DNA of 64,000 nucleotides from an uncultured Phycicoccus sp. Lineage in GTDB: Bacteria; Actinomycetota; Actinomycetes; Actinomycetales; Dermatophilaceae. Positions 1 to 64,000 of this stretch are shown one piece after another. How positions within the stretch are numbered: position 1 is the first letter of the stretch; the number at the start of each line of letters is the position of its first letter. The stretch spans positions 1 to 64,000 of the forward strand of contig NZ_CANLZR010000001.1 in NCBI RefSeq assembly GCF_947495705.1. The letters run 5' to 3'. A program made the position numbers and the translations under genes. A model generated the notes under the pieces. It worked only from the letters and a program-made list of their open reading frames with translations, was not told the DNA's origin and did no database searches.

Positions 1-1395
1 GCTGGTCCAGGTGACGGTGCCGTCGTCGGTGAGGGTGGGGCGCCAGCGGCCGTGGTGTTTCATCCGGTGGTGTCGCCGGCACAGGGCGACGAGGTTGGCG
101 GGTGTGGTGGTGCCGGTGGGCCAGGGTCGGGTGTGGTCGAGGTCGGTGTGGTCGGCGGCTCGGGTGCAGCCCCACATCCGGCAGGTGCCGTCGCGGGTGG
201 TGACGAAGTCGCGCATCGACCTCGGTGGCCGGTAGGCGCCGGTGGTGTGGGAGACCTGGGTGCCGGTGTCGGCGTCGAGGACGGCGCGGGCGACGTCCAA
301 CGGGAGGGTCCGCAGGAGCCCGGCGACGGTGGTGGCGTCGACCCAGCCGAGCCCGGGCAGCTGGGTGCCGGAGACCGCGACCCCGGGGCCGACCGGGGCG
401 AGGACGGCCGCGATGTCGCCGTCGGGGTGGGGGCCGAGCTCGACCCAGGACATCTCCTCGCGGGAGGCCGGATCGAGGTCGGCGAAGCGGGTCAGCTCAC
501 CGGTGACCGCGTCCATCACCGTGTCGTCGTCGTCGCGGTCGATGCGCTCACGGACGGTCGCGACCGGGTCCGGGTCGGGGGCGCCGGTGACCACGGGCAC
601 CCCGAGGGTGACCTGGGCGGTGACCTGCACGGTGCGCAGCAGCAGGTCCCCGAACGCGTCCGCGCGGGACTCCGGCACCGACAGCCCCGGATCGAGCCCC
701 CGGTACTCGGCGGCGAGGGTGTCGACCGCCGACCACGCCGCAGCGCTGGTGGCCGTCGGCAGCGCCGCGTACCACTCGCTCAGCCCGTCGACCCCCGGGC
801 GGACCTGCACGCTGCGCCCGCGCCGGGCCCGCTCCGCGTGCGCGGCGACCTGACCGGCCGCGACCCGGGCCGCCACCGAGCGCGTCACGGACGTCACCCG
901 GGCCGGGTCCATCGCCGCCAGCCGCGGCCCGAGCTCGGCATCGACCCGCCCACACGCCTCGACGTCCAGCCCGGCGCACGCGTCGACGACCTTGTGCGCA
1001 CTCGAGACCGGCAGGTCACCGGCGAGCACCAGCTCCCGCACCCGCGGGAACCGCTCACCCAGCGCCGCACCGAGCGCGGCCTTGCGCCCCGCCAGCCCCT
1101 CGGTGACCCCGGTCGCCAACGACACCTCCGCCGCCGCCATCGCATCGACGAACCCCACCGGGTGCACCCGCTCCCACGGCCCCGACTCCCGCATCGTCGT
1201 CTCGACCCGAGCCCCCCACGCCGCCGCCACCGCCTGCGCCCCCTCGGCCGCGTTGACCAGCCCCTGCAGCTCACCGGCGACCTCGAAGCACTCCTGCGCC
1301 GACAGCCTGCGACCCCCGTCGGCCAGTGCCCGGCCCACCGCCGCGCACTCCACCCGCAGTGCCGCGATCCGGCTGCTCAGCTGCCCCCTGTCCAT
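1..1395 (-). CDS. DUF222 / HNH endonuclease (13E12 family), 3' end cut by window edge
   Basis: The reading frame is open from an ATG at 1395 to base 1 (465 codons) without a stop, so only the extreme C-terminus is missing. The N-terminal two thirds is a helical DUF222 domain (motifs ESGPWER, HPVGFVDAM, VLAGDLPV). The C-terminal part carries an HNH nuclease signature: CRMWGCTR, then DHTDLDHTRPW, then ANLVALCRRHHRMKHHG. The family is common in actinobacteria as dispersed paralogues. Nuclease activity is expected from the motif but its role is not established. A close paralogue starts at 63083 on the other strand and its first residues (MDR.Q...RIAALR) support this start. The promoter carries a LexA box and the mRNA looks leaderless. 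Confidence 0.9.
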   Translation of the reverse strand, partial: MDRGQLSSRIAALRVECAAVGRALADGGRRLSAQECFEVAGELQGLVNAAEGAQAVAAAWGARVETTMRESGPWERVHPVGFVDAMAAAEVSLATGVTEGLAGRKAALGAALGERFPRVRELVLAGDLPVSSAHKVVDACAGLDVEACGRVDAELGPRLAAMDPARVTSVTRSVAARVAAGQVAAHAERARRGRSVQVRPGVDGLSEWYAALPTATSAAAWSAVDTLAAEYRGLDPGLSVPESRADAFGDLLLRTVQVTAQVTLGVPVVTGAPDPDPVATVRERIDRDDDDTVMDAVTGELTRFADLDPASREEMSWVELGPHPDGDIAAVLAPVGPGVAVSGTQLPGLGWVDATTVAGLLRTLPLDVARAVLDADTGTQVSHTTGAYRPPRSMRDFVTTRDGTCRMWGCTRAADHTDLDHTRPWPTGTTTPANLVALCRRHHRMKHHGRWRPTLTDDGTVTWTS

Positions 1396-1400
1396 GCCTC

Positions 1401-1429
1401 ATCCTACTCGAACACCCGTACGACGACAA
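1401..1429 (-). promoter_or_regulatory. SOS (LexA)-controlled leaderless promoter of the left DUF222-HNH gene
   Basis: On the minus strand, a -35 TTGTCG (1429-1424) and a -10 TAGGAT (1406-1401) are 17 bp apart. The spacer is occupied by TCGTACGGGTGTTCGA (1423-1408). This matches the actinobacterial LexA consensus TCGAAC-N4-GTTCGA at 11 of 12 fixed positions. The -10 ends 5 nt before the ATG at 1395, so the transcript should begin at or next to the start codon. The same layout precedes the paralogue at 63083. Confidence 0.75.
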
Positions 1430-1588
1430 GCATTTGTCCACAGGGATTCGGCTCCGGTGGAGGGCATCTCGTGCCGAGCGTGGGGTGGGCGGTTGCTCGC
1501 GGTCGCCCATGTCGGGATGGAGTGGGACAGTGCTGTTCCACCAGCGTGGCGCCGCGGAAGCAGGCGCTCGGATCGAGGGGAAGTCGTC

Positions 1589-2137
1589 ATGGCACGCACC
1601 GTCACCGCCCATCTGTTCCACGCCGTCAACGGCGTCGCCGAGTCGCCCGACCAGTGGCAGTTCGGTGCGTTCGGACCCGAGGAGGGTGAGCGGATGGGCC
1701 GGACGATCGCGCCGGTCACCGACGTCGTCATCGGCCGCAAGCTCTGGCGCGAGTGGTCGGAGTACTGGCCGTCAGCGGCTGCCGACGACCCCTTCGCCGG
1801 GTGGATCAACCCGGTGCGCAAGCACGTCGTCACCTCGACCCTCGACGGCGACCTCGGCTGGAACAGCGCGCGCATCGACGGGGACCCCGTGGCCTTCGCG
1901 CGGGACCTCAAGGCCGGCGAGGGTGGCGACATCGCGGTGGTCGGAGGCGTCGAGACCGTCCGCACGATGTTCCTCGGGGGCGTCGTCGACCGGCTCACCC
2001 TGACGGTGCACCCGGTGGTGGGTGCCGGGCGGCGGCTCTTCGACGACTCGGTGCCGGTGACGCGTCTGGAGCTGCTCGAGGCCGTGCCCACCTCGGCCGG
2101 CAACGTGCTGCTCACCTACGCGCTGCGGGCGGGCTGA
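1589..2137 (+). CDS. RibD C-terminal-like / dihydrofolate reductase family protein
   Basis: A 182-residue cytoplasmic protein with the DHFR-like fold of the RibD C-terminal reductase family. Visible motifs are GRTIAPVTDVVIGRKLW near the N-terminus, DIAVVGGVETV in the NADPH-binding region and the C-terminal LTVHPVVGAGRRLF. Such proteins reduce pterin- or pyrimidine-like substrates with NADPH; the true substrate of stand-alone members is usually unknown. The ATG at 1589 is preceded at 8 nt by GAGGGG, which decides the start over the longer upstream frame. It stands alone, divergent from the left DUF222 gene and convergent with xseB (16 bp gap). Confidence 0.85.
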   Translation: MARTVTAHLFHAVNGVAESPDQWQFGAFGPEEGERMGRTIAPVTDVVIGRKLWREWSEYWPSAAADDPFAGWINPVRKHVVTSTLDGDLGWNSARIDGDPVAFARDLKAGEGGDIAVVGGVETVRTMFLGGVVDRLTLTVHPVVGAGRRLFDDSVPVTRLELLEAVPTSAGNVLLTYALRAG

Positions 2138-2153
2138 CGCCCGGGGCGACGGG

Positions 2154-2393
2154 TCAGTCGTCGGAGGCGGTGATGCGCTCCTCGGCCTGGTCGAGCCACT
2201 GGCCGCAGTGTGCCGCCAGCGCCTCGCCGCGCTGCCAGAGCCGCATGCTCTCTTCGAGGCCGACCTGCCCGCCCTCGAGACGGGCGACGATGTCGACGAG
2301 CTCGTCGCGGGCCTGCTCGTAGCCGAGGTCGGCCACGTCGGCGTCGGCGCCGGTGGCCTCGGGGGTCGCGGGGGGTGCGGCGTCCTTGGGCAT
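2154..2393 (-). CDS. xseB: Exodeoxyribonuclease VII small subunit
   Basis: A 79-residue protein with the XseB core: YEQARDELVDIVARLEGGQVGLEESMRLWQRGE, then a second helix ending in a short acidic tail. These helices form a coiled coil that decorates the XseA subunit in exonuclease VII, the ATP-independent bidirectional single-strand DNA exonuclease. It sits 26 bp downstream of xseA on the same strand, the usual pairing, and would be co-transcribed with it. Length is normal for the family. Confidence 0.95.
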   Translation of the reverse strand: MPKDAAPPATPEATGADADVADLGYEQARDELVDIVARLEGGQVGLEESMRLWQRGEALAAHCGQWLDQAEERITASDD

Positions 2394-2419
2394 GTCGCGA
2401 GCCTACGCGCCGGTGCCGA

Positions 2420-3670
2420 CTACGCGCCGGACCCGACGACCCGGGCCCCGAAGTCGCCGCGGGCAACCCGGATGTGCAGCATCTGGTCGGGGGTGAGGTC
2501 GGCGGGGTCGGTGACGACGGTCTCGGCGGCCGTGCTGACGACGGCGTAGCCCCGGTCGAGGGTGGACTGCGGCGAGAGCGCCCGGGCCTGTGCGCGCAGA
2601 TGGGCCACCTGGTCGCGCTGGCGGTGGACGAGCGCCTCGACGCGGTGGTGCGCCCGGCCCCGCAGGGCGGTGACGACGTCACGCTGGACCCGGACGAACG
2701 CCCCCTTGTCGGCCAGCACCGGGCGGCTCGTGAGCTCGGTGAGCCGGCGCCGCTCGTGATGGAGCCGGCCCGCGAGAGCGCGACGCGCGCGGGCGCCGGC
2801 CGCCTCGAGCCCCCGGCGCTCGGCGTCGGCGTCGGGCACGACGGCCTTCGCCGCATCGGTGGGGGTGGAGGCGCGGTGGTCGGCGACGAGGTCGAGCAGC
2901 GGGGTGTCGACGTCATGGCCGATCGCGCTGACGACCGGCGTGGTGGCCGCCGCCACCGCGCGGAGCAGGGACTCGTTCGAGAACGGGAGGAGGTCCTCGA
3001 CGCCACCGCCGCCGCGGGCGATGACGATGACGTCGACCTCGGGGTGCGCGTCGAGCTCGGCGAGGGCGGCGGTGACCTCGGCGACGGCGTTCGCCCCCTG
3101 CACGGCGACCGGCCGGATCTCGAACACGGCGCTCGGCCAGCGGCGGCGCGCGTTCTCGACGACGTCCTTCTCGGCCGCGCTCGCGCGCCCGCAGACGAGG
3201 CCGATCCGGCGGGGGAGGAACGGCAGGGGACGCTTGCGGTCCCGGTCGAACAGCCCCTCCTGGGCGAGGTGCCGCTTGAGGTACTCGAGCCGGGCGAGGA
3301 GCTCGCCGACCCCGACGGGCCGGATCTGGCGGGCGTCGAGCACGAGCGAGCCCCGCTGGGTCCAGAACGAGGGCTTCGCCTGGAGCACGACCCGCGCGCC
3401 CTCGGCGAGGGGCCCCGGCATCGCGTCGAGGGCGTTGACGTGGACGCTGCACGACAGGCTCATGTCGACGTCCGGGTCGCGCAGCGTGATGAACGCCGTG
3501 CGGGCACCCGGGCGCCGGTTGAGCTGGACCACCTGACCCTCGACCCAGAGCACCGACATCTTCTCGACGTACTCGCCGATCTTCATCGAGAGCAGGCGCA
3601 CCGGCCAGGGATGCTCGGCGCTGGTGTCGGCGGCCTTCTCGGGCAGCGGGGGCCTCGCCGGAGTGGTCAT
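2420..3670 (-). CDS. xseA: Exodeoxyribonuclease VII large subunit
   Basis: A 416-residue catalytic subunit of exonuclease VII. Residues about 20-120 are an OB-fold ([14 protein letters not shown]...AFITLRD) and about 130-400 the XseA catalytic region, with [61 protein letters not shown]-terminal helices end in LDRGYAVV. The complex degrades single-stranded DNA in repair. The ATG at 3670 lies 6 nt after a TAGAGT -10 (minus strand), so the xseA-xseB message is probably leaderless. The start regions of xseA and ispH face each other across 77 bp. Confidence 0.96.
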
Positions 3671-3747
3671 GGGGGAACTCTAGGCAGCGGCACCGTCAGC
3701 AGTGGCGGCGATTCGGGGGAGCGGCGCGCCCCACCTACAGTGGAGGT

Positions 3748-4761
3748 ATGGCTGACTCCTCCAAGCGCGTGCTCCTCGCGGCCCCCCGCGGCTACTGCGC
3801 GGGGGTCGACCGGGCCGTCGTCACCGTCGAGAAGGCCCTCGACCTGTACGGGCCGCCGGTGTACGTCCGCAAGCAGATCGTGCACAACAAGCACGTCGTG
3901 ACCACGCTCGAGAAGCGTGGGGCGATCTTCGTCGACGAGACCGACGAGGTGCCCGAGGGCGCCACCGTCGTCTTCAGCGCCCACGGGGTGGCCCCGGTGG
4001 TCCACGAGGAGGCCAAGGCGCTGTCGCTGCGAACCATCGACGCCACCTGCCCGCTCGTCACGAAGGTGCACCGCGAGGCCGTCCGGTTCGCCGACAGCGA
4101 CTACGACATCCTCCTCATCGGCCACGAGGGCCACGAGGAGGTCGTCGGCACCGCCGGTGAGGCGCCCGAGCACATCCAGCTCGTCGACGGCCCCGACGAC
4201 GTCGCCAACGTCACCGTCCGCGACCCCGACAAGGTCGTGTGGCTGTCCCAGACGACCCTCTCGGTCGACGAGACGATGGAGACCGTCCGCCGGCTGCGCG
4301 AGCGGTTCCCCAGCCTGCAGGACCCGCCGAGCGACGACATCTGCTACGCCACGCAGAACCGCCAGCTCGCGGTCAAGCAGATGGCCGCCGACTGCGACCT
4401 CATGATCGTCGTGGGCTCGCGCAACTCCTCGAACTCCGTCCGGCTCGTCGAGGTCGCGCTCGAGCACGGCACCCGCGCCGGGTACCTCGTCGACTACGCC
4501 GAGGAGATCGACGAGTCGTGGCTCGAGGGGGTGCGCACGGTGGGGGTGACCTCAGGCGCGTCGGTGCCCGAGCTGCTCGTGCGCGGTGTGCTCGACTACC
4601 TGGCCGGGCACGGGTTCGAGGACGTGCAGGCCGTGACGGCGGCCGAGGAGTCCCTGATCTTCTCCCTCCCGAACGAGATCCGCCGCGAGCTGAAGGCAGC
4701 GGGCATGTCGGACAAGATGCGCCACGACGCCAGCTTCGCCGACGCCGGGTCGCTGCACTGA
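3748..4761 (+). CDS. ispH: 4-hydroxy-3-methylbut-2-enyl diphosphate reductase
   Basis: A 337-residue iron-sulfur enzyme of the last step of the MEP isoprenoid pathway, converting HMBPP to IPP and DMAPP. The three cluster cysteines are visible: C17 ([10 protein letters not shown]), C101 ([11 protein letters not shown]) and C199 ([10 protein letters not shown]). The substrate-binding motifs [15 protein letters not shown] and [10 protein letters not shown] are present. Start ATG is 6 nt after a TACAGT -10; the intervening GGAGGT could also serve as a ribosome site if transcription began further up. Divergent from xseA, as in other actinobacteria. Confidence 0.97.
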
Positions 4762-4786
4762 GCCGTTGGACCGAGGAGGGCCGACC

Positions 4787-5242
4787 GTGGACGAACGTGT
4801 CGCCCTCGCCACCACGCCGCAGTCGCTAGCCCTGGCCGGCCGGCTGTTGCACGAGTTCAACACCGCCTACGACGACTCCTCGCCCGGTCCGGGTGCTCTC
4901 GCGGCCCGGCTGGCGGGCCTCGTCGCTGCCGGCGCGACCGACGTCCTGGTCGCTGAGGAGGCGGGCGTGTGCGTCCTGCAGTACCGGCCCTCGCTCTGGA
5001 GCGACGCCGACGAGGCGTACCTCGCCGAGCTGTGGGTGGACCCCGCCGCCCGCCGCCGCGGTCTGGGGCGTGCCCTGCTGCGAGCCGGCCTCGAACGGGC
5101 CCGGGACAGAGGCTGCGACTATCTGGGGCTCGCGACGACGGAGGAGGACGTCGAGGCCCGACGGCTCTACGAGAGCGAGGGGCTGCACGCCACGGAGGGC
5201 ATCGACGGACCCACGGCCTACCACTACGAGATCGATCTCTGA
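4787..5242 (+). CDS. GNAT family N-acetyltransferase
   Basis: A 151-residue single-domain acetyltransferase. The acetyl-CoA loop is [21 protein letters not shown], preceded by the beta-strand YLAELWVDP and followed by GCDYLGLATTEEDVEARRLYESEGL, the usual motif B region. The substrate is not predictable. I chose the GTG at 4787 because GAGGAGGG (4773-4780) is 6 nt upstream; a TTG at 4766 would extend the protein by seven residues. It follows ispH by 25 bp on the same strand and may be co-transcribed. Confidence 0.85.
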   Translation: MDERVALATTPQSLALAGRLLHEFNTAYDDSSPGPGALAARLAGLVAAGATDVLVAEEAGVCVLQYRPSLWSDADEAYLAELWVDPAARRRGLGRALLRAGLERARDRGCDYLGLATTEEDVEARRLYESEGLHATEGIDGPTAYHYEIDL

Positions 5243-5372
5243 CACGGATCGGGCTCCAGCAGCCCGAGTTTGCGGCGTCCGTCGGCGTGTACGGATGTGA
5301 CCGACGGGGTATCGGTCTGCCCTACACCTCGATACGGTCGAGGGACGACGCCATCGAACGAAGGATGTTGCG

Positions 5373-6620
5373 ATGAACGACTCGAACGCTCTGGCCGACC
5401 TCGACTGGGGACAGATCCTGCTCAAAGTTGGAGCAGCGATCGTCATCCTGCTCATCACCTGGCTGCTTGCCAAAGCCGTCGTCTGGGCGTTCTCCAGACT
5501 CGCGTCCCGTGTCCCAGCGCTGGGCGGGAAGGGGGCGGAGGGGCAGTCGCTCGGGACCACCCTGGGCCGTATCGCCTCGCTCCTCATCTGGCTGTTCGGC
5601 CTCATCGCCGTACTCCAGGTCTTCGAGCTCGGCTCGGTGCTCTCGCCGATCCAGGCCCTGCTGACCGGAGTGATGAACTTCCTGCCCAACCTCATCGGGG
5701 CCATCGTCGTCTTCGTCATCGGCGCGCTGTTGGCCAAGATCGTGCGCCAGCTCGTCGAAACCGCCCTTGAGGCCGTGCCGTTCCAGAAGTGGTTCGGCCG
5801 GGCCGGCGGTGAGGAGCTGACCGGCAACACGAACATCGCCAGGACCCTGGCGCTCATCCTCTACGCGCTCATCATGATCGTCGTCGCGATCGCGGCGCTG
5901 CAGATCCTCGGGATCTCCTCGATCTCCGACCCGGCGCAGCGGATGCTCCAGACGATCTTCGACGCCATCCCGAACATCATCGCGGCGGGCATCATGCTGG
6001 CGCTCGGTGTCGTCATCGCGCGGTTCGCCGCCGGCATCCTCGGGGACATCCTCGACGGCGTCGGCACCGACCGGGCGCTGCGCGAGCTGGACGTGCTGCC
6101 GGAGGGCCGGAGCGCGGTTCCGGTCATCACCCGGGTCGTGCAGGTCGCCATCGTCCTGTTCTTCGCGGTCATGGCCGCCCAGCTGCTGAACTTCCCGGTC
6201 ATCACCCGCTTCCTCCAGCAGGTGCTCGAGCTCGGCGGGAAGGTGCTCTTCGGAGCCGCGGTCATCGCCGCGGGGTTCTTCCTCGCCAACCTCCTGGGCC
6301 GGATCCTCAGCGGGACGGCCGCGCTCGTGATCAAGTGGGCGACGATCGTCCTCTTCGTCGCGATGGGCCTGTCGTTCATGGGTATCGCGACCGAGATCAT
6401 CGTGCTGGCCTTCGGCTCGCTCGTCATCGGCACCGCGGCCGCCGCGGCCCTGGCCTTCGGGCTGGGTGGCCGGGACGTGGCCGGGCGCTACCTGGAGCGG
6501 GCAGCCAGCCGCGCGCCGGAGCCGCCCACGAGCAGCAGCACGTCGACGAGCAGCGGCTCCTCGACGGGCAGCACCACTGGCACCGCCAGCAGCACGCCGC
6601 CGGACACCCCCCTCGTCTGA
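5373..6620 (+). CDS. CmpX-like mechanosensitive channel family membrane protein
   Basis: A 415-residue polytopic membrane protein built from repeated hydrophobic segments of the conserved-TM-helix type, each with a pattern such as NFLPNLIGAIVVFVIGALLAKIVR, seen near residues 105-130, 190-215 and 285-310. The last TM pair has GTAAAAALAFGLGGRDVAGRYLE, resembling the pore-helix region of small-conductance mechanosensitive channels. A low-complexity Ser/Thr tail follows. It likely forms a membrane channel with osmotic or envelope-stress function, though gating is unproven. GAAGGA stands 8 nt before the ATG, and a TACGGT hexamer at 5334 is a candidate -10. Confidence 0.8.
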   Translation: MNDSNALADLDWGQILLKVGAAIVILLITWLLAKAVVWAFSRLASRVPALGGKGAEGQSLGTTLGRIASLLIWLFGLIAVLQVFELGSVLSPIQALLTGVMNFLPNLIGAIVVFVIGALLAKIVRQLVETALEAVPFQKWFGRAGGEELTGNTNIARTLALILYALIMIVVAIAALQILGISSISDPAQRMLQTIFDAIPNIIAAGIMLALGVVIARFAAGILGDILDGVGTDRALRELDVLPEGRSAVPVITRVVQVAIVLFFAVMAAQLLNFPVITRFLQQVLELGGKVLFGAAVIAAGFFLANLLGRILSGTAALVIKWATIVLFVAMGLSFMGIATEIIVLAFGSLVIGTAAAAALAFGLGGRDVAGRYLERAASRAPEPPTSSSTSTSSGSSTGSTTGTASSTPPDTPLV

Positions 6621-6631
6621 CGCGCGCCACA

Positions 6632-6665
6632 GCGGGCGCCCGGGTCACCCGACCCGGGCGCCCGC
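6632..6665. terminator. Perfect 15-bp hairpin between convergent genes
   Basis: GCGGGCGCCCGGGTC (6632-6646), a 4-nt loop and its exact complement (6651-6665). It lies just after the channel gene and overlaps the last codon of rmuC, so it can serve both convergent transcripts. There is no U tract, as is common for actinobacterial hairpin terminators. Confidence 0.7.
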
Positions 6666-7841
6666 CGCGGTGCCCGGCCCGTCGTCGCCCTCGTCGAGGA
6701 CGAGCTGCGGGCGGTCGTCGGGGGCGGTGACGGCGTCGATGAGCTCCTGGGCCGTCAGCGGGCGTGGGCCCGATCGGACCGGCTCGAGGACGTCGAGGTC
6801 GTCGGTGACGACCTCGAGGTCGCGCATCCGCCGGGCGGTGACGAGCACCCGCGACTCGAGGGCGCCGACCATCGCGTTGTAGGCCTCGACGCTGCTCTGC
6901 AGGCTGCGGCCGACCTTGGCGGTGTGCGCGCCCAGGGTGCCGAGCCGGGCATGCAGCTCGCGGCCGAGGTCGAGCAGCTCGCGGGCACTCTGTGACAGCG
7001 CGTCCTGCTGCCAGGTGAAGGCGACGGTGCGGAGCAGGGCGAGGAGCGAGCCCGGCCCGACGAGGACGACCCGCTGCGTCAGGGCCTTCTCGTGCAGCGC
7101 CGGCTGGGCCGCCATCGCCGCGGCGAGCATCGCGTCGCTCGGGACGAAGCAGACGACCAGCTCGGGGCCGTCGCGGAACGCGGACCAGTACTCCTTGGCC
7201 GACAGCGCCCCGACGTGGGCGGCCAGCGCGGCGGCGTGCCGGCCGAGCAGGGCGGTGCGCTCGTCGTCGGGGAGGTCCTCGGCCTGGGCGTCGAGGAAGT
7301 GCGTCATCGGTGCCTTGGCGTCGACGACGAGGGACTTGCGCCCCGGCAGCCGGACGACGACGTCGGGGCGGACGGTGCGCTCGTGCGCGCTCACCGCCGT
7401 GACCTGCTCGTCGAAGTCGCAGCGCGCGAGCATCCCGGACGCCTCGAGGACGCGGCGCAGCTGGACCTCGCCCCAGGCGCCCCGCACCGACGAGGACCGC
7501 AGCGACCCGGCGAGCGAGGCGGTGGCCTTGCCGAGCCCCTGGGTCTCGGCCTCGACCCGCCCGAGCAGGGCGCGCAGCGAGCCGAACTGCTGGACCCGGT
7601 CGCGCTCGAGGACCCCGACGTGCTGCTCGACCCGCACGAGGGCATCCTTGAGCGGCGCAAGGAGCGCGGCGGTCTCCATGTCCTCGGCGAGCGAGGCCTC
7701 GAGGTCGAGCACGCGCTCGCGCAGCAGGTCTCGCTCGGTCTCGACCGACGCGGCCCGCGCCGCATGCACGAGCCGCGCCACCGACCACGCGGCCCCCGCC
7801 CCGACGACGAGACCCACCAGCGCCCACACCCATCCGTCCAT
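6645..7841 (-). CDS. rmuC: DNA recombination protein RmuC
   Basis: A 398-residue protein with an N-terminal membrane anchor (residues 1-25, WVWALVGLVVGAGAAWSVARL), a coiled-coil region (about 30-110) and the RmuC nuclease-like domain (SSSVRGAWGEVQLRRVLEASGML, RPDVVVRLPGRKSLVVDAKAPM, VCFVPSDAML, FTWQQDALSQ). The D-x-K pattern VDAKAP belongs to a restriction-endonuclease-like fold. RmuC limits rearrangement of repeated DNA. Start ATG 7841 matches the anchor. It is divergent from the peroxidase gene (114 bp) and convergent with the channel gene. Confidence 0.93.
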   Translation of the reverse strand: MDGWVWALVGLVVGAGAAWSVARLVHAARAASVETERDLLRERVLDLEASLAEDMETAALLAPLKDALVRVEQHVGVLERDRVQQFGSLRALLGRVEAETQGLGKATASLAGSLRSSSVRGAWGEVQLRRVLEASGMLARCDFDEQVTAVSAHERTVRPDVVVRLPGRKSLVVDAKAPMTHFLDAQAEDLPDDERTALLGRHAAALAAHVGALSAKEYWSAFRDGPELVVCFVPSDAMLAAAMAAQPALHEKALTQRVVLVGPGSLLALLRTVAFTWQQDALSQSARELLDLGRELHARLGTLGAHTAKVGRSLQSSVEAYNAMVGALESRVLVTARRMRDLEVVTDDLDVLEPVRSGPRPLTAQELIDAVTAPDDRPQLVLDEGDDGPGTAAGARVG

Positions 7842-7955
7842 GCCTGCAGACTGTGCCACCGGGCACCGACAGGGCCCGGCAATCCGCTTCCGCCGCGGGT
7901 CCGAACCACTCCCGACGCCGCGACCTGCCGTGGCGCCCATCGAAAGGACGCCACC

Positions 7956-8441
7956 GTGCCCGTGCTCCAGGACTTCTCCGCCACCACCCTGTCGGGAGCC
8001 CCGCAGACCCTCGACGAGTACGCCGGCCAGGTCGTGCTCGTCGTCAACACCGCCTCGCAGTGCGGGTACACGCCCCAGTACGACGGGCTCGAGGCGCTGT
8101 GGCAGGAGTACCGCGACCAGGGTCTCGTCGTCTTGGGCTTCCCGTGCAACCAGTTCGGCGGGCAGGAGCCCGGCGACGCCGAGGACATCGGCGAGTTCTG
8201 CCGGGTCAACCACGGCGTCACGTTCCCGCTGTTCGACAAGGTCGAGGTCAACGGGCCCGACGCACACCCGATCTTCGAGTGGCTGGCCACCGAGGCCCGC
8301 GGGGCCTTCGGCAGCCGGAAGATCAAGTGGAACTTCACGAAGTTCCTCGTCGGCCGAGACGGCCGGGTCATCACCCGCTTCGGTTCGAGCACGAAGCCGG
8401 AGAAGCTGACCGGCGCCATCGAGAAGGCCCTCGCGGCCTGA
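7956..8441 (+). CDS. Glutathione peroxidase-family thiol peroxidase (Cys type)
   Basis: A 161-residue thioredoxin-fold peroxidase. The active-site motif NTASQCGYT places the peroxidatic residue at C36 (cysteine, not selenocysteine). FPCNQFGGQEPG supplies the glutamine and the probable resolving cysteine, and KIKWNFTKFLV the tryptophan/asparagine of the catalytic tetrad. It reduces hydroperoxides in the cytosol. Because the chromosome also carries mshB, the electron donor is probably thioredoxin or a mycothiol system rather than glutathione (inference). GTG start at 7956 with GAAAGGA 7 nt upstream. Confidence 0.93.
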   Translation: MPVLQDFSATTLSGAPQTLDEYAGQVVLVVNTASQCGYTPQYDGLEALWQEYRDQGLVVLGFPCNQFGGQEPGDAEDIGEFCRVNHGVTFPLFDKVEVNGPDAHPIFEWLATEARGAFGSRKIKWNFTKFLVGRDGRVITRFGSSTKPEKLTGAIEKALAA

Positions 8442-8459
8442 GCGGCCTACGCTCGGGCC

Positions 8460-9425
8460 ATGCCCGGGAACCTCGTCGACCGCGCTGCCGCGGCTCTCGG
8501 CCGGCGGCACCCGCGCTTCCTCGCGGTCGAGGTGTCGGACGGTGTCGCGGGCACGGCTGTGCGGGGGTTCGACCCAGGCGCCGACGTCGAGATCGGCTCG
8601 GTGTCCAAGGGCCTGACCGGACTCCTGTTCGCCGACGCCCGGAGCCGAGGCGTCGTCAGCGACGAGACCCCATTGGGCGGGCTCCTCGACGTCGGTGACG
8701 CGATCGGGGCGGTGCCGCTCGGCTCGCTCGCCACCCACTGCTCCGGGCTCCCGCGGCTCGCCCGCGGGGTGGGCCTACGGGGCCAGTGGGGCCTGATGGT
8801 CCATGGCCGCAACCCGTACGGGGAGGACCTCGCCGGGCTGCTCGACAGCGCCCGCCGCACCCCCCTACGGCGACCGAGGCCGCGGTACTCCAACCTCGGC
8901 TTCATGCTGCTCGGGCACGCGCTCGCCGCCGCCGAGGGCGTCTCCTACCGTGACCTGCTCCGTGCTCGGGTCCTCGAGCCGCTCGGGATGGACGGCGCCA
9001 CCATCCCTTCGGGACCGGTCGAGCTCGGGCCGCACGCCGCCACGGGGACCTCCCGGCGCGGGCGACCGGTCGAGGCCTGGACCGGGGAAGCGCTCGGCCC
9101 GGCGGGCGGGGTCCGCTGCACGGCGCGGGACCTCGAGCGGCTCGTCACCGCACTCCTCGACGGCTCCGCCCCAGGCATCGAGGCGCTCGACCCGGTCGCG
9201 ACGATGCGCGGGGAGCGCCTGCAGGTCGGTGCGGGGTGGATGGTCCTGCGGCTGCGCGAGCGCACCGTGACCTGGCACAACGGGGGGACCGGCGGCTTCC
9301 GGAGCATGGTTTGCGTCGACCGGAGCGCCGGGACCGGCGTGGCCCTGGTCAGCGCGACGGCGCGGTCGGTGGACCGTGCGGCGTTCGGACTCCTCGAGGC
9401 GCTGGGGCACGCCAGCGGCAGGTAG
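8460..9425 (+). CDS. Serine beta-lactamase-like hydrolase (class C / DD-peptidase fold)
   Basis: A 321-residue protein with all three motifs of the serine beta-lactamase superfamily: SxxK at S47-K50 (GSVSKGLTG), YxN at Y143 (RYSNLGFMLLGHAL) and HNGGTGG near residue 279. No signal peptide or TM segment is seen, so it acts in the cytoplasm and is more likely an esterase or amidohydrolase than a beta-lactamase. TACGCT lies 6 nt before the ATG, suggesting a leaderless mRNA separate from the peroxidase gene 18 bp upstream. Confidence 0.85.
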   Translation: MPGNLVDRAAAALGRRHPRFLAVEVSDGVAGTAVRGFDPGADVEIGSVSKGLTGLLFADARSRGVVSDETPLGGLLDVGDAIGAVPLGSLATHCSGLPRLARGVGLRGQWGLMVHGRNPYGEDLAGLLDSARRTPLRRPRPRYSNLGFMLLGHALAAAEGVSYRDLLRARVLEPLGMDGATIPSGPVELGPHAATGTSRRGRPVEAWTGEALGPAGGVRCTARDLERLVTALLDGSAPGIEALDPVATMRGERLQVGAGWMVLRLRERTVTWHNGGTGGFRSMVCVDRSAGTGVALVSATARSVDRAAFGLLEALGHASGR

Positions 9426-9435
9426 CCTCGCTCGC

Positions 9436-9942
9436 ATGGCGCGTCGTGAGGAGTCCGAGCAGGACCGCCGCACCCGGATCGCGATCCTCAACGCGCGACT
9501 CCCGAAGAAGCGCAACATCGCCCAGGGGCTGTTGCGCAACCCCGCCGGCGAGGTGCTGCTGTGCGAACTGTCGTACAAGCAGGAGTGGGACCTGCCGGGC
9601 GGGGTCGTCGACCCGGGGGAGCCGCCCGCCGTCTGCGTCGTCCGCGAGATCGAGGAGGAGCTCGGCCTCGAGGTCGTCAGCCGGGGGCTCGTCGTCGTCA
9701 ACTGGCTGCCGCCGTGGCGCGGCTGGGACGACGCCCACCTGTTCCTCTTCGACCTCGGGGTGTTCGAGGGCGACCTCGACCCCTCGAAGTTCCTCCGCCG
9801 CGAGATCGCCGGCGCCCACTGGGTGCGGCCGCAGGACGCCGCCGAGCACGTGGCCCCGTACACGGCCCGGATGCTCGAGGCGGTCGCGGCCGTCCCGTCG
9901 GGCACCACCCTCTACCTCGAGAACAGCGAGACCCCCGCGTGA
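9436..9942 (+). CDS. NUDIX hydrolase
   Basis: A 168-residue protein with a complete Nudix box from GGVVDPGE through REIEEELGL (about residues 55-78), which binds divalent metal for pyrophosphate hydrolysis. The N-terminus RIAILNARLPKKRNIAQGLLRN and the aromatic WLPPWRGWDD give no clear substrate. ATG 9436 is 7 nt after TAGCCT, a likely leaderless start. Its stop codon overlaps the start of a small membrane ORF. Confidence 0.9.
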   Translation: MARREESEQDRRTRIAILNARLPKKRNIAQGLLRNPAGEVLLCELSYKQEWDLPGGVVDPGEPPAVCVVREIEEELGLEVVSRGLVVVNWLPPWRGWDDAHLFLFDLGVFEGDLDPSKFLRREIAGAHWVRPQDAAEHVAPYTARMLEAVAAVPSGTTLYLENSETPA

Positions 9943-10043
9943 AGAACGACCAGCACCGGTTGGCGCTCGTCCTTCTCGGGGCGCTCGTCCTCGTGAGCCT
10001 CGGCATCCTCGGCTACATCGTCGTCGCGGCGCTCACGGCCTGA
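9939..10043 (+). CDS. Small single-TM membrane protein (34 aa), translationally coupled
   Basis: A GTG at 9939 overlaps the NUDIX stop (GTGA). The frame encodes 34 residues: a short basic head (KNDQHR), then an uninterrupted hydrophobic segment (ALVLLGALVLVSLGILGYIVVAAL) and a stop at 10041-10043. The 4-bp overlap and clean TM make a real small protein plausible. Function unknown; absence of homologues would argue it is chance. Confidence 0.45.
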   Translation: MKNDQHRLALVLLGALVLVSLGILGYIVVAALTA

Positions 10044-10159
10044 CCGACCGGCCCGGCCGCGGTCGCTGATTTCGTCCGCCCCCGACCCGTGCGGCACGAT
10101 GGGTGGTCGCGCCGTGCTCGGAGCCGGCGTCTCGCACGTGGTCTCAGAGAGGACGCGCA

Positions 10160-11245
10160 GTGGCGCTCACCATCGGAATCGTCGGGCTTCCCAACGTCGG
10201 GAAGTCCACGATGTTCAACGCCCTGACGAAGAACAACGTCCTCGCGGCGAACTACCCCTTCGCGACCATCGACCCCAACGTCGGTGTCGTCCCGCTGCCC
10301 GACGCGCGCCTGGGGCGCCTGGCCGAGATCTTCTCGTCCGAGAAGATCCTGCCCGCCACCGTGTCCTTCGTCGACATCGCCGGCATCGTCCGCGGCGCCT
10401 CCGAGGGGGAGGGCCTGGGCAACAAGTTCCTCGCGAACATCCGCGAGGCCGACGCCATCTGCCAGGTCGTGCGGGCCTTCGAGGACGGTGACGTCGTCCA
10501 CGTCGACGGTGCCGTCTCGCCCGAGTCCGACATGGAGACCATCCACACCGAGCTCGTCCTCGCCGACCTCCAGACCCTCGAGAAGGCCGTCACCCGGCTC
10601 GAGAAGGAGGCGCGGATCAAGAAGGAGTCCAAGCCGCTCCTGGACAACGCGCTCGCGGCCCAGAAGGTGCTCGAGGAGGGCCGGACCCTGTACGCCGCTG
10701 GTGCCGCGGCCGGGGTGGACCTCGCGATGGCATCCGCGCTCGGCCTGCTCACGACCAAGCCCTTCATCTACGTCTTCAACCTCGACGAGGACCAGCTGGC
10801 CGACGCCGACCTGCACGCCCGCCTCGCGGCCCTCGTCGCGCCGGCCGACGCGGTCTTCCTCAACGCCAAGCTCGAGATGGACCTCATCGAGATGGAGCCC
10901 GACGAGGCGCTCGAGATGCTCCAGGGCTTCGGCGCCGAGGAGTCCGGGCTCAACCAGCTCGCCCGCACCGGGTTCCACACCCTCGGCCTGCAGACCTACC
11001 TCACCGCCGGCCCGAAGGAGTCCCGCGCCTGGACGATCCGCCAGGGCTGGACCGCGCCGCAGGCGGCCGGGGTCATCCACACCGACTTCCAGCGAGGCTT
11101 CATCAAGGCCGAGATCGTCGGCTTCGAGGACCTCGACGAGCTCGGCTCGATGGCGGCCGCGAAGTCCGCCGGCAAGGTCCGCATCGAGGGCAAGGACTAC
11201 GTCATGCAGGACGGCGACGTCGTGGAGTTCCGCTTCAACGTCTGA
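10160..11245 (+). CDS. ychF: Redox-regulated ATPase YchF / EngD
   Basis: A 361-residue Obg-family P-loop protein. G1 is [10 protein letters not shown]3 [20 protein letters not shown], and the G4 equivalent FNLDED; its TGS domain ends the protein ([18 protein letters not shown] ... [18 protein letters not shown]). YchF binds ATP rather than GTP and associates with ribosomes. Length is typical. The GTG at 10160 places [11 protein letters not shown] at the N-terminus and has AGAGAGG 7-8 nt upstream. A 56-bp palindromic hairpin lies about 80 bp downstream. Confidence 0.96.
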
Positions 11246-11327
11246 CTCGCCGCGTTCCCGACCCCGTCGTGGCCAGCTGACCCCCGACGACGTCGCCCGG
11301 CGGCGGAGCCAGGACGGCCCCGTGGTC

Positions 11328-11383
11328 CTGGTGATCTGCGGTACTCCTGGCGCCACCGCACCAGGAGTACCGCAGATCGCCAG
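11328..11383. repeat. Long palindrome (hairpin) downstream of ychF
   Basis: Left arm core GATCTGCGGTACTCCTGG (11333-11350), 10-nt loop, exact complement 11361-11378. Pairing continues outward to 11328/11383 with one wobble pair. There is no T-run. It could be a ychF terminator or a copy of a dispersed palindromic element. The rest of the ychF-MFS gap (11246-11511) shows only a candidate -10 TAGCGT and a strong GGAGGGG before the next gene. Confidence 0.7.
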
Positions 11384-11511
11384 AAGTAGAGGCGGGATGC
11401 GGTGCGGACCCTTCGTGACCGCGTCGATCCCCGGGTAGTCCTCCTGGGCTATTCCGCGCGCGTGGAGCCGCCCCTAGCGTCAGGGGCCGAGGGCTCAGCG
11501 AGGAGGGGCGG

Positions 11512-14500
11512 ATGGCGTCAACGGCGTCGACGCGCGTGCCCGCTGCCCGGATCCTCCTCGTCGCGTGCTTCGGCGCGTTCCTGGCCTTCCTCGACGCCAC
11601 GATCGTCAACGTCGCGTTCCCCTCGATCCGCGAAGACTTCCCGACGGTGACGATCGGGGGCCTGTCCTGGGTCCTCAACGCGTACAACATCGTCTTCGCG
11701 GCCTTCCTCATCGTCTTCGGGCGGCTCACCGACCTGCTCGGCCGCCGCCGCTCGTTCATCGGCGGGGTCGTCGTCTTCACCCTGGCCTCCGTCCTGTGTG
11801 GCCTGGCCCCGTCCGTCCCGCTCCTCGTCGCGGCGCGGGTCCTCCAGGCCCTCGGCGCCGCCGCCCTCGTCCCCGCCTCACTGGCCCTGGTCATCGCGGC
11901 GTTCCCCGGGCCCCGGCGCGCGCACGCCATCGGGCTCTGGGGCGCCTCCGCCGCGGTCGCGGCCGGGCTGGGGCCACCGATCGGCGGCGCGCTCACCGAG
12001 CTGGGCGGCTGGCGATGGGCCTTCCTGGTCAACCTGCCGTTCGGCGTGGCCGCGGTCCTCATCGCCCGTCGCCAGCTCGTCGAGAGCCGCGCCCCCGGGC
12101 GGCGGCTGATCCCGGACCTGGCCGGCGCCGCAACGCTGGCTGCGTCGCTGGCGCTGCTGAACCTCGCGATCGTCAAGGGCCCGGACTGGGGCTGGGCCAG
12201 CACCTCGACGCTCGGGTCGGCGTTCGCGGCCTCCGCGCTCTTCGCCGGCTTCGTCGTCAGCTCGCGCCGCCACCGGTCCCCGCTCATCGACCCGCTGCTC
12301 CTGCGGGTCCGCTCCTTCAACGTCGGCACGGCGGCCACGGTCGTCGCGGGGTTCGGCTTCTACGCCTACCTGCTGACGAACATCCTGTGGCTCCAGTACG
12401 TCTGGGGCTACGACGTGCTGCGGGCCGGGCTGGCCCTGGTCCCCGGAGCCCTCGTCGCGGCCGTCGTGGCGTCGCGGCTCGGGCCGCTCGCCGACCGCTA
12501 CGGCTACCGCTTCTTCGTCGTCCCCGGTGCCCTGTGCTGGGCCGCCGCCTACCTCTGGTACCACCAGCGGGTGGGCCTGCAGCCCGCGTTCTGGGCCGAG
12601 TGGATGCCCGGCCAGGTCCTCAGCGGGATCGGTGTCGGCGCCACGCTGCCGCTGCTCGGGAGCGCCTCGCTCGCCGCCGTTCCGGGCGGGCGCTACGCGA
12701 CGGCCTCGGCCGTCAGCTCCAGCGCCCGCCAGCTGGGCGGAGTGCTGGGCATCGCCGTCCTCGTCGTCATCCTCGGCGACCCCACGCCGGCGACGGCGGT
12801 CAACGCCTTCCGCGACGGCTGGGTGCTGTCGATCATCGCGTTCCTCGTCGTCGCGGTCGTGGCCCTGCCGCTCGGGCGGCTGGCCTCGACGGTCGACGAG
12901 GCGGCCGAGGACGACCACCGCCCGCCCGTCGTCCACCGCCCCGACCCGCAGGAGGACCGGACGGCCGCCGCGCCGCCGAACGGCAACACCACCGACCTCT
13001 CGAGCGTCCCGCTGGTCGCGGGGCTCCCGCGCGCTGCGCGCCGGCGCCTCGAGGACGCAGCGCGGGTTCTCGAGGTGCCGGCCGGCGTGGACGTCGTCCG
13101 GGAGGGCGACCCTGCCGGCTCCGCCTTCGTCGTGCGCCGCGGCCGACTGGAGGTGCTGCTCGGCACCCGCCGGATCCGCGAGATCGGCCCGGGTGAGGTG
13201 CTCGGTGAGCTCGCGCTCCTCACCGATGAGCCGCGCTCGGCCACCGTACGGGCCCTGCGCGACTCCATACTCCTGGAGCTGCCTCGCCCGGCATTCGAGT
13301 CCGTCCTCGACAACGACGCCGACGCCACCCGGTTCGTGCTGCGCCAGGTCGCGGAGCGGCTCCGGACGTCCGGGGGCCGCTCGGACGCCCCCGGCCCGGA
13401 GCGGACCACGGTCGTGTCCGTCGTCGCTGCCCACGCCGGAGCTCCTGCGGCCGAGGTTGCCGACGCGCTCACCCTGCGGATGGCGACCCATCTCGACGTC
13501 GTGGCGCCCGGGCGGGTCGACGCCGACGGCCTGATCCGGGCCGAGGCGCACCACGCCCGGGTCGTCCTCGTGGCCGCCGGTGGCCCGGGGCCCGACGACG
13601 TCGCTTGGCGGGACGGGTGCGTCCGCCAGGCCGACACCGTCGTCCTCGTCGCGCGCTCGGACCACGCACCACCCACCACCACGCCGACCGTCGTCCCGTC
13701 CCGGCGACCCGAGGTCGTCCTCGTCGGCCCGGACCCGGGGCCTGTCGCCCTAGCCGCCTGGTCCCGCTCGGTCGACGCGTGGCAGGTGACCGTCGTGGAG
13801 GGCAGTGTTCCCGTGGGGGTCCGCGCGCTGGCGGACCGGCTGGCGGGCCGCTCACTCGGGCTGGTGCTCGCGGGCGGCGGGGCGCGGGCGTTCGCCCACG
13901 TCGGCTTCCTGCGTGAGCTCGAGGACGCGGGGTTGCACGTCGACCGGGTCTGCGGGGCGAGCATCGGGGCCGTCATCGCCGCCGGACACGCGACCGGGCT
14001 CGACGGCGACGCGCTCGAGGCGGCCTGCTACGCCGAGTTCGTCCGGCGCAGCCCCTTCAGCGACTGGCAGGCGCCGGTGCACGCCCTCGCCAGGGGCCGC
14101 CGGGTCCAGGAGGCCCTGGTGCGCGCCCTGGGCGCCGACACCGTCATCGAGGGACTACCGCGCCAGCTGCGCGTCGTGAGCGTCGACCTCGCGGCGCGCA
14201 CCCGCGAGGTACACGAGCGTGGGTCCGTCGTCGACGCGGTCCTGGCCTCGGCCCGGCTGCCGGTGCTCTTCGCGCCCATCCCCACCGACGACGGCCGCCT
14301 GCTCGTCGACGGCGGCGTCCTGGACAACCTCCCCACCGACCTCCTCGTCCAGCGCGACGAGGGGCCCGTCGTGGCCGTGAGCATCGGCACCGGCGGCAGT
14401 GGCCGGCCGCGCGCCGGACGCCAGCGGGTCCCGGCCCTCGGGGAGACGCTGATGCGGACGATGATGATCGGCAGCGGTGGCGCGGTCGAGGCCGCCCGGA

Positions 14501-14709
14501 GGCGTGGAGCGTGGGTCGTGAGCCCGGCGTCGATGGGGGTCGGCCTCCTGGAGTTCCATCAGCTGGACCCCATGGTCGCGGCAGGCCGCGCGGCCGCTCG
14601 GGCGCTGCTCGAGCAGACCGGCGGCGCCCTGGGGGAGCCCGTCCTCGCGCCGGACCCGGCCCTCGAGGTCCGGGAGATCCGGGACCTCCCGGAGACCGCT
14701 GGGATCTAG
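11512..14709 (+). CDS. Fusion: DHA2-type MFS transporter + cNMP-binding domain + patatin-like phospholipase
   Basis: A 1065-residue single frame. Residues about 1-470 are a 14-TM MFS exporter (FLDATIVNVAFPSI, FGRLTDLLGRR, LGPPIGGALTELGGWRW motifs). About 500-610 is a Crp-type cyclic-nucleotide-binding beta-roll (REGDPAGSAFVVRRGRLEVLL, GEVLGELALLTDEPRSATVRA). About 625-770 is a linker like that in neuropathy-target-esterase proteins. About 780-1000 is a patatin domain: oxyanion GGGARAFAHVG, nucleophile S817 in GASIG, D933 in DGG. It resembles RssA/NTE-like lipases joined to a drug-exporter-like carrier, so it may pair lipid hydrolysis with lipid or lysolipid movement (inference). Its TAG overlaps the stop of the convergent epimerase. 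Confidence 0.85.
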   Translation: MASTASTRVPAARILLVACFGAFLAFLDATIVNVAFPSIREDFPTVTIGGLSWVLNAYNIVFAAFLIVFGRLTDLLGRRRSFIGGVVVFTLASVLCGLAPSVPLLVAARVLQALGAAALVPASLALVIAAFPGPRRAHAIGLWGASAAVAAGLGPPIGGALTELGGWRWAFLVNLPFGVAAVLIARRQLVESRAPGRRLIPDLAGAATLAASLALLNLAIVKGPDWGWASTSTLGSAFAASALFAGFVVSSRRHRSPLIDPLLLRVRSFNVGTAATVVAGFGFYAYLLTNILWLQYVWGYDVLRAGLALVPGALVAAVVASRLGPLADRYGYRFFVVPGALCWAAAYLWYHQRVGLQPAFWAEWMPGQVLSGIGVGATLPLLGSASLAAVPGGRYATASAVSSSARQLGGVLGIAVLVVILGDPTPATAVNAFRDGWVLSIIAFLVVAVVALPLGRLASTVDEAAEDDHRPPVVHRPDPQEDRTAAAPPNGNTTDLSSVPLVAGLPRAARRRLEDAARVLEVPAGVDVVREGDPAGSAFVVRRGRLEVLLGTRRIREIGPGEVLGELALLTDEPRSATVRALRDSILLELPRPAFESVLDNDADATRFVLRQVAERLRTSGGRSDAPGPERTTVVSVVAAHAGAPAAEVADALTLRMATHLDVVAPGRVDADGLIRAEAHHARVVLVAAGGPGPDDVAWRDGCVRQADTVVLVARSDHAPPTTTPTVVPSRRPEVVLVGPDPGPVALAAWSRSVDAWQVTVVEGSVPVGVRALADRLAGRSLGLVLAGGGARAFAHVGFLRELEDAGLHVDRVCGASIGAVIAAGHATGLDGDALEAACYAEFVRRSPFSDWQAPVHALARGRRVQEALVRALGADTVIEGLPRQLRVVSVDLAARTREVHERGSVVDAVLASARLPVLFAPIPTDDGRLLVDGGVLDNLPTDLLVQRDEGPVVAVSIGTGGSGRPRAGRQRVPALGETLMRTMMIGSGGAVEAARRRGAWVVSPASMGVGLLEFHQLDPMVAAGRAAARALLEQTGGALGEPVLAPDPALEVREIRDLPETAGI

Positions 14710-15611
14710 GTGGCGGGCGCCCTCGGGTCCGGCAGGACGTCGCGCCACGAGTGCTCGGGCGCGTAGGCGAGGAGGTCGCGGGCCTTGTCGATGGAGTAGA
14801 ACGTCTCGTCCCGCCCCATCGGTTGGCGCACCTCCACCCCGTCGTAGAACCGGTCCCGGATCTCGTCGGTCGTCGCCGCGACGGACAGGTCGGCGTTGGC
14901 CACGTTGAAGACCTCGTAGCCCAGCCCGTCGACCTCGAGGCAACGCTGCACCAGCCGGGACAGGTCCCGGGTGTCGATGTACGCGAAGATGTTGCGGCGG
15001 CGCAGCGACGGGTCGGCGAGGAACGCCGGGAACAGCTCGGCGTACTCGTGGGGCTCGATGACGTTGTTGATCCGCAGCCCGTAGATGTCGGCCCCGGTGC
15101 GCGCCTGGAACGAGCGGGCGGTCACCTCGTTCGCCACCTTGGACATCGCGTAGGAGTCCTCGGGCACGGTCGGGTGCTCCTCGTCCACCGGCAGGTACTG
15201 CGGCCGGCGCTCGCCCTGGGCGAAGCAGATCCCGTAGGTCGTCTCGGAGGACGCGAACACGACCTTGCGGACACCGAGCCGGGTCGCGGCCTCCAGCACG
15301 TTGTAGGTGCTGAGCACGTTCGCGGCGTACGTCCGGGCGTCGGACGTCAGCAGGATCGCCGGCACCGCCGCGAAGTGCACGACGGCGTCGTAGGAGGGCT
15401 TCTCGGGCAGGTCCAGCTCGCCGAAGGACGCCAGCCCGGCCAGCGCCGAGTACGTCTCGCCGACGTCGGTGAGGTCGACCCGCAGGTCCGTGACGGCCGG
15501 GTGCCGCAGCGGCACGAGATCGGCGTTGGTGACGTGGTGCCCCAGATCGGCGAGGTGGGTCGCGACGTGTCGGCCGGCCTTGCCGCTGCCGCCCGTGAAG
15601 AAGATGCGCAT
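14706..15611 (-). CDS. NAD-dependent epimerase/dehydratase (extended SDR)
   Basis: A 301-residue Rossmann enzyme. The N-terminal FFTGGSGKAGRHVATHL is the TGxxGxxG dinucleotide motif; SSETTYG supplies the catalytic serine/threonine region, and DSYAMSKVANE the YxxxK pair. The C-terminal half resembles UDP-sugar epimerases (INNVIEPHEY, IDTRDLSRLVQRCLE), but the sugar or other substrate is not evident. ATG 15611 is chosen because upstream frame residues look non-coding. It lies 47 bp downstream of the LuxR regulator on the same strand. Confidence 0.85.
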   Translation of the reverse strand: MRIFFTGGSGKAGRHVATHLADLGHHVTNADLVPLRHPAVTDLRVDLTDVGETYSALAGLASFGELDLPEKPSYDAVVHFAAVPAILLTSDARTYAANVLSTYNVLEAATRLGVRKVVFASSETTYGICFAQGERRPQYLPVDEEHPTVPEDSYAMSKVANEVTARSFQARTGADIYGLRINNVIEPHEYAELFPAFLADPSLRRRNIFAYIDTRDLSRLVQRCLEVDGLGYEVFNVANADLSVAATTDEIRDRFYDGVEVRQPMGRDETFYSIDKARDLLAYAPEHSWRDVLPDPRAPAT

Positions 15612-15658
15612 GCCGTGATCAAACCACCCGTGCCCGCCGCAGGGCCTCGGGCCGCCCG

Positions 15659-16765
15659 TCAGCCCGGCATCGGGCCGTGCCGGGAGGGCCGCCCGGTCGC
15701 CGTTCGCCGCTCGTTGTCGCGGACCCGCGGCTCGTAGTGGGTCCGGAAGAGCAGGCTGACCAGCTCGCCCCGGCTCCGTGCGCCGGTCTTGCCGAACACG
15801 CTCTGGACGTGCTTCTGCACCGTGTCCTCGGCGATCGCGAGCCGGCGGGCCGCCACCGTCGTCGTGGCACCCCGGATGACGAGCCGGGTCACCTCCTGCT
15901 CGCGGGCCGTCAGTCCGTACACCCGCATGAGGACGGCGGCCAGGTGGGCCGGCTGGGCCGCGTCGAGGACGACGGCCACCTGGCGCCCCGCCGGCCCGTC
16001 GAGCCGGGTGCCGTGCACCGTGAGCCACGTGCCGCTCGCCCCGACGACGCGGACGACCGCCGACGCCGGGTCGGGGCCGAGCGCGCTCCCCGCCACGGCC
16101 ATGAAGGGCGCCGGCAGGGCCTGCACGTCACCACCGAGCTCGCGCAGCCACGATGCGGCCGTCGGGGACGCCGACACCAGGGCGAGGGCGTCGTCGAGCA
16201 CGACCAGGCCAGGGGCGGCGGGCAGGTCGGGCTCCTCGGCCTGGGCAGCGAGCAGGGTCCGGCGGGCGGCCTCGGCGAGGGCCGGGGCGGCCGCGCGCAC
16301 GAAGTCGATCTCGCGGCGCTCGAACAACGGCCGCCCCTTCTCGCGGTAGAGGCCGATGGCACCCCACGGCTCCCCGTGCCGGGTCCGCAGGGCGACGACC
16401 AGCTCCTGCTCGCACCCGTTGGGCTGCATCTCCTCGTGGTACTTGCGGGCGAGCTCGGGCCTGCCTCCCGTCGCGTCGTGGAGGGTGCCGAAGCCTTCGG
16501 GCGACACGAGCACCTCGGTCATCGAGTTGTAGTCACGCTCGGCGTACTCGCGGCCCAGCCAGGCGGCCGGGATCTCGGGCAGGCCCTCCTGGAAATGACT
16601 GGTGACGAGCCGCGACTCGGGGTCCACGGTGAAGAAACAGGGCGCCTCGAAGTGCGGTACGGCGGTCGCGAGCAGGCCGGTGCTCGCGCGCCACAGCGTC
16701 ACCAGGTCCGCGCTCGCACGGCAGGCGCGCTCGAGCCGGTCCAGCAGGGCCGCGTGGTCGACCAT
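15659..16765 (-). CDS. GAF/PAS-like sensor with LuxR-type HTH
   Basis: A 368-residue transcription factor. Residues about 10-170 form a GAF-like sensor (TGLLATAVPHFEAPCFFTVDP ... WGAIGLYREKGRPLFERREIDFVRAAAPALAEAARR). About 190-290 is a PAS-like domain (GLVVLDDALALVSASPTAASWL). About 298-355 is the HTH: YGLTAREQEVTRLVIRG, TVAARRLAIAEDTVQKHVQSVFGKTG. There is no receiver domain. It is divergently arranged with a cupin gene across 61 bp and is a likely regulator of it; ligand unknown. Confidence 0.85.
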   Translation of the reverse strand: MVDHAALLDRLERACRASADLVTLWRASTGLLATAVPHFEAPCFFTVDPESRLVTSHFQEGLPEIPAAWLGREYAERDYNSMTEVLVSPEGFGTLHDATGGRPELARKYHEEMQPNGCEQELVVALRTRHGEPWGAIGLYREKGRPLFERREIDFVRAAAPALAEAARRTLLAAQAEEPDLPAAPGLVVLDDALALVSASPTAASWLRELGGDVQALPAPFMAVAGSALGPDPASAVVRVVGASGTWLTVHGTRLDGPAGRQVAVVLDAAQPAHLAAVLMRVYGLTAREQEVTRLVIRGATTTVAARRLAIAEDTVQKHVQSVFGKTGARSRGELVSLLFRTHYEPRVRDNERRTATGRPSRHGPMPG

Positions 16766-16826
16766 CCTGCAGGAGTACCAGATTTCGGGAGTTCTCGGGC
16801 GAGGACGGGTGGGTGATGCTGCAGCC

Positions 16827-17300
16827 ATGGCGACGATCATCAGAAAAGGACAGGGGCAGGTGCTCGGGGCGGTCGCCGGCTGCCGCGACCGGTTCCTCGT
16901 GGACTCCAAGGACTGGGGTGGCCGGCTGGCGGTGGTCGAGCACCTGCTGGCGCCTCGGTCGATCGCGGCCCCGATGCACCGGCACACCCGGGAGGACGAG
17001 TTCGGCCTGATCCTCGAGGGCCGGGTCTGGTACCACGGGGGCGGCGAGGAGCACGTCGCCGAGGTGGGCGACTTCGTGGTCAAGCCCCGCGGCGAGTGGC
17101 ACACCTTCTGGAACGCCGCGGACCAGCCGGCGCGGGTGCTGGAGCTGATCTCACCCGGAGGCCTCGAGGAGGCCTTCCGCCTCATCGGGACCGCCGGCGA
17201 CGACGTCGACCTCGGCCCGCTCGTCGAGCCCTACGGTTGCGAGGGCGACGAGGAGGCGACCCGGCCGATCATCGAGCGGTACGGGCTGACCTTCGGCTGA
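16827..17300 (+). CDS. Cupin-domain protein
   Basis: A 157-residue single-cupin protein. Metal-site motif 1 is MHRHTREDEFGLILEGRVWY (two histidines, glutamate) and motif 2 GDFVVKPRGEWHTFWN. These residues would bind a divalent metal; the activity could be dioxygenase, isomerase or sensing. The start ATG follows GCTGCAGCC; the matching CCTGCAGG stands directly before the divergent LuxR start. Likely target of that regulator. Confidence 0.85.
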   Translation: MATIIRKGQGQVLGAVAGCRDRFLVDSKDWGGRLAVVEHLLAPRSIAAPMHRHTREDEFGLILEGRVWYHGGGEEHVAEVGDFVVKPRGEWHTFWNAADQPARVLELISPGGLEEAFRLIGTAGDDVDLGPLVEPYGCEGDEEATRPIIERYGLTFG

Positions 17301-17398
17301 CCCGAGCGCCGGCGGGCTGCTGCCCGGGTCGGGGCCCCGGCGGCGTGGATGTGAGCCAAGAGACGGCGCCCCCTCGTGCGGCGGAGGACACTGGGGTC

Positions 17399-18322
17399 AT
17401 GGACGACGACGTGACCACACCAGCCCCGCAGCCCCTCGTCCCCGACACGGGCCCGCCCGCGGTGGTGGCCGCACTCGACGGCTCGGCACACGAGGACGCG
17501 GTCGTGGCCTGGGCCGCGGCCGCCGCGGCCCGGCACGGCGTCCGGCTGGACCTCGTCCACGTCGTCGAGGTCGGCGTCTCACTCACGTCGTACGACATGC
17601 TCGTCTCCGAGGCGCCCCGGTTCGGCGAGCAGCTGGAGGCCGCGGCCCGCGACCGCCTCGGCGCGGTCGCCGCTCAGGTCCGCGACCGGTACGACGGGCT
17701 CGAGGTCGAGATCCACACCCCGGTCGGCTCGCCGCCGGCCGTCCTGGTCGCGATGTCCGAGCACGCCACCGTCGTCCTCGGTGCCGTGTCCCAGAGCCGC
17801 CTCCACCGGCTCGTGCTGGGGTCGACCGCCCTCGCGGTCGTGGCCCACTCGCACGGGACCGTCGTCGTCGTCCCCGAGGCGATGCCGCCGGTGCAGCCGC
17901 ATCGCGTCGTCGTCGGAGCCGACGGGAGCGAGCCGGGTGCCCGGGCCCTGGCGTACGCCGTGGCCGAGGCCGCGGCGGCCGGTGGGACCGTCACCGTCGT
18001 CACCGCCTGGACCGTCGAGGTGGACGACGGGATCGTCGTGACCGAGCCGGGGCCGCGGGCGCAGCGCGTCGAGGAACGACTGTTGGAGTCGACCCGGGCC
18101 GCCCGGGAGGCTGCCCAGGCCCAGCACCCCGAGGTGCCGGTCGAGGTGGTCGTGCGCCGGGGACGCGCCGCCGACACCCTGCTCGGTGTCGCCGACGAGA
18201 TCGGAGCCGACCTGGTGGTCCTTGGCAGCCGGGGCCGGGGCGGGTTCGCCGGGCTCCTCCTGGGCAGTGTGAGCCGGACGGTCGTCCAACAGGCGAAGAC
18301 CCCCGTCGCCGTCATCCGCTGA
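17399..18322 (+). CDS. Universal stress protein, tandem UspA domains
   Basis: A 307-residue cytoplasmic protein of two UspA domains. Domain 1 (about 20-160) opens with VVAALDGSAHEDAVVAWA, and its phosphate loop is degenerate (LGAVSQSRLHRLVLGSTA). Domain 2 (about 170-307) opens with VVVGADGSEPGARALAYA and ends with LGSRGRGGFAGLLLGSVSR, the full G-2x-G-9x-G(S) ATP-binding motif. A GTG at 17351 could add 16 residues; ATG 17399 was chosen because the domain begins shortly after it. Tail-to-tail with the SGNH hydrolase (1 bp apart). Confidence 0.9.
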   Translation: MDDDVTTPAPQPLVPDTGPPAVVAALDGSAHEDAVVAWAAAAAARHGVRLDLVHVVEVGVSLTSYDMLVSEAPRFGEQLEAAARDRLGAVAAQVRDRYDGLEVEIHTPVGSPPAVLVAMSEHATVVLGAVSQSRLHRLVLGSTALAVVAHSHGTVVVVPEAMPPVQPHRVVVGADGSEPGARALAYAVAEAAAAGGTVTVVTAWTVEVDDGIVVTEPGPRAQRVEERLLESTRAAREAAQAQHPEVPVEVVVRRGRAADTLLGVADEIGADLVVLGSRGRGGFAGLLLGSVSRTVVQQAKTPVAVIR

Positions 18323-18323
18323 G

Positions 18324-19133
18324 TCAGCCCATGACCGCCCGGACGAGGGGCAGGAACCCGTCGCGGTAGCCGGCCCGGGTCGGGTGGTAGATGTCGAGCA
18401 CGCCGGCCTTCTTGCCCCACACGAAGGGGGTCGCGGCGCACACGTCGTGGCCGGTGAACGACGGGACCGGGTCGAGGTACGTGAAGCCCGCAGCGGTCGC
18501 GCGGTCCCTGACCACCGCGTCCAGGTGTGCGGCGACCCCGTTGAGCAGCGGGGCCTCCCGGGAGTTGACCCCGGAGGCCTGGCCGCACGAGACGTTCGTG
18601 CCGAACGGCTTCGGGTAGCCGATGACCATGACCGTCGCCTGCGGTGCGCGAGCGCGGATGTCGGCGTAGGTGGCGTCCAGCCTGGCGGGGAGCTGGCCGT
18701 CGATGCGGGCGTCGACCTTGGCGACCGTCGAGCGGCACAGCGGCTCGTCCCAGGTGTTGACACAGGACAGGATGAGGTCGGCGAAGCCGACGTCGTTGCC
18801 GCCGATGCTGACCGTGACGAAGTCGGTCCCCGCGGAGAGCGCCGCGGTCTGCCCGCCGGTCACGTCGCCGGTCTCGGCGCCGGAGCACGCGCGGAACCGC
18901 AGGCTCGTGTTGGGCCTGGCCTTCGCGATGAGCGGCGCGTACGCGAGGCTGCTGCGGTAGCAGGACAGGCTGAGGTCCGGCCAGCCGGTGCCGTTGCCGG
19001 CCGCGTAGGAGTCGCCGAGCGCGACGTACTCGTCCGGCTCGGCCGCGACCGCCGCCGGTGCCGCCGCGAGGGCGAGGGTGCAGAGGAGGGCCGCAGCGGC
19101 GGCGAGGGACCGGGAGCGGGAACGGACGGGCAA
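18324..19133 (-). CDS. Secreted SGNH/GDSL-family hydrolase (SEST-like)
   Basis: A 269-residue exported esterase/lipase. The start is a TTG at 19133, chosen because a strong AAGGAG sits 6 nt upstream and the protein then begins with a compact signal peptide (basic RSRSRS, hydrophobic LAAAAALLCTLALAAA, AVAAEP cleavage region). Block I is VALGDSYAAGNG (catalytic Ser), block III SIGGNDVGF, and the C-terminal block DIYHPTRAGYR carries the Asp-x-x-His pair. Six or more cysteines suggest disulfides, as in Streptomyces scabies esterase-like enzymes. Substrate unknown. Confidence 0.88.
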   Translation of the reverse strand: MPVRSRSRSLAAAAALLCTLALAAAPAAVAAEPDEYVALGDSYAAGNGTGWPDLSLSCYRSSLAYAPLIAKARPNTSLRFRACSGAETGDVTGGQTAALSAGTDFVTVSIGGNDVGFADLILSCVNTWDEPLCRSTVAKVDARIDGQLPARLDATYADIRARAPQATVMVIGYPKPFGTNVSCGQASGVNSREAPLLNGVAAHLDAVVRDRATAAGFTYLDPVPSFTGHDVCAATPFVWGKKAGVLDIYHPTRAGYRDGFLPLVRAVMG

Positions 19134-19552
19134 CGGGCACTCCTTCGTGCGGGGTCGCGGGCGGTCGAGCGCCCCGCCCCGGGCCCTCACCGTCACCTCC
19201 GGAGGGCCGGTCCGCAACCCGAGCGCAGGGCCGCGCCCGGCCTTAACACTTTAAGAAATCTTTACCAAGAGAGTCCCGTGGCTCCGGCCGAGGTGGGATC
19301 GTTGCTCCACCCCGACCGGTGCCGGGCGCCACACCCCCGCTCGCTTCCGGTCGGCCCGGCATCAGACCCGGGCGCGGTCACGGCGGCCGGCCCTGTGGCG
19401 GATCGCTCCGTCGCATTGGTCGCCGTGGCCGTGGTGCACGCCTTGCTGACCCAGCGGGTACGGGCGGGTTGGCCCTGCCCAGCGTGGCGGAGATGTCCGC
19501 GGCCCGCCATGGCTAGACCGGACCATCCTCGGCGGCTCGGTGCGCCCCGCGG
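19134..19552. promoter_or_regulatory. 419-bp intergenic region with an AT-rich palindrome
   Basis: Lies between the SGNH hydrolase and the PIG-L gene, whose 3' end is at 19553. It holds a rare AT-rich patch at 19241-19270 containing the exact inverted repeat CTTAA-CACT-TTAAG (19242-19255), about 110 bp upstream of the hydrolase start: a candidate operator/promoter. The GC-rich leader between it and the TTG can fold (CCGGCCCTCCGG region), but I recognise no riboswitch. The part from 19300 to 19552 shows no convincing gene. Confidence 0.4.
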
Positions 19553-20353
19553 TCAGGGCCGGGTGAACGGCCAGCCGGTCACCATGCCGGGGGCACGGCC
19601 CGGTTCGAGGTAGTGCTCGTAGCCGAAGACCGCTTCGAAGGCCTCCGCCGGCATCGCGAGCATCATCCCCACGTCGCTCGTCTGGCTCGCATGGCTGGCG
19701 AGCGCGGCCCGCTTGCGGTCGAGGAGGTCGCGCACGTCGACGCGCCAGTGCAGCTCGACCTCGGGCGTGCCCATCGGGTTGCCGTCGTCCATCGGGCGGT
19801 CCGGGTCCCAGTCGCCCGCGTCGACGCCGGCCGCTCGCGCGCGCTGCGTCAGCTCGCGCATCGCGTCGCGGTTCATCGTCGACTCCAGGACGCGCGGCCG
19901 CCGGGCCGCCAGGTCGGCCGCCCGGTGGAGCACGTGGTGGACCTTGACGTGGTCGGGGTGCCCGTAGCCACCGTGCCAGTCGTACCCGACGACGACGTCG
20001 GCGTCCTCCTCGTCGAGGACCCCGGCCACGCGCGCCGCCGCCTCGTCGAGGTCGGCCGCCACGAAGGCGCCCGTGGCCTCGTTCTGCTCCCAGCCGGACA
20101 TCCCGGAGTCCGCGTACCCGAGCCGTTCGACGCGGTGCAGCCCGATGGCCCGCGCCGACTCGTCCAGCTCACGGCGACGCCGATGGACGACGGTCTCGCC
20201 GTCGGCCAGGTCCTCGGGTGCCGTGCCGTGGTCGCCGTCGGTGGCGACGACGAGGACGACGCGGTGCCCCTCGTCGACCGCCCGGGCCATGGTGCCGGAG
20301 GTCTGCGAGGCCTCGTCGTCGGGGTGGGCGTGGAGGAAGACGATCGTGGACAC
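19553..20353 (-). CDS. PIG-L / LmbE-family deacetylase
   Basis: A 266-residue zinc-dependent N-deacetylase-like protein. Zinc/active-site motifs are FLHAHPDDEASQTSG at the N-terminus and GGYGHPDHVKVHHV near residue 137. The family includes MshB and Mca of mycothiol metabolism; the gene at 36402 is the better MshB candidate, so this one may act as a mycothiol-conjugate amidase or on another amide (open). The GTG at 20353 was chosen: CAGGAT lies 6 nt upstream, a -10-like hexamer. Confidence 0.82.
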   Translation of the reverse strand: MSTIVFLHAHPDDEASQTSGTMARAVDEGHRVVLVVATDGDHGTAPEDLADGETVVHRRRRELDESARAIGLHRVERLGYADSGMSGWEQNEATGAFVAADLDEAAARVAGVLDEEDADVVVGYDWHGGYGHPDHVKVHHVLHRAADLAARRPRVLESTMNRDAMRELTQRARAAGVDAGDWDPDRPMDDGNPMGTPEVELHWRVDVRDLLDRKRAALASHASQTSDVGMMLAMPAEAFEAVFGYEHYLEPGRAPGMVTGWPFTRP

Positions 20354-20467
20354 GGCCACATCCTGCCGGACCGCACGCAAAGCCCCGCGCGGGCCACCGC
20401 GTACCTACAGTTCCTCTCGGTCCGGGGGCCCCCGGTCATGCTCGCGCGGGAAACTCAGGAGGGTTCT

Positions 20468-20773
20468 GTGACAACGACAGAGAGGACCGGCCCCGACGAA
20501 CACCGTCGGGACCCGGTCGACCACGACACCGACCCACCGGCCCGGACCGGGCTGCTCGTCGTCGCGGGGGTGCTGCTCCTCCTCCCGATCGTGGCGCTCA
20601 TGTGGGTCGGCAGCTACGACCGCGTCGAGCCCCGCCTCGGGGCCTTCCCGTTCTTCGTCTGGTACCAGTTCCTCTGGGTGTTCCTGTGCTCGGTGCTCAC
20701 GTACACGGCGTACCGCATCGTGCTCGTCGCGCGCCCGCACCGGCCGATGAGTGAGCCGGAGGACGGGGAATGA
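20468..20773 (+). CDS. DUF3311 small membrane protein, partner of MctP
   Basis: A 101-residue protein with an acidic/basic N-terminal tail and two TM helices (GLLVVAGVLLLLPIVALMWVG; FVWYQFLWVFLCSVLTYTAYRIV), the DUF3311 pattern. It overlaps the sodium:solute symporter start by 4 bp (ATGA), so the two are translationally coupled; DUF3311 proteins regularly precede such symporters and probably form a complex. GTG start 20468 with AGGAGGG just upstream. Confidence 0.88.
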   Translation: MTTTERTGPDEHRRDPVDHDTDPPARTGLLVVAGVLLLLPIVALMWVGSYDRVEPRLGAFPFFVWYQFLWVFLCSVLTYTAYRIVLVARPHRPMSEPEDGE

Positions 20774-22416
20774 GCGGGGTCAACGGCGTCGCGCTCGCCG
20801 TCCTCATCGCGCTGTTCGCCCTCGTCACCGGCATGGGGTTCTGGGCCACCCGCTGGCGCCGGCCGACCTCGATGGAGTCGCTCGACGAGTGGGGCCTCGG
20901 GGGCCGCTCGTTCGGCACCTGGATCACCTGGTTCCTGCTCGGTGGCGACCTGTACACGGCGTACACGTTCGTCGCCGTGCCCGCGGCGATGTTCGCGCTC
21001 GGCTCGGTGGCCGGGTTCTTCGCGGTGCCCTACACGATCGTGCTCTACCCGATCATCTTCGTCTTCATGGCGCGGCTGTGGTCGGTGAGCCACCGGCACG
21101 GCTACGTCACGACGGCCGACTTCGTCCGGGGCCGGTTCGGCTCACGCGGGCTCTCGCTCGCGGTCGCCGTCACCGGGTTCCTCGCGACGATGCCCTACAT
21201 CGCCCTCCAGCTGGTCGGCATCCAGGCCGTCCTCGAGGTGGCCGGGCTCGGCGGCGGCGGCAACATCATCGCCAAGGACCTGCCCCTGTTCATCGCGTTC
21301 GCGCTGCTCGCGGCGTACACGTACTCGAGCGGGCTGCGGGCCCCGGCGGTCATCGCGTTCGTCAAGGACACCCTGATCTACCTCGTCATCATCGTCGCGA
21401 TCCTCTACCTGCCCGCGAAGGTCGGCGGCTGGGACGCCGTGTTCACCGCGGCCGAGGAGAAGATGGCCACGCCCGCCGCCGACGGGAAGCCGACCGGCGC
21501 CTTCATCCCGGCGGCCTCGCAGCACTGGGCCTACGCCACCCTGGCGCTCGGCTCGGCGCTCGCGCTGTTCATGTACCCGCACTCGATCACGGCGAGCCTG
21601 TCGGCGAAGTCCCGCAACACGATCCGGCGCAACGCCTCGATCCTGCCCGCGTACAGCTTCGTCCTCGGGCTCCTCGCGCTGCTCGGCTGGGTCGCGATCG
21701 CCGCCGGCACCCAGCCGATCGGGCTCGACGGCAAGCCCAACGCCCAGCTCGTCGTGCCGCAGCTGTTCGAGGACATGTTCCCCGACTGGTTCGCGGGCGT
21801 CGCGTTCGCGGCCATCGCCATCGGCGCGCTGGTGCCGGCGGCCATCATGTCGATCGCCGCGGCGAACACGTTCACCCGCAACATCTACAAGGAGTGGCTG
21901 AAGCCGGACGCCACGCCGCAGCAGGAGGCCAAGGTCTCCAAGCTCGTCTCGCTCGTCGTCAAGGCGTTCGCCCTGGTCTTCGTGCTGGCGCTCGACAAGC
22001 AGAACGCCATCAACTTCCAGCTCCTCGGGGGCATCTGGATCCTCCAGACGTTCCCGGCCGTGGTCCTCGGGCTGTACACCCGCTGGCTGCACCGCTGGGC
22101 CCTGACCGTCGGCTGGGCGGTCGGGATGGTCTACGGCACGTGGCAGGCGTACGGGGTGGCGAACCCGCGCTCCGGGGTGGAGCACTTCGGCGGCTCGCTC
22201 GACCTCATCCCGGTCATCGGCGAGCTCGGCTACATCGCGATGACGGCCTTCGTTCTCAACCTCGTCGTCGCCGTCGGGGGCACATTCGCCCTGCGCGCGC
22301 TCAAGGCGCCGGAGGGTGTCGACGAGACGATCCGCGGCGACTACTTCGCCGACGAGGGCGACCCGCGGGTGCAGAAGGTCCTCGAGCCGATCCACCAGGA
22401 GGCCCCCAGCCCCTGA
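20770..22416 (+). CDS. mctP: Sodium:solute symporter, MctP-type monocarboxylate permease
   Basis: A 548-residue SSS-family carrier with about 13 TM helices. Typical features are TSMESLDEWGLGGRSFGTWITWFLLGGDLYTAYTF near TM1-2 and TADFVRGRFGS, and a conserved MYPHSITASLSAKSRNTIRRN segment typical of MctP-like transporters of lactate, pyruvate, propionate and related acids. It follows its DUF3311 partner with a 4-bp overlap and is closed by a perfect hairpin. Confidence 0.88.
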   Translation: MSGVNGVALAVLIALFALVTGMGFWATRWRRPTSMESLDEWGLGGRSFGTWITWFLLGGDLYTAYTFVAVPAAMFALGSVAGFFAVPYTIVLYPIIFVFMARLWSVSHRHGYVTTADFVRGRFGSRGLSLAVAVTGFLATMPYIALQLVGIQAVLEVAGLGGGGNIIAKDLPLFIAFALLAAYTYSSGLRAPAVIAFVKDTLIYLVIIVAILYLPAKVGGWDAVFTAAEEKMATPAADGKPTGAFIPAASQHWAYATLALGSALALFMYPHSITASLSAKSRNTIRRNASILPAYSFVLGLLALLGWVAIAAGTQPIGLDGKPNAQLVVPQLFEDMFPDWFAGVAFAAIAIGALVPAAIMSIAAANTFTRNIYKEWLKPDATPQQEAKVSKLVSLVVKAFALVFVLALDKQNAINFQLLGGIWILQTFPAVVLGLYTRWLHRWALTVGWAVGMVYGTWQAYGVANPRSGVEHFGGSLDLIPVIGELGYIAMTAFVLNLVVAVGGTFALRALKAPEGVDETIRGDYFADEGDPRVQKVLEPIHQEAPSP

Positions 22417-22426
22417 CCGGCACGGA

Positions 22427-22460
22427 CCGGCGGCCGCGGACCGTGGTCCGCGGCCGCCGG
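22427..22460. terminator. Perfect 16-bp palindrome after mctP
   Basis: CCGGCGGCCGCGGACC (22427-22442), two central bases, exact complement (22445-22460). It ends 21 bp before the malQ ATG and so likely separates mctP and malQ transcription. Confidence 0.7.
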
Positions 22461-22481
22461 AACTCTTGGCAGGATGGGCGC

Positions 22482-24611
22482 ATGCAGTCCGCCCCGCCCG
22501 CCCGGCTCGTCGAGCTCGCCCAGGCGCACGGCGTCGCGACGGAGTACTGGGACTGGGTCGGGCGGCACGTCACCGTCGCGAGCGACACGATCCGGGCGGT
22601 CCTGGCCGCGCTCGGGGTCGCAGCCGAGGACGACGCGCAGGTGGAGGCCTCGCTGGAAGACGTGGTGGACGCTCCGTGGCGGCGCACCCTGCCGGCGACC
22701 GTCGTCGCACGCGCCGGGCGCCCGCACCAGGTGCACACGCACGTCCTGGCCGGCTCCGGCGTGCGCCTCGTCGTCGAGCTCGAGGACGGGTCCGTGCGGG
22801 ACGTGCCGCAGGTCGACCGCTGGGTCCCGGACCGCGTCGTCGACGGGACGCCGCTGGGGGAGGCGACCTTCGAGCTGCCGGGCGACCTGCCGCTCGGCTG
22901 GCACGCCCTCGTCGCCCACATCGACGCCCCGGCCCTGGAGGCCACCTCGGCCCGCGCCACCCTTGTCGTGACGCCCGAGCGTCTCGAGCTGCCCGAGCCG
23001 GTGGCGTCCCAACGGGTCGTCGGGCTCATGGCGCAGCTGTACCAGGTGCGGTCGTCGGGGTCGTGGGGCGTGGGGGACCTGCGGGACCTCGCCGACCTCG
23101 CCACCTGGGCCGCGGCCGCGCACGACGCCGACTTCGTCCTCGTCAACCCTCTGCACGCCGCGGAGCCCGTCGCGCCGATGGAGCCCTCGCCGTACCTGCC
23201 GACGACGCGCCGCTTCGTCAACCCGCTGTACCTGCGGGTCGAGGACATCCCCGAGGTCGTCTCGCTCGATGCGAGTGCGCAGCGGCGGATGCTCGACCTC
23301 GCGGCCGCCGGTCGGGCCCTGAGCGCGGGCGACCGCATCGACCGGGACGGTGCCTGGGCGCTGAAGTCGCAGGCCCTGCACCTCGTGTACGACGCCGGGC
23401 TCGGTCCCGCGCGGGCGGCGGCGTTCGCGGAGTTCTGCGCCCGCGAGGGTGAGGGCCTGCTGCGGTACGCGACGTGGTGCGCCATCGCCGAGCGTCGGGG
23501 GCTGCCGTTCACCGAGTGGCCGGCGCACCTGCAGGACCCGGACGGCCCCGAGGTGCACGCGTTCCAGGAGGCCGAGTCCGACACCGTCGACTTCCACCGC
23601 TGGCTCCAGTGGCTCCTGGAGCAGCAGCTGGCGTCGGTGCAGCGTGAGGCCCGGATGGCCGGGATGTCGCTGGGGGTGGTCCACGACCTCGCGGTCGGGG
23701 TCCACCCGGTCGGCGCCGACGCCTGGGGGCTCGGCGACGCCCTGGCCCGCGGGGTGACCGTGGGGGCGCCGCCGGACCCGTTCAACCAGCTCGGCCAGAA
23801 CTGGAGCCAGCCGCCCTGGCGCCCGGACCGCCTCGCCGACCTCGGGTACGCCCCGTTCCGCGAGATGGTCCGCACGGTGCTGCGGGACTCCGGCGGGATC
23901 CGGGTCGACCACATCCTCGGGCTGTTCCGGCTGTGGTGGATCCCCGCCGGCGGCACGCCCGCCGACGGCACCTACGTCTACTACGACCACGAGGCGCTCA
24001 TCGGCATCCTCGTCCTGGAGGCCCAGCGCGCCGGGGCGGTCGTCATCGGCGAGGACCTCGGGGTGGTCGCGCCGAACGTCCGGGACGTCCTCGTCGAGCG
24101 GGGGCTGCTCGGCACGTCGATCCTGTGGTTCGAGTGGGACGACGACACCGTGCGGCCGCCGGAGGCGTACCGGGACCTCTGCCTGTCGACGGTGACGGTG
24201 CACGACCTGCCGCCGACCGCGGGGTACCTGACGCTCGAGCACGTGGCCGTGCGCGAGCAGCTGGGGCTGCTCACCCGGCCGGTCGAGGAGGAGCGCGACG
24301 TCGAACGTGCCGCGATCGGGCGGGTCGAGGCGGCGCTGGCGGAGCGCGGGCTGCTGCCGAAGGGCGCCGACCTCGACGAGACCGTCGTCGCGCTGCACCG
24401 CTGGCTCGCGGCCACCCCGAGCCGGATGCTCGCGGTGGCGCTGCCGGACCTCGTCGGCGACCGGCGGGCCATCAACCAGCCGGGGACCAGCGACGAGTAC
24501 CCCAACTGGCGGCTCCCGCTGGCCGGCCCGGACGGCGAGCGGGTGGACCTCGACGACATCCGGGAGTCCCCCCTGGCCGACGCGCTCTTCGAGGCCCTCC
24601 GCACCCCCTGA
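22482..24611 (+). CDS. malQ: 4-alpha-glucanotransferase (amylomaltase, GH77)
   Basis: A 709-residue GH77 enzyme of the long actinobacterial type, with an N-terminal MalQ extension (residues 1-170) before the barrel. Barrel motifs include PSPYLPTTRRFVNPLY, the nucleophile region GGIRVDHILGLFRLWW, the acid/base region VVIGEDLGVVAPNVR and DLPPTAGYLTLE, then NQPGTSDEYPNWRLPL. It transfers alpha-1,4-glucan segments during maltodextrin or glycogen use. The ATG at 22482 follows CAGGAT by 6 nt, a degenerate leaderless-type promoter. Confidence 0.95.
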   Translation: MQSAPPARLVELAQAHGVATEYWDWVGRHVTVASDTIRAVLAALGVAAEDDAQVEASLEDVVDAPWRRTLPATVVARAGRPHQVHTHVLAGSGVRLVVELEDGSVRDVPQVDRWVPDRVVDGTPLGEATFELPGDLPLGWHALVAHIDAPALEATSARATLVVTPERLELPEPVASQRVVGLMAQLYQVRSSGSWGVGDLRDLADLATWAAAAHDADFVLVNPLHAAEPVAPMEPSPYLPTTRRFVNPLYLRVEDIPEVVSLDASAQRRMLDLAAAGRALSAGDRIDRDGAWALKSQALHLVYDAGLGPARAAAFAEFCAREGEGLLRYATWCAIAERRGLPFTEWPAHLQDPDGPEVHAFQEAESDTVDFHRWLQWLLEQQLASVQREARMAGMSLGVVHDLAVGVHPVGADAWGLGDALARGVTVGAPPDPFNQLGQNWSQPPWRPDRLADLGYAPFREMVRTVLRDSGGIRVDHILGLFRLWWIPAGGTPADGTYVYYDHEALIGILVLEAQRAGAVVIGEDLGVVAPNVRDVLVERGLLGTSILWFEWDDDTVRPPEAYRDLCLSTVTVHDLPPTAGYLTLEHVAVREQLGLLTRPVEEERDVERAAIGRVEAALAERGLLPKGADLDETVVALHRWLAATPSRMLAVALPDLVGDRRAINQPGTSDEYPNWRLPLAGPDGERVDLDDIRESPLADALFEALRTP

Positions 24612-24631
24612 CTTCCCCGGGAAGCAGCGGG

Positions 24632-25339
24632 TCAGGGGAGGAGGGCGGCGAAGCGGGCGGCGAACGGCTGCCAGGTGGTGCGTAGCGACACCCGCGCGGC
24701 CGCCACCTCGGCGACGACACGGTCCGCCTCGTCGTCCAGGCCGTCGGGGCGCTCCGAGCGCACCCAGTCCTCGAAGATCTCGGGCGAGGTCTCGGGGTGG
24801 AACTGCACGCTCCACGCCTGCAGGCCGAGCCGCAGCGCCTGCGGGGAGCCGTCGGGGAGCCGGGCGAGCACGGTGGCGCCCGGTGGGGTCGTGGTCACGA
24901 CGTCGTCGTTGAAGTGCACCGCCGGTGACCCGTCGAACCCGGCCAGCAGCGGGTCGTCCGCGCCGTGCGGCGTCAGTGCGACCGGCTCGAGCCCGATGGT
25001 GCGCCCCCGCGGGTTGCGGGCCACGGTCCCGCCGAGCGCCACCGACGCCAGCTGGTGGCCGAGGCAGACCCCGAGCACCGGCGCCCCGGCCCGCACGGTG
25101 TCGCGCACCAGGTCCTTGGTGGGCGTGAGCCACGGGTGCTCGGCGTCGTCGCCGGCGCCCATCGCGCCGCCGAGGACGACGAGCCCGTCGGCCGCGACGT
25201 CGCCGAGCCGGGCGGGCACCGGCTCCCCGAGGTCGCCGCGGACGATGACGAGGGTCAGCCCGGCGGCCTCCCACCACTCGCCGAGCCAGCCGGCGGGAGC
25301 GTCGGGTTCGTGCTGGACGACGAGGAGCCGCCCGCTCAT
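24632..25339 (-). CDS. Class I glutamine amidotransferase-like protein
   Basis: A 235-residue stand-alone GATase1 domain. The nucleophile elbow is PVLGVCLGHQLASVALGG, and the His-Glu pair is in WSVQFHPETSPEIFEDW. The family is annotated by similarity to GMP synthase, but no synthetase partner is adjacent; related enzymes hydrolyse gamma-glutamyl amides. Its ATG shares one base with the stop of the VIT1/CCC1 gene upstream (TGATG), so it is translationally coupled to it. Confidence 0.85.
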   Translation of the reverse strand: MSGRLLVVQHEPDAPAGWLGEWWEAAGLTLVIVRGDLGEPVPARLGDVAADGLVVLGGAMGAGDDAEHPWLTPTKDLVRDTVRAGAPVLGVCLGHQLASVALGGTVARNPRGRTIGLEPVALTPHGADDPLLAGFDGSPAVHFNDDVVTTTPPGATVLARLPDGSPQALRLGLQAWSVQFHPETSPEIFEDWVRSERPDGLDDEADRVVAEVAAARVSLRTTWQPFAARFAALLP

Positions 25340-26094
25340 CAGCCCACCTGGGTGCCGACGAGCGAGCCGATGGCGAAGGTCACGGCCATCGCGAGCAAAC
25401 CGCCGACGACCACCCGCAGCGTCGCACGCCGGGCGTCGGAGTCGCCGAGCCGCGCGCTGATGACCCCGGTGCCGGCCAGGGCGACGACGACGGCCATGAC
25501 CGTCACCGGCACCCGCCACGACACCGACGGGAGGACGATCGCGATCAGCGGCAGCAGCGCACCGACGGTGAACGCGACCATCGAGGCCCAGGCGGCGTGC
25601 CAGGGGTTGGTCAGGTTGTCGGGGTCGATCCCCAGCTCGGCCTCCGCGTGCGCGCCGAGCGCGTCGTGCGCGGTGAGCTCGACGGCCACCCGGTGCGCGA
25701 GGTCGGGGGAGAGGCCCTTGCCCTGGTAGATGCCGGCGAGCTCGGCGAGCTCGGCCTCGGGCTCCTCCCGCAGCTCGCGGATCTCCTTGGCGATGAGGGA
25801 CCGCTCGGTGTCGCGCTGGGTGCTCACCGAGACGAACTCGCCGACACCCATGCTCATCGCCCCGGCGGCGAGCCCGGCGAGGCCGGCGGTGAGGACGATG
25901 CCCCGGTCCGTCGTCGCCGCGGCGACGCCGATGACGAGCCCCGCGGTGGACACGATGCCGTCGTTGGCCCCGAGGACCGCAGCGCGCAGCCAGTTGAGCC
26001 GCGTCGCGAAGGACCCGTCGTGCGCCTCGTCGTGGTCCGCGAGCGCTGCGGCGGCCACCTCGCGGTCGACCGGACGGGAGGGACCGTCAGCCAT
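25339..26094 (-). CDS. VIT1/CCC1 family metal transporter
   Basis: A 251-residue membrane protein. The N-terminal half has FATRLNWLRAAVLGANDGIVSTAGLVIGVAAA, the hallmark of VIT1/CCC1 Fe/Mn transporters, and GAMSMGVGEFVSVSTQRDTERS. A middle cytosolic acidic helical section carries EIRELREEPEAELAELAGIY. Three C-terminal TM helices follow. It likely moves Fe(II) or Mn(II) out of the cytosol. Overlaps PCD by 8 bp upstream and the amidotransferase by 1 bp downstream. Confidence 0.9.
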   Translation of the reverse strand: MADGPSRPVDREVAAAALADHDEAHDGSFATRLNWLRAAVLGANDGIVSTAGLVIGVAAATTDRGIVLTAGLAGLAAGAMSMGVGEFVSVSTQRDTERSLIAKEIRELREEPEAELAELAGIYQGKGLSPDLAHRVAVELTAHDALGAHAEAELGIDPDNLTNPWHAAWASMVAFTVGALLPLIAIVLPSVSWRVPVTVMAVVVALAGTGVISARLGDSDARRATLRVVVGGLLAMAVTFAIGSLVGTQVG

Positions 26095-26395
26095 TGAGGA
26101 CCGCGCCCTCGGACCGGGCCGCCTGGGAGATCCGGTGCGCGAGCTCGATGTCGAGCTGGGTCAGCCCGCCCGCGTCGTGGGTCGAGAGCAGCCACCGCGT
26201 GGTGCGCCACCGGATGTCGATGTCCGGGTGGTGGTTCATCTGCTCGGCCTCGTCGGCCGCGGCCGCGACGATGCGGATGGCGGCCGGGAAGTCGGGGGCC
26301 TCGATGGTCGCGACGATGGCGTCGCCCTCGCGCGCCCACCCGGGCAGGTCGGCGAGCTGGCGGGTGACCTCGTCGTCGGTGAGGAGTCGGCTCAT
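26087..26395 (-). CDS. 4a-hydroxytetrahydrobiopterin dehydratase (PCD/DCoH)
   Basis: A 102-residue PCD protein. The motif AEQMNHHPDIDIRW contains the paired histidines of the active site, and LSTHDAGGLTQLDIELAHRI the third histidine and the conserved end. It dehydrates 4a-hydroxypterins after aromatic amino-acid hydroxylases; no hydroxylase is nearby. First gene of a tightly overlapping trio with VIT1 and the amidotransferase. ATG 26395 follows CAGAAT by 6 nt. Confidence 0.9.
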   Translation of the reverse strand: MSRLLTDDEVTRQLADLPGWAREGDAIVATIEAPDFPAAIRIVAAAADEAEQMNHHPDIDIRWRTTRWLLSTHDAGGLTQLDIELAHRISQAARSEGAVLNG

Positions 26396-26450
26396 GCCGC
26401 CATTCTGCTCCACCGCCCCGTGGCGGGGCAGGTGAGGCGGGCCTCACCCG

Positions 26451-27617
26451 TCAGTGGCCCGTCGCCTCCCCGATCGACTGGGGCCCGATGGCGTCGCCGT
26501 CGTCGGGGGAGTAGTCCTCCTGGACCGTTGCGGTCGCGGCGACCTGGTGCGGCTGGATCTCGCCGCTGGCGATCTGCTCCGCCCAGTGGCACGCCACCCG
26601 GTGGGACGCGGGCGTCCCCTCGATCTGGACCACCCGCAGCTGCGGCCGCTCCTCGTCGCAGCGGGTCTCCTGCCGCCACGGACAGCGGGTGTGGAACCGG
26701 CAGCCGGGCGGGGGGCTGGACGGGGAGGGGAGGTCGCCGACGAGCAGGATCTGCTCTCGGGAGTCCTCGGCCACCGGGTCCGGGACGGGCACGGCGGACA
26801 GCAGGGCCCGCGTGTAGGGGTGCAGCGGGGTGGAGTACAGGTCCTCGGCGTCGGCCTCCTCGACGAGGCCGCCGAGGTACATGACCCCGATCCGGTCGCT
26901 GATGTGCCGCACGACGGCCAGGTCGTGTGCGACGACGAGGTAGGTGAGGTCGAACTCGTCCTGCAGCTGCTCGAGGAGGTTGATGACCTGCGCCTGCACC
27001 GACACGTCGAGGGCGCTGACCGGCTCGTCGGCGACGATGAGCTTGGGCTCGACCGCCAGGGCCCGGGCGATGCCGATGCGCTGACGCTGGCCGCCCGAGA
27101 ACTCGTGCGGGTACTTGCGCAGGGCCGCCGCGGGCAGGCCGACCGCCGCCAGCAGCTCGCGCAGCCGTGCCGCTGTGGCCTTGTCGTCGCTGGCCAGGCC
27201 GTGTGCCTTCATGCCCTCGACGAGCAGGGACTCGACGGACTGGCGCGGGTCCAGGCTGCTCATCGGGTCCTGGAACACCATCTGGAAGTCCTTGCGGCGC
27301 CGGCGCAGCGCCTCACCCTTGAGCGAGGCGATGTCGGTGCCGTCGACGAGGACCGAGCCCTCGGTGGGCGGCTCGAGGTTGAGGATCGCCTTGCCGAGGG
27401 TGGACTTGCCGCAGCCGGACTCGCCGACGAGGCCGTACGTCTCGCCACGACGGATCTTGAGGTCGACGCCGTCGACCGCGTACACGTGGCCGACGACCTT
27501 GTCGAAGATGACGCCGCGCTTGATGGGGAAGTGCACCTTGACCCCACGGGCGTCGACGAGGAGGTCGTCGTCGTCGAACACGGGAGCCGGGTCGGGGGTC
27601 TCTGTCGTCGTCGTCAT
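26451..27617 (-). CDS. Peptide ABC transporter ATP-binding protein (OppF/DppF type)
   Basis: A 388-residue ATPase with Walker A GESGCGKST, signature FSGGQRQRIGIARAL, Walker B LIVADEP and the oligopeptide-transporter C-terminal motif GCRFHTRCPW. A longer C-terminal tail than usual (about 40 residues, QIASGEIQPHQ onward) is variable sequence. Last gene of the operon SBP-B-C-D-F, 4 bp after OppD/DppD. Confidence 0.93.
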   Translation of the reverse strand: MTTTTETPDPAPVFDDDDLLVDARGVKVHFPIKRGVIFDKVVGHVYAVDGVDLKIRRGETYGLVGESGCGKSTLGKAILNLEPPTEGSVLVDGTDIASLKGEALRRRRKDFQMVFQDPMSSLDPRQSVESLLVEGMKAHGLASDDKATAARLRELLAAVGLPAAALRKYPHEFSGGQRQRIGIARALAVEPKLIVADEPVSALDVSVQAQVINLLEQLQDEFDLTYLVVAHDLAVVRHISDRIGVMYLGGLVEEADAEDLYSTPLHPYTRALLSAVPVPDPVAEDSREQILLVGDLPSPSSPPPGCRFHTRCPWRQETRCDEERPQLRVVQIEGTPASHRVACHWAEQIASGEIQPHQVAATATVQEDYSPDDGDAIGPQSIGEATGH

Positions 27618-27621
27618 CGGG

Positions 27622-28632
27622 TCACCTCACGGGGTTGTGGCAGCGCAGGGCCCGGCCCGCGGACTCCTCGAGGACCGGGGTGGTGCGCGTGCAGATGTCG
27701 ATGGGCTGGGAGCAGCGCGGGGCGAAGGCGCACGCGTGCTCCCAGGGGAGGTTGTCCGACACCGACCCGGGGATCGGGGTGAGGGGGGCGCCCCGGGCCC
27801 CGTCGAGGCGGGGGATGGAGGCGAGCAGCCCGTTGGTGTACGGGTGGCGCGGCTGCGCGAACAGCTCGTGCCGCGACCCGCGCTCGACGATGCGGCCGCC
27901 GTAGAGCACGTTGACCTCGTCGCACAGCCCGGCGACGACGCCGAGGTCGTGGGTGATCATGACGAGCGCGGTGCCGGTCTCCTGGACGAGGTCCTTGAGC
28001 AGGCTGAGGATCTGGGCCTGGATCGTCACGTCGAGGGCGGTGGTCGGCTCGTCGGCGATGAGGAGCCGGGGCTCGCACGCCAGGGCCATCGCGATGAGGG
28101 CGCGCTGGCGCATCCCACCGCTCATCTGGTGCGGGTAGTCGGTGAGCCGCCGGTCGGGGTCGGGGATGCCGACCCGGTCGATCAGGTCACGCGCCAGCGG
28201 GGTCGCGGCCTTGCGGGACATCCCGCGGTGCCGCTCCAGCACCTCGGTGACCTGCCGCCCGACCGAGATGACCGGGTTGAGCGAGGACAGCGGGTCCTGG
28301 AAGATCATCGCGATGTCGCGACCGCGGCGGTCGCGCATCTGGTCGACGGGCAGCCGGAGCAGGTCCGTGCCGTCGAACATGGCGCTGCCCTCGACGGTGT
28401 TGCCGCGCTCGGGCAGCAGCCCCATGATCGCCAGCGACGTGACCGACTTGCCGCAGCCGGACTCGCCGACGAGGCCGACGGTCTGGCCGGGGCGCACGTC
28501 GAAGCTGACGCCGTCGACGGCGGTGAAGGGCGCCTCGCCCTGGCGGCGGAACGTGACGGTGAGGTCGCGCACGGACAGCAGCGGCTCGTCGCCGTGGCGG
28601 GACGTCCCGGGCGTGGTCGCGGTGGCGGTCAT
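27622..28632 (-). CDS. Peptide ABC transporter ATP-binding protein (OppD/DppD type)
   Basis: A 336-residue ATPase. Walker A GESGCGKSVT, signature MSGGMRQRALIAMAL, Walker B LLIADEPTTALD, and the C-terminal cysteine motif CAFAPRCSQPIDIC that in some members binds an Fe-S cluster. It pairs with the OppF-type protein to form the heterodimeric motor. Starts 7 bp after the stop of the upstream permease gene. Confidence 0.93.
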   Translation of the reverse strand: MTATATTPGTSRHGDEPLLSVRDLTVTFRRQGEAPFTAVDGVSFDVRPGQTVGLVGESGCGKSVTSLAIMGLLPERGNTVEGSAMFDGTDLLRLPVDQMRDRRGRDIAMIFQDPLSSLNPVISVGRQVTEVLERHRGMSRKAATPLARDLIDRVGIPDPDRRLTDYPHQMSGGMRQRALIAMALACEPRLLIADEPTTALDVTIQAQILSLLKDLVQETGTALVMITHDLGVVAGLCDEVNVLYGGRIVERGSRHELFAQPRHPYTNGLLASIPRLDGARGAPLTPIPGSVSDNLPWEHACAFAPRCSQPIDICTRTTPVLEESAGRALRCHNPVR

Positions 28633-28639
28633 CGGGCGG

Positions 28640-29626
28640 TCACCTCCTGCTCTTGGGGTCGAGCGCCTCGCGCAGCGACTCCCCCATGAGGGTGAAGCCG
28701 AGGGCGACGACGATGATGCAGAGCGCGGGGTACACCGCGAGCTGCGGGTTGTCGTAGATGTACTTCTGGGCCCGCCCGAGCATCTGGCCCCACTCGGGCT
28801 GACGGTCGTTGGGGTTGCCGAGCCCGAGGAAGGACAGGGCCGCCGCGTCGATGATCGAGATCGCGAGGACCAGGGTCGACTGGACGATGACCGGTCCCAG
28901 CGAGTTCGGGATCATGTGCCGGAAGACGATGGCCCGCTGGTTGACCCCGAGCGCCCGGGCCGCCAGGACGTGGTCGCTGCCGCGCTGGGCGAGCATCGAG
29001 CCGCGCAGCAGCCGGGCGAAGACCGGGACCTGGACGGCGGCCACGGCGATGATGACCGTGATCTGGCTCGGTCGTGCCGCGATCGCCGCGATGGAGAACG
29101 CGAGCAGCAGCGAGGGGATCGAGAGAAGGACGTCGACGATGCGCATGACGAGGGCGTCGACCCAGCCGCCGAACGCGCCCGCGGTGATGCCGAGCGTCAG
29201 CCCGCCCGCGAGGCCGAAGAGCGTCGCGAACACCCCGACGATGAGCGTCTGCTGGCTGCCGACGAGGAGCCTGGAGAGCAGGTCGCGGCCCGCGTCGTCG
29301 GCACCCAGCGGGAAGCCGGGCTGCGGCCCAGGCACCGGGTTGGACTGCGGCCGCACCTGGTCGATGAGCAGGTTCGCCGCCGGGTCGTGCGGCGCGATGA
29401 ACGGTGAGATGAGCGCGAGCACGACGAACACGAGGGTGATCGAGGCGCCGAGGAGGAAGACCGGGTTGCGCCGCAGCCGCTGCCAGGCGCTCGCGATGAG
29501 CGAGACCCCCGGCTTGTCGTCGATGCTCCCCGCCTCGAGCACCGTCGTGCCACCCCCCGCGGCAGAGGTCTCGGCGAGGGCGTCGATGCGGTCCTTGCGG
29601 CGCTTCATCGGGTTGGCGGGGGTCAT
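28640..29626 (-). CDS. Peptide ABC transporter permease (OppC/DppC type)
   Basis: A 328-residue permease. A cytosolic N-terminal tail (about 45 residues) precedes TM1 (NPVFLLGASITLVFVVLALISPF). The periplasmic loop carries FPLGADDAGRDLLSRLLVGSQ, typical of OppC. The transport domain (about 105-310) has the EAA loop ARALGVNQRAIVFRHMIPNSLGPVIV. Its start overlaps the stop of the upstream permease by 4 bp. Confidence 0.93.
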   Translation of the reverse strand: MTPANPMKRRKDRIDALAETSAAGGGTTVLEAGSIDDKPGVSLIASAWQRLRRNPVFLLGASITLVFVVLALISPFIAPHDPAANLLIDQVRPQSNPVPGPQPGFPLGADDAGRDLLSRLLVGSQQTLIVGVFATLFGLAGGLTLGITAGAFGGWVDALVMRIVDVLLSIPSLLLAFSIAAIAARPSQITVIIAVAAVQVPVFARLLRGSMLAQRGSDHVLAARALGVNQRAIVFRHMIPNSLGPVIVQSTLVLAISIIDAAALSFLGLGNPNDRQPEWGQMLGRAQKYIYDNPQLAVYPALCIIVVALGFTLMGESLREALDPKSRR

Positions 29627-30630
29627 CGGGTCCTCACCCTCGGGTCGATGACGGCGTAGGAGATGTCGACGAGCAAATTGATGACGACGTAGATCATGGC
29701 GGCCGCGAGGATGAGCACCTGGAGCACCGAGTAGTCCCGGTACTGGAAGGCGTCGGCCAGGGCGTTGCCGATCCCGCCCCAGTTGAACACCTTCTCCGTC
29801 AACACGGCCCCGGCGAGCAGGCCGCCGGTCTGCAGACCGATGGTCGTGACGACCGGCAGCAGCGCGTTGCGCATGACGTGGCGGCCGCGCACGACCCGGG
29901 CCGTGAGCCCCTTCGCCTCGGCGGTGCGCACGTAGTCCTCGCTGAGCACCTCGAGGACCGACGCCCGGGTGATCCGGTAGATGACGGCGAACGGGATGGT
30001 CGCGAGGGCCAGCGAGGGCAGGACGAGATGTTTGAGCGCGCTGGCCGTGCAGTCGAGCTCGCGGGTGAGGAGCCCGTCGAGGACGAAGAAGTTGGTCACG
30101 CGGGTGCAGCCGAGGGAGTCCTGCCGGCCGGAGACCGGGAGCCAGTTGTGCTCGACGGCGAACTGGTACTGGAGGAAGAACGCGAGGAAGAAGACCGGGA
30201 CCGCCACGCCCACGAGGGAGAGGATGACGAGGCCGCTGTCGACCGGCGAGTTCGCGCGCTTGGCCGAGATGTAGCCGAGCGGGATGGCGATAGCGACGGC
30301 GAGGGCGAGGGCGAAGAAGCTGAGCTCGATCGTCGCCGGCAGCCGGGTGAGGAAGATGTCGAGGGCGTCGGCGCCCGGAAGCACCCGCGTCGAGGCGCCG
30401 AAGTTGCCCTCGGCGGCGCGCTGGAGGAACTTGAAGTACTGCACCCAGATCGGCTCGTCGAGGCCGAGCGCCCGGGTGAGGGCCTCGCGGGTCTCGGGCG
30501 TGGCGCGCTCACCGAGGATGGCGGACACCGTTCCCCCGGGCAGCGACCGCAGCCAGAGGAACAGGAGCAGGGAGAGGATGAAGACGACTCCCACCATCTG
30601 GAGGAGGCGTCTGATGATGAATCTCGCCAA
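29623..30630 (-). CDS. Peptide ABC transporter permease (OppB/DppB type)
   Basis: A 335-residue permease beginning (M)ARFIIRRLLQMVGVVFILSLLLF, the usual OppB N-terminal TM. The long loop carries TPETREALTRALGLDEPIWVQY. The C-terminal EAA loop is VRTAEAKGLTARVVRGRHVMRNALLPVVTTIG. The start codon is TTG at 30630, supported by AGGAG 8 nt upstream. The loop has an insertion with two cysteines (SLGCTRVTNFFV ... ELDCTASALKH), which could form a disulfide. Confidence 0.92.
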   Translation of the reverse strand: MARFIIRRLLQMVGVVFILSLLLFLWLRSLPGGTVSAILGERATPETREALTRALGLDEPIWVQYFKFLQRAAEGNFGASTRVLPGADALDIFLTRLPATIELSFFALALAVAIAIPLGYISAKRANSPVDSGLVILSLVGVAVPVFFLAFFLQYQFAVEHNWLPVSGRQDSLGCTRVTNFFVLDGLLTRELDCTASALKHLVLPSLALATIPFAVIYRITRASVLEVLSEDYVRTAEAKGLTARVVRGRHVMRNALLPVVTTIGLQTGGLLAGAVLTEKVFNWGGIGNALADAFQYRDYSVLQVLILAAAMIYVVINLLVDISYAVIDPRVRTR

Positions 30631-30665
30631 CGCGGGGCTCCTGGTCTAGCGGGTCGGACGACGAT

Positions 30666-30697
30666 GGCCGCCCCGAACCTAGTGGTTCGGGACGGCC
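30666..30697 (-). terminator. Intercistronic hairpin between the solute-binding protein and permease genes
   Basis: 14-bp stem GGCCGCCCCGAACC (30666-30679) with GGTTCGGGACGGCC (30684-30697), one mismatch, TAGT loop. It lies in the 106-bp gap after the binding-protein stop, where a partial terminator or RNA stabiliser can keep binding-protein mRNA above permease mRNA. Confidence 0.6.
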
Positions 30698-30736
30698 ACC
30701 GTACAGATGAGGGTCAGTCAGGCGATGCCTGGGACC

Positions 30737-32410
30737 TCACTTGCCGACCGTGACGGTGTCGAACTCCTCGGCGGTCAGCGGGCTGGCGACGAGACCGTCG
30801 ACCTTGCCGCTGGTCACGAGGGCCGGCGGGGAGTGGCTGATCGGGATACCGGGGAGGTACTCCTCGGCGATCCGCCGGTTGATGTCCTGGTAGGTGGTGG
30901 CGCGCTCGTCCTCGTCGACGACCGCGTCGGCCTTCTTCAGGTCCTCCGCCAGCGTCTTGCCCCACGGCATGACGCTGGTGTGGAAGTCGTTGCTCTTGAG
31001 GTTGCTGAAGAACGTGCCGAGGAAGTTGTCCGCGGCGTTGTAGTCGCCGGTCCAGCCGAGCAGCCACGCGTCGTACGCGCCGTTGGCGGACACGTCGTCG
31101 AGGTAGCCACCGTTCCACGGCTTGCTGACCTGCTCGACCGTGAAGCCGGCGGCCTCGAGGTCCTTGACGAAGGCCGCGTGGATCTTCTGCGGGTCCGGCA
31201 TGTACGGCCGCGAGACCTCGGTGGGGAAGGCGAACTTCAGGGTCATGCCCTCGGCGCCCGCCTCCTTGAGGAGCGACTTGGCCTTCTCGGGGTCGTACGG
31301 GTACGGCTCGAGCGACTCGTCGTAGCCCGAGACGGCCTCCGGCATGAACTGCGAGGCCACCGTGGCGCCCTCGGGCAGCTGGCTCTGCACCATCTGCTCA
31401 CGGTTCAGGGCGTGGGCGATGGCCTGGCGCACCTTGAGGTCCTGGAGCTTGGGGTTCCGCTCCGGGTTCAGGCCCATGTAGAGGATGTTGAACGCGGGAC
31501 GGACCTCGACCTTGTTGCCGGCGTCCTCGAGACCCTGCCAGTCGACGGGGTTGGGGAGGTCGTAGCCGTCGATCGAGCCGGCCTGCAGCTCCTGGCGACG
31601 GGTGCTCTCGTCGGGGATGATCTTGAAGACGAGCTTGGCGGTCTTCGGCTGCTCGCCGTAGTAGGACTCGTTGGCGACGAGCGTGACCGTCTTGTTGGCC
31701 TCGTCGTAGCTCTCGAGCTTGTAGGGCCCGATGCCGACGGGGTTCTTGGAGTACTCGGGGTAGGTGAAGCCCTCACCCTCGGCCTGGACGTTGTTCGCGT
31801 CGCCCTCCTCGAGCGCCTTCGGCGACTGGATCGAGAACGAGTCGAGCGTGAGGATCGTCGGGAAGCTCGAGGTGGTGCGGGTGACGTTGATGACCGCGGT
31901 GCTCTCGTCCTGGGCCTCACACGACTTGTACAGCGAGCCCTCGGGGTCGTCGCTGAACGAGCCGAAGAAGTACGTCCAGTACTCGGCGGCGGTCTGGCCG
32001 GCGCCCTCCTGGTTGTACATCCGGTCCAGGTTGTAGCAGACCGCCTCGGCGTTGAACGGCTCCCCGTCGGAGAACGTGACTCCCTGGCGGAGCTTGAACG
32101 TCCAGCTCAGGCCGTCCTCGGACGGCTCCCAGCTCTCGGCGAGCTCGGGCTCGACGTCGGCGGTGCCCGGCTTGATGCCGAGGAGCCCCGAGTGGATCTG
32201 GCGGGTGACCCGGAAGGTCTCGCCGTCCGTGGCGTACAGCGGGTCGAACAGCTCGGGTGCGCCGGCCGCTCCGAACGTGATGGTGTCCTTGACGTCGGAG
32301 CTGCCGTTCCCCCCGGTGCCGCTGTCGTCGCGCTGGGACTCGGCGCACGCCGAGATGCTCAGGGCGGCCGCCGTCAGGAGGACGAGGGGCGCCGTGCGCT
32401 TGAGTGTCAT
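30737..32410 (-). CDS. Peptide ABC transporter substrate-binding lipoprotein (SBP family 5)
   Basis: A 557-residue lipoprotein. The signal MTLKRTAPLVLLTAAALSISAC gives a lipobox with C22 as the lipidated residue. The mature protein is SBP family 5: DTITFGAAGAPELFDPLYATDGETFRVTRQIHSGL, then the signature SEDGLSWTFKLRQGVTFSDGEPFNAEAVCYNLDRM, and AIAHALNREQMVQ. It delivers peptides or similar solutes to the permease/ATPase genes downstream on the same strand. ATG 32410 is set by the lipobox. It is divergent from typA across 248 bp with no recognisable RNA element. Confidence 0.93.
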   Translation of the reverse strand: MTLKRTAPLVLLTAAALSISACAESQRDDSGTGGNGSSDVKDTITFGAAGAPELFDPLYATDGETFRVTRQIHSGLLGIKPGTADVEPELAESWEPSEDGLSWTFKLRQGVTFSDGEPFNAEAVCYNLDRMYNQEGAGQTAAEYWTYFFGSFSDDPEGSLYKSCEAQDESTAVINVTRTTSSFPTILTLDSFSIQSPKALEEGDANNVQAEGEGFTYPEYSKNPVGIGPYKLESYDEANKTVTLVANESYYGEQPKTAKLVFKIIPDESTRRQELQAGSIDGYDLPNPVDWQGLEDAGNKVEVRPAFNILYMGLNPERNPKLQDLKVRQAIAHALNREQMVQSQLPEGATVASQFMPEAVSGYDESLEPYPYDPEKAKSLLKEAGAEGMTLKFAFPTEVSRPYMPDPQKIHAAFVKDLEAAGFTVEQVSKPWNGGYLDDVSANGAYDAWLLGWTGDYNAADNFLGTFFSNLKSNDFHTSVMPWGKTLAEDLKKADAVVDEDERATTYQDINRRIAEEYLPGIPISHSPPALVTSGKVDGLVASPLTAEEFDTVTVGK

Positions 32411-32658
32411 CTCTATGAACCTCGCTTGGGTGTGCGAACGCTCGATCCGTCCGGGTCGGACGCTCGAGTAGACCGCGACGAGGCCAAAGAACCGCCCCGC
32501 TGCGTGGATGCGCAGGACGATAGCCTCAAAACGGGCCGCTGCACCGGAAGGTCGGAAGTGGTTACCCAAGTGAGACCGAAAGGTGCGCCTCCCGTGCCCT
32601 TCCGGGCCGTCCGGCGGCCGATTCGGTCCGGAGCCCGATCCCTGAGAGACTGGCGGGT

Positions 32659-34554
32659 ATGTCTGCCTCCCGCCGCGACGACATCCGTAACGTCGCCATC
32701 GTCGCGCACGTCGACCACGGAAAGACCACGCTCGTCGACAAGATGCTGTGGCAGTCCGGAGCCTTCGGCGAGCACGACCACATCGCCGACCGTGCCATGG
32801 ACTCCGGTGACCTCGAGCGCGAGAAGGGCATCACGATCCTCGCGAAGAACACCGCTGTGCACTACGCCGGGAAGGCCGCGACCGACGCCGGCCTCGCCGA
32901 CGGCATGACGATCAACATCATCGACACCCCCGGCCACGCCGACTTCGGGGGCGAGGTCGAGCGCGGCCTGTCGATGGTCGACGGCGTCGTCCTCCTCGTC
33001 GACGCCAGCGAGGGCCCGCTGCCGCAGACCCGCTTCGTGCTGCGCAAGGCGCTCGCGGCGCAGATGCCCGTCGTGCTGTGCGTCAACAAGGTCGACCGGC
33101 CCGACGCGCGTATCGCCGAGGTCGTCGACGAGGTCTACGAGCTCTTCATGGACCTGCTCGTCGACGCCGAGCACCACCAGGACCAGCTCGACTTCCCGGT
33201 GGTCTACGCGTCGGCCAAGGCCGGCATCGCGTCGCTGACCCGCCCGGCCGACGGCGCCCTGCCCGAGGGCGACGACCTCGAGCCGCTGTTCCGCACCATC
33301 ATCGAGACGATCCCGGCGCCGTCGTACGACCCGGAGGCCCCGCTCCAGGCGCACGTCACCAACCTAGACGCCTCGAACTTCCTCGGCCGCCTCGCCCTGC
33401 TCCGGGTCAAGAACGGCACCATCCGCAAGGGCCAGCAGGTGGCGTGGTGCCGCCGCGACGGGTCGATCTCGACGGTCAAGATCACCGAGCTGCTCATGAC
33501 CGAGGCACTCGAGCGCAAGCCCGCCGACGAGGCCGGCCCCGGCGACATCGTCGCCGTCGCCGGGATCCCGGAGATCACGATCGGCGAGACCCTCGCCGAC
33601 GCCGACGACCCGCGCCCGCTGCCGCTCATCACCGTCGACGAGCCCGCCATCTCGATGACGATCGGGATCAACACCAGCCCGATGGCCGGCCGGGTCAAGG
33701 GCGCCAAGGTCACCGCGCGTCTCGTCAAGGACCGCCTCGACCGCGAGCTCATCGGCAACGTCTCGATGCGCGTGCTGCCCACCGAGCGCCCCGACGCCTG
33801 GGAGGTGCAGGGCCGCGGCGAGCTCGCCCTGGCCATCCTCGTCGAGCAGATGCGCCGCGAGGGCTACGAGCTGACCGTCGGCAAGCCGGTCGTCGTGACC
33901 CGCGAGGTCGACGGCAAGGTGCACGAGCCCGTCGAGCGGGTCACCATCGACACCCCCGAGGAGTACCTCGGCGCGATCACGCAGCTGCTCGCCTCCCGCA
34001 AGGGACGCATGGAGCAGATGACCAACCACGGCACCGGCTGGGTCCGGATGGAGTACCTCGTGCCGTCCCGTGGGCTCATCGGCTTCCGCACCCAGTTCCT
34101 CACCGACACCCGCGGCACCGGCATCGCGAACCACGTGTTCGAGGGCTACGAGCCGTGGCTCGGCGACATCTCGACCCGGATCAGCGGCAGCCTCGTCTCG
34201 GACCGGTCCGGGGTCGCCACCGGCTACGCGATGGCGAACCTCCAGGAGCGGGGCACCCTGTTCATCGCCCCCACCACCGAGGTGTACGAGGGCATGATCG
34301 TCGGCGAGAACTCCCGCGTCGACGACATGGACGTGAACATCACCAAGGAGAAGAAGCTCACCAACGTGCGCTCGGCCGGCGCCGACGTCCTCGAGCGGCT
34401 CGCGCCGCCGCGGGCGCTCTCGCTCGAGCAGTCCCTCGAGTTCTGCCGCGAGGACGAGTGCGTCGAGGTGACCCCGGAGGCCGTCCGCATCCGGAAGGTG
34501 GAGCTGGACCAGACCCTGCGCGCCCGGGCGGCGGCGCGCGCCAGGAGGAGCTGA
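32659..34554 (+). CDS. typA: Ribosome-associated GTPase TypA/BipA
   Basis: A 631-residue translational GTPase. G1 AHVDHGKTTLVDKML, switch I with EREKGITI, G3 DTPGHADFGGEVERG, G4 CVNKVDRPDA, G5 YASAKAGIAS. Domains II (about 215-300), III and V, and the BipA-specific C-terminus (DVLERLAPPRALSLEQSLEFCREDECVEVTPEAVRIRK) follow. It binds ribosomes in EF-G fashion and aids assembly under stress. The LpqW-like gene starts 6 bp after its stop, so they are one operon. Confidence 0.97.
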   Translation: MSASRRDDIRNVAIVAHVDHGKTTLVDKMLWQSGAFGEHDHIADRAMDSGDLEREKGITILAKNTAVHYAGKAATDAGLADGMTINIIDTPGHADFGGEVERGLSMVDGVVLLVDASEGPLPQTRFVLRKALAAQMPVVLCVNKVDRPDARIAEVVDEVYELFMDLLVDAEHHQDQLDFPVVYASAKAGIASLTRPADGALPEGDDLEPLFRTIIETIPAPSYDPEAPLQAHVTNLDASNFLGRLALLRVKNGTIRKGQQVAWCRRDGSISTVKITELLMTEALERKPADEAGPGDIVAVAGIPEITIGETLADADDPRPLPLITVDEPAISMTIGINTSPMAGRVKGAKVTARLVKDRLDRELIGNVSMRVLPTERPDAWEVQGRGELALAILVEQMRREGYELTVGKPVVVTREVDGKVHEPVERVTIDTPEEYLGAITQLLASRKGRMEQMTNHGTGWVRMEYLVPSRGLIGFRTQFLTDTRGTGIANHVFEGYEPWLGDISTRISGSLVSDRSGVATGYAMANLQERGTLFIAPTTEVYEGMIVGENSRVDDMDVNITKEKKLTNVRSAGADVLERLAPPRALSLEQSLEFCREDECVEVTPEAVRIRKVELDQTLRARAAARARRS

Positions 34555-34560
34555 CCCGGC

Positions 34561-36405
34561 GTGCCCCCCGCGCACCAGGACCCGACCCCGACCCCGACCC
34601 GCTCCCAGCGCCGGCGGTCCGTCCGCCGACGCCGGCCGTGGCGCGTCGGCATCATCGCCGGGCTCGTCGTCGCGGGGGTCGGGACCGCGGCCGGGGTGGC
34701 GCTGAACCAGCGCGAGGCGCCGACGTCCCCCGAGACCATGCCGACGTCGGTCGTCGGGGACCGGGTCGACACCCGCGGCGGGGTGGTGCACGCCCTGTCG
34801 CTGGGCCCGGTGACCACCTGGGACCCTCAGCGTCTCGCTTCCCGCAGCGACATGGCCTTCGCCGGCCGGGTGTTCGCCCGGACGCTCACCGCGTACGCAC
34901 CGAGCACCGACCCGCAGGACCAGGCACGCCTCGTCGGTGACCTCGCGACCGACACCGGCTCGCCCAGCGACGACCTCCGCTCGTGGACCTTCACCCTTCG
35001 CGACGACGTCCGCTGGCAGGACGGCACGCCGGTGACCTGCGAGGACGTGGCCTACGGCATCTCGCGCACGTTCGCGACCGCGGACATCACGGGCGGCCCG
35101 ACGGACGCCCTCGCGGTGCTCTCCATCCCCCGCAACAGCGACGGCACGAGCACCTACACGGGTCCCTACGCCACCGGCTCGGCGGCCGAGAAGGGGCAGG
35201 AGGCCTTCGACAAGGCCGTGGCCTGCGACGGCCAGAAGCTCACCTTCAGCCTGAGCACCCCGATCGGGGACTTCGACGAGATGCTCACCCAGCCCGCGTT
35301 CGGCCCCGTCAAGGAGTCCGCCGACCGCGGCGCCGAGAGCGCGTACGACGTCTTCTCGGCCGGCCCGTACATGCTCCGCGACGCGTGGGAGCCCGGCCGC
35401 GGGGGGACGTTCGTCCGCAACCCGCACTGGGATGCCGCGGCGGACCCGGTCCGCAAGGCCTACCCCGACGAGATCGTCTACCAGGAGGGGCTGGAGACCC
35501 AGACGGTCGCGCAGCAGGTGATGGCCGACAACGACACGGGCCGCCAGTCCGTCTCGCTGGGGTCGGCGCCGCCGGCCATCCAGCAGCACATCACCGCCGT
35601 GCCGAGCCTCGAGGAGCGCTCGGTCAACCCGCGCACCGGCATCGTCGACTACCTCGCGCCCAACACCAAGAGCCCGGTGTTCAAGGACCCAGAGGTCCGG
35701 CGCGCCCTGGCCGCGGCCACCAACCGGGATGCCTACGTGACGGCCATCGGCGGCACGTCGGCGGCCGACCCGTCGCTCTCGGTGCTGCCGCACGCGCTGC
35801 CCGCGTCGCACGACGCCGACCCCGTGGGCACCGGGATGCGGGGCGACCCGGAGCGGGCGAAGGCCATCCTCGCGGAGGCCGGGGTCGACGCCCCCGTGAA
35901 GTTCACCATCGCGTACCGGTCGGACCCCACGTCCGACAAGGCGGTGGCCGCCCTGGTGGCCGGGTGGCAGCAGGCCGGCTTCGAGCCCGAGACGCGGCCG
36001 ATCGCCGACGACTACTTCTCGACGATCGCCGACCCCGACGCGGCGGAGGAGATCGACGTCTTCTGGTCGAACTGGGCCCCGGCGTGGGCGTCGGCCTCCA
36101 CCGTGCTGCCGCCGCTGTTCGACAGCACGATCAACCTCACCGACGCGGGCCCGGGCCGCGACTACGGGTACTTCGCCGACAGCGACCTCGACGAGCAGAT
36201 GGGCAAGACGGCTGCGATCGTCGACCGCGCGGAGCGCGAGAAGGCGTGGGCGGACATCGACCGGCAGCTCCTGGAGCAGGGCGCCTACATCGGCCTCGCC
36301 GAGCGGCGGGCCCTGTACATCGCGGGGTCGGACGTGCGGAACCTCTCCGCGAACGCCGTGCTCGGCGGGGTCGTCGAGTTCGCCGACATCGCGGTGACGC
36401 AGTGA
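34561..36405 (+). CDS. LpqW-like SBP family 5 protein, TM-anchored, without lipobox
   Basis: A 614-residue protein. After a very basic start (RRRSVRRRRPWR) comes one hydrophobic helix (VGIIAGLVVAGVGTAAGVAL) with no lipobox cysteine, so it is an anchored or classically secreted protein. The rest is the SBP-5 fold: LRSWTFTLRDDVRWQDGTPVTCEDVAYGISRTF, GPYMLRDAWEPG, PEVRRALAAATNRDAYV. No transporter genes adjoin it. The order typA - SBP5-like - mshB matches mycobacteria, where the middle gene is lpqW, a regulator of mannoside (PIM/LAM) synthesis. I infer it is an LpqW counterpart, not a peptide importer. The GTG start is 6 bp past typA. Confidence 0.75.
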   Translation: MPPAHQDPTPTPTRSQRRRSVRRRRPWRVGIIAGLVVAGVGTAAGVALNQREAPTSPETMPTSVVGDRVDTRGGVVHALSLGPVTTWDPQRLASRSDMAFAGRVFARTLTAYAPSTDPQDQARLVGDLATDTGSPSDDLRSWTFTLRDDVRWQDGTPVTCEDVAYGISRTFATADITGGPTDALAVLSIPRNSDGTSTYTGPYATGSAAEKGQEAFDKAVACDGQKLTFSLSTPIGDFDEMLTQPAFGPVKESADRGAESAYDVFSAGPYMLRDAWEPGRGGTFVRNPHWDAAADPVRKAYPDEIVYQEGLETQTVAQQVMADNDTGRQSVSLGSAPPAIQQHITAVPSLEERSVNPRTGIVDYLAPNTKSPVFKDPEVRRALAAATNRDAYVTAIGGTSAADPSLSVLPHALPASHDADPVGTGMRGDPERAKAILAEAGVDAPVKFTIAYRSDPTSDKAVAALVAGWQQAGFEPETRPIADDYFSTIADPDAAEEIDVFWSNWAPAWASASTVLPPLFDSTINLTDAGPGRDYGYFADSDLDEQMGKTAAIVDRAEREKAWADIDRQLLEQGAYIGLAERRALYIAGSDVRNLSANAVLGGVVEFADIAVTQ

Positions 36406-37283
36406 GGGGACTCCTCGACGGCGTGCGGGTCGTCGGGGAGCGGCCCCGGCTCCTGTTCGTCCACGCGCACCCCGACGACGAGACGCTGACGACCGGGGTG
36501 GCGCTCGCCCACCACGCGGCCCGCGGGGACGACGTGCACGTCCTCACGTGCACCCTCGGCGAGGAGGGCGAGGTCATCCCCGGCCACCTCGCGCACCTCG
36601 AGGGCGCGCCGGGCGACCCGCTGGCCGCGCACCGGCGCGACGAGCTGGCCCGGGCCGTCGCCGCGCTGGGCGCGACGCTCCACCTGCTCGGCGCGGCCGG
36701 GCCCGACGGCGAGCCCGCGTTCCGGGACTCGGGGATGGCCGGGACGCCCGCCGCCACGCATCCGCGGGCGTTCGCCGGCGTCGCCCTGGCCACCGCGGCC
36801 GCCGCCGTCGGCGATGTGCTCGAGCGTGTCCGGCCCGACGTCGTCGTCACCTACGACGCCGGGGGCGGCTACGGGCACCCCGACCATGTCCGGACCCACG
36901 CGGCCACCCGGGCCGCGGTCGCGGCCCGTCCCGCCGCGGCCCGTCCGGTGCTGTACGGCACCCACACCCCCCTGACCTGGGCCACCGAGGACCGGCGGTG
37001 GCTGGCCGCGCACGTGCCCGCCGACGCCGGCTGGGTCGTCCCCGGGCCCGACAGCCCGTACCAGTCCGGCGTCGTGCCCGACGAGGTCGTCACCCATGCC
37101 GTCGTCGATGCCGAGGCGGTGCCCGCCCAGGAGCGGGCGCTGCGGGTGCACGAGACGCAGGTGGTGGTCGGCGACGGGTGGTACGCCCTCTCGAACCATG
37201 TCGTCTTCCGGCTCTCGGGCCGGGAGGGCTACGCCCGGCTCGACCCCGTCACGGGGCGGCCGATCCCAGAAGGAGCACCGTGA
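36402..37283 (+). CDS. mshB: N-acetyl-glucosaminyl-inositol deacetylase (mycothiol synthesis)
   Basis: A 293-residue PIG-L-fold zinc deacetylase. N-terminal LLFVHAHPDDETLTTG supplies zinc ligands, followed by the MshB-typical CTLGEEGEVIPG, FRDSGMAGTP and TYDAGGGYGHPDHVRTH. It removes acetate from GlcNAc-inositol, the second step of mycothiol synthesis. The length and motif set fit MshB better than the paralogue at 19553. GTG overlaps the stop of the LpqW-like gene (GTGA), and its own stop overlaps the next gene, so translation is coupled. Confidence 0.88.
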   Translation: MRGLLDGVRVVGERPRLLFVHAHPDDETLTTGVALAHHAARGDDVHVLTCTLGEEGEVIPGHLAHLEGAPGDPLAAHRRDELARAVAALGATLHLLGAAGPDGEPAFRDSGMAGTPAATHPRAFAGVALATAAAAVGDVLERVRPDVVVTYDAGGGYGHPDHVRTHAATRAAVAARPAAARPVLYGTHTPLTWATEDRRWLAAHVPADAGWVVPGPDSPYQSGVVPDEVVTHAVVDAEAVPAQERALRVHETQVVVGDGWYALSNHVVFRLSGREGYARLDPVTGRPIPEGAP

Positions 37284-37783
37284 GCGAGCACGACGTCGAC
37301 CTCGACCCGGCGCGGTTCCGGCAGGCCATGGGGCGACTCGTCGCCGGCGTCAGCGTGCTGACGACGACCTGCGACGGGCACGACCACGCGATGACCGCCG
37401 ACACCGTCACCTCCGTGTCGCTCGAGCCGCTGCTCGTGCTCGCCTGCGTCGAGACCGAGAGCCGCTTCCACGACGCCGTCATCGAGTGCGGCGTGTGGGG
37501 CGTCAGCGTGCTGAGCGCCGACCAGCGGCCACTGTCGGAGTGGTTCGCCACCCGGGGACGCCCCCTGCACGGCCAGCTCGACCGCGCCCCGTTCCGGCGA
37601 GGCGAGCACACGGGGGTCGCCCTGCTCGACGGCGCGCTGACCCACCTCGAGGTGCGGACGACCTCCACCCATCCGGCAGGTGACCATGTCATCGTGGTCG
37701 GTGAGGTCCTCGGCCTGGACATCCCCGACACCGTCGGGCCAGCCCTCGTCCACTACCGGGGCCGCTACGGGAGCATCGCATGA
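37280..37783 (+). CDS. Flavin reductase-domain protein
   Basis: A 167-residue FMN-binding split-barrel protein of the flavin reductase-like family. Motifs: FRQAMGRLVAGVSVLTTTCDG, AMTADTVTSVSLEPLLVLACV, ESRFHDAVIECGVWGVSVLSADQ, and the C-terminal ALVHYRGRYGSI. Such proteins bind FMN and act either as NAD(P)H:flavin reductases for a monooxygenase partner or as stand-alone enzymes; no monooxygenase is nearby. GTG 37280 has AGGAG 4 nt upstream and overlaps the mshB stop by 3 bp. Confidence 0.88.
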   Translation: MSEHDVDLDPARFRQAMGRLVAGVSVLTTTCDGHDHAMTADTVTSVSLEPLLVLACVETESRFHDAVIECGVWGVSVLSADQRPLSEWFATRGRPLHGQLDRAPFRRGEHTGVALLDGALTHLEVRTTSTHPAGDHVIVVGEVLGLDIPDTVGPALVHYRGRYGSIA

Positions 37784-39516
37784 CCGACCTGCTCGAACAC
37801 GCCCGCTGGGAGGAGCCCAGCTGGGAGGACCGCGTGCCCGGGCCGCGCCGCTGGCCGTGGGTGCTCCTCGGCGGCCTGGCCCTGCTCGGTGTCCTCTACG
37901 CCGGGGCGGCCTGGTGGTTCGGTGAGCGGGTCCCGCGCGGCACGACCGTGGCAGGGGTCGCCGTCGGTGGCCAGAGCGCCGCCGCGGCCGAGGCCACGCT
38001 CACCCGCGAGCTCGCGGCCCGGGCCGAGCAGCCGATCGTCCTCACCTCCAGCGCCGGCGAGGCCGAGCTGGACCCCGCCGAGGCGGGGGTCACGGTGGAC
38101 GTCGAGGCGACCGTGCGCGAGCTCACCGGCTTCAGCCTGGCGCCCCAGGACGTCTGGGCGCACGTCGCCGGCGGCTCCGCCGAGCCCGCGACGGTCGTCA
38201 TCGACGACGCCGCGTTCGCCAAGGCCGTCGACGCCGCCCGCAAGACCCTCGACGCCGAGCCCGAGGAGGGCTCCCTGTCGGTCGACGGGGGCACGGTCGC
38301 CTACACCGCGCCGGTGCGCGGCACCGACACCGACGCGGCCGCCACCGCCGACGTCGTCCGCCGCTGGTGGCCGGGCCAGCAGTCCGTGGAGGTCGTCGCC
38401 ACCGAGGTCTTCCCCACGGTCACCGCCGCGGAGCTGCAGCGGGTGCGGCGCGAGTTCGCCGACGTCGCGATGTCGGGGCCGGTCACGGTGGAGGCCAACG
38501 GTGTCGACTTCGAGATCGCCCCGGCCGACTTCGCCCCCGCGATCGACCTCACCCCGGCCGACGACGGCACGATCACCCCGAAGGCCAACGACACCGCACT
38601 GCGCAAGATCGTCCACGCGGCCGCCAAGGAGGCCGAGGCGGAGGTGGCGGCGCGCGACGCGGTCGTGACGTTCAAGGGTCGCACCCCGAGCGTCAAGCCG
38701 TCGGTCGTCGGCGTCCGGCTCGACGACGCCTCGATCTCGGCGGCGGTGTGGGCCGCGATCTCCTCCACCGAGCGCACCGCGACCGTGACGACGAAGACGG
38801 TCCAGCCCGAGTTCACGACGAAGATCGCCAAGGCCACGCTGCCGAAGGAGACGATCTCGAGCTTCACGACCTACTTCGACGCCGGGGGCGCGCGCGTGCA
38901 CAACATCAAGCTCGCGGCGCGGACCATCAACGGCACCTACGTCCCGCCCGGCGAGCAGTTCAGCATGAACGCCGTGCTCGGCGAGCGCACCCCGGAGAAG
39001 GGCTACAAGCAGGCGGGGATCATCCGGTACGGCCGCCTCGCCGAGAGCTACGGCGGCGGCATCTCGCAGGTGTCGACGACGATCTTCAACGCCTCGTTCT
39101 TCGCCGGGGTCCAGCTGGACGCCTGGCAGGCCCACTCGTTCTACATCTCGCGCTACCCCGAGGGCCGTGAGGCCACCATCTCCTGGCCCGACCTGCACAA
39201 CAAGTGGACCAACACCCTCGACGGCGGGATCCTCGTGCAGGCCACGACGACCGACACCTCCATCACCGTCACGTACTACGGCACGAAGAAGTACGACGTC
39301 GAGGCGACCAAGAGCAAGCGCTACGACATCGTCAAGCCGAAGAAGGTCGTCGACGACAGCGAGTCGTGCAAGCCCCAGAACCCCGTCGACGGGTTCAAGG
39401 TGGACATCGGCCGGATCTTCCGCCAGCAGGGCAAGGTCGTCAAGACGCAGTCGTTCACGACCCGCTACGACCCCGCCGACGACATCACCTGCCGGTCCAG
39501 CGGCTCGGCGGGCTGA
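37780..39516 (+). CDS. VanW family protein with peptidoglycan-binding-like repeats
   Basis: A 578-residue envelope protein: cytosolic head, one TM helix (about 27-48, [23 protein letters not shown]), then two PG-binding-4-type domains (about 50-330) and the VanW domain (about 370-500) with [29 protein letters not shown] and [22 protein letters not shown]. It faces the outside of the membrane and probably acts in cell-wall maintenance; VanW function remains undefined. ATG overlaps the flavin reductase stop by 4 bp. Last gene of the typA operon. Confidence 0.9.
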
Positions 39517-39529
39517 GCGGCCCGAACGG

Positions 39530-40537
39530 TCAGGCGCGGCGGAGCGTCACGTAGTCGTGGTGCGGGGTGAAGCCGTGCCGCCGGTACAGGGCCTGGGCCG
39601 CCGCGTTGTCGGTGTCGGTCTGCAGGTGCAGCGAGCGCACCCGGCGGCGGCGAGCCTGCGCGGCCAGCGCCCCGAGAACGGCGGTGGCGAGCCCGCGGCG
39701 GCGGGCGGCCGGCGCCACCCACATCGCCGCCACCCCGCCCCACGCGGAGGCCACGCCGAGGCGGCCCACCGCGAGCACCGCGCCGTCGGCCTGCTCGACC
39801 GACGCGAACACCTGCTCGGGCGACCCGGTGAGCACGGCCCGCGCGGGGCCGAGGGGTGCGTGCCGGTACTGCGTGAAGGCGGCGAGCCAGGCCTCGTCCA
39901 AGGCGGGGGAGCACCTCACCTCCGGCGGGTCGCTCGCGGCGGTCGAGGCGAGAACCGCGTCGACGGCGGCCGTCATCGTCGTCGTCGGCACCCGGCGCGC
40001 GTAGCCACGGTCGAGGAGGAGGGCGCCCAGGGGGTCCGCGGCGACGTCGCTGCCGACGGGCCCGGCCACGGTGAGTGCGGGGGGCAGGCCGCGGGCGTCG
40101 TACCAGCGCTCGACCGCGTCGACGGCCCGGGCCAGCGGCAGGCCGGGGTCGCCGGCCGTCATCACCGAGTTGGCGCGCTGGGTGAAGCCGCCGGACGCCC
40201 GGAGCACCCACCCGCCGAGCTGCTCGGACTCCGCCGCTGGCCAGGCGCCGACCATGACGCGCTGGAGGTCCGCGGCCGACAGGGCGCGATGCGGCGCGCC
40301 GCGGCGGGCCGGCGCGGGCGGGATCTCCTTGACGGCGGTCACGGTGTGCGGGGCGACCGTCACCTCACCTCGGCGGGTCAGCACGACGAGCCGGTCCCGG
40401 TCGGCGTGGACGAGGTCGCCGACCACGTCGGTGAGCGTGGCGCCGGTGCGCGGGTCGGGGGCGGGGAGCCGGTGCCGGACGACGACCCTCGACCCGACGG
40501 GTGGAAGCCCCGCGAGCCCCTGCTCCGACGCCTCCAT
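39530..40537 (-). CDS. GNAT acetyltransferase with N-terminal SH3-like domain
   Basis: A 335-residue protein. Residues about 1-75 form a small beta-rich domain ([17 protein letters not shown] ... [28 protein letters not shown]). About 95-335 is a double GNAT-like region, ending in the acetyl-CoA loop [21 protein letters not shown] and [21 protein letters not shown]. Substrate unknown; the N-terminal extension is typical of an actinobacterial family found next to fdxA. It is divergent from fdxA with only 21 bp between the start codons, and TACTAT lies 7 nt before its ATG. Confidence 0.82.
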
Positions 40538-40544
40538 GCGGTGA

Positions 40545-40551
40545 ATAGTAT
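40545..40551. promoter_or_regulatory. Overlapping -10 elements of a bidirectional leaderless promoter (GNAT / fdxA)
   Basis: The sequence ATAGTAT reads TAGTAT (40546-40551) on the plus strand and TACTAT (40550-40545) on the minus strand. Each hexamer ends 7 nt before a start codon: fdxA ATG at 40559 and GNAT ATG at 40537. Confidence 0.6.
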
Positions 40552-40558
40552 GAGTGGC

Positions 40559-40885
40559 ATGACGTACGTGATCGCGCAGCCCTGTGTGGACCTGAAGGAC
40601 AAGGCCTGCATCGAGGAGTGCCCCGTCGACTGCATCTACGAGGGTGAGCGCAGCCTCTACATCCACCCCGACGAGTGCGTCGACTGCGGGGCGTGCGAGC
40701 CGGTCTGCCCGGTCGAGGCGATCTACTACGAGGACGACGTCCCCGAGCAGTGGGCCGACTACTACAAGGCGAACGTCGAGTTCTTCGACGACCTCGGCAG
40801 CCCCGGCGGTGCCGCGAAGCTCGGGGTCATCCCCAAGGACCACCCGATCATCGCCGACCTGCCACCCCAGGAGCACGACGAGTGA
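40559..40885 (+). CDS. fdxA: Seven-iron ferredoxin
   Basis: A 108-residue [3Fe-4S][4Fe-4S] ferredoxin. Cluster motifs are C-x7-C-x3-C ([13 protein letters not shown]) followed by PVDC, and [12 protein letters not shown]. The C-terminal extension ([17 protein letters not shown]) is typical of actinobacterial FdxA/FdxC. It carries electrons for P450s or other redox enzymes. ATG 40559 gives the canonical MTYVIAQ start; an in-frame ATG nine bases upstream is inside the -10 element and can be discounted. It is followed 4 bp later by dapC. Confidence 0.95.
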
Positions 40886-40889
40886 GCGG

Positions 40890-42038
40890 GTGCTGACCCT
40901 CCCCGACTTCCCGTGGGACTCGCTCGCGGCGGTCAAGGAGCGGGCGAGTGCCTTCGCCGACCCCGACCTCCCGGGCGCTGCCGGCCACGGCCTGGTCGAC
41001 CTCTCGGTCGGGACCCCCGTCGACCCCACCCCCGACGTCGTGCGCGCGGCGCTCGCTGCTGCCGCCGACGCCCCGGGCTACCCCCAGACCCACGGCACCG
41101 CCGACCTCCGCGAGGCGGTCGCGGTGTGGTTCGCGGCGCGCCGTGGGGTCCCCGACCTCGACCCCGCCGGGGTGCTGCCGACGATCGGGTCCAAGGAGCT
41201 CGTCGCCTGGCTGCCGACGCTGATGGGCCTCGGCCCCGGCGATGTCGTCGCCTTCCCGCGGGTCGCGTACCCGACGTACGACGTGGGGGCCCGGCTCGCC
41301 CGGGCGGAGCCGATGGCCGTCGACTCGCTCACTGCGCTCGGGCCTCTCACGCGCGCGACGACGCCGAAACTGTTGTGGCTCAATACTCCTGGCAACCCCA
41401 CGGGCAAGGTGCTCGGCGTGGAGCATCTGGCGAAGGTGGTCGGCTGGGCCCGTGAGCACGGGGTGGTCGTGGCCTCCGACGAGTGCTACGCGGAGCTCGA
41501 CTGGCGGCCCCGCCGCGACGGGTCGACCGAGCCGCCGTCGACCCCGTCGATCCTGGACCCCCGGGTGTGCGGCGGCTCGCACGACGGCCTGCTCGCCGTG
41601 TACTCGCTCTCGAAGCAGTCGAACCTCGCGGGGTACCGGGCCGCGTTCGTCGCCGGGGACGCCGCCCTGGTCGGCCGGCTCCTCGAGGTGCGCAAGCACG
41701 CCGGGATGATCGTGCCCTGGCCGGTCCAGCGCGCGATGCTCGCCGCTCTCGGCGACGCCGCGCACGTGGAGCAGCAGAAGGGCCGGTACGCGGCGCGCCG
41801 TGCGGTGCTGCGCCCGGCCGTGGAGGCCTTCGGGCTGCGCGTCGACGACTCCGAGGCCGGGCTCTACCTGTGGGCGAGCGCCGACGAGCCGGGCCGCGTC
41901 ACGGCCGACCGGCTGGCCGGCCGGGGCATCCTCGTGGCTCCCGGCGACTTCTACGGGGCGGCCGGGCGGAACCACGTCCGGATCGCCCTGACCGCCACCG
42001 ACGAGCGCGTGGAGGCGGCGGCCGCCCGCCTGGTCTGA
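40890..42038 (+). CDS. dapC: Succinyldiaminopimelate transaminase
   Basis: A 382-residue fold-type I PLP aminotransferase. PLP lysine lies in VYSLSKQSNLAGYR, the Asn/Asp/Tyr pattern in LWLNTPGNPTGK and VVASDECYAEL, and the substrate arginine near GRNHVRIALT. Next to fdxA in the same order as in mycobacteria, where it makes N-succinyl-LL-2,6-diaminopimelate in lysine and peptidoglycan synthesis. GTG at 40890 is 4 bp after the fdxA stop; the N-terminus LPDFPWDSL supports it. Confidence 0.92.
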   Translation: MLTLPDFPWDSLAAVKERASAFADPDLPGAAGHGLVDLSVGTPVDPTPDVVRAALAAAADAPGYPQTHGTADLREAVAVWFAARRGVPDLDPAGVLPTIGSKELVAWLPTLMGLGPGDVVAFPRVAYPTYDVGARLARAEPMAVDSLTALGPLTRATTPKLLWLNTPGNPTGKVLGVEHLAKVVGWAREHGVVVASDECYAELDWRPRRDGSTEPPSTPSILDPRVCGGSHDGLLAVYSLSKQSNLAGYRAAFVAGDAALVGRLLEVRKHAGMIVPWPVQRAMLAALGDAAHVEQQKGRYAARRAVLRPAVEAFGLRVDDSEAGLYLWASADEPGRVTADRLAGRGILVAPGDFYGAAGRNHVRIALTATDERVEAAAARLV

Positions 42039-42145
42039 GGGGGAGCGGGCCGGCTGCGGGAATGCCCCCATTTCACGGTGTGCCTACGGGCGGGTAGGGT
42101 CGAAAGGACGTCCGACCCCCGACGAAACCCCCCAAGGATCGCGAC

Positions 42146-43432
<1,287 letters not shown>

Positions 43433-43458
43433 CCCACCCCTCCACCCCTCCACCCCCG

Positions 43459-43546
43459 CGCTTCCCGACTTCTCATGCTCGCGTCCGCGCGACACGCCGG
43501 TTCCGGCGCTGTCGACGCGGACGCCGGCATGAGAAGTGGGGGAGCG
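43459..43546. repeat. Palindromic repeat element, copy A
   Basis: An 88-bp hairpin after gltA. The 22-bp arms at 43468-43489 and 43516-43537 (ACTTCTCATGC / GCATGAGAAGT ends, GCGTCCGCG inner part) differ at two positions. The loop forms a second stem (CGACACGCCGG with CCGGCGCTGTCG). Outer pairing reaches 43459/43546. Copy B lies at 44652. Between here and the next gene are two TCGTCCACA sequences (43565, 43594) and nothing else clear. Confidence 0.75.
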
Positions 43547-43653
43547 GGCGGTGCGTCACGCGCGTCGTCCACAGGCCCGCGCCCGGCGCTCGGTCGTCCA
43601 CAACCTGACGTCCACGCCGCTCCGGCCGCACACCGCGGTGTCAGGGTCCGGGA

Positions 43654-44688
43654 GTGCTCTCCCTCGACCCGTTGCCGCTCGCGTTCGACCGACGCGACGC
43701 GATGCGCGCCGGGTGGACGCGCCACCAGTTCCATCGGCGGGTGGCCGCCCCCGACGTCGTCGAGGTGGCACCGCGGCTCTTCGCCGACGCCGTGTCCTGG
43801 CACCTCGCCGGCCGCGACGAGCGGCACCGGGCTCTCGCCCGCCAAGCGGAGGCGAGGTACGGCGGAGCCGTCGTCAGTCATGCGTCGGCGGCGCTCCTGC
43901 ACCGCCTCCCGAGCCCGCGGTTCCTCGACGACGCGGTCGTGCTCACCGGTGACAAGGAGCATCCGGTCGGCGACGACGCCGCGTGGGTGCGGCTGCAGCG
44001 CTCCCGCCTGCCCGACCGGCTGACGACCGAGGTCGACGGGGTGCGCGTCACCTCGCTCGCCCGCACCGCGGTCGACTGCCTCCGGGTCCTGCCGCGGATG
44101 GACGGGCTCGCCGTTGCCGACGCCGTGGTCCGCGGCGGCGTCGTGCCGGGCGAGCTCGTCGCCGTCCGGCAGGCCCAGGCCCGCTGGCCGGGTGCGCGGA
44201 CCGCGCGCTGGGGGATCGGGGTGGTCGACGGGCGACGGGAGTCGTGGCTCGAGTCCGCCTCGGTCGCGGTCCTCGACGGGTGGCTCCCGCTGCCCGTGCC
44301 GCAGGTCGAGGTCCGTGACCGCGCGAGTGGCCTGTTCATCGCGCGCGTCGACAACTTCTGGCGCGGCCTCCGGGTCGTGGGTGAGGCCGACGGCGTGGCC
44401 AAGTACCGCGGGCTAGACGGAGCCGACCCCTCCGAGCAGGCCGTCACGGACCGGCTGATCGCAGCCTCCATCCGGGCCGACCGGCTCCGCGACCTCGGCC
44501 TCGGGGTCGTTCGCTGGGGCGCGAGCGACCTGCGGGCGCCGGGCGTCCTGAGCGCCCGGGTGCGCGCAGCCCGCCCGACCGGACCGTGTCGGGCCGAGCT
44601 CAGCTGCGGCGTCTGCGGTGCGGGGCTCGAGGACTGCCGCTGCGCCCCCGCACTTTTCATGCCCACGTCCGCGCAGGAGGCCGCCTGA
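43654..44688 (+). CDS. AbiEi/DUF559-like protein with possible PD-(D/E)XK C-terminal domain
   Basis: A 344-residue protein. The N-terminal region (FDRRDAMRAGWTRHQFHRRV) looks like the winged-helix start of AbiEi-type antitoxin-like proteins. The middle carries SHASAALLHRLP and GVRVTSLARTAVDCLR, both typical of that family. The C-terminal part (IARVDNFWRGLRVVGEADGVAKYRG) has the D...E-x-D...K spacing of Vsr/DUF559-like nuclease folds. No toxin partner (AbiEii nucleotidyltransferase) adjoins. The last about 12 codons (LFMPTSAQEAA) are inside palindromic copy B, so the end of the protein may be repeat-derived. Function unproven. Confidence 0.65.
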   Translation: MLSLDPLPLAFDRRDAMRAGWTRHQFHRRVAAPDVVEVAPRLFADAVSWHLAGRDERHRALARQAEARYGGAVVSHASAALLHRLPSPRFLDDAVVLTGDKEHPVGDDAAWVRLQRSRLPDRLTTEVDGVRVTSLARTAVDCLRVLPRMDGLAVADAVVRGGVVPGELVAVRQAQARWPGARTARWGIGVVDGRRESWLESASVAVLDGWLPLPVPQVEVRDRASGLFIARVDNFWRGLRVVGEADGVAKYRGLDGADPSEQAVTDRLIAASIRADRLRDLGLGVVRWGASDLRAPGVLSARVRAARPTGPCRAELSCGVCGAGLEDCRCAPALFMPTSAQEAA

Positions 44689-44721
44689 CCGGGGTGTCGG
44701 GCGGACGCCGGCCTGAAAAGT
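44652..44721. repeat. Palindromic repeat element, copy B (inverted relative to A)
   Basis: Arms 44652-44673 and 44700-44721 (ACTTTTCATGC ... GCCTGAAAAGT) pair with four mismatches in 22. Its reverse complement aligns with copy A over the arms and the CGACAC-CCGGT loop start, so the two are the same element in opposite orientation. It overlaps the 3' end of the AbiEi-like gene. Confidence 0.7.
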
Positions 44722-44743
44722 CGGGAAAGAGCGGGGGAGGGGG

Positions 44744-45646
44744 TCAGGCGAGGTGGATGGTGACGAGGCGGGGGTCGGGGGCGTCCTCGGCGGGCCCGTA
44801 CTCGATCGGGTCCCAGCGCAGCGCGGCGTCGTTCATGCCCCGCACCCACTGGCGGCGGTCGACGCTCACCCGCACGGCGCCGGTGTCGGTGGCCCGGGCC
44901 ACGGCCCACGAGGCGACCGCCCAGGCGAGGTCGTCGGAGTCGGGGGTCAGCCTCACCGTGGTGCCCTCGACCGTGGAGTCGAGGCCGAAGTCCTTCTCGA
45001 TGAGCGCCGCCACCGCCTCACCGTCACCGGAGGAGTCGGGGTCGCGCAGCGCGCACCCGATGCCGGCGTGGGTCTGCCCCGACAGCACCGACGCCGTCGC
45101 GCGGGCCTTGTCCTCGTGCTGCGCGTAGGCCGAGCCGGCCGCGGAGCGCTGGACCTCCTGGGCCGCGACCGCGATGTCCATGTCGGCGTAGCCGTCCACC
45201 TTCTCGAGGGCGTCGTAGAAGGTGTTCGTCGCGTACTCCGGGTCGAGGATCTGCTCGGCGGTGCCCCAGCCCTGCGACGGCCGCTGCTGGAAGAGCCCGA
45301 GGGAGTCGCGGTCGCCGAAGCGGACGTTGCGGACCTTCGACTCCTGCATCGCCGTCGCGATCGCGATCGAGGCCGCCCGTGCGGGGAGGCCGCGCTTGAT
45401 CGCGATGGCGGTGATGGCCGCGGTGTTGCTGGCCTGGTCCGGCGCCCAGCCGTACGTCGAGCCGGTGGCGGTCACCTCGCACTTCTCACCCGACACGGTG
45501 TGGATGATGCGGTCGATCCCGACGTACCCGGCGGCGGCGACGACCGCGAGCGCGACGACGAGGAGCAGCCCGGTGACGCGGCGCCGAGCGCGGCTGCGCG
45601 GGCGCTCCTCGGCGAGGGTCAGCCCGCCCCGGGTGGTACGCGGCAT
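44744..45646 (-). CDS. Membrane-anchored lysozyme-fold-like protein
   Basis: A 300-residue protein with a basic cytosolic head (RPRSRARRR), one TM helix (about 24-46, VTGLLLVVALAVVAAAGYVGIDRI) and an external domain resembling soluble transglycosylase-like folds: AIATAMQESKVRNVRFGDRDSLGLFQQRPSQGWGT followed by AEQILDPEYATNTFYDAL. The glutamate in MQES would be the candidate catalytic acid. The C-terminal 100 residues are unassigned. Probably a cell-wall-acting protein; activity is inferred only. It lies downstream of dapD on the same strand (28 bp). Confidence 0.7.
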   Translation of the reverse strand: MPRTTRGGLTLAEERPRSRARRRVTGLLLVVALAVVAAAGYVGIDRIIHTVSGEKCEVTATGSTYGWAPDQASNTAAITAIAIKRGLPARAASIAIATAMQESKVRNVRFGDRDSLGLFQQRPSQGWGTAEQILDPEYATNTFYDALEKVDGYADMDIAVAAQEVQRSAAGSAYAQHEDKARATASVLSGQTHAGIGCALRDPDSSGDGEAVAALIEKDFGLDSTVEGTTVRLTPDSDDLAWAVASWAVARATDTGAVRVSVDRRQWVRGMNDAALRWDPIEYGPAEDAPDPRLVTIHLA

Positions 45647-45674
45647 CGTCGGTGGTCCTCCGGTCGGTGGTCGG

Positions 45675-46607
45675 TCAGTCGTTCGCGTGGAGCGCGGAGT
45701 TCAGGACGATGCCATGCCCGTCCCGCGGCCGCGCCTCCACCGTGCCCGTCACCGAGTTCCGCAGGAACAACAGGTTGCTCTGGCCGGAGAGCTCGCGGGC
45801 CTTGGCGACGGTGCCGTCGGGGAGGGAGACCTTGGTCCCGGCGGTGAGGTACAGCCCGGCCTCGACGACGCAGTCGTCCCCGAGCGCGATGCCGAGCCCG
45901 GCCTGGGCTCCGAGCAGACAACGTGCGCCGATGCTCACCCGTTCCGTGCCGCCCCCCGAGAGGGTGCCCATGGTGGAGGCGCCGCCGCCGATGTCCGAGC
46001 CGTCGCCGACGACGACGCCCTGGCTGATCCGGCCCTCGACCATCGAGCCGCCGAGGGTCCCCGCGTTGTAGTTGACGAACCCCTCGTGCATGACGGTGGT
46101 CCCCGCCGCCAGGTGAGCCCCGAGCCGGACCCGGTCGGCGTCGCCGATGCGGACCCCCGTGGGTACGACGTAGTCGACCATCCGCGGGAACTTGTCGACA
46201 CCGAGCACCTGCACCGGCCCGCGCGCCCGCAACCGGGCCCGGGTCAGCTCGAAGCCGTCGACGGCGCACGGCCCCTGGGTGGTCCACACGACGTTCGTGA
46301 GCACCCCGAAGATGCCGTCGAGGTCGACGGTGTTCGGGGCGACGAGGCGGTGCGAGAGGAGATGCAGGCGCAGGTAGGCGTCGACGGCGTCGGCGGGCGG
46401 CACGTCGAGGTCGACGGTGACGAGCCGCAGCTCGCGCCGCACCTGCCGGGCTTCCGCGGTGCCGACGAGCGCCTCGAGCCCGGGTGGGGCCTCCAGCTCA
46501 CCGGCACCCCCGGGCTCGCCGAGGGCGGGGGCGGGGTACCAGACGTCGAGGACGGATCCGGAGTCGTGGACGGTGACGAGGCCGTGGCCCCAGGCGCTGC
46601 GCGTCAT
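45675..46607 (-). CDS. dapD: Tetrahydrodipicolinate N-succinyltransferase
   Basis: A 310-residue left-handed beta-helix acyltransferase of the actinobacterial DapD type. Hexapeptide repeats run from about 135 to 270 ([50 protein letters not shown]). It transfers succinyl from succinyl-CoA to tetrahydrodipicolinate in lysine/DAP synthesis. TAGGCT lies 7 nt before the ATG. Divergent from dapE by 69 bp. Confidence 0.95.
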
Positions 46608-46676
46608 GGACGCAAGCCTACGGGCGACCTCGGGAACCGCCCGCAGTGCGTCCCAGCCGTCACTAGGGTGGTCCGC

Positions 46677-47771
46677 ATGGACTCCCGGATCCTCTCTCTC
46701 GACCTGACGATGGACGTTGCGAGCCTCACTGCGGCGGTGTGCGACATCGAGTCCGTGAGCCTCGGCGAGGCCGCGCTCGCCGATGCGGTGGAGGCCGCCC
46801 TGCGGGCCCTCGGTCGCCTCGAGGTCACGAGGATCGGGAACACGGTGGTCGCGCGGACCGCGCTCGGACGGCCGGAGCGGGTCGTCCTCGCCGGGCACCT
46901 CGACACCGTGCCGCTGACCGTCGACCCGCCGAACCTGCCGGTCCGCCGGGAGGACGGCCCCGCCGGCGAGGTGCTCCGCGGCCGGGGCACCGTCGACATG
47001 AAGGGCGGGGTGGCGGTGATGCTCCGGATCGCCCAAGAGGTCGCGGAGCCGCCGCACGACCTCACCTACGTCTTCTACGACGGTGAGGAGATCGACGAGC
47101 GGTTCAACGGCCTGCTCCGGGTCCAGGAGGAGCAGCCGCACCTCATCGCGGACGCCGACTTCGCCGTCCTGCTCGAGCCCACGAACGGGGTCGTCGAGGG
47201 GGGCTGCAAGGGGACGCTGCGCGCGGTCGTGACGACCAAGGGCATCGCCGCGCACTCGGCGCGGCCCTGGAACGGGCACAACGCCATCCACGCGGCGGCC
47301 GAGGTGCTCTCCCGGCTCGTCGCCTACGAACCCGTGACCCGCGCCGTCGACGGGCTCGAGTTCCACGAGGCGATGAACGCCGTGTCGGTGACCGGGGGGA
47401 TCGCGGGCAACGTCATCCCCGACCGCTGCGAGGTGACGGTCAACTACCGGTACGCCCCGTCGGTCACCCCGGAGGAGGCCGAGGCGCACGTCCGCGAGCT
47501 GTTCGCGGGCTTCGTCGTCACCGTCGTCGACAACGCCGGAGGCGCCCGCCCCGGCCTCGACCTGCCGGCGGCCCGTGACTTCGTGGACGCGCTCGGGCTG
47601 ACGGTCGTCGCGAAGCAGGGCTGGACCGACGTCGCCCGCTTCGCCGCGATGGGCATCCCCGCGGTCAACTTCGGCCCCGGCGACCCCAACCTCGCGCACC
47701 ACGACGACGAGCGCTGCGCCGTCGAGCAGTACCGCCGCTGCGAGCACGCGTTGCTGCGCTGGCTCAGCTGA
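46677..47771 (+). CDS. dapE: Succinyl-diaminopimelate desuccinylase
   Basis: A 364-residue M20 metallohydrolase. Zinc ligands are in [32 protein letters not shown] and the C-terminal [14 protein letters not shown]. The dimerisation lid has [17 protein letters not shown]. It frees LL-DAP from its succinyl form, completing with dapC and dapD the succinylase branch. ATG 46677 is 7 nt after TAGGGT. Confidence 0.96.
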
Positions 47772-47802
47772 CCCGACCCCGACGATGACTAGGGTGACCG
47801 AC

Positions 47803-48591
<789 letters not shown>

Positions 48592-48621
48592 CCGGCCGTC
48601 CCGGGACCGTAGGATCGGGCC

Positions 48622-48909
48622 GTGGTCCCGGTCCTGCTCCTCGTCCTCGTCGCGGTGGCGCTCGTCGTCGTCGTGCTCGCGGTGGCGAGCGGACGGATCA
48701 CCGTCGACGGGCTCGCCGCCCCCGTCCGCAGCACCCCCGACCACGGCCTGCCCGCCGAGCCCACGGCCGCCGACGTCGACGGGGTCCGCTTCGACACCGC
48801 CGCCCGCGGGTACCGGATGGCGGACGTCGACGAGCGGCTCCAGCAGCTGCGCGACACCATGGCGGCGCGCGAGCGCGAGCTGGCCGACCTGCGCTCCCGG
48901 GAGGACTGA
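48622..48909 (+). CDS. Small membrane protein with DivIVA-like domain
   Basis: A 95-residue protein: an N-terminal TM helix (PVLLLVLVAVALVVVVLAVASG), a short linker, then a DivIVA-type segment VRFDTAARGYRMADVDERLQQLRDTMAARERELADL, i.e. the membrane-recognition turn plus start of a coiled coil. A closely similar module begins the protein at 49355 (FRGYRMDQVDEVLDRLEARVATRDREIAAL). It may mark polar or septal membrane. GTG start is 6 nt after TAGGAT. First gene of a four-gene overlapping operon. Confidence 0.8.
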   Translation: MVPVLLLVLVAVALVVVVLAVASGRITVDGLAAPVRSTPDHGLPAEPTAADVDGVRFDTAARGYRMADVDERLQQLRDTMAARERELADLRSRED

Positions 48910-49355
48910 TGGCCTTCACCATCCGGCGGGTCACGACCCTCCCGCGCGAGGTCGCCTGGGCCGCCGTCACCGATCTGCCCGAGCACACCCGCCACGTACC
49001 GCTCACCGAGGTCAGCGTGCCCGCCGGCGGCCTCGCCCTCGGGGCGGAGGTCGCGGCCGTCACCCGGCTGGGCCCGCTCGCCGGGGCCGACCGCATGCTC
49101 GTCACCGCGCTCGAGCCGGGGCATCGGCTGCGGCTCGTCAAGACCGGGTGGTTCCTCCGGGGCTGGGCCGACATCCGCGTCGTCGACGCGGCCCACGGGT
49201 CGGTGGTCGAGTGGACGGAGGAACTGTGGCTCCCCGGGCTGCGCCGCCTCACGACCCCGGTGGGGGACCTCCTGGGCCCGCGCCTGTTCACCGGCGTCGT
49301 CGAGGCGCTCGTCACGGCCGCGGAGGCCCGAGGGCCGGGCACCGGAGCCACCTGA
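48909..49355 (+). CDS. SRPBCC-family protein
   Basis: A 148-residue single-domain protein of the START/SRPBCC helix-grip fold: TIRRVTTLPREVAWAAVTDLPEHTRHVPLTEV at the start, LGAEVAAVTRLGPLAGADRMLVTALEPGHRLRLVKTG in the middle, and the long C-terminal helix LGPRLFTGVVEALVTAAE. The fold binds hydrophobic ligands. Start and stop each share one base with the neighbours (TGATG), so it is translationally coupled between two DivIVA-domain proteins. Confidence 0.82.
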   Translation: MAFTIRRVTTLPREVAWAAVTDLPEHTRHVPLTEVSVPAGGLALGAEVAAVTRLGPLAGADRMLVTALEPGHRLRLVKTGWFLRGWADIRVVDAAHGSVVEWTEELWLPGLRRLTTPVGDLLGPRLFTGVVEALVTAAEARGPGTGAT

Positions 49356-51445
49356 TGGGGTGGTCGCTGCTCGCGGGGGGAGCCGCGCTGCTCGTGGTGT
49401 TCGGCGGCGCGTGGTGGCTGGGCCGCGAGCGGGCCGCGGGCGGCGCCGACGCGGGTGCGATGCTCGCCGGCCGGCTCGGCCTGACGTTCCGCGGGTACCG
49501 GATGGACCAGGTCGACGAGGTGCTCGACCGGCTCGAGGCGCGGGTCGCCACCCGCGACCGCGAGATCGCCGCGCTGCGGACCGGTGACGGCGACGCCGAC
49601 GCCGCGGCCGATGCGGACGCGGGGACCCCGCCGGTCGACGCGCCCCCGCCACCCGCCGCCCGGCCGGTGGCACGACGGCCGGCCGCCCCCGACCTCACCG
49701 CGGGGACCCCGGCCCCGTGGTCGCGCGCCGACCTCGTCGCCCCGGCCGTCTACCTCCTCGTCGCCGGGTACGTGCTGCTCAACCTCCTCACCGCCGTGCA
49801 CACCGGCTTCCTGTCCCAGGGGGTGCGGGACCAGCAGGCGTTCGAGTGGTATTTCGGGGCGACCGCGCACAACCTCGTCACCCTGTCGAACCCGCTGTCG
49901 AGCGACCTGCAGAACTTCCCGGCCGGGGTCAACCTCATGGCCAACGCGTCGGTCCTCGGCCTCGGGGTGCCGCTGGCGCCGCTGACGCTGCTCGCCGGCC
50001 CCCAGGTGACGTTCGTGCTCGTCGAGCTGCTCGGCCTGGCCCTCACCGCGTCCGCCTGGTACTGGCTCGTGCGGCGCCGGCTGCCGGTCCACCGCGTCGC
50101 GGCGTTCCTGGGGGCCCTGCTCGCCGGCTTCGGCCCGGGTCTGGTGTCACACGCCAACGGGCACCCGAACTTCGTCGTCCAGGCGCTCGTCCCGCTCATC
50201 GTCGACCGGCTCCTGCGGCTCGCCGAGGGGTCGGCCCGCCCGGTGCGCGACGGGGTCGTGCTCGGCCTGCTCGCCGCCTGGCAGGTCTTCATCGGGGAGG
50301 AGGTCCTGCTCCTCACCGCGGTCGGGGTGGCCTTGTTCGGGCTCGTCCTGCTCGCGCACGGGCGCCGCCCGGCGCGGTCCGCGGCCCGCGGGCTGGGCAC
50401 GGGGCTCGGCGTCGCCCTCGCGATCACCGCCGTCCCGCTGTGGTGGCAGTTCTTCGGGCCACAGAGCTACGCGTCGATCTGGCACCCGCCCGCGGGCAAC
50501 GACCTCGCCCAGCTGTGGAGCCGGGCGACGCGCACCGTCGGGGCCGACCCGTGGGCCTCGGCCGCGCTGTCGATGAACCGCACCGAGGAGAACTCGTTCT
50601 TCGGGATCCCCCTGTGGGTGGCCGCCGCCGCGACCGTCGCGGTCCTGTGGCGCCGGGCGCTCGCCCGGGCCCTGGCCGTCGTCGTCGTCGTGGCGTGCTG
50701 GCTCTCGCTCGGGGAGGAGGTCACCCTGCACGGCACCCCGCTCGGCATCCCCGGGCCGTGGGCCCTCCTGGAGCACGTGCCCGTCGTCGAGAACGTCCTG
50801 CCCACGCGGTTCGCCCTCGTGGCGCTGCCGGCGCTGGGCGTCCTCCTGGCCCTCGGGGCCGACGTGGTGCGGCGCGTCGTCGACGCCGCCCTCGAGGACG
50901 TGCGCGGGCCGGGGATGGCCCTCGGGGCGGCAGCGGCCGCCGTCGCGCTGCTCCCCGTCGTGCCCACGCCGCTCACCGTCGACCCGCGGGACCCGGTGCC
51001 GGCGTTCTTCGGCAACGGCACCTGGCGCGAGTACGTCGACGACGGGGGCTCGGTCCTCGCGGTGCCCCCGCCCAACGTCGCCGACACCCGTGCCCTGGAG
51101 TGGCAGGCGGAGGCCCGCTGGGGGTTCCCGGTCGTCGCGGGCTACTTCGTCGGCCCGGGCGGCACGCCCGAGCGGGTCGGCCAGTACGGCGCGACACCCA
51201 CCTCGCTCACCGTCTGGCTCGCCGAGATCGCGGAGTCGGGGGTGGCCGCCCCGGCCGACCGTGGCCAGGTCGCCCGGTTCGAGGACGACCTGCGCGCCGG
51301 CCGGGTCGACGCCCTCGTGCTGCCCGTCGACCGGCCGTCGGCCGATGCGCTTCTGGCCTCCGCCTCGGGGGTGTTCGGGCAGCCCGACGAGGTCGGCGGG
51401 GTCTACGTCTGGGACGTGCGGGAGGTGACCGATGGCGCGGGCTGA
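49355..51445 (+). CDS. Fusion of a TM-DivIVA-like module with a GT-C-type polytopic membrane protein
   Basis: A 696-residue single frame. Residues 1-80 repeat the module of the gene at 48622: TM helix, then FRGYRMDQVDEVLDRLEARV coiled coil. About 85-120 is a Pro/Ala linker. From about 125 the protein has roughly ten TM helices with motifs of actinobacterial GT-C-like membrane proteins: RDQQAFEWYFGATAHNL, NPLSSDLQNFPAGVNLMANAS, SHANGHPNFVVQALVPL, WQVFIGEEVLLLTAV, and a soluble C-terminal part. Likely a polyprenyl-phosphosugar-using glycosyltransferase; donor and acceptor unknown. It overlaps the following PIG-V-like gene by 14 bp. Confidence 0.8.
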   Translation: MGWSLLAGGAALLVVFGGAWWLGRERAAGGADAGAMLAGRLGLTFRGYRMDQVDEVLDRLEARVATRDREIAALRTGDGDADAAADADAGTPPVDAPPPPAARPVARRPAAPDLTAGTPAPWSRADLVAPAVYLLVAGYVLLNLLTAVHTGFLSQGVRDQQAFEWYFGATAHNLVTLSNPLSSDLQNFPAGVNLMANASVLGLGVPLAPLTLLAGPQVTFVLVELLGLALTASAWYWLVRRRLPVHRVAAFLGALLAGFGPGLVSHANGHPNFVVQALVPLIVDRLLRLAEGSARPVRDGVVLGLLAAWQVFIGEEVLLLTAVGVALFGLVLLAHGRRPARSAARGLGTGLGVALAITAVPLWWQFFGPQSYASIWHPPAGNDLAQLWSRATRTVGADPWASAALSMNRTEENSFFGIPLWVAAAATVAVLWRRALARALAVVVVVACWLSLGEEVTLHGTPLGIPGPWALLEHVPVVENVLPTRFALVALPALGVLLALGADVVRRVVDAALEDVRGPGMALGAAAAAVALLPVVPTPLTVDPRDPVPAFFGNGTWREYVDDGGSVLAVPPPNVADTRALEWQAEARWGFPVVAGYFVGPGGTPERVGQYGATPTSLTVWLAEIAESGVAAPADRGQVARFEDDLRAGRVDALVLPVDRPSADALLASASGVFGQPDEVGGVYVWDVREVTDGAG

Positions 51446-52757
51446 GGTCTCCACGGCGCCCGGTGAGCCACGGGCCGCCGAGCCGCGGGCCGGCCTGCTG
51501 CGCAAGGCGCTGACGTCGGCCGGCCGGCACGAGCTGGCGGGGCACGCGCTGCGGCACCCGGTCCGCACCATCCTCGCCGTCTACGCGCTGTCGAGGGTCG
51601 TCGCGTTCCTCGCGCTCTGGGTGGCGGCCGTGTGGTTCCAGAACCCGGCGGGTGTCGGCCACGCAGACCCCTCCGTCGGCGACCTGGTGGGGCTCTGGGA
51701 CAGCGTCTGGTACCGCCGGATCGTCGAGGACGGCTACCCCGTGCCGCTGCCGGTGGACGCCGACAACGGCCGCATCACCTACAGCGCCTGGGCCTTCTAC
51801 CCGCTCTACCCGTACCTCGTGAAGGCCGTCATGGTCACCGGTCTGCCCTTCGAGGCCGCCGGCGTCGCGGTCAACCTCGTACTCGGCGCAGTGGCGGCGG
51901 TCCTCATCCACACCCTGCTGCGCTCGACGTACCACGCGGGCCGCCAGCCGCAGCGGGAGCGGCTGGCCCTGGTCGCCGCCTGCCTCTGGTGCTTCTACCC
52001 GACGACCGCCGTTCTGCTCAAGCCGTACACCGAGGCGCTCGCGGTCACGCTCGTCGCCCTCGCGCTGCTGTTCCTCGTCCGGCGGCACTACCTCCTCGTC
52101 GCCGCCGTCGCGGTGCCCCTGGGCTTCACCCGGGGGGTGGCCCCGGCCGTCGGGTTCGCCGTCCTCATCCACCTCGTCGTCCGCTGGCGCGAGGAGCGTG
52201 CGGTCGGGGTGCGCCCGCTCGCGGGGCAGTGGCCGAAGGTCGTCGTCATGCTCGGCGCGCTCGCGGTCAGCGCCGTCGCCTGGCCGGCCGTCGCCGGACT
52301 CGCGACGGGGGTCCCGACGGCGTTCTTCGACGTCCAGGCGGCCTGGGGCCAGAAGCCGGCCGAGGGGCCCTTCGTGCTCTGGTTCGAGTGGGCGTGGGAC
52401 GCCAAGGGCCTCTTCGGGGTCGTCGTCCTCGTCGCGCTCGCGGCCACCTACGTCGCCCTCGTGCTCGGCCGGCACGGACGGTGGCTCAGCATCGAGATGC
52501 GGGCCTGGGCGCTCGCGTACCCGTTCTTCCTCTTCGCCGTCGTCCGGCCGATCACCTCGATGTGGCGGTTCCTGCTCCTCGACATCCCGTTGGCGGCGCT
52601 CGTGGCGTCCGTCGCGATGCGCACCGCCAACGGCCAGCGGGTCGTGCCGCACTGGCGGCGCCGGGTCGGCGTGGTCGTCGCGCTCCTCGTCGTGGGGATC
52701 GCCTGGTGGACGACGAGCCTGCTCACGTACACGCCGTGGGGCTCGTTCCCGCCCTGA
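51432..52757 (+). CDS. PIG-V-like GT-C mannosyltransferase family membrane protein
   Basis: A 441-residue polytopic membrane protein. The first external loop has GLWDSVWYRRIVEDGYP, the acidic motif typical of PIG-V and related GT-C enzymes, followed by AWAFYPLYPYLVKAV, FYPTTAVLLKPYTEALAV and GFTRGVAPAVGFAVL. Such enzymes use polyprenyl-phosphate-mannose at the outer membrane face. The C-terminal helices contain RPITSMWRFLLLDIPLAAL. Last gene of the overlapping operon that starts at 48622. Confidence 0.85.
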   Translation: MARAEVSTAPGEPRAAEPRAGLLRKALTSAGRHELAGHALRHPVRTILAVYALSRVVAFLALWVAAVWFQNPAGVGHADPSVGDLVGLWDSVWYRRIVEDGYPVPLPVDADNGRITYSAWAFYPLYPYLVKAVMVTGLPFEAAGVAVNLVLGAVAAVLIHTLLRSTYHAGRQPQRERLALVAACLWCFYPTTAVLLKPYTEALAVTLVALALLFLVRRHYLLVAAVAVPLGFTRGVAPAVGFAVLIHLVVRWREERAVGVRPLAGQWPKVVVMLGALAVSAVAWPAVAGLATGVPTAFFDVQAAWGQKPAEGPFVLWFEWAWDAKGLFGVVVLVALAATYVALVLGRHGRWLSIEMRAWALAYPFFLFAVVRPITSMWRFLLLDIPLAALVASVAMRTANGQRVVPHWRRRVGVVVALLVVGIAWWTTSLLTYTPWGSFPP

Positions 52758-52882
52758 CCTGGGGGAGTGGATTTCGTCACGTCGCGGGACTACGGGATAA
52801 TAGGCGCTTGTCCGACGGTCCGGCGCCGGGCGACGCACGCGGCGCGACATGCGCAGCCGCGGTGAGGAAGGGATATGAGCCA

Positions 52883-53056
52883 ATGGCGGCAATGAAGCCC
52901 AGGACGGGCGACGGCGACCTGGAGGTCGTCAAGGAGGGACGCGGCATCGTGCTGCGCATGCCCCTCGAGGGTGGGGGCCGCCTCGTCGTCGAGATGACGC
53001 CCGACGAGGTGCGCGCGCTCGGCGAGGCCATCGACAACTGCGAGGGTCTGCGCTGA
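52883..53056 (+). CDS. DUF3117 small protein
   Basis: A 57-residue cytosolic protein: MAAMKPRTGDGDLEVVKEG, then RGIVLRMPLEGGGRLVVEM and the end DEVRALGEAIDNCEGL. This short family is nearly invariant across actinobacteria; its function is unknown. ATG 52883 has GGAAGGGA 9 nt upstream; another ATG eight bases earlier is out of frame. A perfect hairpin follows 16 bp after the stop. Confidence 0.92.
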   Translation: MAAMKPRTGDGDLEVVKEGRGIVLRMPLEGGGRLVVEMTPDEVRALGEAIDNCEGLR

Positions 53057-53071
53057 GTCCGGCCTGACCTC

Positions 53072-53112
53072 GACGACGGGGCCCCCACCGATGCGGTGGG
53101 GGCCCCGTCGTC
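53072..53112 (+). terminator. Perfect 18-bp stem, 5-nt loop hairpin
   Basis: GACGACGGGGCCCCCACC (53072-53089) and its exact complement (53095-53112), loop GATGC. It closes the DUF3117 transcript and ends 10 bp before the pepA -10. Confidence 0.85.
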
Positions 53113-53135
53113 TGCCGGTCGGTAGGGTCGGGCGG

Positions 53136-54644
53136 GTGCCTGCAGACGTCATCCTCGACCCGCCCGTCTCCGCCTGGACCACGGGTTCCGACCTCGCCGC
53201 GGTCCTGGCCGACCCCGCCGAGGACCGCGTGCTCGTCGTGCCGTTGTCCGCTGGGGCAACCGCCGAGGAGGCCGCCGCGCTGACCGCGGCCGGCCTCGAC
53301 CCGGCGGACGTCCTGGACACCCATGAACCCGAGCGGACCGCCGGAGCGGTCACCCGGGTTTCCCTGCGCCCCGGCGCGCACCCCGCCCGGCGCCTGCTCC
53401 TCGTCGGGGTGGGCGACGGCACACTCGACGCGTGGCGCAGCGCCGGCGCCGAGGTGGGCCGGGCCACCCGCGGCCTGGCCGCCGCGGTGCACGCCCTCGG
53501 CAGCCCGGCCGCCGACGTGCTCGCCGCCTGGGTCGAGGGCTGTGTCCTCGGCGGGTGGACCTCGCCGCGCTGGACCAAGGACGGACCGGTCGCCGGCGTC
53601 GACCCGGTCGGCTCCGCGGTCGTCGTCGCCGACACCGACGAGGCCGACGACCTCGTCCGGCGCGCCGTCGTCGTCAGCAGGGCCCAGCTGGTCGCCCGCG
53701 GGCTGGCGGTCACCCCGGCGAACATCAAGAACCCCGCCTGGATGGCCGCGCAGGCCCGCACCCTCGCCGATCGGCATGGGCTCGACGTCACGGTCTGGGA
53801 CGAGAAGGCGCTCGCGAGCGAGGGCTTCGGCGGCCTGCTCGCCGTCGGCGCCGGGTCGGCCAGCCCACCCCGCCTCGTGCGGGTCGACCACACCCCGCCG
53901 AGCGCCGTCCCGACGACGCCGCGCGTCGTCCTCGTCGGCAAGGGCATCACCTTCGACACCGGCGGGCTGCAGATCAAGCCGAGCGACGGCATGCTCGCGA
54001 TGAAGACCGACATGTCCGGCTCGGCCATCGTGCTGGCGGTCGTCGCGGCCTGTGCCGAGCTCGACGTCCCGGTCCGCGTCACGGCCCTGCTCGCCCTCGC
54101 CGAGAACGCCGTCGACGGCGCCTCGTACCGGCCCGGCGACGTCGTCACCCAGTACGGCGGCACGACGGTCGAGATCGGCAACACCGACGCCGAGGGGCGC
54201 ATCGTCATGGCCGACGCCCTCGCCTACGCGGACGAGCAGCTGGACCCCGACGTCCTGCTCGACATCGCCACCCTCACCGGGGCGGCCCGCATCGCCCTGG
54301 CCCGGGTCATGGCCCCGCTGTTCGCGACCGACGACGCCCTCGCCGACGCGCTCGTCCGGGCGGGGGAGTCCAGCGGTGAGACGGTGTGGCGGATGCCCCT
54401 GGCCGACGCCTACCGTCGGGCACTCGACTCCGACGTCGCCGACCTCACCCACATCGCGGACGGGGTCGGTGGCGGTGCCGTCACGGCGGCGCTCTTCCTC
54501 CGCGAGTTCGTCGGGCAGCGCCGCTGGGCGCATCTCGACATCGCGGGCACCGGGCGCTCGGACGTCGACGCCGGTGTCAACGCCAAGGGGGGCACCGGGT
54601 TCGGGACGAGGTTGCTGCTGCGGTGGCTGGAGGAGACACGATGA
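53136..54644 (+). CDS. pepA: Leucyl aminopeptidase (M17)
   Basis: A 502-residue M17 zinc aminopeptidase. The N-terminal domain (1-160) is followed by the catalytic half: VLVGKGITFDTGGLQIKPSDGML (metal and catalytic Lys), MKTDMSGSA, and NTDAEGRIVMADAL (metal Asp/Glu and catalytic Arg). It removes N-terminal residues from peptides and may also process cysteinylglycine-like conjugates. GTG 53136 is 7 nt after TAGGGT, indicating a leaderless mRNA. Confidence 0.95.
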   Translation: MPADVILDPPVSAWTTGSDLAAVLADPAEDRVLVVPLSAGATAEEAAALTAAGLDPADVLDTHEPERTAGAVTRVSLRPGAHPARRLLLVGVGDGTLDAWRSAGAEVGRATRGLAAAVHALGSPAADVLAAWVEGCVLGGWTSPRWTKDGPVAGVDPVGSAVVVADTDEADDLVRRAVVVSRAQLVARGLAVTPANIKNPAWMAAQARTLADRHGLDVTVWDEKALASEGFGGLLAVGAGSASPPRLVRVDHTPPSAVPTTPRVVLVGKGITFDTGGLQIKPSDGMLAMKTDMSGSAIVLAVVAACAELDVPVRVTALLALAENAVDGASYRPGDVVTQYGGTTVEIGNTDAEGRIVMADALAYADEQLDPDVLLDIATLTGAARIALARVMAPLFATDDALADALVRAGESSGETVWRMPLADAYRRALDSDVADLTHIADGVGGGAVTAALFLREFVGQRRWAHLDIAGTGRSDVDAGVNAKGGTGFGTRLLLRWLEETR

Positions 54645-54997
54645 ACGCCGGGTACGGACTGACCGTCCGCTGGTCGCTCGAGGGCGCCCCCGAGGGGGTC
54701 GCCGAGCAGCTGCGTGAGTACGTCGTCGGCACCTCGATCGCGCGCTTCATGTTCCTCGACGGCCTGGCCTTCAAGGTGTGGCGGATGCGCGAGGGGGAGT
54801 GGTTCGAGGGCACCTACGTCTTCGACAGCGAGGAGGAGCGCCGCGGCTTCCGGGCCGACTTCGAGCCGGGGGCGGCCGAGGCGCCGGGCAGCGAGATGAT
54901 CGGCTCGTCGCCGACGCTCATCGAGGAGTGGGAGGTCGTGGCCATCGCCGAGGGCCCCGCCAGCTTCCGCCGCGGCGCGGGGCCCGCGGTCAGCTGA
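54641..54997 (+). CDS. Conserved small protein, possible dimeric alpha-beta-barrel (YdhR-like)
   Basis: A 118-residue cytosolic protein. The core GLAFKVWRMREGEWFEGTYVFDSEEERRGFRADF resembles the central strands of YdhR-like / antibiotic-monooxygenase-type alpha-beta barrels; I am not certain of the family. The ATG overlaps the pepA stop by 4 bp (ATGA), so it is translated with pepA. Convergent with the O-methyltransferase (6 bp). Confidence 0.6.
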   Translation: MNAGYGLTVRWSLEGAPEGVAEQLREYVVGTSIARFMFLDGLAFKVWRMREGEWFEGTYVFDSEEERRGFRADFEPGAAEAPGSEMIGSSPTLIEEWEVVAIAEGPASFRRGAGPAVS

Positions 54998-55003
54998 GCC
55001 CGG

Positions 55004-55639
55004 TCAGCGACGCACCGCCACGAGCAGGCCGTCGCTGACGGGAAGCAGGGCGGTCACGAGGTCGTCGTGGTCTCGCAGCTCCTTCCCGAGCTCGCGAAGG
55101 GTGGACGTCGTCTCGTCGCGCGCGGCCGGGTCCGCCACCTGGTCGTGCCAGAGCATGTTGTCGACCGCCAGCACCCCGCCGGGGCGCAGCAGGCGCACCG
55201 CGTGCTCGACGTAGGTGGGGTAGGTCTCCTTGTCGGCGTCGACGAGCACCATGTCGTACGCGCCGTCGGTCATCCGGGGCAGCACGTCGGCCGCGGCGCC
55301 GGTGATGACCCGGGTGCGCTGGTGCGGGTAGCCCGCCGCCGTGTACGCCTGCCGGGCCGCGCGCTGGTTCTCGGCCGAGACGTCGATGGTCGTGAGCACG
55401 CCGTCCTCGGGCATGCCGGCGAGCAGCCAGAGCCCCGAGGTGCCCGCTCCCGTGCCGACCTCCACGACGTGCCGGGCGCCCACCGCGGCCGCGAGCAGGC
55501 GGAGGACGGCGCCGGCGCCGGCGCCGACCGGGGGCGCCGTCCCCAGCTCGACACCGCGTCGCCGGGCGGCCTCCACGACCTCCGGCTCGGGCACGAACTC
55601 CTCGGCGTACGACCAGCTGGCCGGCTTCATCCCGCTCAT
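55004..55639 (-). CDS. SAM-dependent O-methyltransferase (class I, catechol-type)
   Basis: A 211-residue O-methyltransferase. The SAM site is [17 protein letters not shown], then [10 protein letters not shown] (motif II), [20 protein letters not shown] (metal/catalytic region) and [18 protein letters not shown]. It matches the enzyme that precedes sigE in mycobacteria; substrate unknown. ATG 55639 is 5 nt after TAGGGT; a second ATG (55630) is possible. Divergent from sigE. Confidence 0.92.
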
Positions 55640-55711
55640 GCGACACACCCTACGGCGCGCTCGGGTACCCGGGCGCGCCCGGCGGCTCCCAGCGGACACT
55701 CAGGTTCCCCG

Positions 55712-55739
55712 GGAACAATTCACGGACACGACGCGTATC
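55712..55739 (+). promoter_or_regulatory. ECF-type promoter upstream of sigE (probable autoregulation)
   Basis: GGAAC (55712-55716), 17 bp, then CGTATC (55734-55739). This is the -35/-10 pattern used by SigE/SigH-like ECF factors (GGAAC with CGTT/CGTAT). It lies 36 bp before the chosen sigE start. Confidence 0.6.
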
Positions 55740-55775
55740 GATGGGTACATGGACAGCCTGGTAGGGGACGAGCCG

Positions 55776-56390
55776 ATGACGACGCAGGACACCGCGGGCA
55801 CCGACGCGGCCTGGGCCCCTCCGACGTGGGAGGAGGTCGTCGAGCAGCACTCCGCGCGGGTGTACCGCCTCGCGTACCGCCTCACCGGCAACGTGCACGA
55901 CGCCGAGGACCTCACCCAGGACGTGTTCGTCAGGGTGTTCCGGTCGCTGCACACGTACCGGCCGGGGACCTTCGAGGGCTGGCTGCACCGGATCACGACG
56001 AACGTGTTCCTCGACAAGATGCGGCGCAAGCAGCGGATCCGCTTCGACGCGCTGTCCGACGAGTCCGCCGCGCGGCTGCCGAGCCGGGACCGCGGCCCCG
56101 AGCAGGCGTTCGCCGAGACCCACCTCGACGACGACGTCCAGCGGGCCCTGGACGCCCTGTCCCCGGACTTCCGCGCCGCGGTCGTGCTGTGCGACATCGA
56201 GGGGCTGTCCTACGAGGAGGTCGCCGCGACGCTCGGGATCAAGCTGGGGACCGTCCGCTCGCGCATCCACCGCGGCCGCTCGCAGCTGCGCGAGGCGCTC
56301 GCCCACCGTGCCCCCGAGCCGCGTACCCGGGCGGCCCTGCCGGCCCGCCGGGGCCCCATCGTCCGCCGGCCCGCAGCGGGAGCCGTATGA
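55776..56390 (+). CDS. sigE: ECF RNA polymerase sigma factor SigE
   Basis: A 204-residue ECF sigma factor. Region 2 (about 20-90): [37 protein letters not shown], then [22 protein letters not shown]. Region 4 (about 125-180): [52 protein letters not shown]. Context (O-methyltransferase, anti-sigma, HtrA, TatB) identifies it as the SigE envelope-stress factor. I favour ATG 55776 because AGGGGA lies 7 nt upstream; ATG 55749 is an alternative adding nine residues. The stop overlaps rseA. Confidence 0.94.
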
Positions 56391-56931
56391 CCAGCCCGCA
56401 CCACGTCCGCTGCCTCGACGACGAGCTGTCCGAGTACGCCGCCGGGCGGCTCGACGACACCCGCTCGCTCGCCTGGGACCGGCATCTCGTCGCGTGCGAG
56501 ATGTGCCGGCGCGCCGTCGGTGCGGAACGCCGGCTGCGGGAGGCCCTCGCCGGCGGCCCGTCGATGCCGGGCGACCTGCGCACGACCCTCATCGCGATGG
56601 GCCGCGACCTCGACCCGGGCCCGGTCGGCTTCCGGGAGCCCCTGGCCCTGCTCTCGCCCGGGGACCGGCCCTGCCACCGCAGCCCGCTGCGGGCCACCGT
56701 CGTGGCTGCCGCCGCGGTCGGGGTGTCCGCGGCCGCGGCCTGGAGCCTCACCGTCATCGGGGCCCCGGCCACCCGGGTCGCCGTCGTGTCCGGGTCGCCG
56801 TCCCCCGCCGCCTCCCCGGTCGGCCCGACGCGCTCGGCGCCGCCCGCGACGACGGCGTCACTCGTGTCCGTCCGGTGGATGAGCGGTACCTCCGTGTCAC
56901 AGCCGGCGACGCGCCAGGCAGAATCGACCCC

Positions 56932-56935
<4 letters not shown>
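56387..56935 (+). CDS. rseA: Anti-sigma E factor with zinc-finger (RseA-like)
   Basis: A 182-residue protein. N-terminal zf-HC2: [29 protein letters not shown], with the HxxxCxxC zinc site. About residues 104-128 form one TM helix ([23 protein letters not shown]), followed by a short Ser/Pro-rich exterior tail. It should hold SigE at the membrane and release it on envelope or redox stress. ATG overlaps the sigE stop (ATGA), and its stop overlaps htrA, so stoichiometry is coupled. Confidence 0.88.
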
Positions 56936-58302
<1,367 letters not shown>

Positions 58303-58341
58303 CCCGGGCTCTCGCACGGTCCACAGAAGAGGAGTGACGCG

Positions 58342-58878
58342 GTGGCCGGCATCAACGGGTGGGAGTTCATCCTGCTCGCCCTCATCGCGGTCTTCATCCT
58401 CGGGCCCGACCGGCTGCCGGAGTACGCCGCCAAGCTGGCCCGCGGCATCCGCAAGCTGCGGGTGATGGCCGAGGGCGCCAAGGACCAGCTGCGCGACCAG
58501 CTCGGGCCCGAGTACGAGGACATCAACTGGCGCCAGTACGACCCCCGGCAGTACGACCCGCGCCGGATCGTGCGAGAAGCGCTCATCGAGCCCCTCGACG
58601 ACGCCGTCGCGCCGGTGCGCGACGAGATCTCGTCGGTCCGCTCCGCCGCCACGCTCCGCGGCGGCGAGACGGCCGGGGCCGAGCCGGCGGACGACGCCGG
58701 CCATCCGGTGGCCGTGGCCGAGCCGGCCGGGGCCGGGGCAGCGGTGGCGGCGGCAGCGTCCCTGGGCTCCCTCCGGCCGTCCGGCGGGGTCGACGGGGAC
58801 ACCGCGCTGGCGGCACGCACGAGCCCGCAGGCGTTCGACGCGGCCCGCCCGGTGCCCTACGACGTCGAGGCCACCTGA
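58342..58878 (+). CDS. tatB: Sec-independent translocase subunit TatB
   Basis: A 178-residue TatB-like protein: TM helix with GWEFILLALIAVFILGPDRLPEYAAKLARGIRKLR (TatA/B hinge and amphipathic helix), then a long cytosolic, mostly charged region and an Ala-rich tail. It recruits twin-arginine precursors to TatC. GTG 58342 is preceded by GAGGAG. It follows htrA by 39 bp, as in the mycobacterial sigE cluster. A 14-bp palindrome (58884-58897) lies between it and convergent mrp. Confidence 0.9.
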   Translation: MAGINGWEFILLALIAVFILGPDRLPEYAAKLARGIRKLRVMAEGAKDQLRDQLGPEYEDINWRQYDPRQYDPRRIVREALIEPLDDAVAPVRDEISSVRSAATLRGGETAGAEPADDAGHPVAVAEPAGAGAAVAAAASLGSLRPSGGVDGDTALAARTSPQAFDAARPVPYDVEAT

Positions 58879-58897
58879 GCGAGCCGGCGGCCGCCGG

Positions 58898-60031
58898 TCA
58901 GCGGCCGACGGGCGACAGGCCCAGCGAGCGCCCGGCGAGGCCGCGGGAGCGTGACGCGAGGCCCTTGGCGATGCCGCGCAGCGCGACGGCCGCGGGGGAG
59001 TCCGGCTCACCGAGGACGACGGGCATGCCCTGGTCGGCGCCGATCCGCAGGCGGGTGTCGATCGGGATCTGACCCAGCAGCGGCACGTCTGCGCCGATGG
59101 CCTTGCTCAGGGAGTCCGCGACGTCCTGGCCGCCGCCGGAGCCGAAGATCTCCTCGCGGGAGCCGTCGGGCAGCTCGAGCCACGACATGTTCTCGATGAC
59201 GCCGGCGAGCCGCTGGTGGGTCTGGAGGGCGATCGACCCGGCGCGCTCGGCGACCTCGGCGGCCGCCTGCTGCGGCGTGGTGACGACGAGGATCTCGGCG
59301 CCGGGGATGAGCTGGGCGACCGAGATGGCGATGTCGCCGGTGCCGGGCGGCAGGTCGAGGAGCAGGACGTCGAGGTCGCCCCAGAAGACGTCGGCGAGGA
59401 ACTGCTGGAGCGCGCGGTGCAGCATCGGGCCGCGCCAGACGACGGGCTGGTTGCCCGGGACGAACATCCCGATCGAGATGACCTTCACGTCGTGGCTGAC
59501 CGGCGGCATGATCATGTCGTCGACCTGGGTGGGCCGGCGCTCGACACCGAGCATGCGGGGGATCGAGAAGCCGTAGATGTCGGCGTCGACGACGCCGACC
59601 GCGAGACCCTGCTCGGCGAGGGCGGCCGCGAGGTTGGCGGTGACCGAGGACTTGCCGACCCCGCCCTTGCCCGACGCGACGGCGTAGACGCGGGTGAGCG
59701 AGCCGGGCTTGGCGAACGGCACCTCGCGCTCGGCGGTGCCGCCGCGCAGCATCGTCTTGAGGTCGGCCCGCTGCTCGTCGGTCATCACCCCGAGGGTGAC
59801 CGCGACGTCGGTGACGCCCTCGACCTTGCTCAGGGCCGCGATGGTGTCCTTGGTGAGGGTCTCCTTGAGCGGGCAGGCGGCGACGGTGAGCAGGATGGTG
59901 ACCGCGACCCGGCCGTCGTCGTCGCAGGTGAGGTCACCGACCATCCCGAGCTCGGTGACGGGGCGCCGGATCTCGGGGTCGATGACCGTCTCGAGAGCGG
60001 CGTGGAGGGCGTCTTGGCTGACCTGCGGCAT
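58898..60031 (-). CDS. mrp: Mrp/NBP35-type iron-sulfur carrier ATPase
   Basis: A 377-residue protein: N-terminal MIP18/DUF59 domain (about 1-90, IDPEIRRPVTELGMV ... CPLKETLTKD), then a ParA-like P-loop ATPase with AVASGKGGVGKSSVTANLAAAL, VVDADIYGFSIPRML, LLLDLPPGTGDIAISVAQL. It is thought to assemble or carry [4Fe-4S] clusters. TAGACT is 7 nt before its ATG (minus strand). First of a minus-strand block facing the sigE-tatB operon. Confidence 0.93.
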   Translation of the reverse strand: MPQVSQDALHAALETVIDPEIRRPVTELGMVGDLTCDDDGRVAVTILLTVAACPLKETLTKDTIAALSKVEGVTDVAVTLGVMTDEQRADLKTMLRGGTAEREVPFAKPGSLTRVYAVASGKGGVGKSSVTANLAAALAEQGLAVGVVDADIYGFSIPRMLGVERRPTQVDDMIMPPVSHDVKVISIGMFVPGNQPVVWRGPMLHRALQQFLADVFWGDLDVLLLDLPPGTGDIAISVAQLIPGAEILVVTTPQQAAAEVAERAGSIALQTHQRLAGVIENMSWLELPDGSREEIFGSGGGQDVADSLSKAIGADVPLLGQIPIDTRLRIGADQGMPVVLGEPDSPAAVALRGIAKGLASRSRGLAGRSLGLSPVGR

Positions 60032-60041
60032 GCCCTCGAGT

Positions 60042-60593
60042 CTAGGTCGGGTCGGGACGCTCGGAATCCTCGCCCCTGACGACGTCCTCCTTGCGCGCGA
60101 CGACGAGGCCGCGCACCTCCATCTCGTCGAGGAAGTCGCGCAGCTCGCTGCGCACGAAGTCGCGCGTCGCGTTGTCGCGGATGGCGATGCGCAGGGCCGC
60201 GACCTCGCGGGTGAGGAACTCGGTGTCGGCGAGGTTGCGCTCGTCGCGGGAGCGGTCCTGCTCCAGGGCCACCCGGTCGCGGTCGGCCTGCCGGTTCTGC
60301 GCGAGCAGGATCAGCGGCGCGGCGTACGAGGCCTGGAGGCTGAGCATGAGGGTGAGGAAGATGAAGGCGTAGGGGTCGAAGCGCAGGTCCCCGGGGGCCA
60401 GGGTGTTCCACAGCAGCCACACCGCGACGAAGAACGTCATCCCGATGAGGAAGAACGCGGTCCCCATGTACCGGGCGAACTGCTCGGCCAGGACGCCGAA
60501 GGCCTCCTGCGAGAACGCGGCGGGCAGGCTCAGCCGTCGGCGCCGCACCTCGCGGGGCTGGTCGATGCGGGGCCGCCGCTCGCGCTCAGCCAC
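60042..60593 (-). CDS. DUF1003 membrane protein
   Basis: A 183-residue protein with two TM helices (GTAFFLIGMTFFVAVWLLWNTLAP; PYAFIFLTLMLSLQASYAAPLILLA) characteristic of DUF1003, and a long helical C-terminal cytosolic region (QNRQADRDRVALEQDRSRDERN). Function unknown. The GTG start overlaps the stop of the MgtE-like gene by 8 bp, so the two are translationally coupled. Confidence 0.88.
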   Translation of the reverse strand: MAERERRPRIDQPREVRRRRLSLPAAFSQEAFGVLAEQFARYMGTAFFLIGMTFFVAVWLLWNTLAPGDLRFDPYAFIFLTLMLSLQASYAAPLILLAQNRQADRDRVALEQDRSRDERNLADTEFLTREVAALRIAIRDNATRDFVRSELRDFLDEMEVRGLVVARKEDVVRGEDSERPDPT

Positions 60594-61884
60594 TGGAGAC
60601 CTCCGTGTGCGTGACGACGTCGTGACGCTCCTCGCGCCAGTCCTCGGGGAGGATGTGGTCGAGCACGTCGTCGACGGTCACGGCGCCGAGGAGGTGCCCG
60701 GCCTCGTCGACGATGGGCATGCCCACGAGGTCGTAGGTCGCGAGCATCCGGGTCACCTGGCCGAGGCTGGCCGTGGGGGGCAGCGGCTCGACGTCCCGGT
60801 CGATGATCCCGCCCACCGGGTTGTGCGGCGGCTCGCGGAGCAATCGCTGGATGTGGACGAGGCCGAGGAACTTGCCCGTGGGGGTCTCCAGCGGGGGGCG
60901 GCAGACGAAGACGGTGCAGGCGAGCGCCGTCGAGAGCTCCTGGCGGCGGACGACCGCCAGCGCCTCGGCGATCGAGGCCTCCGGGCCCAGGATGACCGGT
61001 TCGGTGGTCATGAGGCCGCCGGCGGTGTTCTCGTCGTAGGTGAGGAGGCGGCGCAGGTCGGCCGCCTCGTCGGGCTGCATCTTCTGGAGCAGCTCCTCCT
61101 GACGCTCGACCGGCAGCTCGGCCAGGAGGTCGGCCGCGTCGTCGGGCTCCATGGCCTCGAGGACGTCGGCGGCCCGGGAGACCTCGAGCCCGGTGAGGAT
61201 CTCGATCTGGTCGTCGCCGGGGAGCTCCTCGATGACGTCGGCGAGGCGCTCGTCGCTCAGGGCGGCCGCGACCTCGGCGCGGCGCTGCGGGCTCAGGTCG
61301 TGGATCACCTCCGCGAGGTCGGCGGGCTTGAGGTCCTCGTACGCCTCGAGCAGCTTGGCGGCGCCCTGGCCCTCGTTCGCGTCCCGCAGGCCGCGCACGT
61401 CTTCGATCGGGGCGACGAAGGTCTCGCCCCGGCTGCGGCCGAGGCGGCCGAGCCGGCTGGGGCGGGAGGCGCCGAGCCGGACGGCCACCCGTGAGACCGC
61501 CCAGCCCCGGGTGCCCATCTGGTCGATGCCGACGTCCTGGATCGTGGCCGAGACGACCTCGCCGCCCTCGACGCTCACCTGGACCTGCCGGTCGAACAGC
61601 TCGGCCACGACGAGGGTCTCGTTGGGACGCTGCTCGAAGCGGCGCATGTTGACCAGCCCGGTCGTGATGACCTGGCCGCCCTCGACGGAGGTGACCCGGG
61701 TCATCGGGACGAACACCCGGCGACGGCCGGCGACCTCGACGACGAGGCCGATCGCGCGGGGGCGGGCACGGCTGGCGCTGAAGGTGACGACGACGTCACG
61801 CACCCGCCCGACACGGTCACCGAGCGGGTCGAAGACGTCCAGCTCGGACAGTCGGCCGACGAAGGCGCGGGTCGGCGTGCTCAC
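60586..61884 (-). CDS. Soluble MgtE-like protein: PRC-barrel-like + MgtE N domain + CBS pair
   Basis: A 432-residue cytosolic protein. Residues about 1-160 are PRC-barrel-like repeats (VGRVRDVVVTFSASRARPRAIGLVVEVAGRRRVFVPMTRV). About 185-290 is the MgtE N-domain (DLKPADLAEVIHDLSPQRRAEVAAALSDERLADVIEELP, DDAADLLAELPVERQEELLQKM). About 300-425 are two CBS motifs (LGLVHIQRLL, MPIVDEAGHLLGAVTVDDVLDHIL). The TM channel domain of true MgtE is absent, so it can sense Mg(II) or nucleotides but not transport alone. GTG is 7 nt after TAGCCT. Confidence 0.88.
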   Translation of the reverse strand: MSTPTRAFVGRLSELDVFDPLGDRVGRVRDVVVTFSASRARPRAIGLVVEVAGRRRVFVPMTRVTSVEGGQVITTGLVNMRRFEQRPNETLVVAELFDRQVQVSVEGGEVVSATIQDVGIDQMGTRGWAVSRVAVRLGASRPSRLGRLGRSRGETFVAPIEDVRGLRDANEGQGAAKLLEAYEDLKPADLAEVIHDLSPQRRAEVAAALSDERLADVIEELPGDDQIEILTGLEVSRAADVLEAMEPDDAADLLAELPVERQEELLQKMQPDEAADLRRLLTYDENTAGGLMTTEPVILGPEASIAEALAVVRRQELSTALACTVFVCRPPLETPTGKFLGLVHIQRLLREPPHNPVGGIIDRDVEPLPPTASLGQVTRMLATYDLVGMPIVDEAGHLLGAVTVDDVLDHILPEDWREERHDVVTHTEVSSG

Positions 61885-61924
61885 GTCCGACAGGCTAGCC
61901 GCCGCGAGCCGCCCGGCCGGTGCC

Positions 61925-62515
61925 TCACGGGGTCGTGTTGCGCCTCGCTCCGGCGCGCCCGCGCCAGTGCCAGGGCCGCCAACGGGCCGTCGCCGGGGCC
62001 GCGGGACGGACCGGGGCGGCGCCGGAGCCGTCGTCGTACCGACCGGGTGCCTCGAGCGGGCGACCGTGGGGGGTGATGACGTGGATCGTGTTGTCGTCGC
62101 GCCAGCGGGCGGCGACGTCGCCGGTGGCGTTGAGGCGTTCGGGGCGCAGGACCTCGACGGCGGCGTCCCAGGCGTCGGTGCCGGGCTCGAGGCGCCGCGT
62201 GGTGGCCTGCAGGGTGAGGAGCCGGCCGCCGGTGTCCTTGCTGCGCAGGATCAGCTCGACCTCGTCGGGGAGCCACGGCAGGTGCTGCTCACCGGGGCCG
62301 GAAACCACGTAGGCGGCCGGGCCCGGGCCGCGCTCGTCCCCGTCGTCGTGCCACGCGTGCCACACCGGGTGGCTGGCCCCGCCGGGGACCCGGACCCACA
62401 GCAGGCCCGACTTGCTCGCGGCCTCGTGGATGAGGCGGGTGACGTCGACCGCGGGCGGGGCCTGCGTGGGCAGCGCCTCGGTCCGCGGTGGCTGCTCCGC
62501 TGCCGCATCGGTCAC
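61925..62515 (-). CDS. Hypothetical protein, possibly pyridoxamine-oxidase-like fold
   Basis: A 196-residue cytosolic protein. The region GLLWVRVPGGASHPVWHAWHD ... ELILRSKDTGGRLLTLQATTRRLEPGT has the alternating strands of an FMN split-barrel-like protein, but I see no decisive motif. The C-terminus is low-complexity and basic. GTG at 62515 is chosen because GGAAGG stands 7 nt upstream; an ATG at 62533 would add six residues. 39 bp downstream of the Rieske gene, same strand. Confidence 0.6.
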   Translation of the reverse strand: MTDAAAEQPPRTEALPTQAPPAVDVTRLIHEAASKSGLLWVRVPGGASHPVWHAWHDDGDERGPGPAAYVVSGPGEQHLPWLPDEVELILRSKDTGGRLLTLQATTRRLEPGTDAWDAAVEVLRPERLNATGDVAARWRDDNTIHVITPHGRPLEAPGRYDDGSGAAPVRPAAPATARWRPWHWRGRAGARRNTTP

Positions 62516-62554
62516 GTCGGCACCTTCCCACATCGCGGCTCGCGGCGTCCCGGC

Positions 62555-62896
62555 CTACTCGACGCGGAGCTCGTCGCCCTCGACGATGACGCTGCCGCGG
62601 CGCAGCGGCCACACCTTGGTGAGCGCGACGAAGGCCGCATCGAGGCCGGGGATCTTCGCGAAGACGCCCTGGGGCCCGCGCGTCATCTCGCCGGTGGTCA
62701 CGTCGTACTTGGCCTGGTGCCACGGGCAGACGAGGCAGCCGTCCTCGTCGATGCTGCCCTCCGCGAGGTCGGCTCGCAGGTGCCGGCACTTGCGCCCGAC
62801 GGCGAAGTAGTCGCCGTTGTTCCCGACGGCGTAGTCCCCGGAGCCGGTCACCGACCCGCGGGGGACGTCGGATCGTGGGATCCGGGTGATGGCCAT
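62555..62896 (-). CDS. Rieske [2Fe-2S] ferredoxin-like protein
   Basis: A 113-residue Rieske protein. Cluster ligands are visible as C37-x-H39 (CRHL) and C57-x2-H60 (CPWHQAKYD). It is soluble, with no TM or oxygenase catalytic domain, so it is an electron carrier or small non-respiratory Rieske subunit. ATG 62896 has a GAGGGAGC 6-13 nt upstream. Divergent from the right DUF222 gene with 186 bp between start codons. Confidence 0.92.
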   Translation of the reverse strand: MAITRIPRSDVPRGSVTGSGDYAVGNNGDYFAVGRKCRHLRADLAEGSIDEDGCLVCPWHQAKYDVTTGEMTRGPQGVFAKIPGLDAAFVALTKVWPLRRGSVIVEGDELRVE

Positions 62897-63047
62897 GGTG
62901 TGCTCCCTCGCGTCGACGTCGACCGGCCCATCGTCGCACGATTCCGACCGTCCTGCTCGGCGGGGCGATGCCGGGTCGCCGGTATGGTCCGGTCGCGCGG
63001 AGCGACGAATTCGGCTCTGCTGGAGGCGAACATCTGTGAACAAAGCC

Positions 63048-63076
63048 TTTCACTCGTACGTGTGTTCGGGTAGAAT
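63048..63076 (+). promoter_or_regulatory. SOS (LexA)-controlled leaderless promoter of the right DUF222-HNH gene
   Basis: -35 TTTCAC (63048-63053), 17-bp spacer, -10 TAGAAT (63071-63076). The spacer is TCGTACGTGTGTTCGG (63054-63069) plus one base, a LexA box with 10 of 12 fixed positions of TCGAAC-N4-GTTCGA. The -10 ends 6 nt before the ATG. Confidence 0.75.
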
Positions 63077-63082
63077 CAGGGC

Positions 63083-64000
63083 ATGGACAGGGAGCAGGCC
63101 AGCCGCCGCATCGCGGCCCTCCGCACGGAGGTCGCGGCACTGGGTCGTGAGCTGGCCGAGGGGGCGCGGGGGTGGCAGCCGGAGGAGTGCTTGGAGGTCG
63201 CGGGCGAGCTCCAGGGGGTGGTGACCGCCGCCCAGGGGGCCCAGGGCGTCGTGGCCGCGTTCGGGGCCCGGGTGGAGACCACGATGACGGAGTCGGGCCC
63301 GTGGGAGCGCACCCACCCGGTCGGCTTCGTCGACGCGATGGCCCCGGCGGAGGTGTCCCTGGCCACCGGCCTCACCGAAGGGCTCGCCGGGCGCAAGGTG
63401 GCCCTCGCGGCGGCCCTGTCGCAGCGGTTCCCGATGACGCAGGGCCTCGTCCTCGCCGGTGACCTCCCGGTGGCGTCGGCGCAGAAGGTCGTCGACGCCT
63501 GCGCGGGACTCGACGTCGACGCCTGCGAACGGGTCGACGCCCAGCTGGCCGGGCGGCTCCCCCTGATGGACCCGGCGCGGGTCGCCGCCGAGACCCGCCG
63601 GGTGGCGGCGCGGGTCGCTGCCGACCAGGTCGCCGCCCAGGCCGAGCGGACCACGCGGGGTCGCACGGTGGGTGTCCGGCCGGGGGAGGACGGCCTCACC
63701 GACTGGTACGCCCTCCTGCCGACCGCCACCTCGGCGGCGGCATGGTCGGCGGTGAACTCGCTCGCCGACGAGTACCGGCAGCTCGACGACTCCCTGACCC
63801 TGGCCGAGGCACGCGCCGACGCGTTCGGCGACCTTCTGCTCCGCAACGTCCGGGTGTCGGCCCAGGTCACCCTCGGGGTGCCCGTCGTCACCGGGGCGGC
63901 GGCGCCGGAACCCGTCGCCACCGAGTCGGTCCACGTGACGTGGGACGACGACGAGACCGTCGTCGACTGCGTCACCGGGCAGGAGACCCGCTTCGCCGAC
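63083..64000 (+). CDS. DUF222 / HNH endonuclease (13E12 family), N-terminal part, cut by window edge
   Basis: 306 codons are open from ATG 63083 to the last base; the HNH part lies beyond the window. The protein is a close paralogue of the gene at 1-1395: shared blocks include ESGPWER, HPVGFVDAM, AEVSLATG, TEGLAGRK, VVDACAGLDV, ATSAAAWSAV and RADAFGDLLLR, nearly colinear from the first residue. Orientation is opposite to the left copy. Its promoter has the same LexA-box layout. Confidence 0.9.
   Translation, partial: MDREQASRRIAALRTEVAALGRELAEGARGWQPEECLEVAGELQGVVTAAQGAQGVVAAFGARVETTMTESGPWERTHPVGFVDAMAPAEVSLATGLTEGLAGRKVALAAALSQRFPMTQGLVLAGDLPVASAQKVVDACAGLDVDACERVDAQLAGRLPLMDPARVAAETRRVAARVAADQVAAQAERTTRGRTVGVRPGEDGLTDWYALLPTATSAAAWSAVNSLADEYRQLDDSLTLAEARADAFGDLLLRNVRVSAQVTLGVPVVTGAAAPEPVATESVHVTWDDDETVVDCVTGQETRFAD

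Follow-up and report, generated by a model that had tools for sequence, protein, structure and literature searches.

A multi-copy chromosomal family of nuclease-like DUF222-HNH genes, probably under DNA-damage control through LexA-type or PafBC-type promoters

The DUF222-HNH genes, represented in Mycobacterium tuberculosis by the 13E12 family, are widespread, repeated and unexplained. In that bacterium, LexA control has been reported for several 13E12 members (PMC5005354, citing Davis 2002) and again for 13E12 genes in a further source (PMC4181829), and five RecA-dependent HNH genes have been described (PMC8151990), all of which bears out the LexA regulation of some 13E12-family genes that the preliminary description of the present locus had mentioned. 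REP13E12 regions are gene-conversion hotspots with 87 events, and the REP13E12 repeat contains a prophage attachment site (PMC13061034). The other damage pathway of actinobacteria works through PafBC, with the consensus TGTCGG-N10-TA-N3-T (PMC8151990), and mycobacterial recA carries both pathways on one gene, in two promoters, P1 for PafBC and P2 for LexA (PMC5656591). No statement on PafBC control of the 13E12 or DUF222-HNH family was found in the passages of the literature library that were searched; the term “HNH” is absent from the main text of a paper on LexA in Streptomyces venezuelae (PMC9380542).

The family described here, from an uncultured Phycicoccus sp., resembles the 13E12/REP13E12 family of M. 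tuberculosis in combining DUF222 with HNH, in its many copies per genome and in the LexA box of its promoters. Unlike what is reported for the mycobacterial family, it also occurs under PafBC-type promoters, exchanges its regulator between close copies and shows composite promoters. Mycobacteria already provide the LexA part; the new elements are a conserved damage control by either regulator, the exchange of regulators and the overlap of their sites. We are largely confident, as far as regulation is concerned, that these genes can be read as a multi-copy chromosomal nuclease-like family under DNA-damage control.

The window analysed is the first 64 kb (64,000 nucleotides) of contig C1 in a 3.54-Mb genome of 31 contigs (G000), and it holds two DUF222-HNH genes. 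Gene 1 lies on the reverse strand (1..1395; ATG at 1395-1393), with 465 codons present and its 3′ end missing at the contig start. Its promoter, on the same strand, consists of the −35 element TTGTCG (1424..1429), a 17-bp spacer (1407-1423) containing the LexA box TCGTACGGGTGTTCGA (1408..1423), and the −10 element TAGGAT (1401..1406), followed by GAGGC and the ATG. Gene 2, on the forward strand, has 491 codons in all, with its 5′ part in the window (63083..64000) and its end at about C1:64558, outside it; here the −35 element TTTCAC (63048..63053) precedes a 17-bp spacer (63054-63070) with the LexA box TCGTACGTGTGTTCGG (63054..63069), the −10 element TAGAAT (63071..63076), CAGGGC and the ATG at 63083, all on the forward strand. 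The preliminary description, according to which a LexA box makes up the 17-bp spacer of both promoters and the −10 element ends five or six nucleotides before the ATG, proved accurate, the box taking 16 of the 17 spacer bases in both genes and the distances being 5 nt (gene 1) and 6 nt (gene 2). The pattern TCGNACN3TGTTCG has just two sites without mismatch in the 64 kb, namely these two promoters; with up to two mismatches there are 37 sites, versus a shuffle mean of 20.8. A dihydrofolate-reductase-like gene (window 1590-2137) adjoins gene 1, and at the same site in congeners it is present in some and absent in others.

Both window genes match PF02720 (DUF222) above the cut-off (gene 1, E 2.4e-9). 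The Pfam HNH profile falls slightly below its cut-off in both (gene 1, E 4.7e-4, 20.7 bits against 21.4) and above it in two other copies of the genome, L002 and L006. In gene 1 the HNH motif (CRMWGC..DLDH..NL..LCRRHH, residues 405-448) is encoded at 52..183 on the reverse strand. Among 39 aligned DUF222-HNH sequences, the window's own included, C405, G409, C410, D420 and H421 are invariant and C439, H442 and H443 nearly so; the aligned members thus carry a C-terminal HNH motif in which H421 is the putative catalytic histidine. A profile search of the PDB returned weak matches only, with proteins that are either unrelated or designed (best E 0.0023), and we therefore claim no fold for the family.

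The genes read as free-standing ORFs. A Pfam search of the host genome gave eight DUF222 genes, to which copies at contig ends are to be added; one of the eight, L006, scored 44.5 bits against DUF222 in this search and gave no DUF222 match in the protein scan. Another genome yielded up to 18 matches, in which fragments of one gene may have been counted separately. Several host contigs end within DUF222-type genes, at C1:1 (L009), C5:53 (L013), C9:240 (L017), C5:274141 (L382), C14:56 (L387), C16:56 (L388) and C18:7118 (L389), as is expected of near-identical repeats, and the genome probably has more than eight copies. For four of the proteins, PADLOC gave no match and PHROGs matched the HNH part only, besides one weak match to a family of unknown function. 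Carriage by phages or plasmids was considered and found unsupported: a single query (L002) matched one of 50,697 phage records, in the HNH part only, and another single query (L004) matched two of 72,556 plasmid records.

The host genome has its own lexA gene (named by TIGR00498), with boxes of the window type in its upstream region. Without mismatch, TCGNACN4GTNCGA occurs at 11 sites of the 3.54-Mb genome, and with at most one mismatch, as in the box of gene 2, at 167 sites, where the reversed pattern gives 60. DUF222 promoters account for six of the 11 exact sites and belong to four Pfam-matched genes and two contig-end 5′ ends (C5:53 and C9:240). The other five are L012, between lexA and a LysM-type gene; L015, at a DUF6504/HEPN-type pair; L014, at an ORF; and L016 and L018, which read as within coding sequence (the LysM-type and DUF6504/HEPN-type names are our reading of the sequences). 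At L012 (C1:545190-545241) three adjacent boxes, one perfect and two with one mismatch, stand between lexA and the divergent LysM-type gene. The perfect boxes of L014 (C5:158976) and L015 (C5:201867) stand at possible ORF starts, that of L014 reading ATG ATC GAA CAC ATG TTC. Genes of the DUF6504/HEPN type, such as those beside L015, are frequently linked to translesion polymerases. Clustered LexA boxes are also described at lexA of M. tuberculosis (PMC8151990).

All eight Pfam-matched genes of the host have a damage-type promoter, and the regulator is not always LexA. The preliminary description had predicted LexA repression of a nuclease-like family and proposed a genome scan for the box upstream of every DUF222 gene. 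The prediction stands in the position of the motif, its conservation and the presence of a lexA gene with like boxes, and the scan finds LexA boxes at five of the eight; it fails for the remaining three (L001, L006 and L008), where the promoter has no LexA box and carries instead TGTCGGTG-N8-TAGNNT, ending 6 nt before the ATG. LexA alone, as an explanation of the whole family, is rejected on account of these three genes. We call their element a perfect PafBC motif because it fits the published consensus (PMC8151990), and the three genes are predicted members of the PafBC regulon. The form of the motif comes from the mycobacterial literature, and its use in the host's genus is suggested by its context and by a pafB/pafC-type pair, two adjacent WYL genes, one of them with an HTH_PafC domain.

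The perfect PafBC motif, TGTCRGTG-N8-TANNNT, occurs at 14 sites of the host genome, versus none for the reversed pattern. Three of the 14 precede uvrA, uvrB and recA (gene names read from the sequences), as in known actinobacterial PafBC (RecA-NDp) promoters, where the motif likewise stands a few nucleotides before the start. What sets this genome apart from known PafBC promoters is that seven of the 14 precede DUF222-type genes, namely L001, L006 and L008 and the contig-end 5′ ends L382, L387, L388 and L389; these last four are known only as such ends and were found via the motif, so that they are not independent evidence. L389 resembles L008; the assignment of L382 to the DUF222 type is based on 50% identity with gene 1 across 46 residues and 43% with L179 across 58 residues, and L387 and L388 hardly differ from L382 in the part available. 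The last of the 14 (L379/L390) resembles the DUF222 type by BLAST and by its HNH residues and is a probable eighth such gene, even though L390 matched neither Pfam DUF222 nor Pfam HNH. Three further sites precede other genes (L378, L380 and L381).

For a survey of the family we gathered 198 DUF222 genes, comprising the eight of the host, 110 from 42 other genomes of the phylum and 80 loci picked for similarity to the window family. The phylum sample was chosen from among the matches listed, before promoters were seen; both samples represent high-scoring genes among the matches listed and near relatives, not random draws. Twenty-three genes without upstream DNA were dropped, and 175 were scored. 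A LexA box was called at up to two mismatches to TCGAACN4GTTCGA, and a PafBC motif at up to one mismatch with an in-frame ATG, GTG or TTG 4-9 nt on. On these terms, LexA boxes were present in 102 of the 175 genes (69 with at most one mismatch), the PafBC motif in 39, and the variant TGTCRNACCCC-N5-TAGNNT in seven. At least one damage motif was found in 135 genes (8/8 of the host's own, 76/96 of the phylum sample and 51/71 of the similarity-chosen loci), whereas dinucleotide shuffling gave means of 0.04, 2.3 and 1.5, respectively, or about four in total. Upstream regions of dnaK had a motif in none of 29 cases, and among 589 control ORFs of the similarity-chosen loci there were 30 LexA boxes with up to two mismatches, six with up to one, and three PafBC motifs or variants. 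This set supersedes an earlier ORF control that overlapped DUF222 genes (n=868; 58, 20 and, for PafBC, 3). Of the 42 genomes that contributed scored genes to this count, the host among them, 35 have at least one motif-bearing DUF222 gene. In a same-genus set of 11 congeners, which overlaps the similarity-chosen loci, 57 of 70 genes have a motif (36 LexA, 21 PafBC). Under the thresholds used, neither motif was seen in 40 of the 175 scored genes and in 13 of the 70 in the genus set.

The variant, about 6 nt before the start, belongs to five Blastococcus genes (L185, L189, L194, L200 and L207), one of a Modestobacter MAG (L208) and one of Marihabitans (L167), and may represent a lineage-specific form of the PafBC motif. 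In Janibacter, the promoters of L162, L164, L165, L166 and L174 show TGTCGGTG-N8 and then GAGNAT in place of TANNNT, and four of these five scored as motif-free under the rule used.

The preliminary description had also suggested that the pairing of LexA box and DUF222-HNH gene may be general. With 102 of 175 genes, the pairing itself does extend across the family, but the spacer-filling geometry does not: a box 9-16 nt before the start with TANNNT between them is found in 33 of the 102 LexA-positive genes, the others having the box at other positions near the start. Of these 33, five come from this genome, four from other genomes of the phylum and 24 from the similarity-chosen loci, so that the design is mostly confined to the host's relatives. 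Within it, 28 of 33 promoters have a −10 element ending 5-6 nt before the start, and 28 of 33 have a −35 element beginning with TTG; in the PafBC class the distance is 5-7 nt at 39 of 40 sites (4-9 required). Both classes were chosen with a distance window, and the result is the sharp peak and not the range. The same −10 and leader can serve both types, as in TAGGATGAGGCATGGACAGGGGGACG of L138 (LexA) and TAGGATGAGGCATGGACAGGGGGACGATC of L176 (PafBC), where the preceding stretch differs. This spacing from −10 to ATG points to a likely leaderless initiation, and M. tuberculosis LexA has been reported as leaderless (PMC2897130). In four PafBC-type genes of the host (L382, L387, L388 and L390) a purine-rich stretch precedes the start, which lies some 20-25 nt further on.

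Copies within the host reveal what is duplicated. L007, L013 and L017 share their sequence from roughly 60 nt ahead of the ATG and differ further upstream, and in L382, L387 and L388 the likeness starts at the PafBC motif, the DNA preceding it being dissimilar; the promoter therefore moves along with the gene, whether through duplication or through gene conversion. Against this background the regulator changes repeatedly. In a tree of 169 proteins (FastTree only, with long-branch warnings), there are at least 13 changes between 86 LexA-only genes and 32 genes with the PafBC motif or its variant. The proteins of L144 (LexA) and L148 (PafBC), from one MAG, are 88% identical, and those of L002 (LexA) and L006 (PafBC), from the host genome, 67%. 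At the xseAB site, five of 12 congeners have a DUF222 gene, of which three carry a LexA box, one a PafBC motif and one neither. A second site, on the flank of the C5 copy, shows LexA in three relatives and PafBC, with one mismatch, in another. Such differences at conserved sites could also be produced by gene conversion from another copy.

Both motifs occur near the start of 13 genes, one of them (L069) outside the 175, from genomes G071, G060, G038, G093 and G044; several of these have one PafBC mismatch or up to two LexA mismatches. In six of the 13, the spacer and −10 element of the PafBC motif are overlain by the LexA box; the box starts on the last base of the −10 in five; in L026 it starts one base past the −10 and covers the start codon, while in L071 the two sites are apart. 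These genes resemble mycobacterial recA in bringing both damage pathways to one gene, and differ from it in that 12 of them combine the sites in one promoter, overlapping in 11 cases and abutting in one. In the overlapping arrangements, LexA cleavage and active PafBC should both be needed for expression.

From what is known of LexA, we would expect the repressor bound in the −35/−10 spacer of the window copies to block RNA polymerase with sigma-A, and RecA-stimulated cleavage of LexA to lift that block. In the copies with a PafBC motif, PafBC together with sigma-A would turn the gene on without RecA or LexA. Among the host's relatives, the conserved −10 element and a very short or absent leader would be the constant part, before which the upstream operator is exchanged. 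A bolder picture, to which we give less than even odds, is one in which a phylum-wide nuclease family multiplies as units of promoter plus gene and stays damage-inducible by swapping LexA and PafBC operators before a fixed −10 and leaderless start, overlapping sites acting as a joint gate. As to what the induced HNH protein cuts, we lean, at well below even odds, to the hypothesis of an endonuclease that would act on the chromosome where DNA is damaged or recombining, and that may also favour gene conversion among its own copies.

The sharing of promoter and gene by copies, the near-identical promoters in several congeners and the many sampled genes that are paralogues of one genome would also be expected if a few promoters had simply spread by duplication with their genes, in which case motif frequency would say little about selection. 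We consider this improbable, since motifs are found in 35 of 42 genomes whose proteins are widely separated in the tree, and since the operator was replaced at least 13 times while the promoter remained of the damage type, where plain inheritance would keep one operator. The same likeness of copies from the promoter on, with unrelated flanks, fits a selfish, homing-like element, whose HNH nuclease would cut a gene-free site or a diverged paralogue so that repair copies gene and promoter in. REP13E12 loci are among the most gene-converted in M. tuberculosis (PMC13061034), and while five of 12 congeners have the DUF222 gene beside xseAB, the other seven have xseA and show no match to the gene 1 protein in the 9-11 kb read; in five of those seven, both flanks align around the DUF222-free site. 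Yet neither a target nor a clear-cut insertion boundary came to light: in alignments of occupied and empty xseAB loci, the flanks mostly align with ragged borders, and we therefore make no claim of transposition. Several DUF222 sites are, moreover, syntenic across species, as for resident genes, and loss explains the empty sites equally well, which leaves this explanation unlikely, though one to be taken seriously.

Two further alternatives concern what the induced protein would do. One is a repair endonuclease, perhaps serving a pathway akin to mismatch repair; the LexA co-regulation of 13E12 HNH genes has led to such a proposal (PMC4181829), and in the host uvrA, uvrB, recA and some DUF222 genes have PafBC-type promoters in common; the patchy presence and the variable number of matches between congeners would nevertheless be unusual for a core repair step, and we rate this role, too, as somewhat unlikely. 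A damage-induced suicide nuclease, serving programmed cell death, finds its precedent in the M. smegmatis HNH nuclease MSMEG_1275, which cuts chromosomal DNA and kills when overexpressed, but only one of five HNH proteins tested there was lethal (PMC9416677), and MSMEG_1275 is likened to the present family by its HNH part. Many copies of such a gene per genome would presumably be costly, and we regard a suicide function as improbable.

The damage-type promoters, under either regulator, suggest that DUF222-HNH genes act upon damage to the chromosome. Should damage control prove to be what is conserved, no matter which regulator exerts it, then the function of the family should lie in the damage response, where it is directly testable. 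The exchange of regulators between close copies supplies matched pairs with which the contribution of each pathway can be measured, and with the overlapping LexA and PafBC sites, nature would offer a promoter in which the two damage pathways of actinobacteria are integrated.
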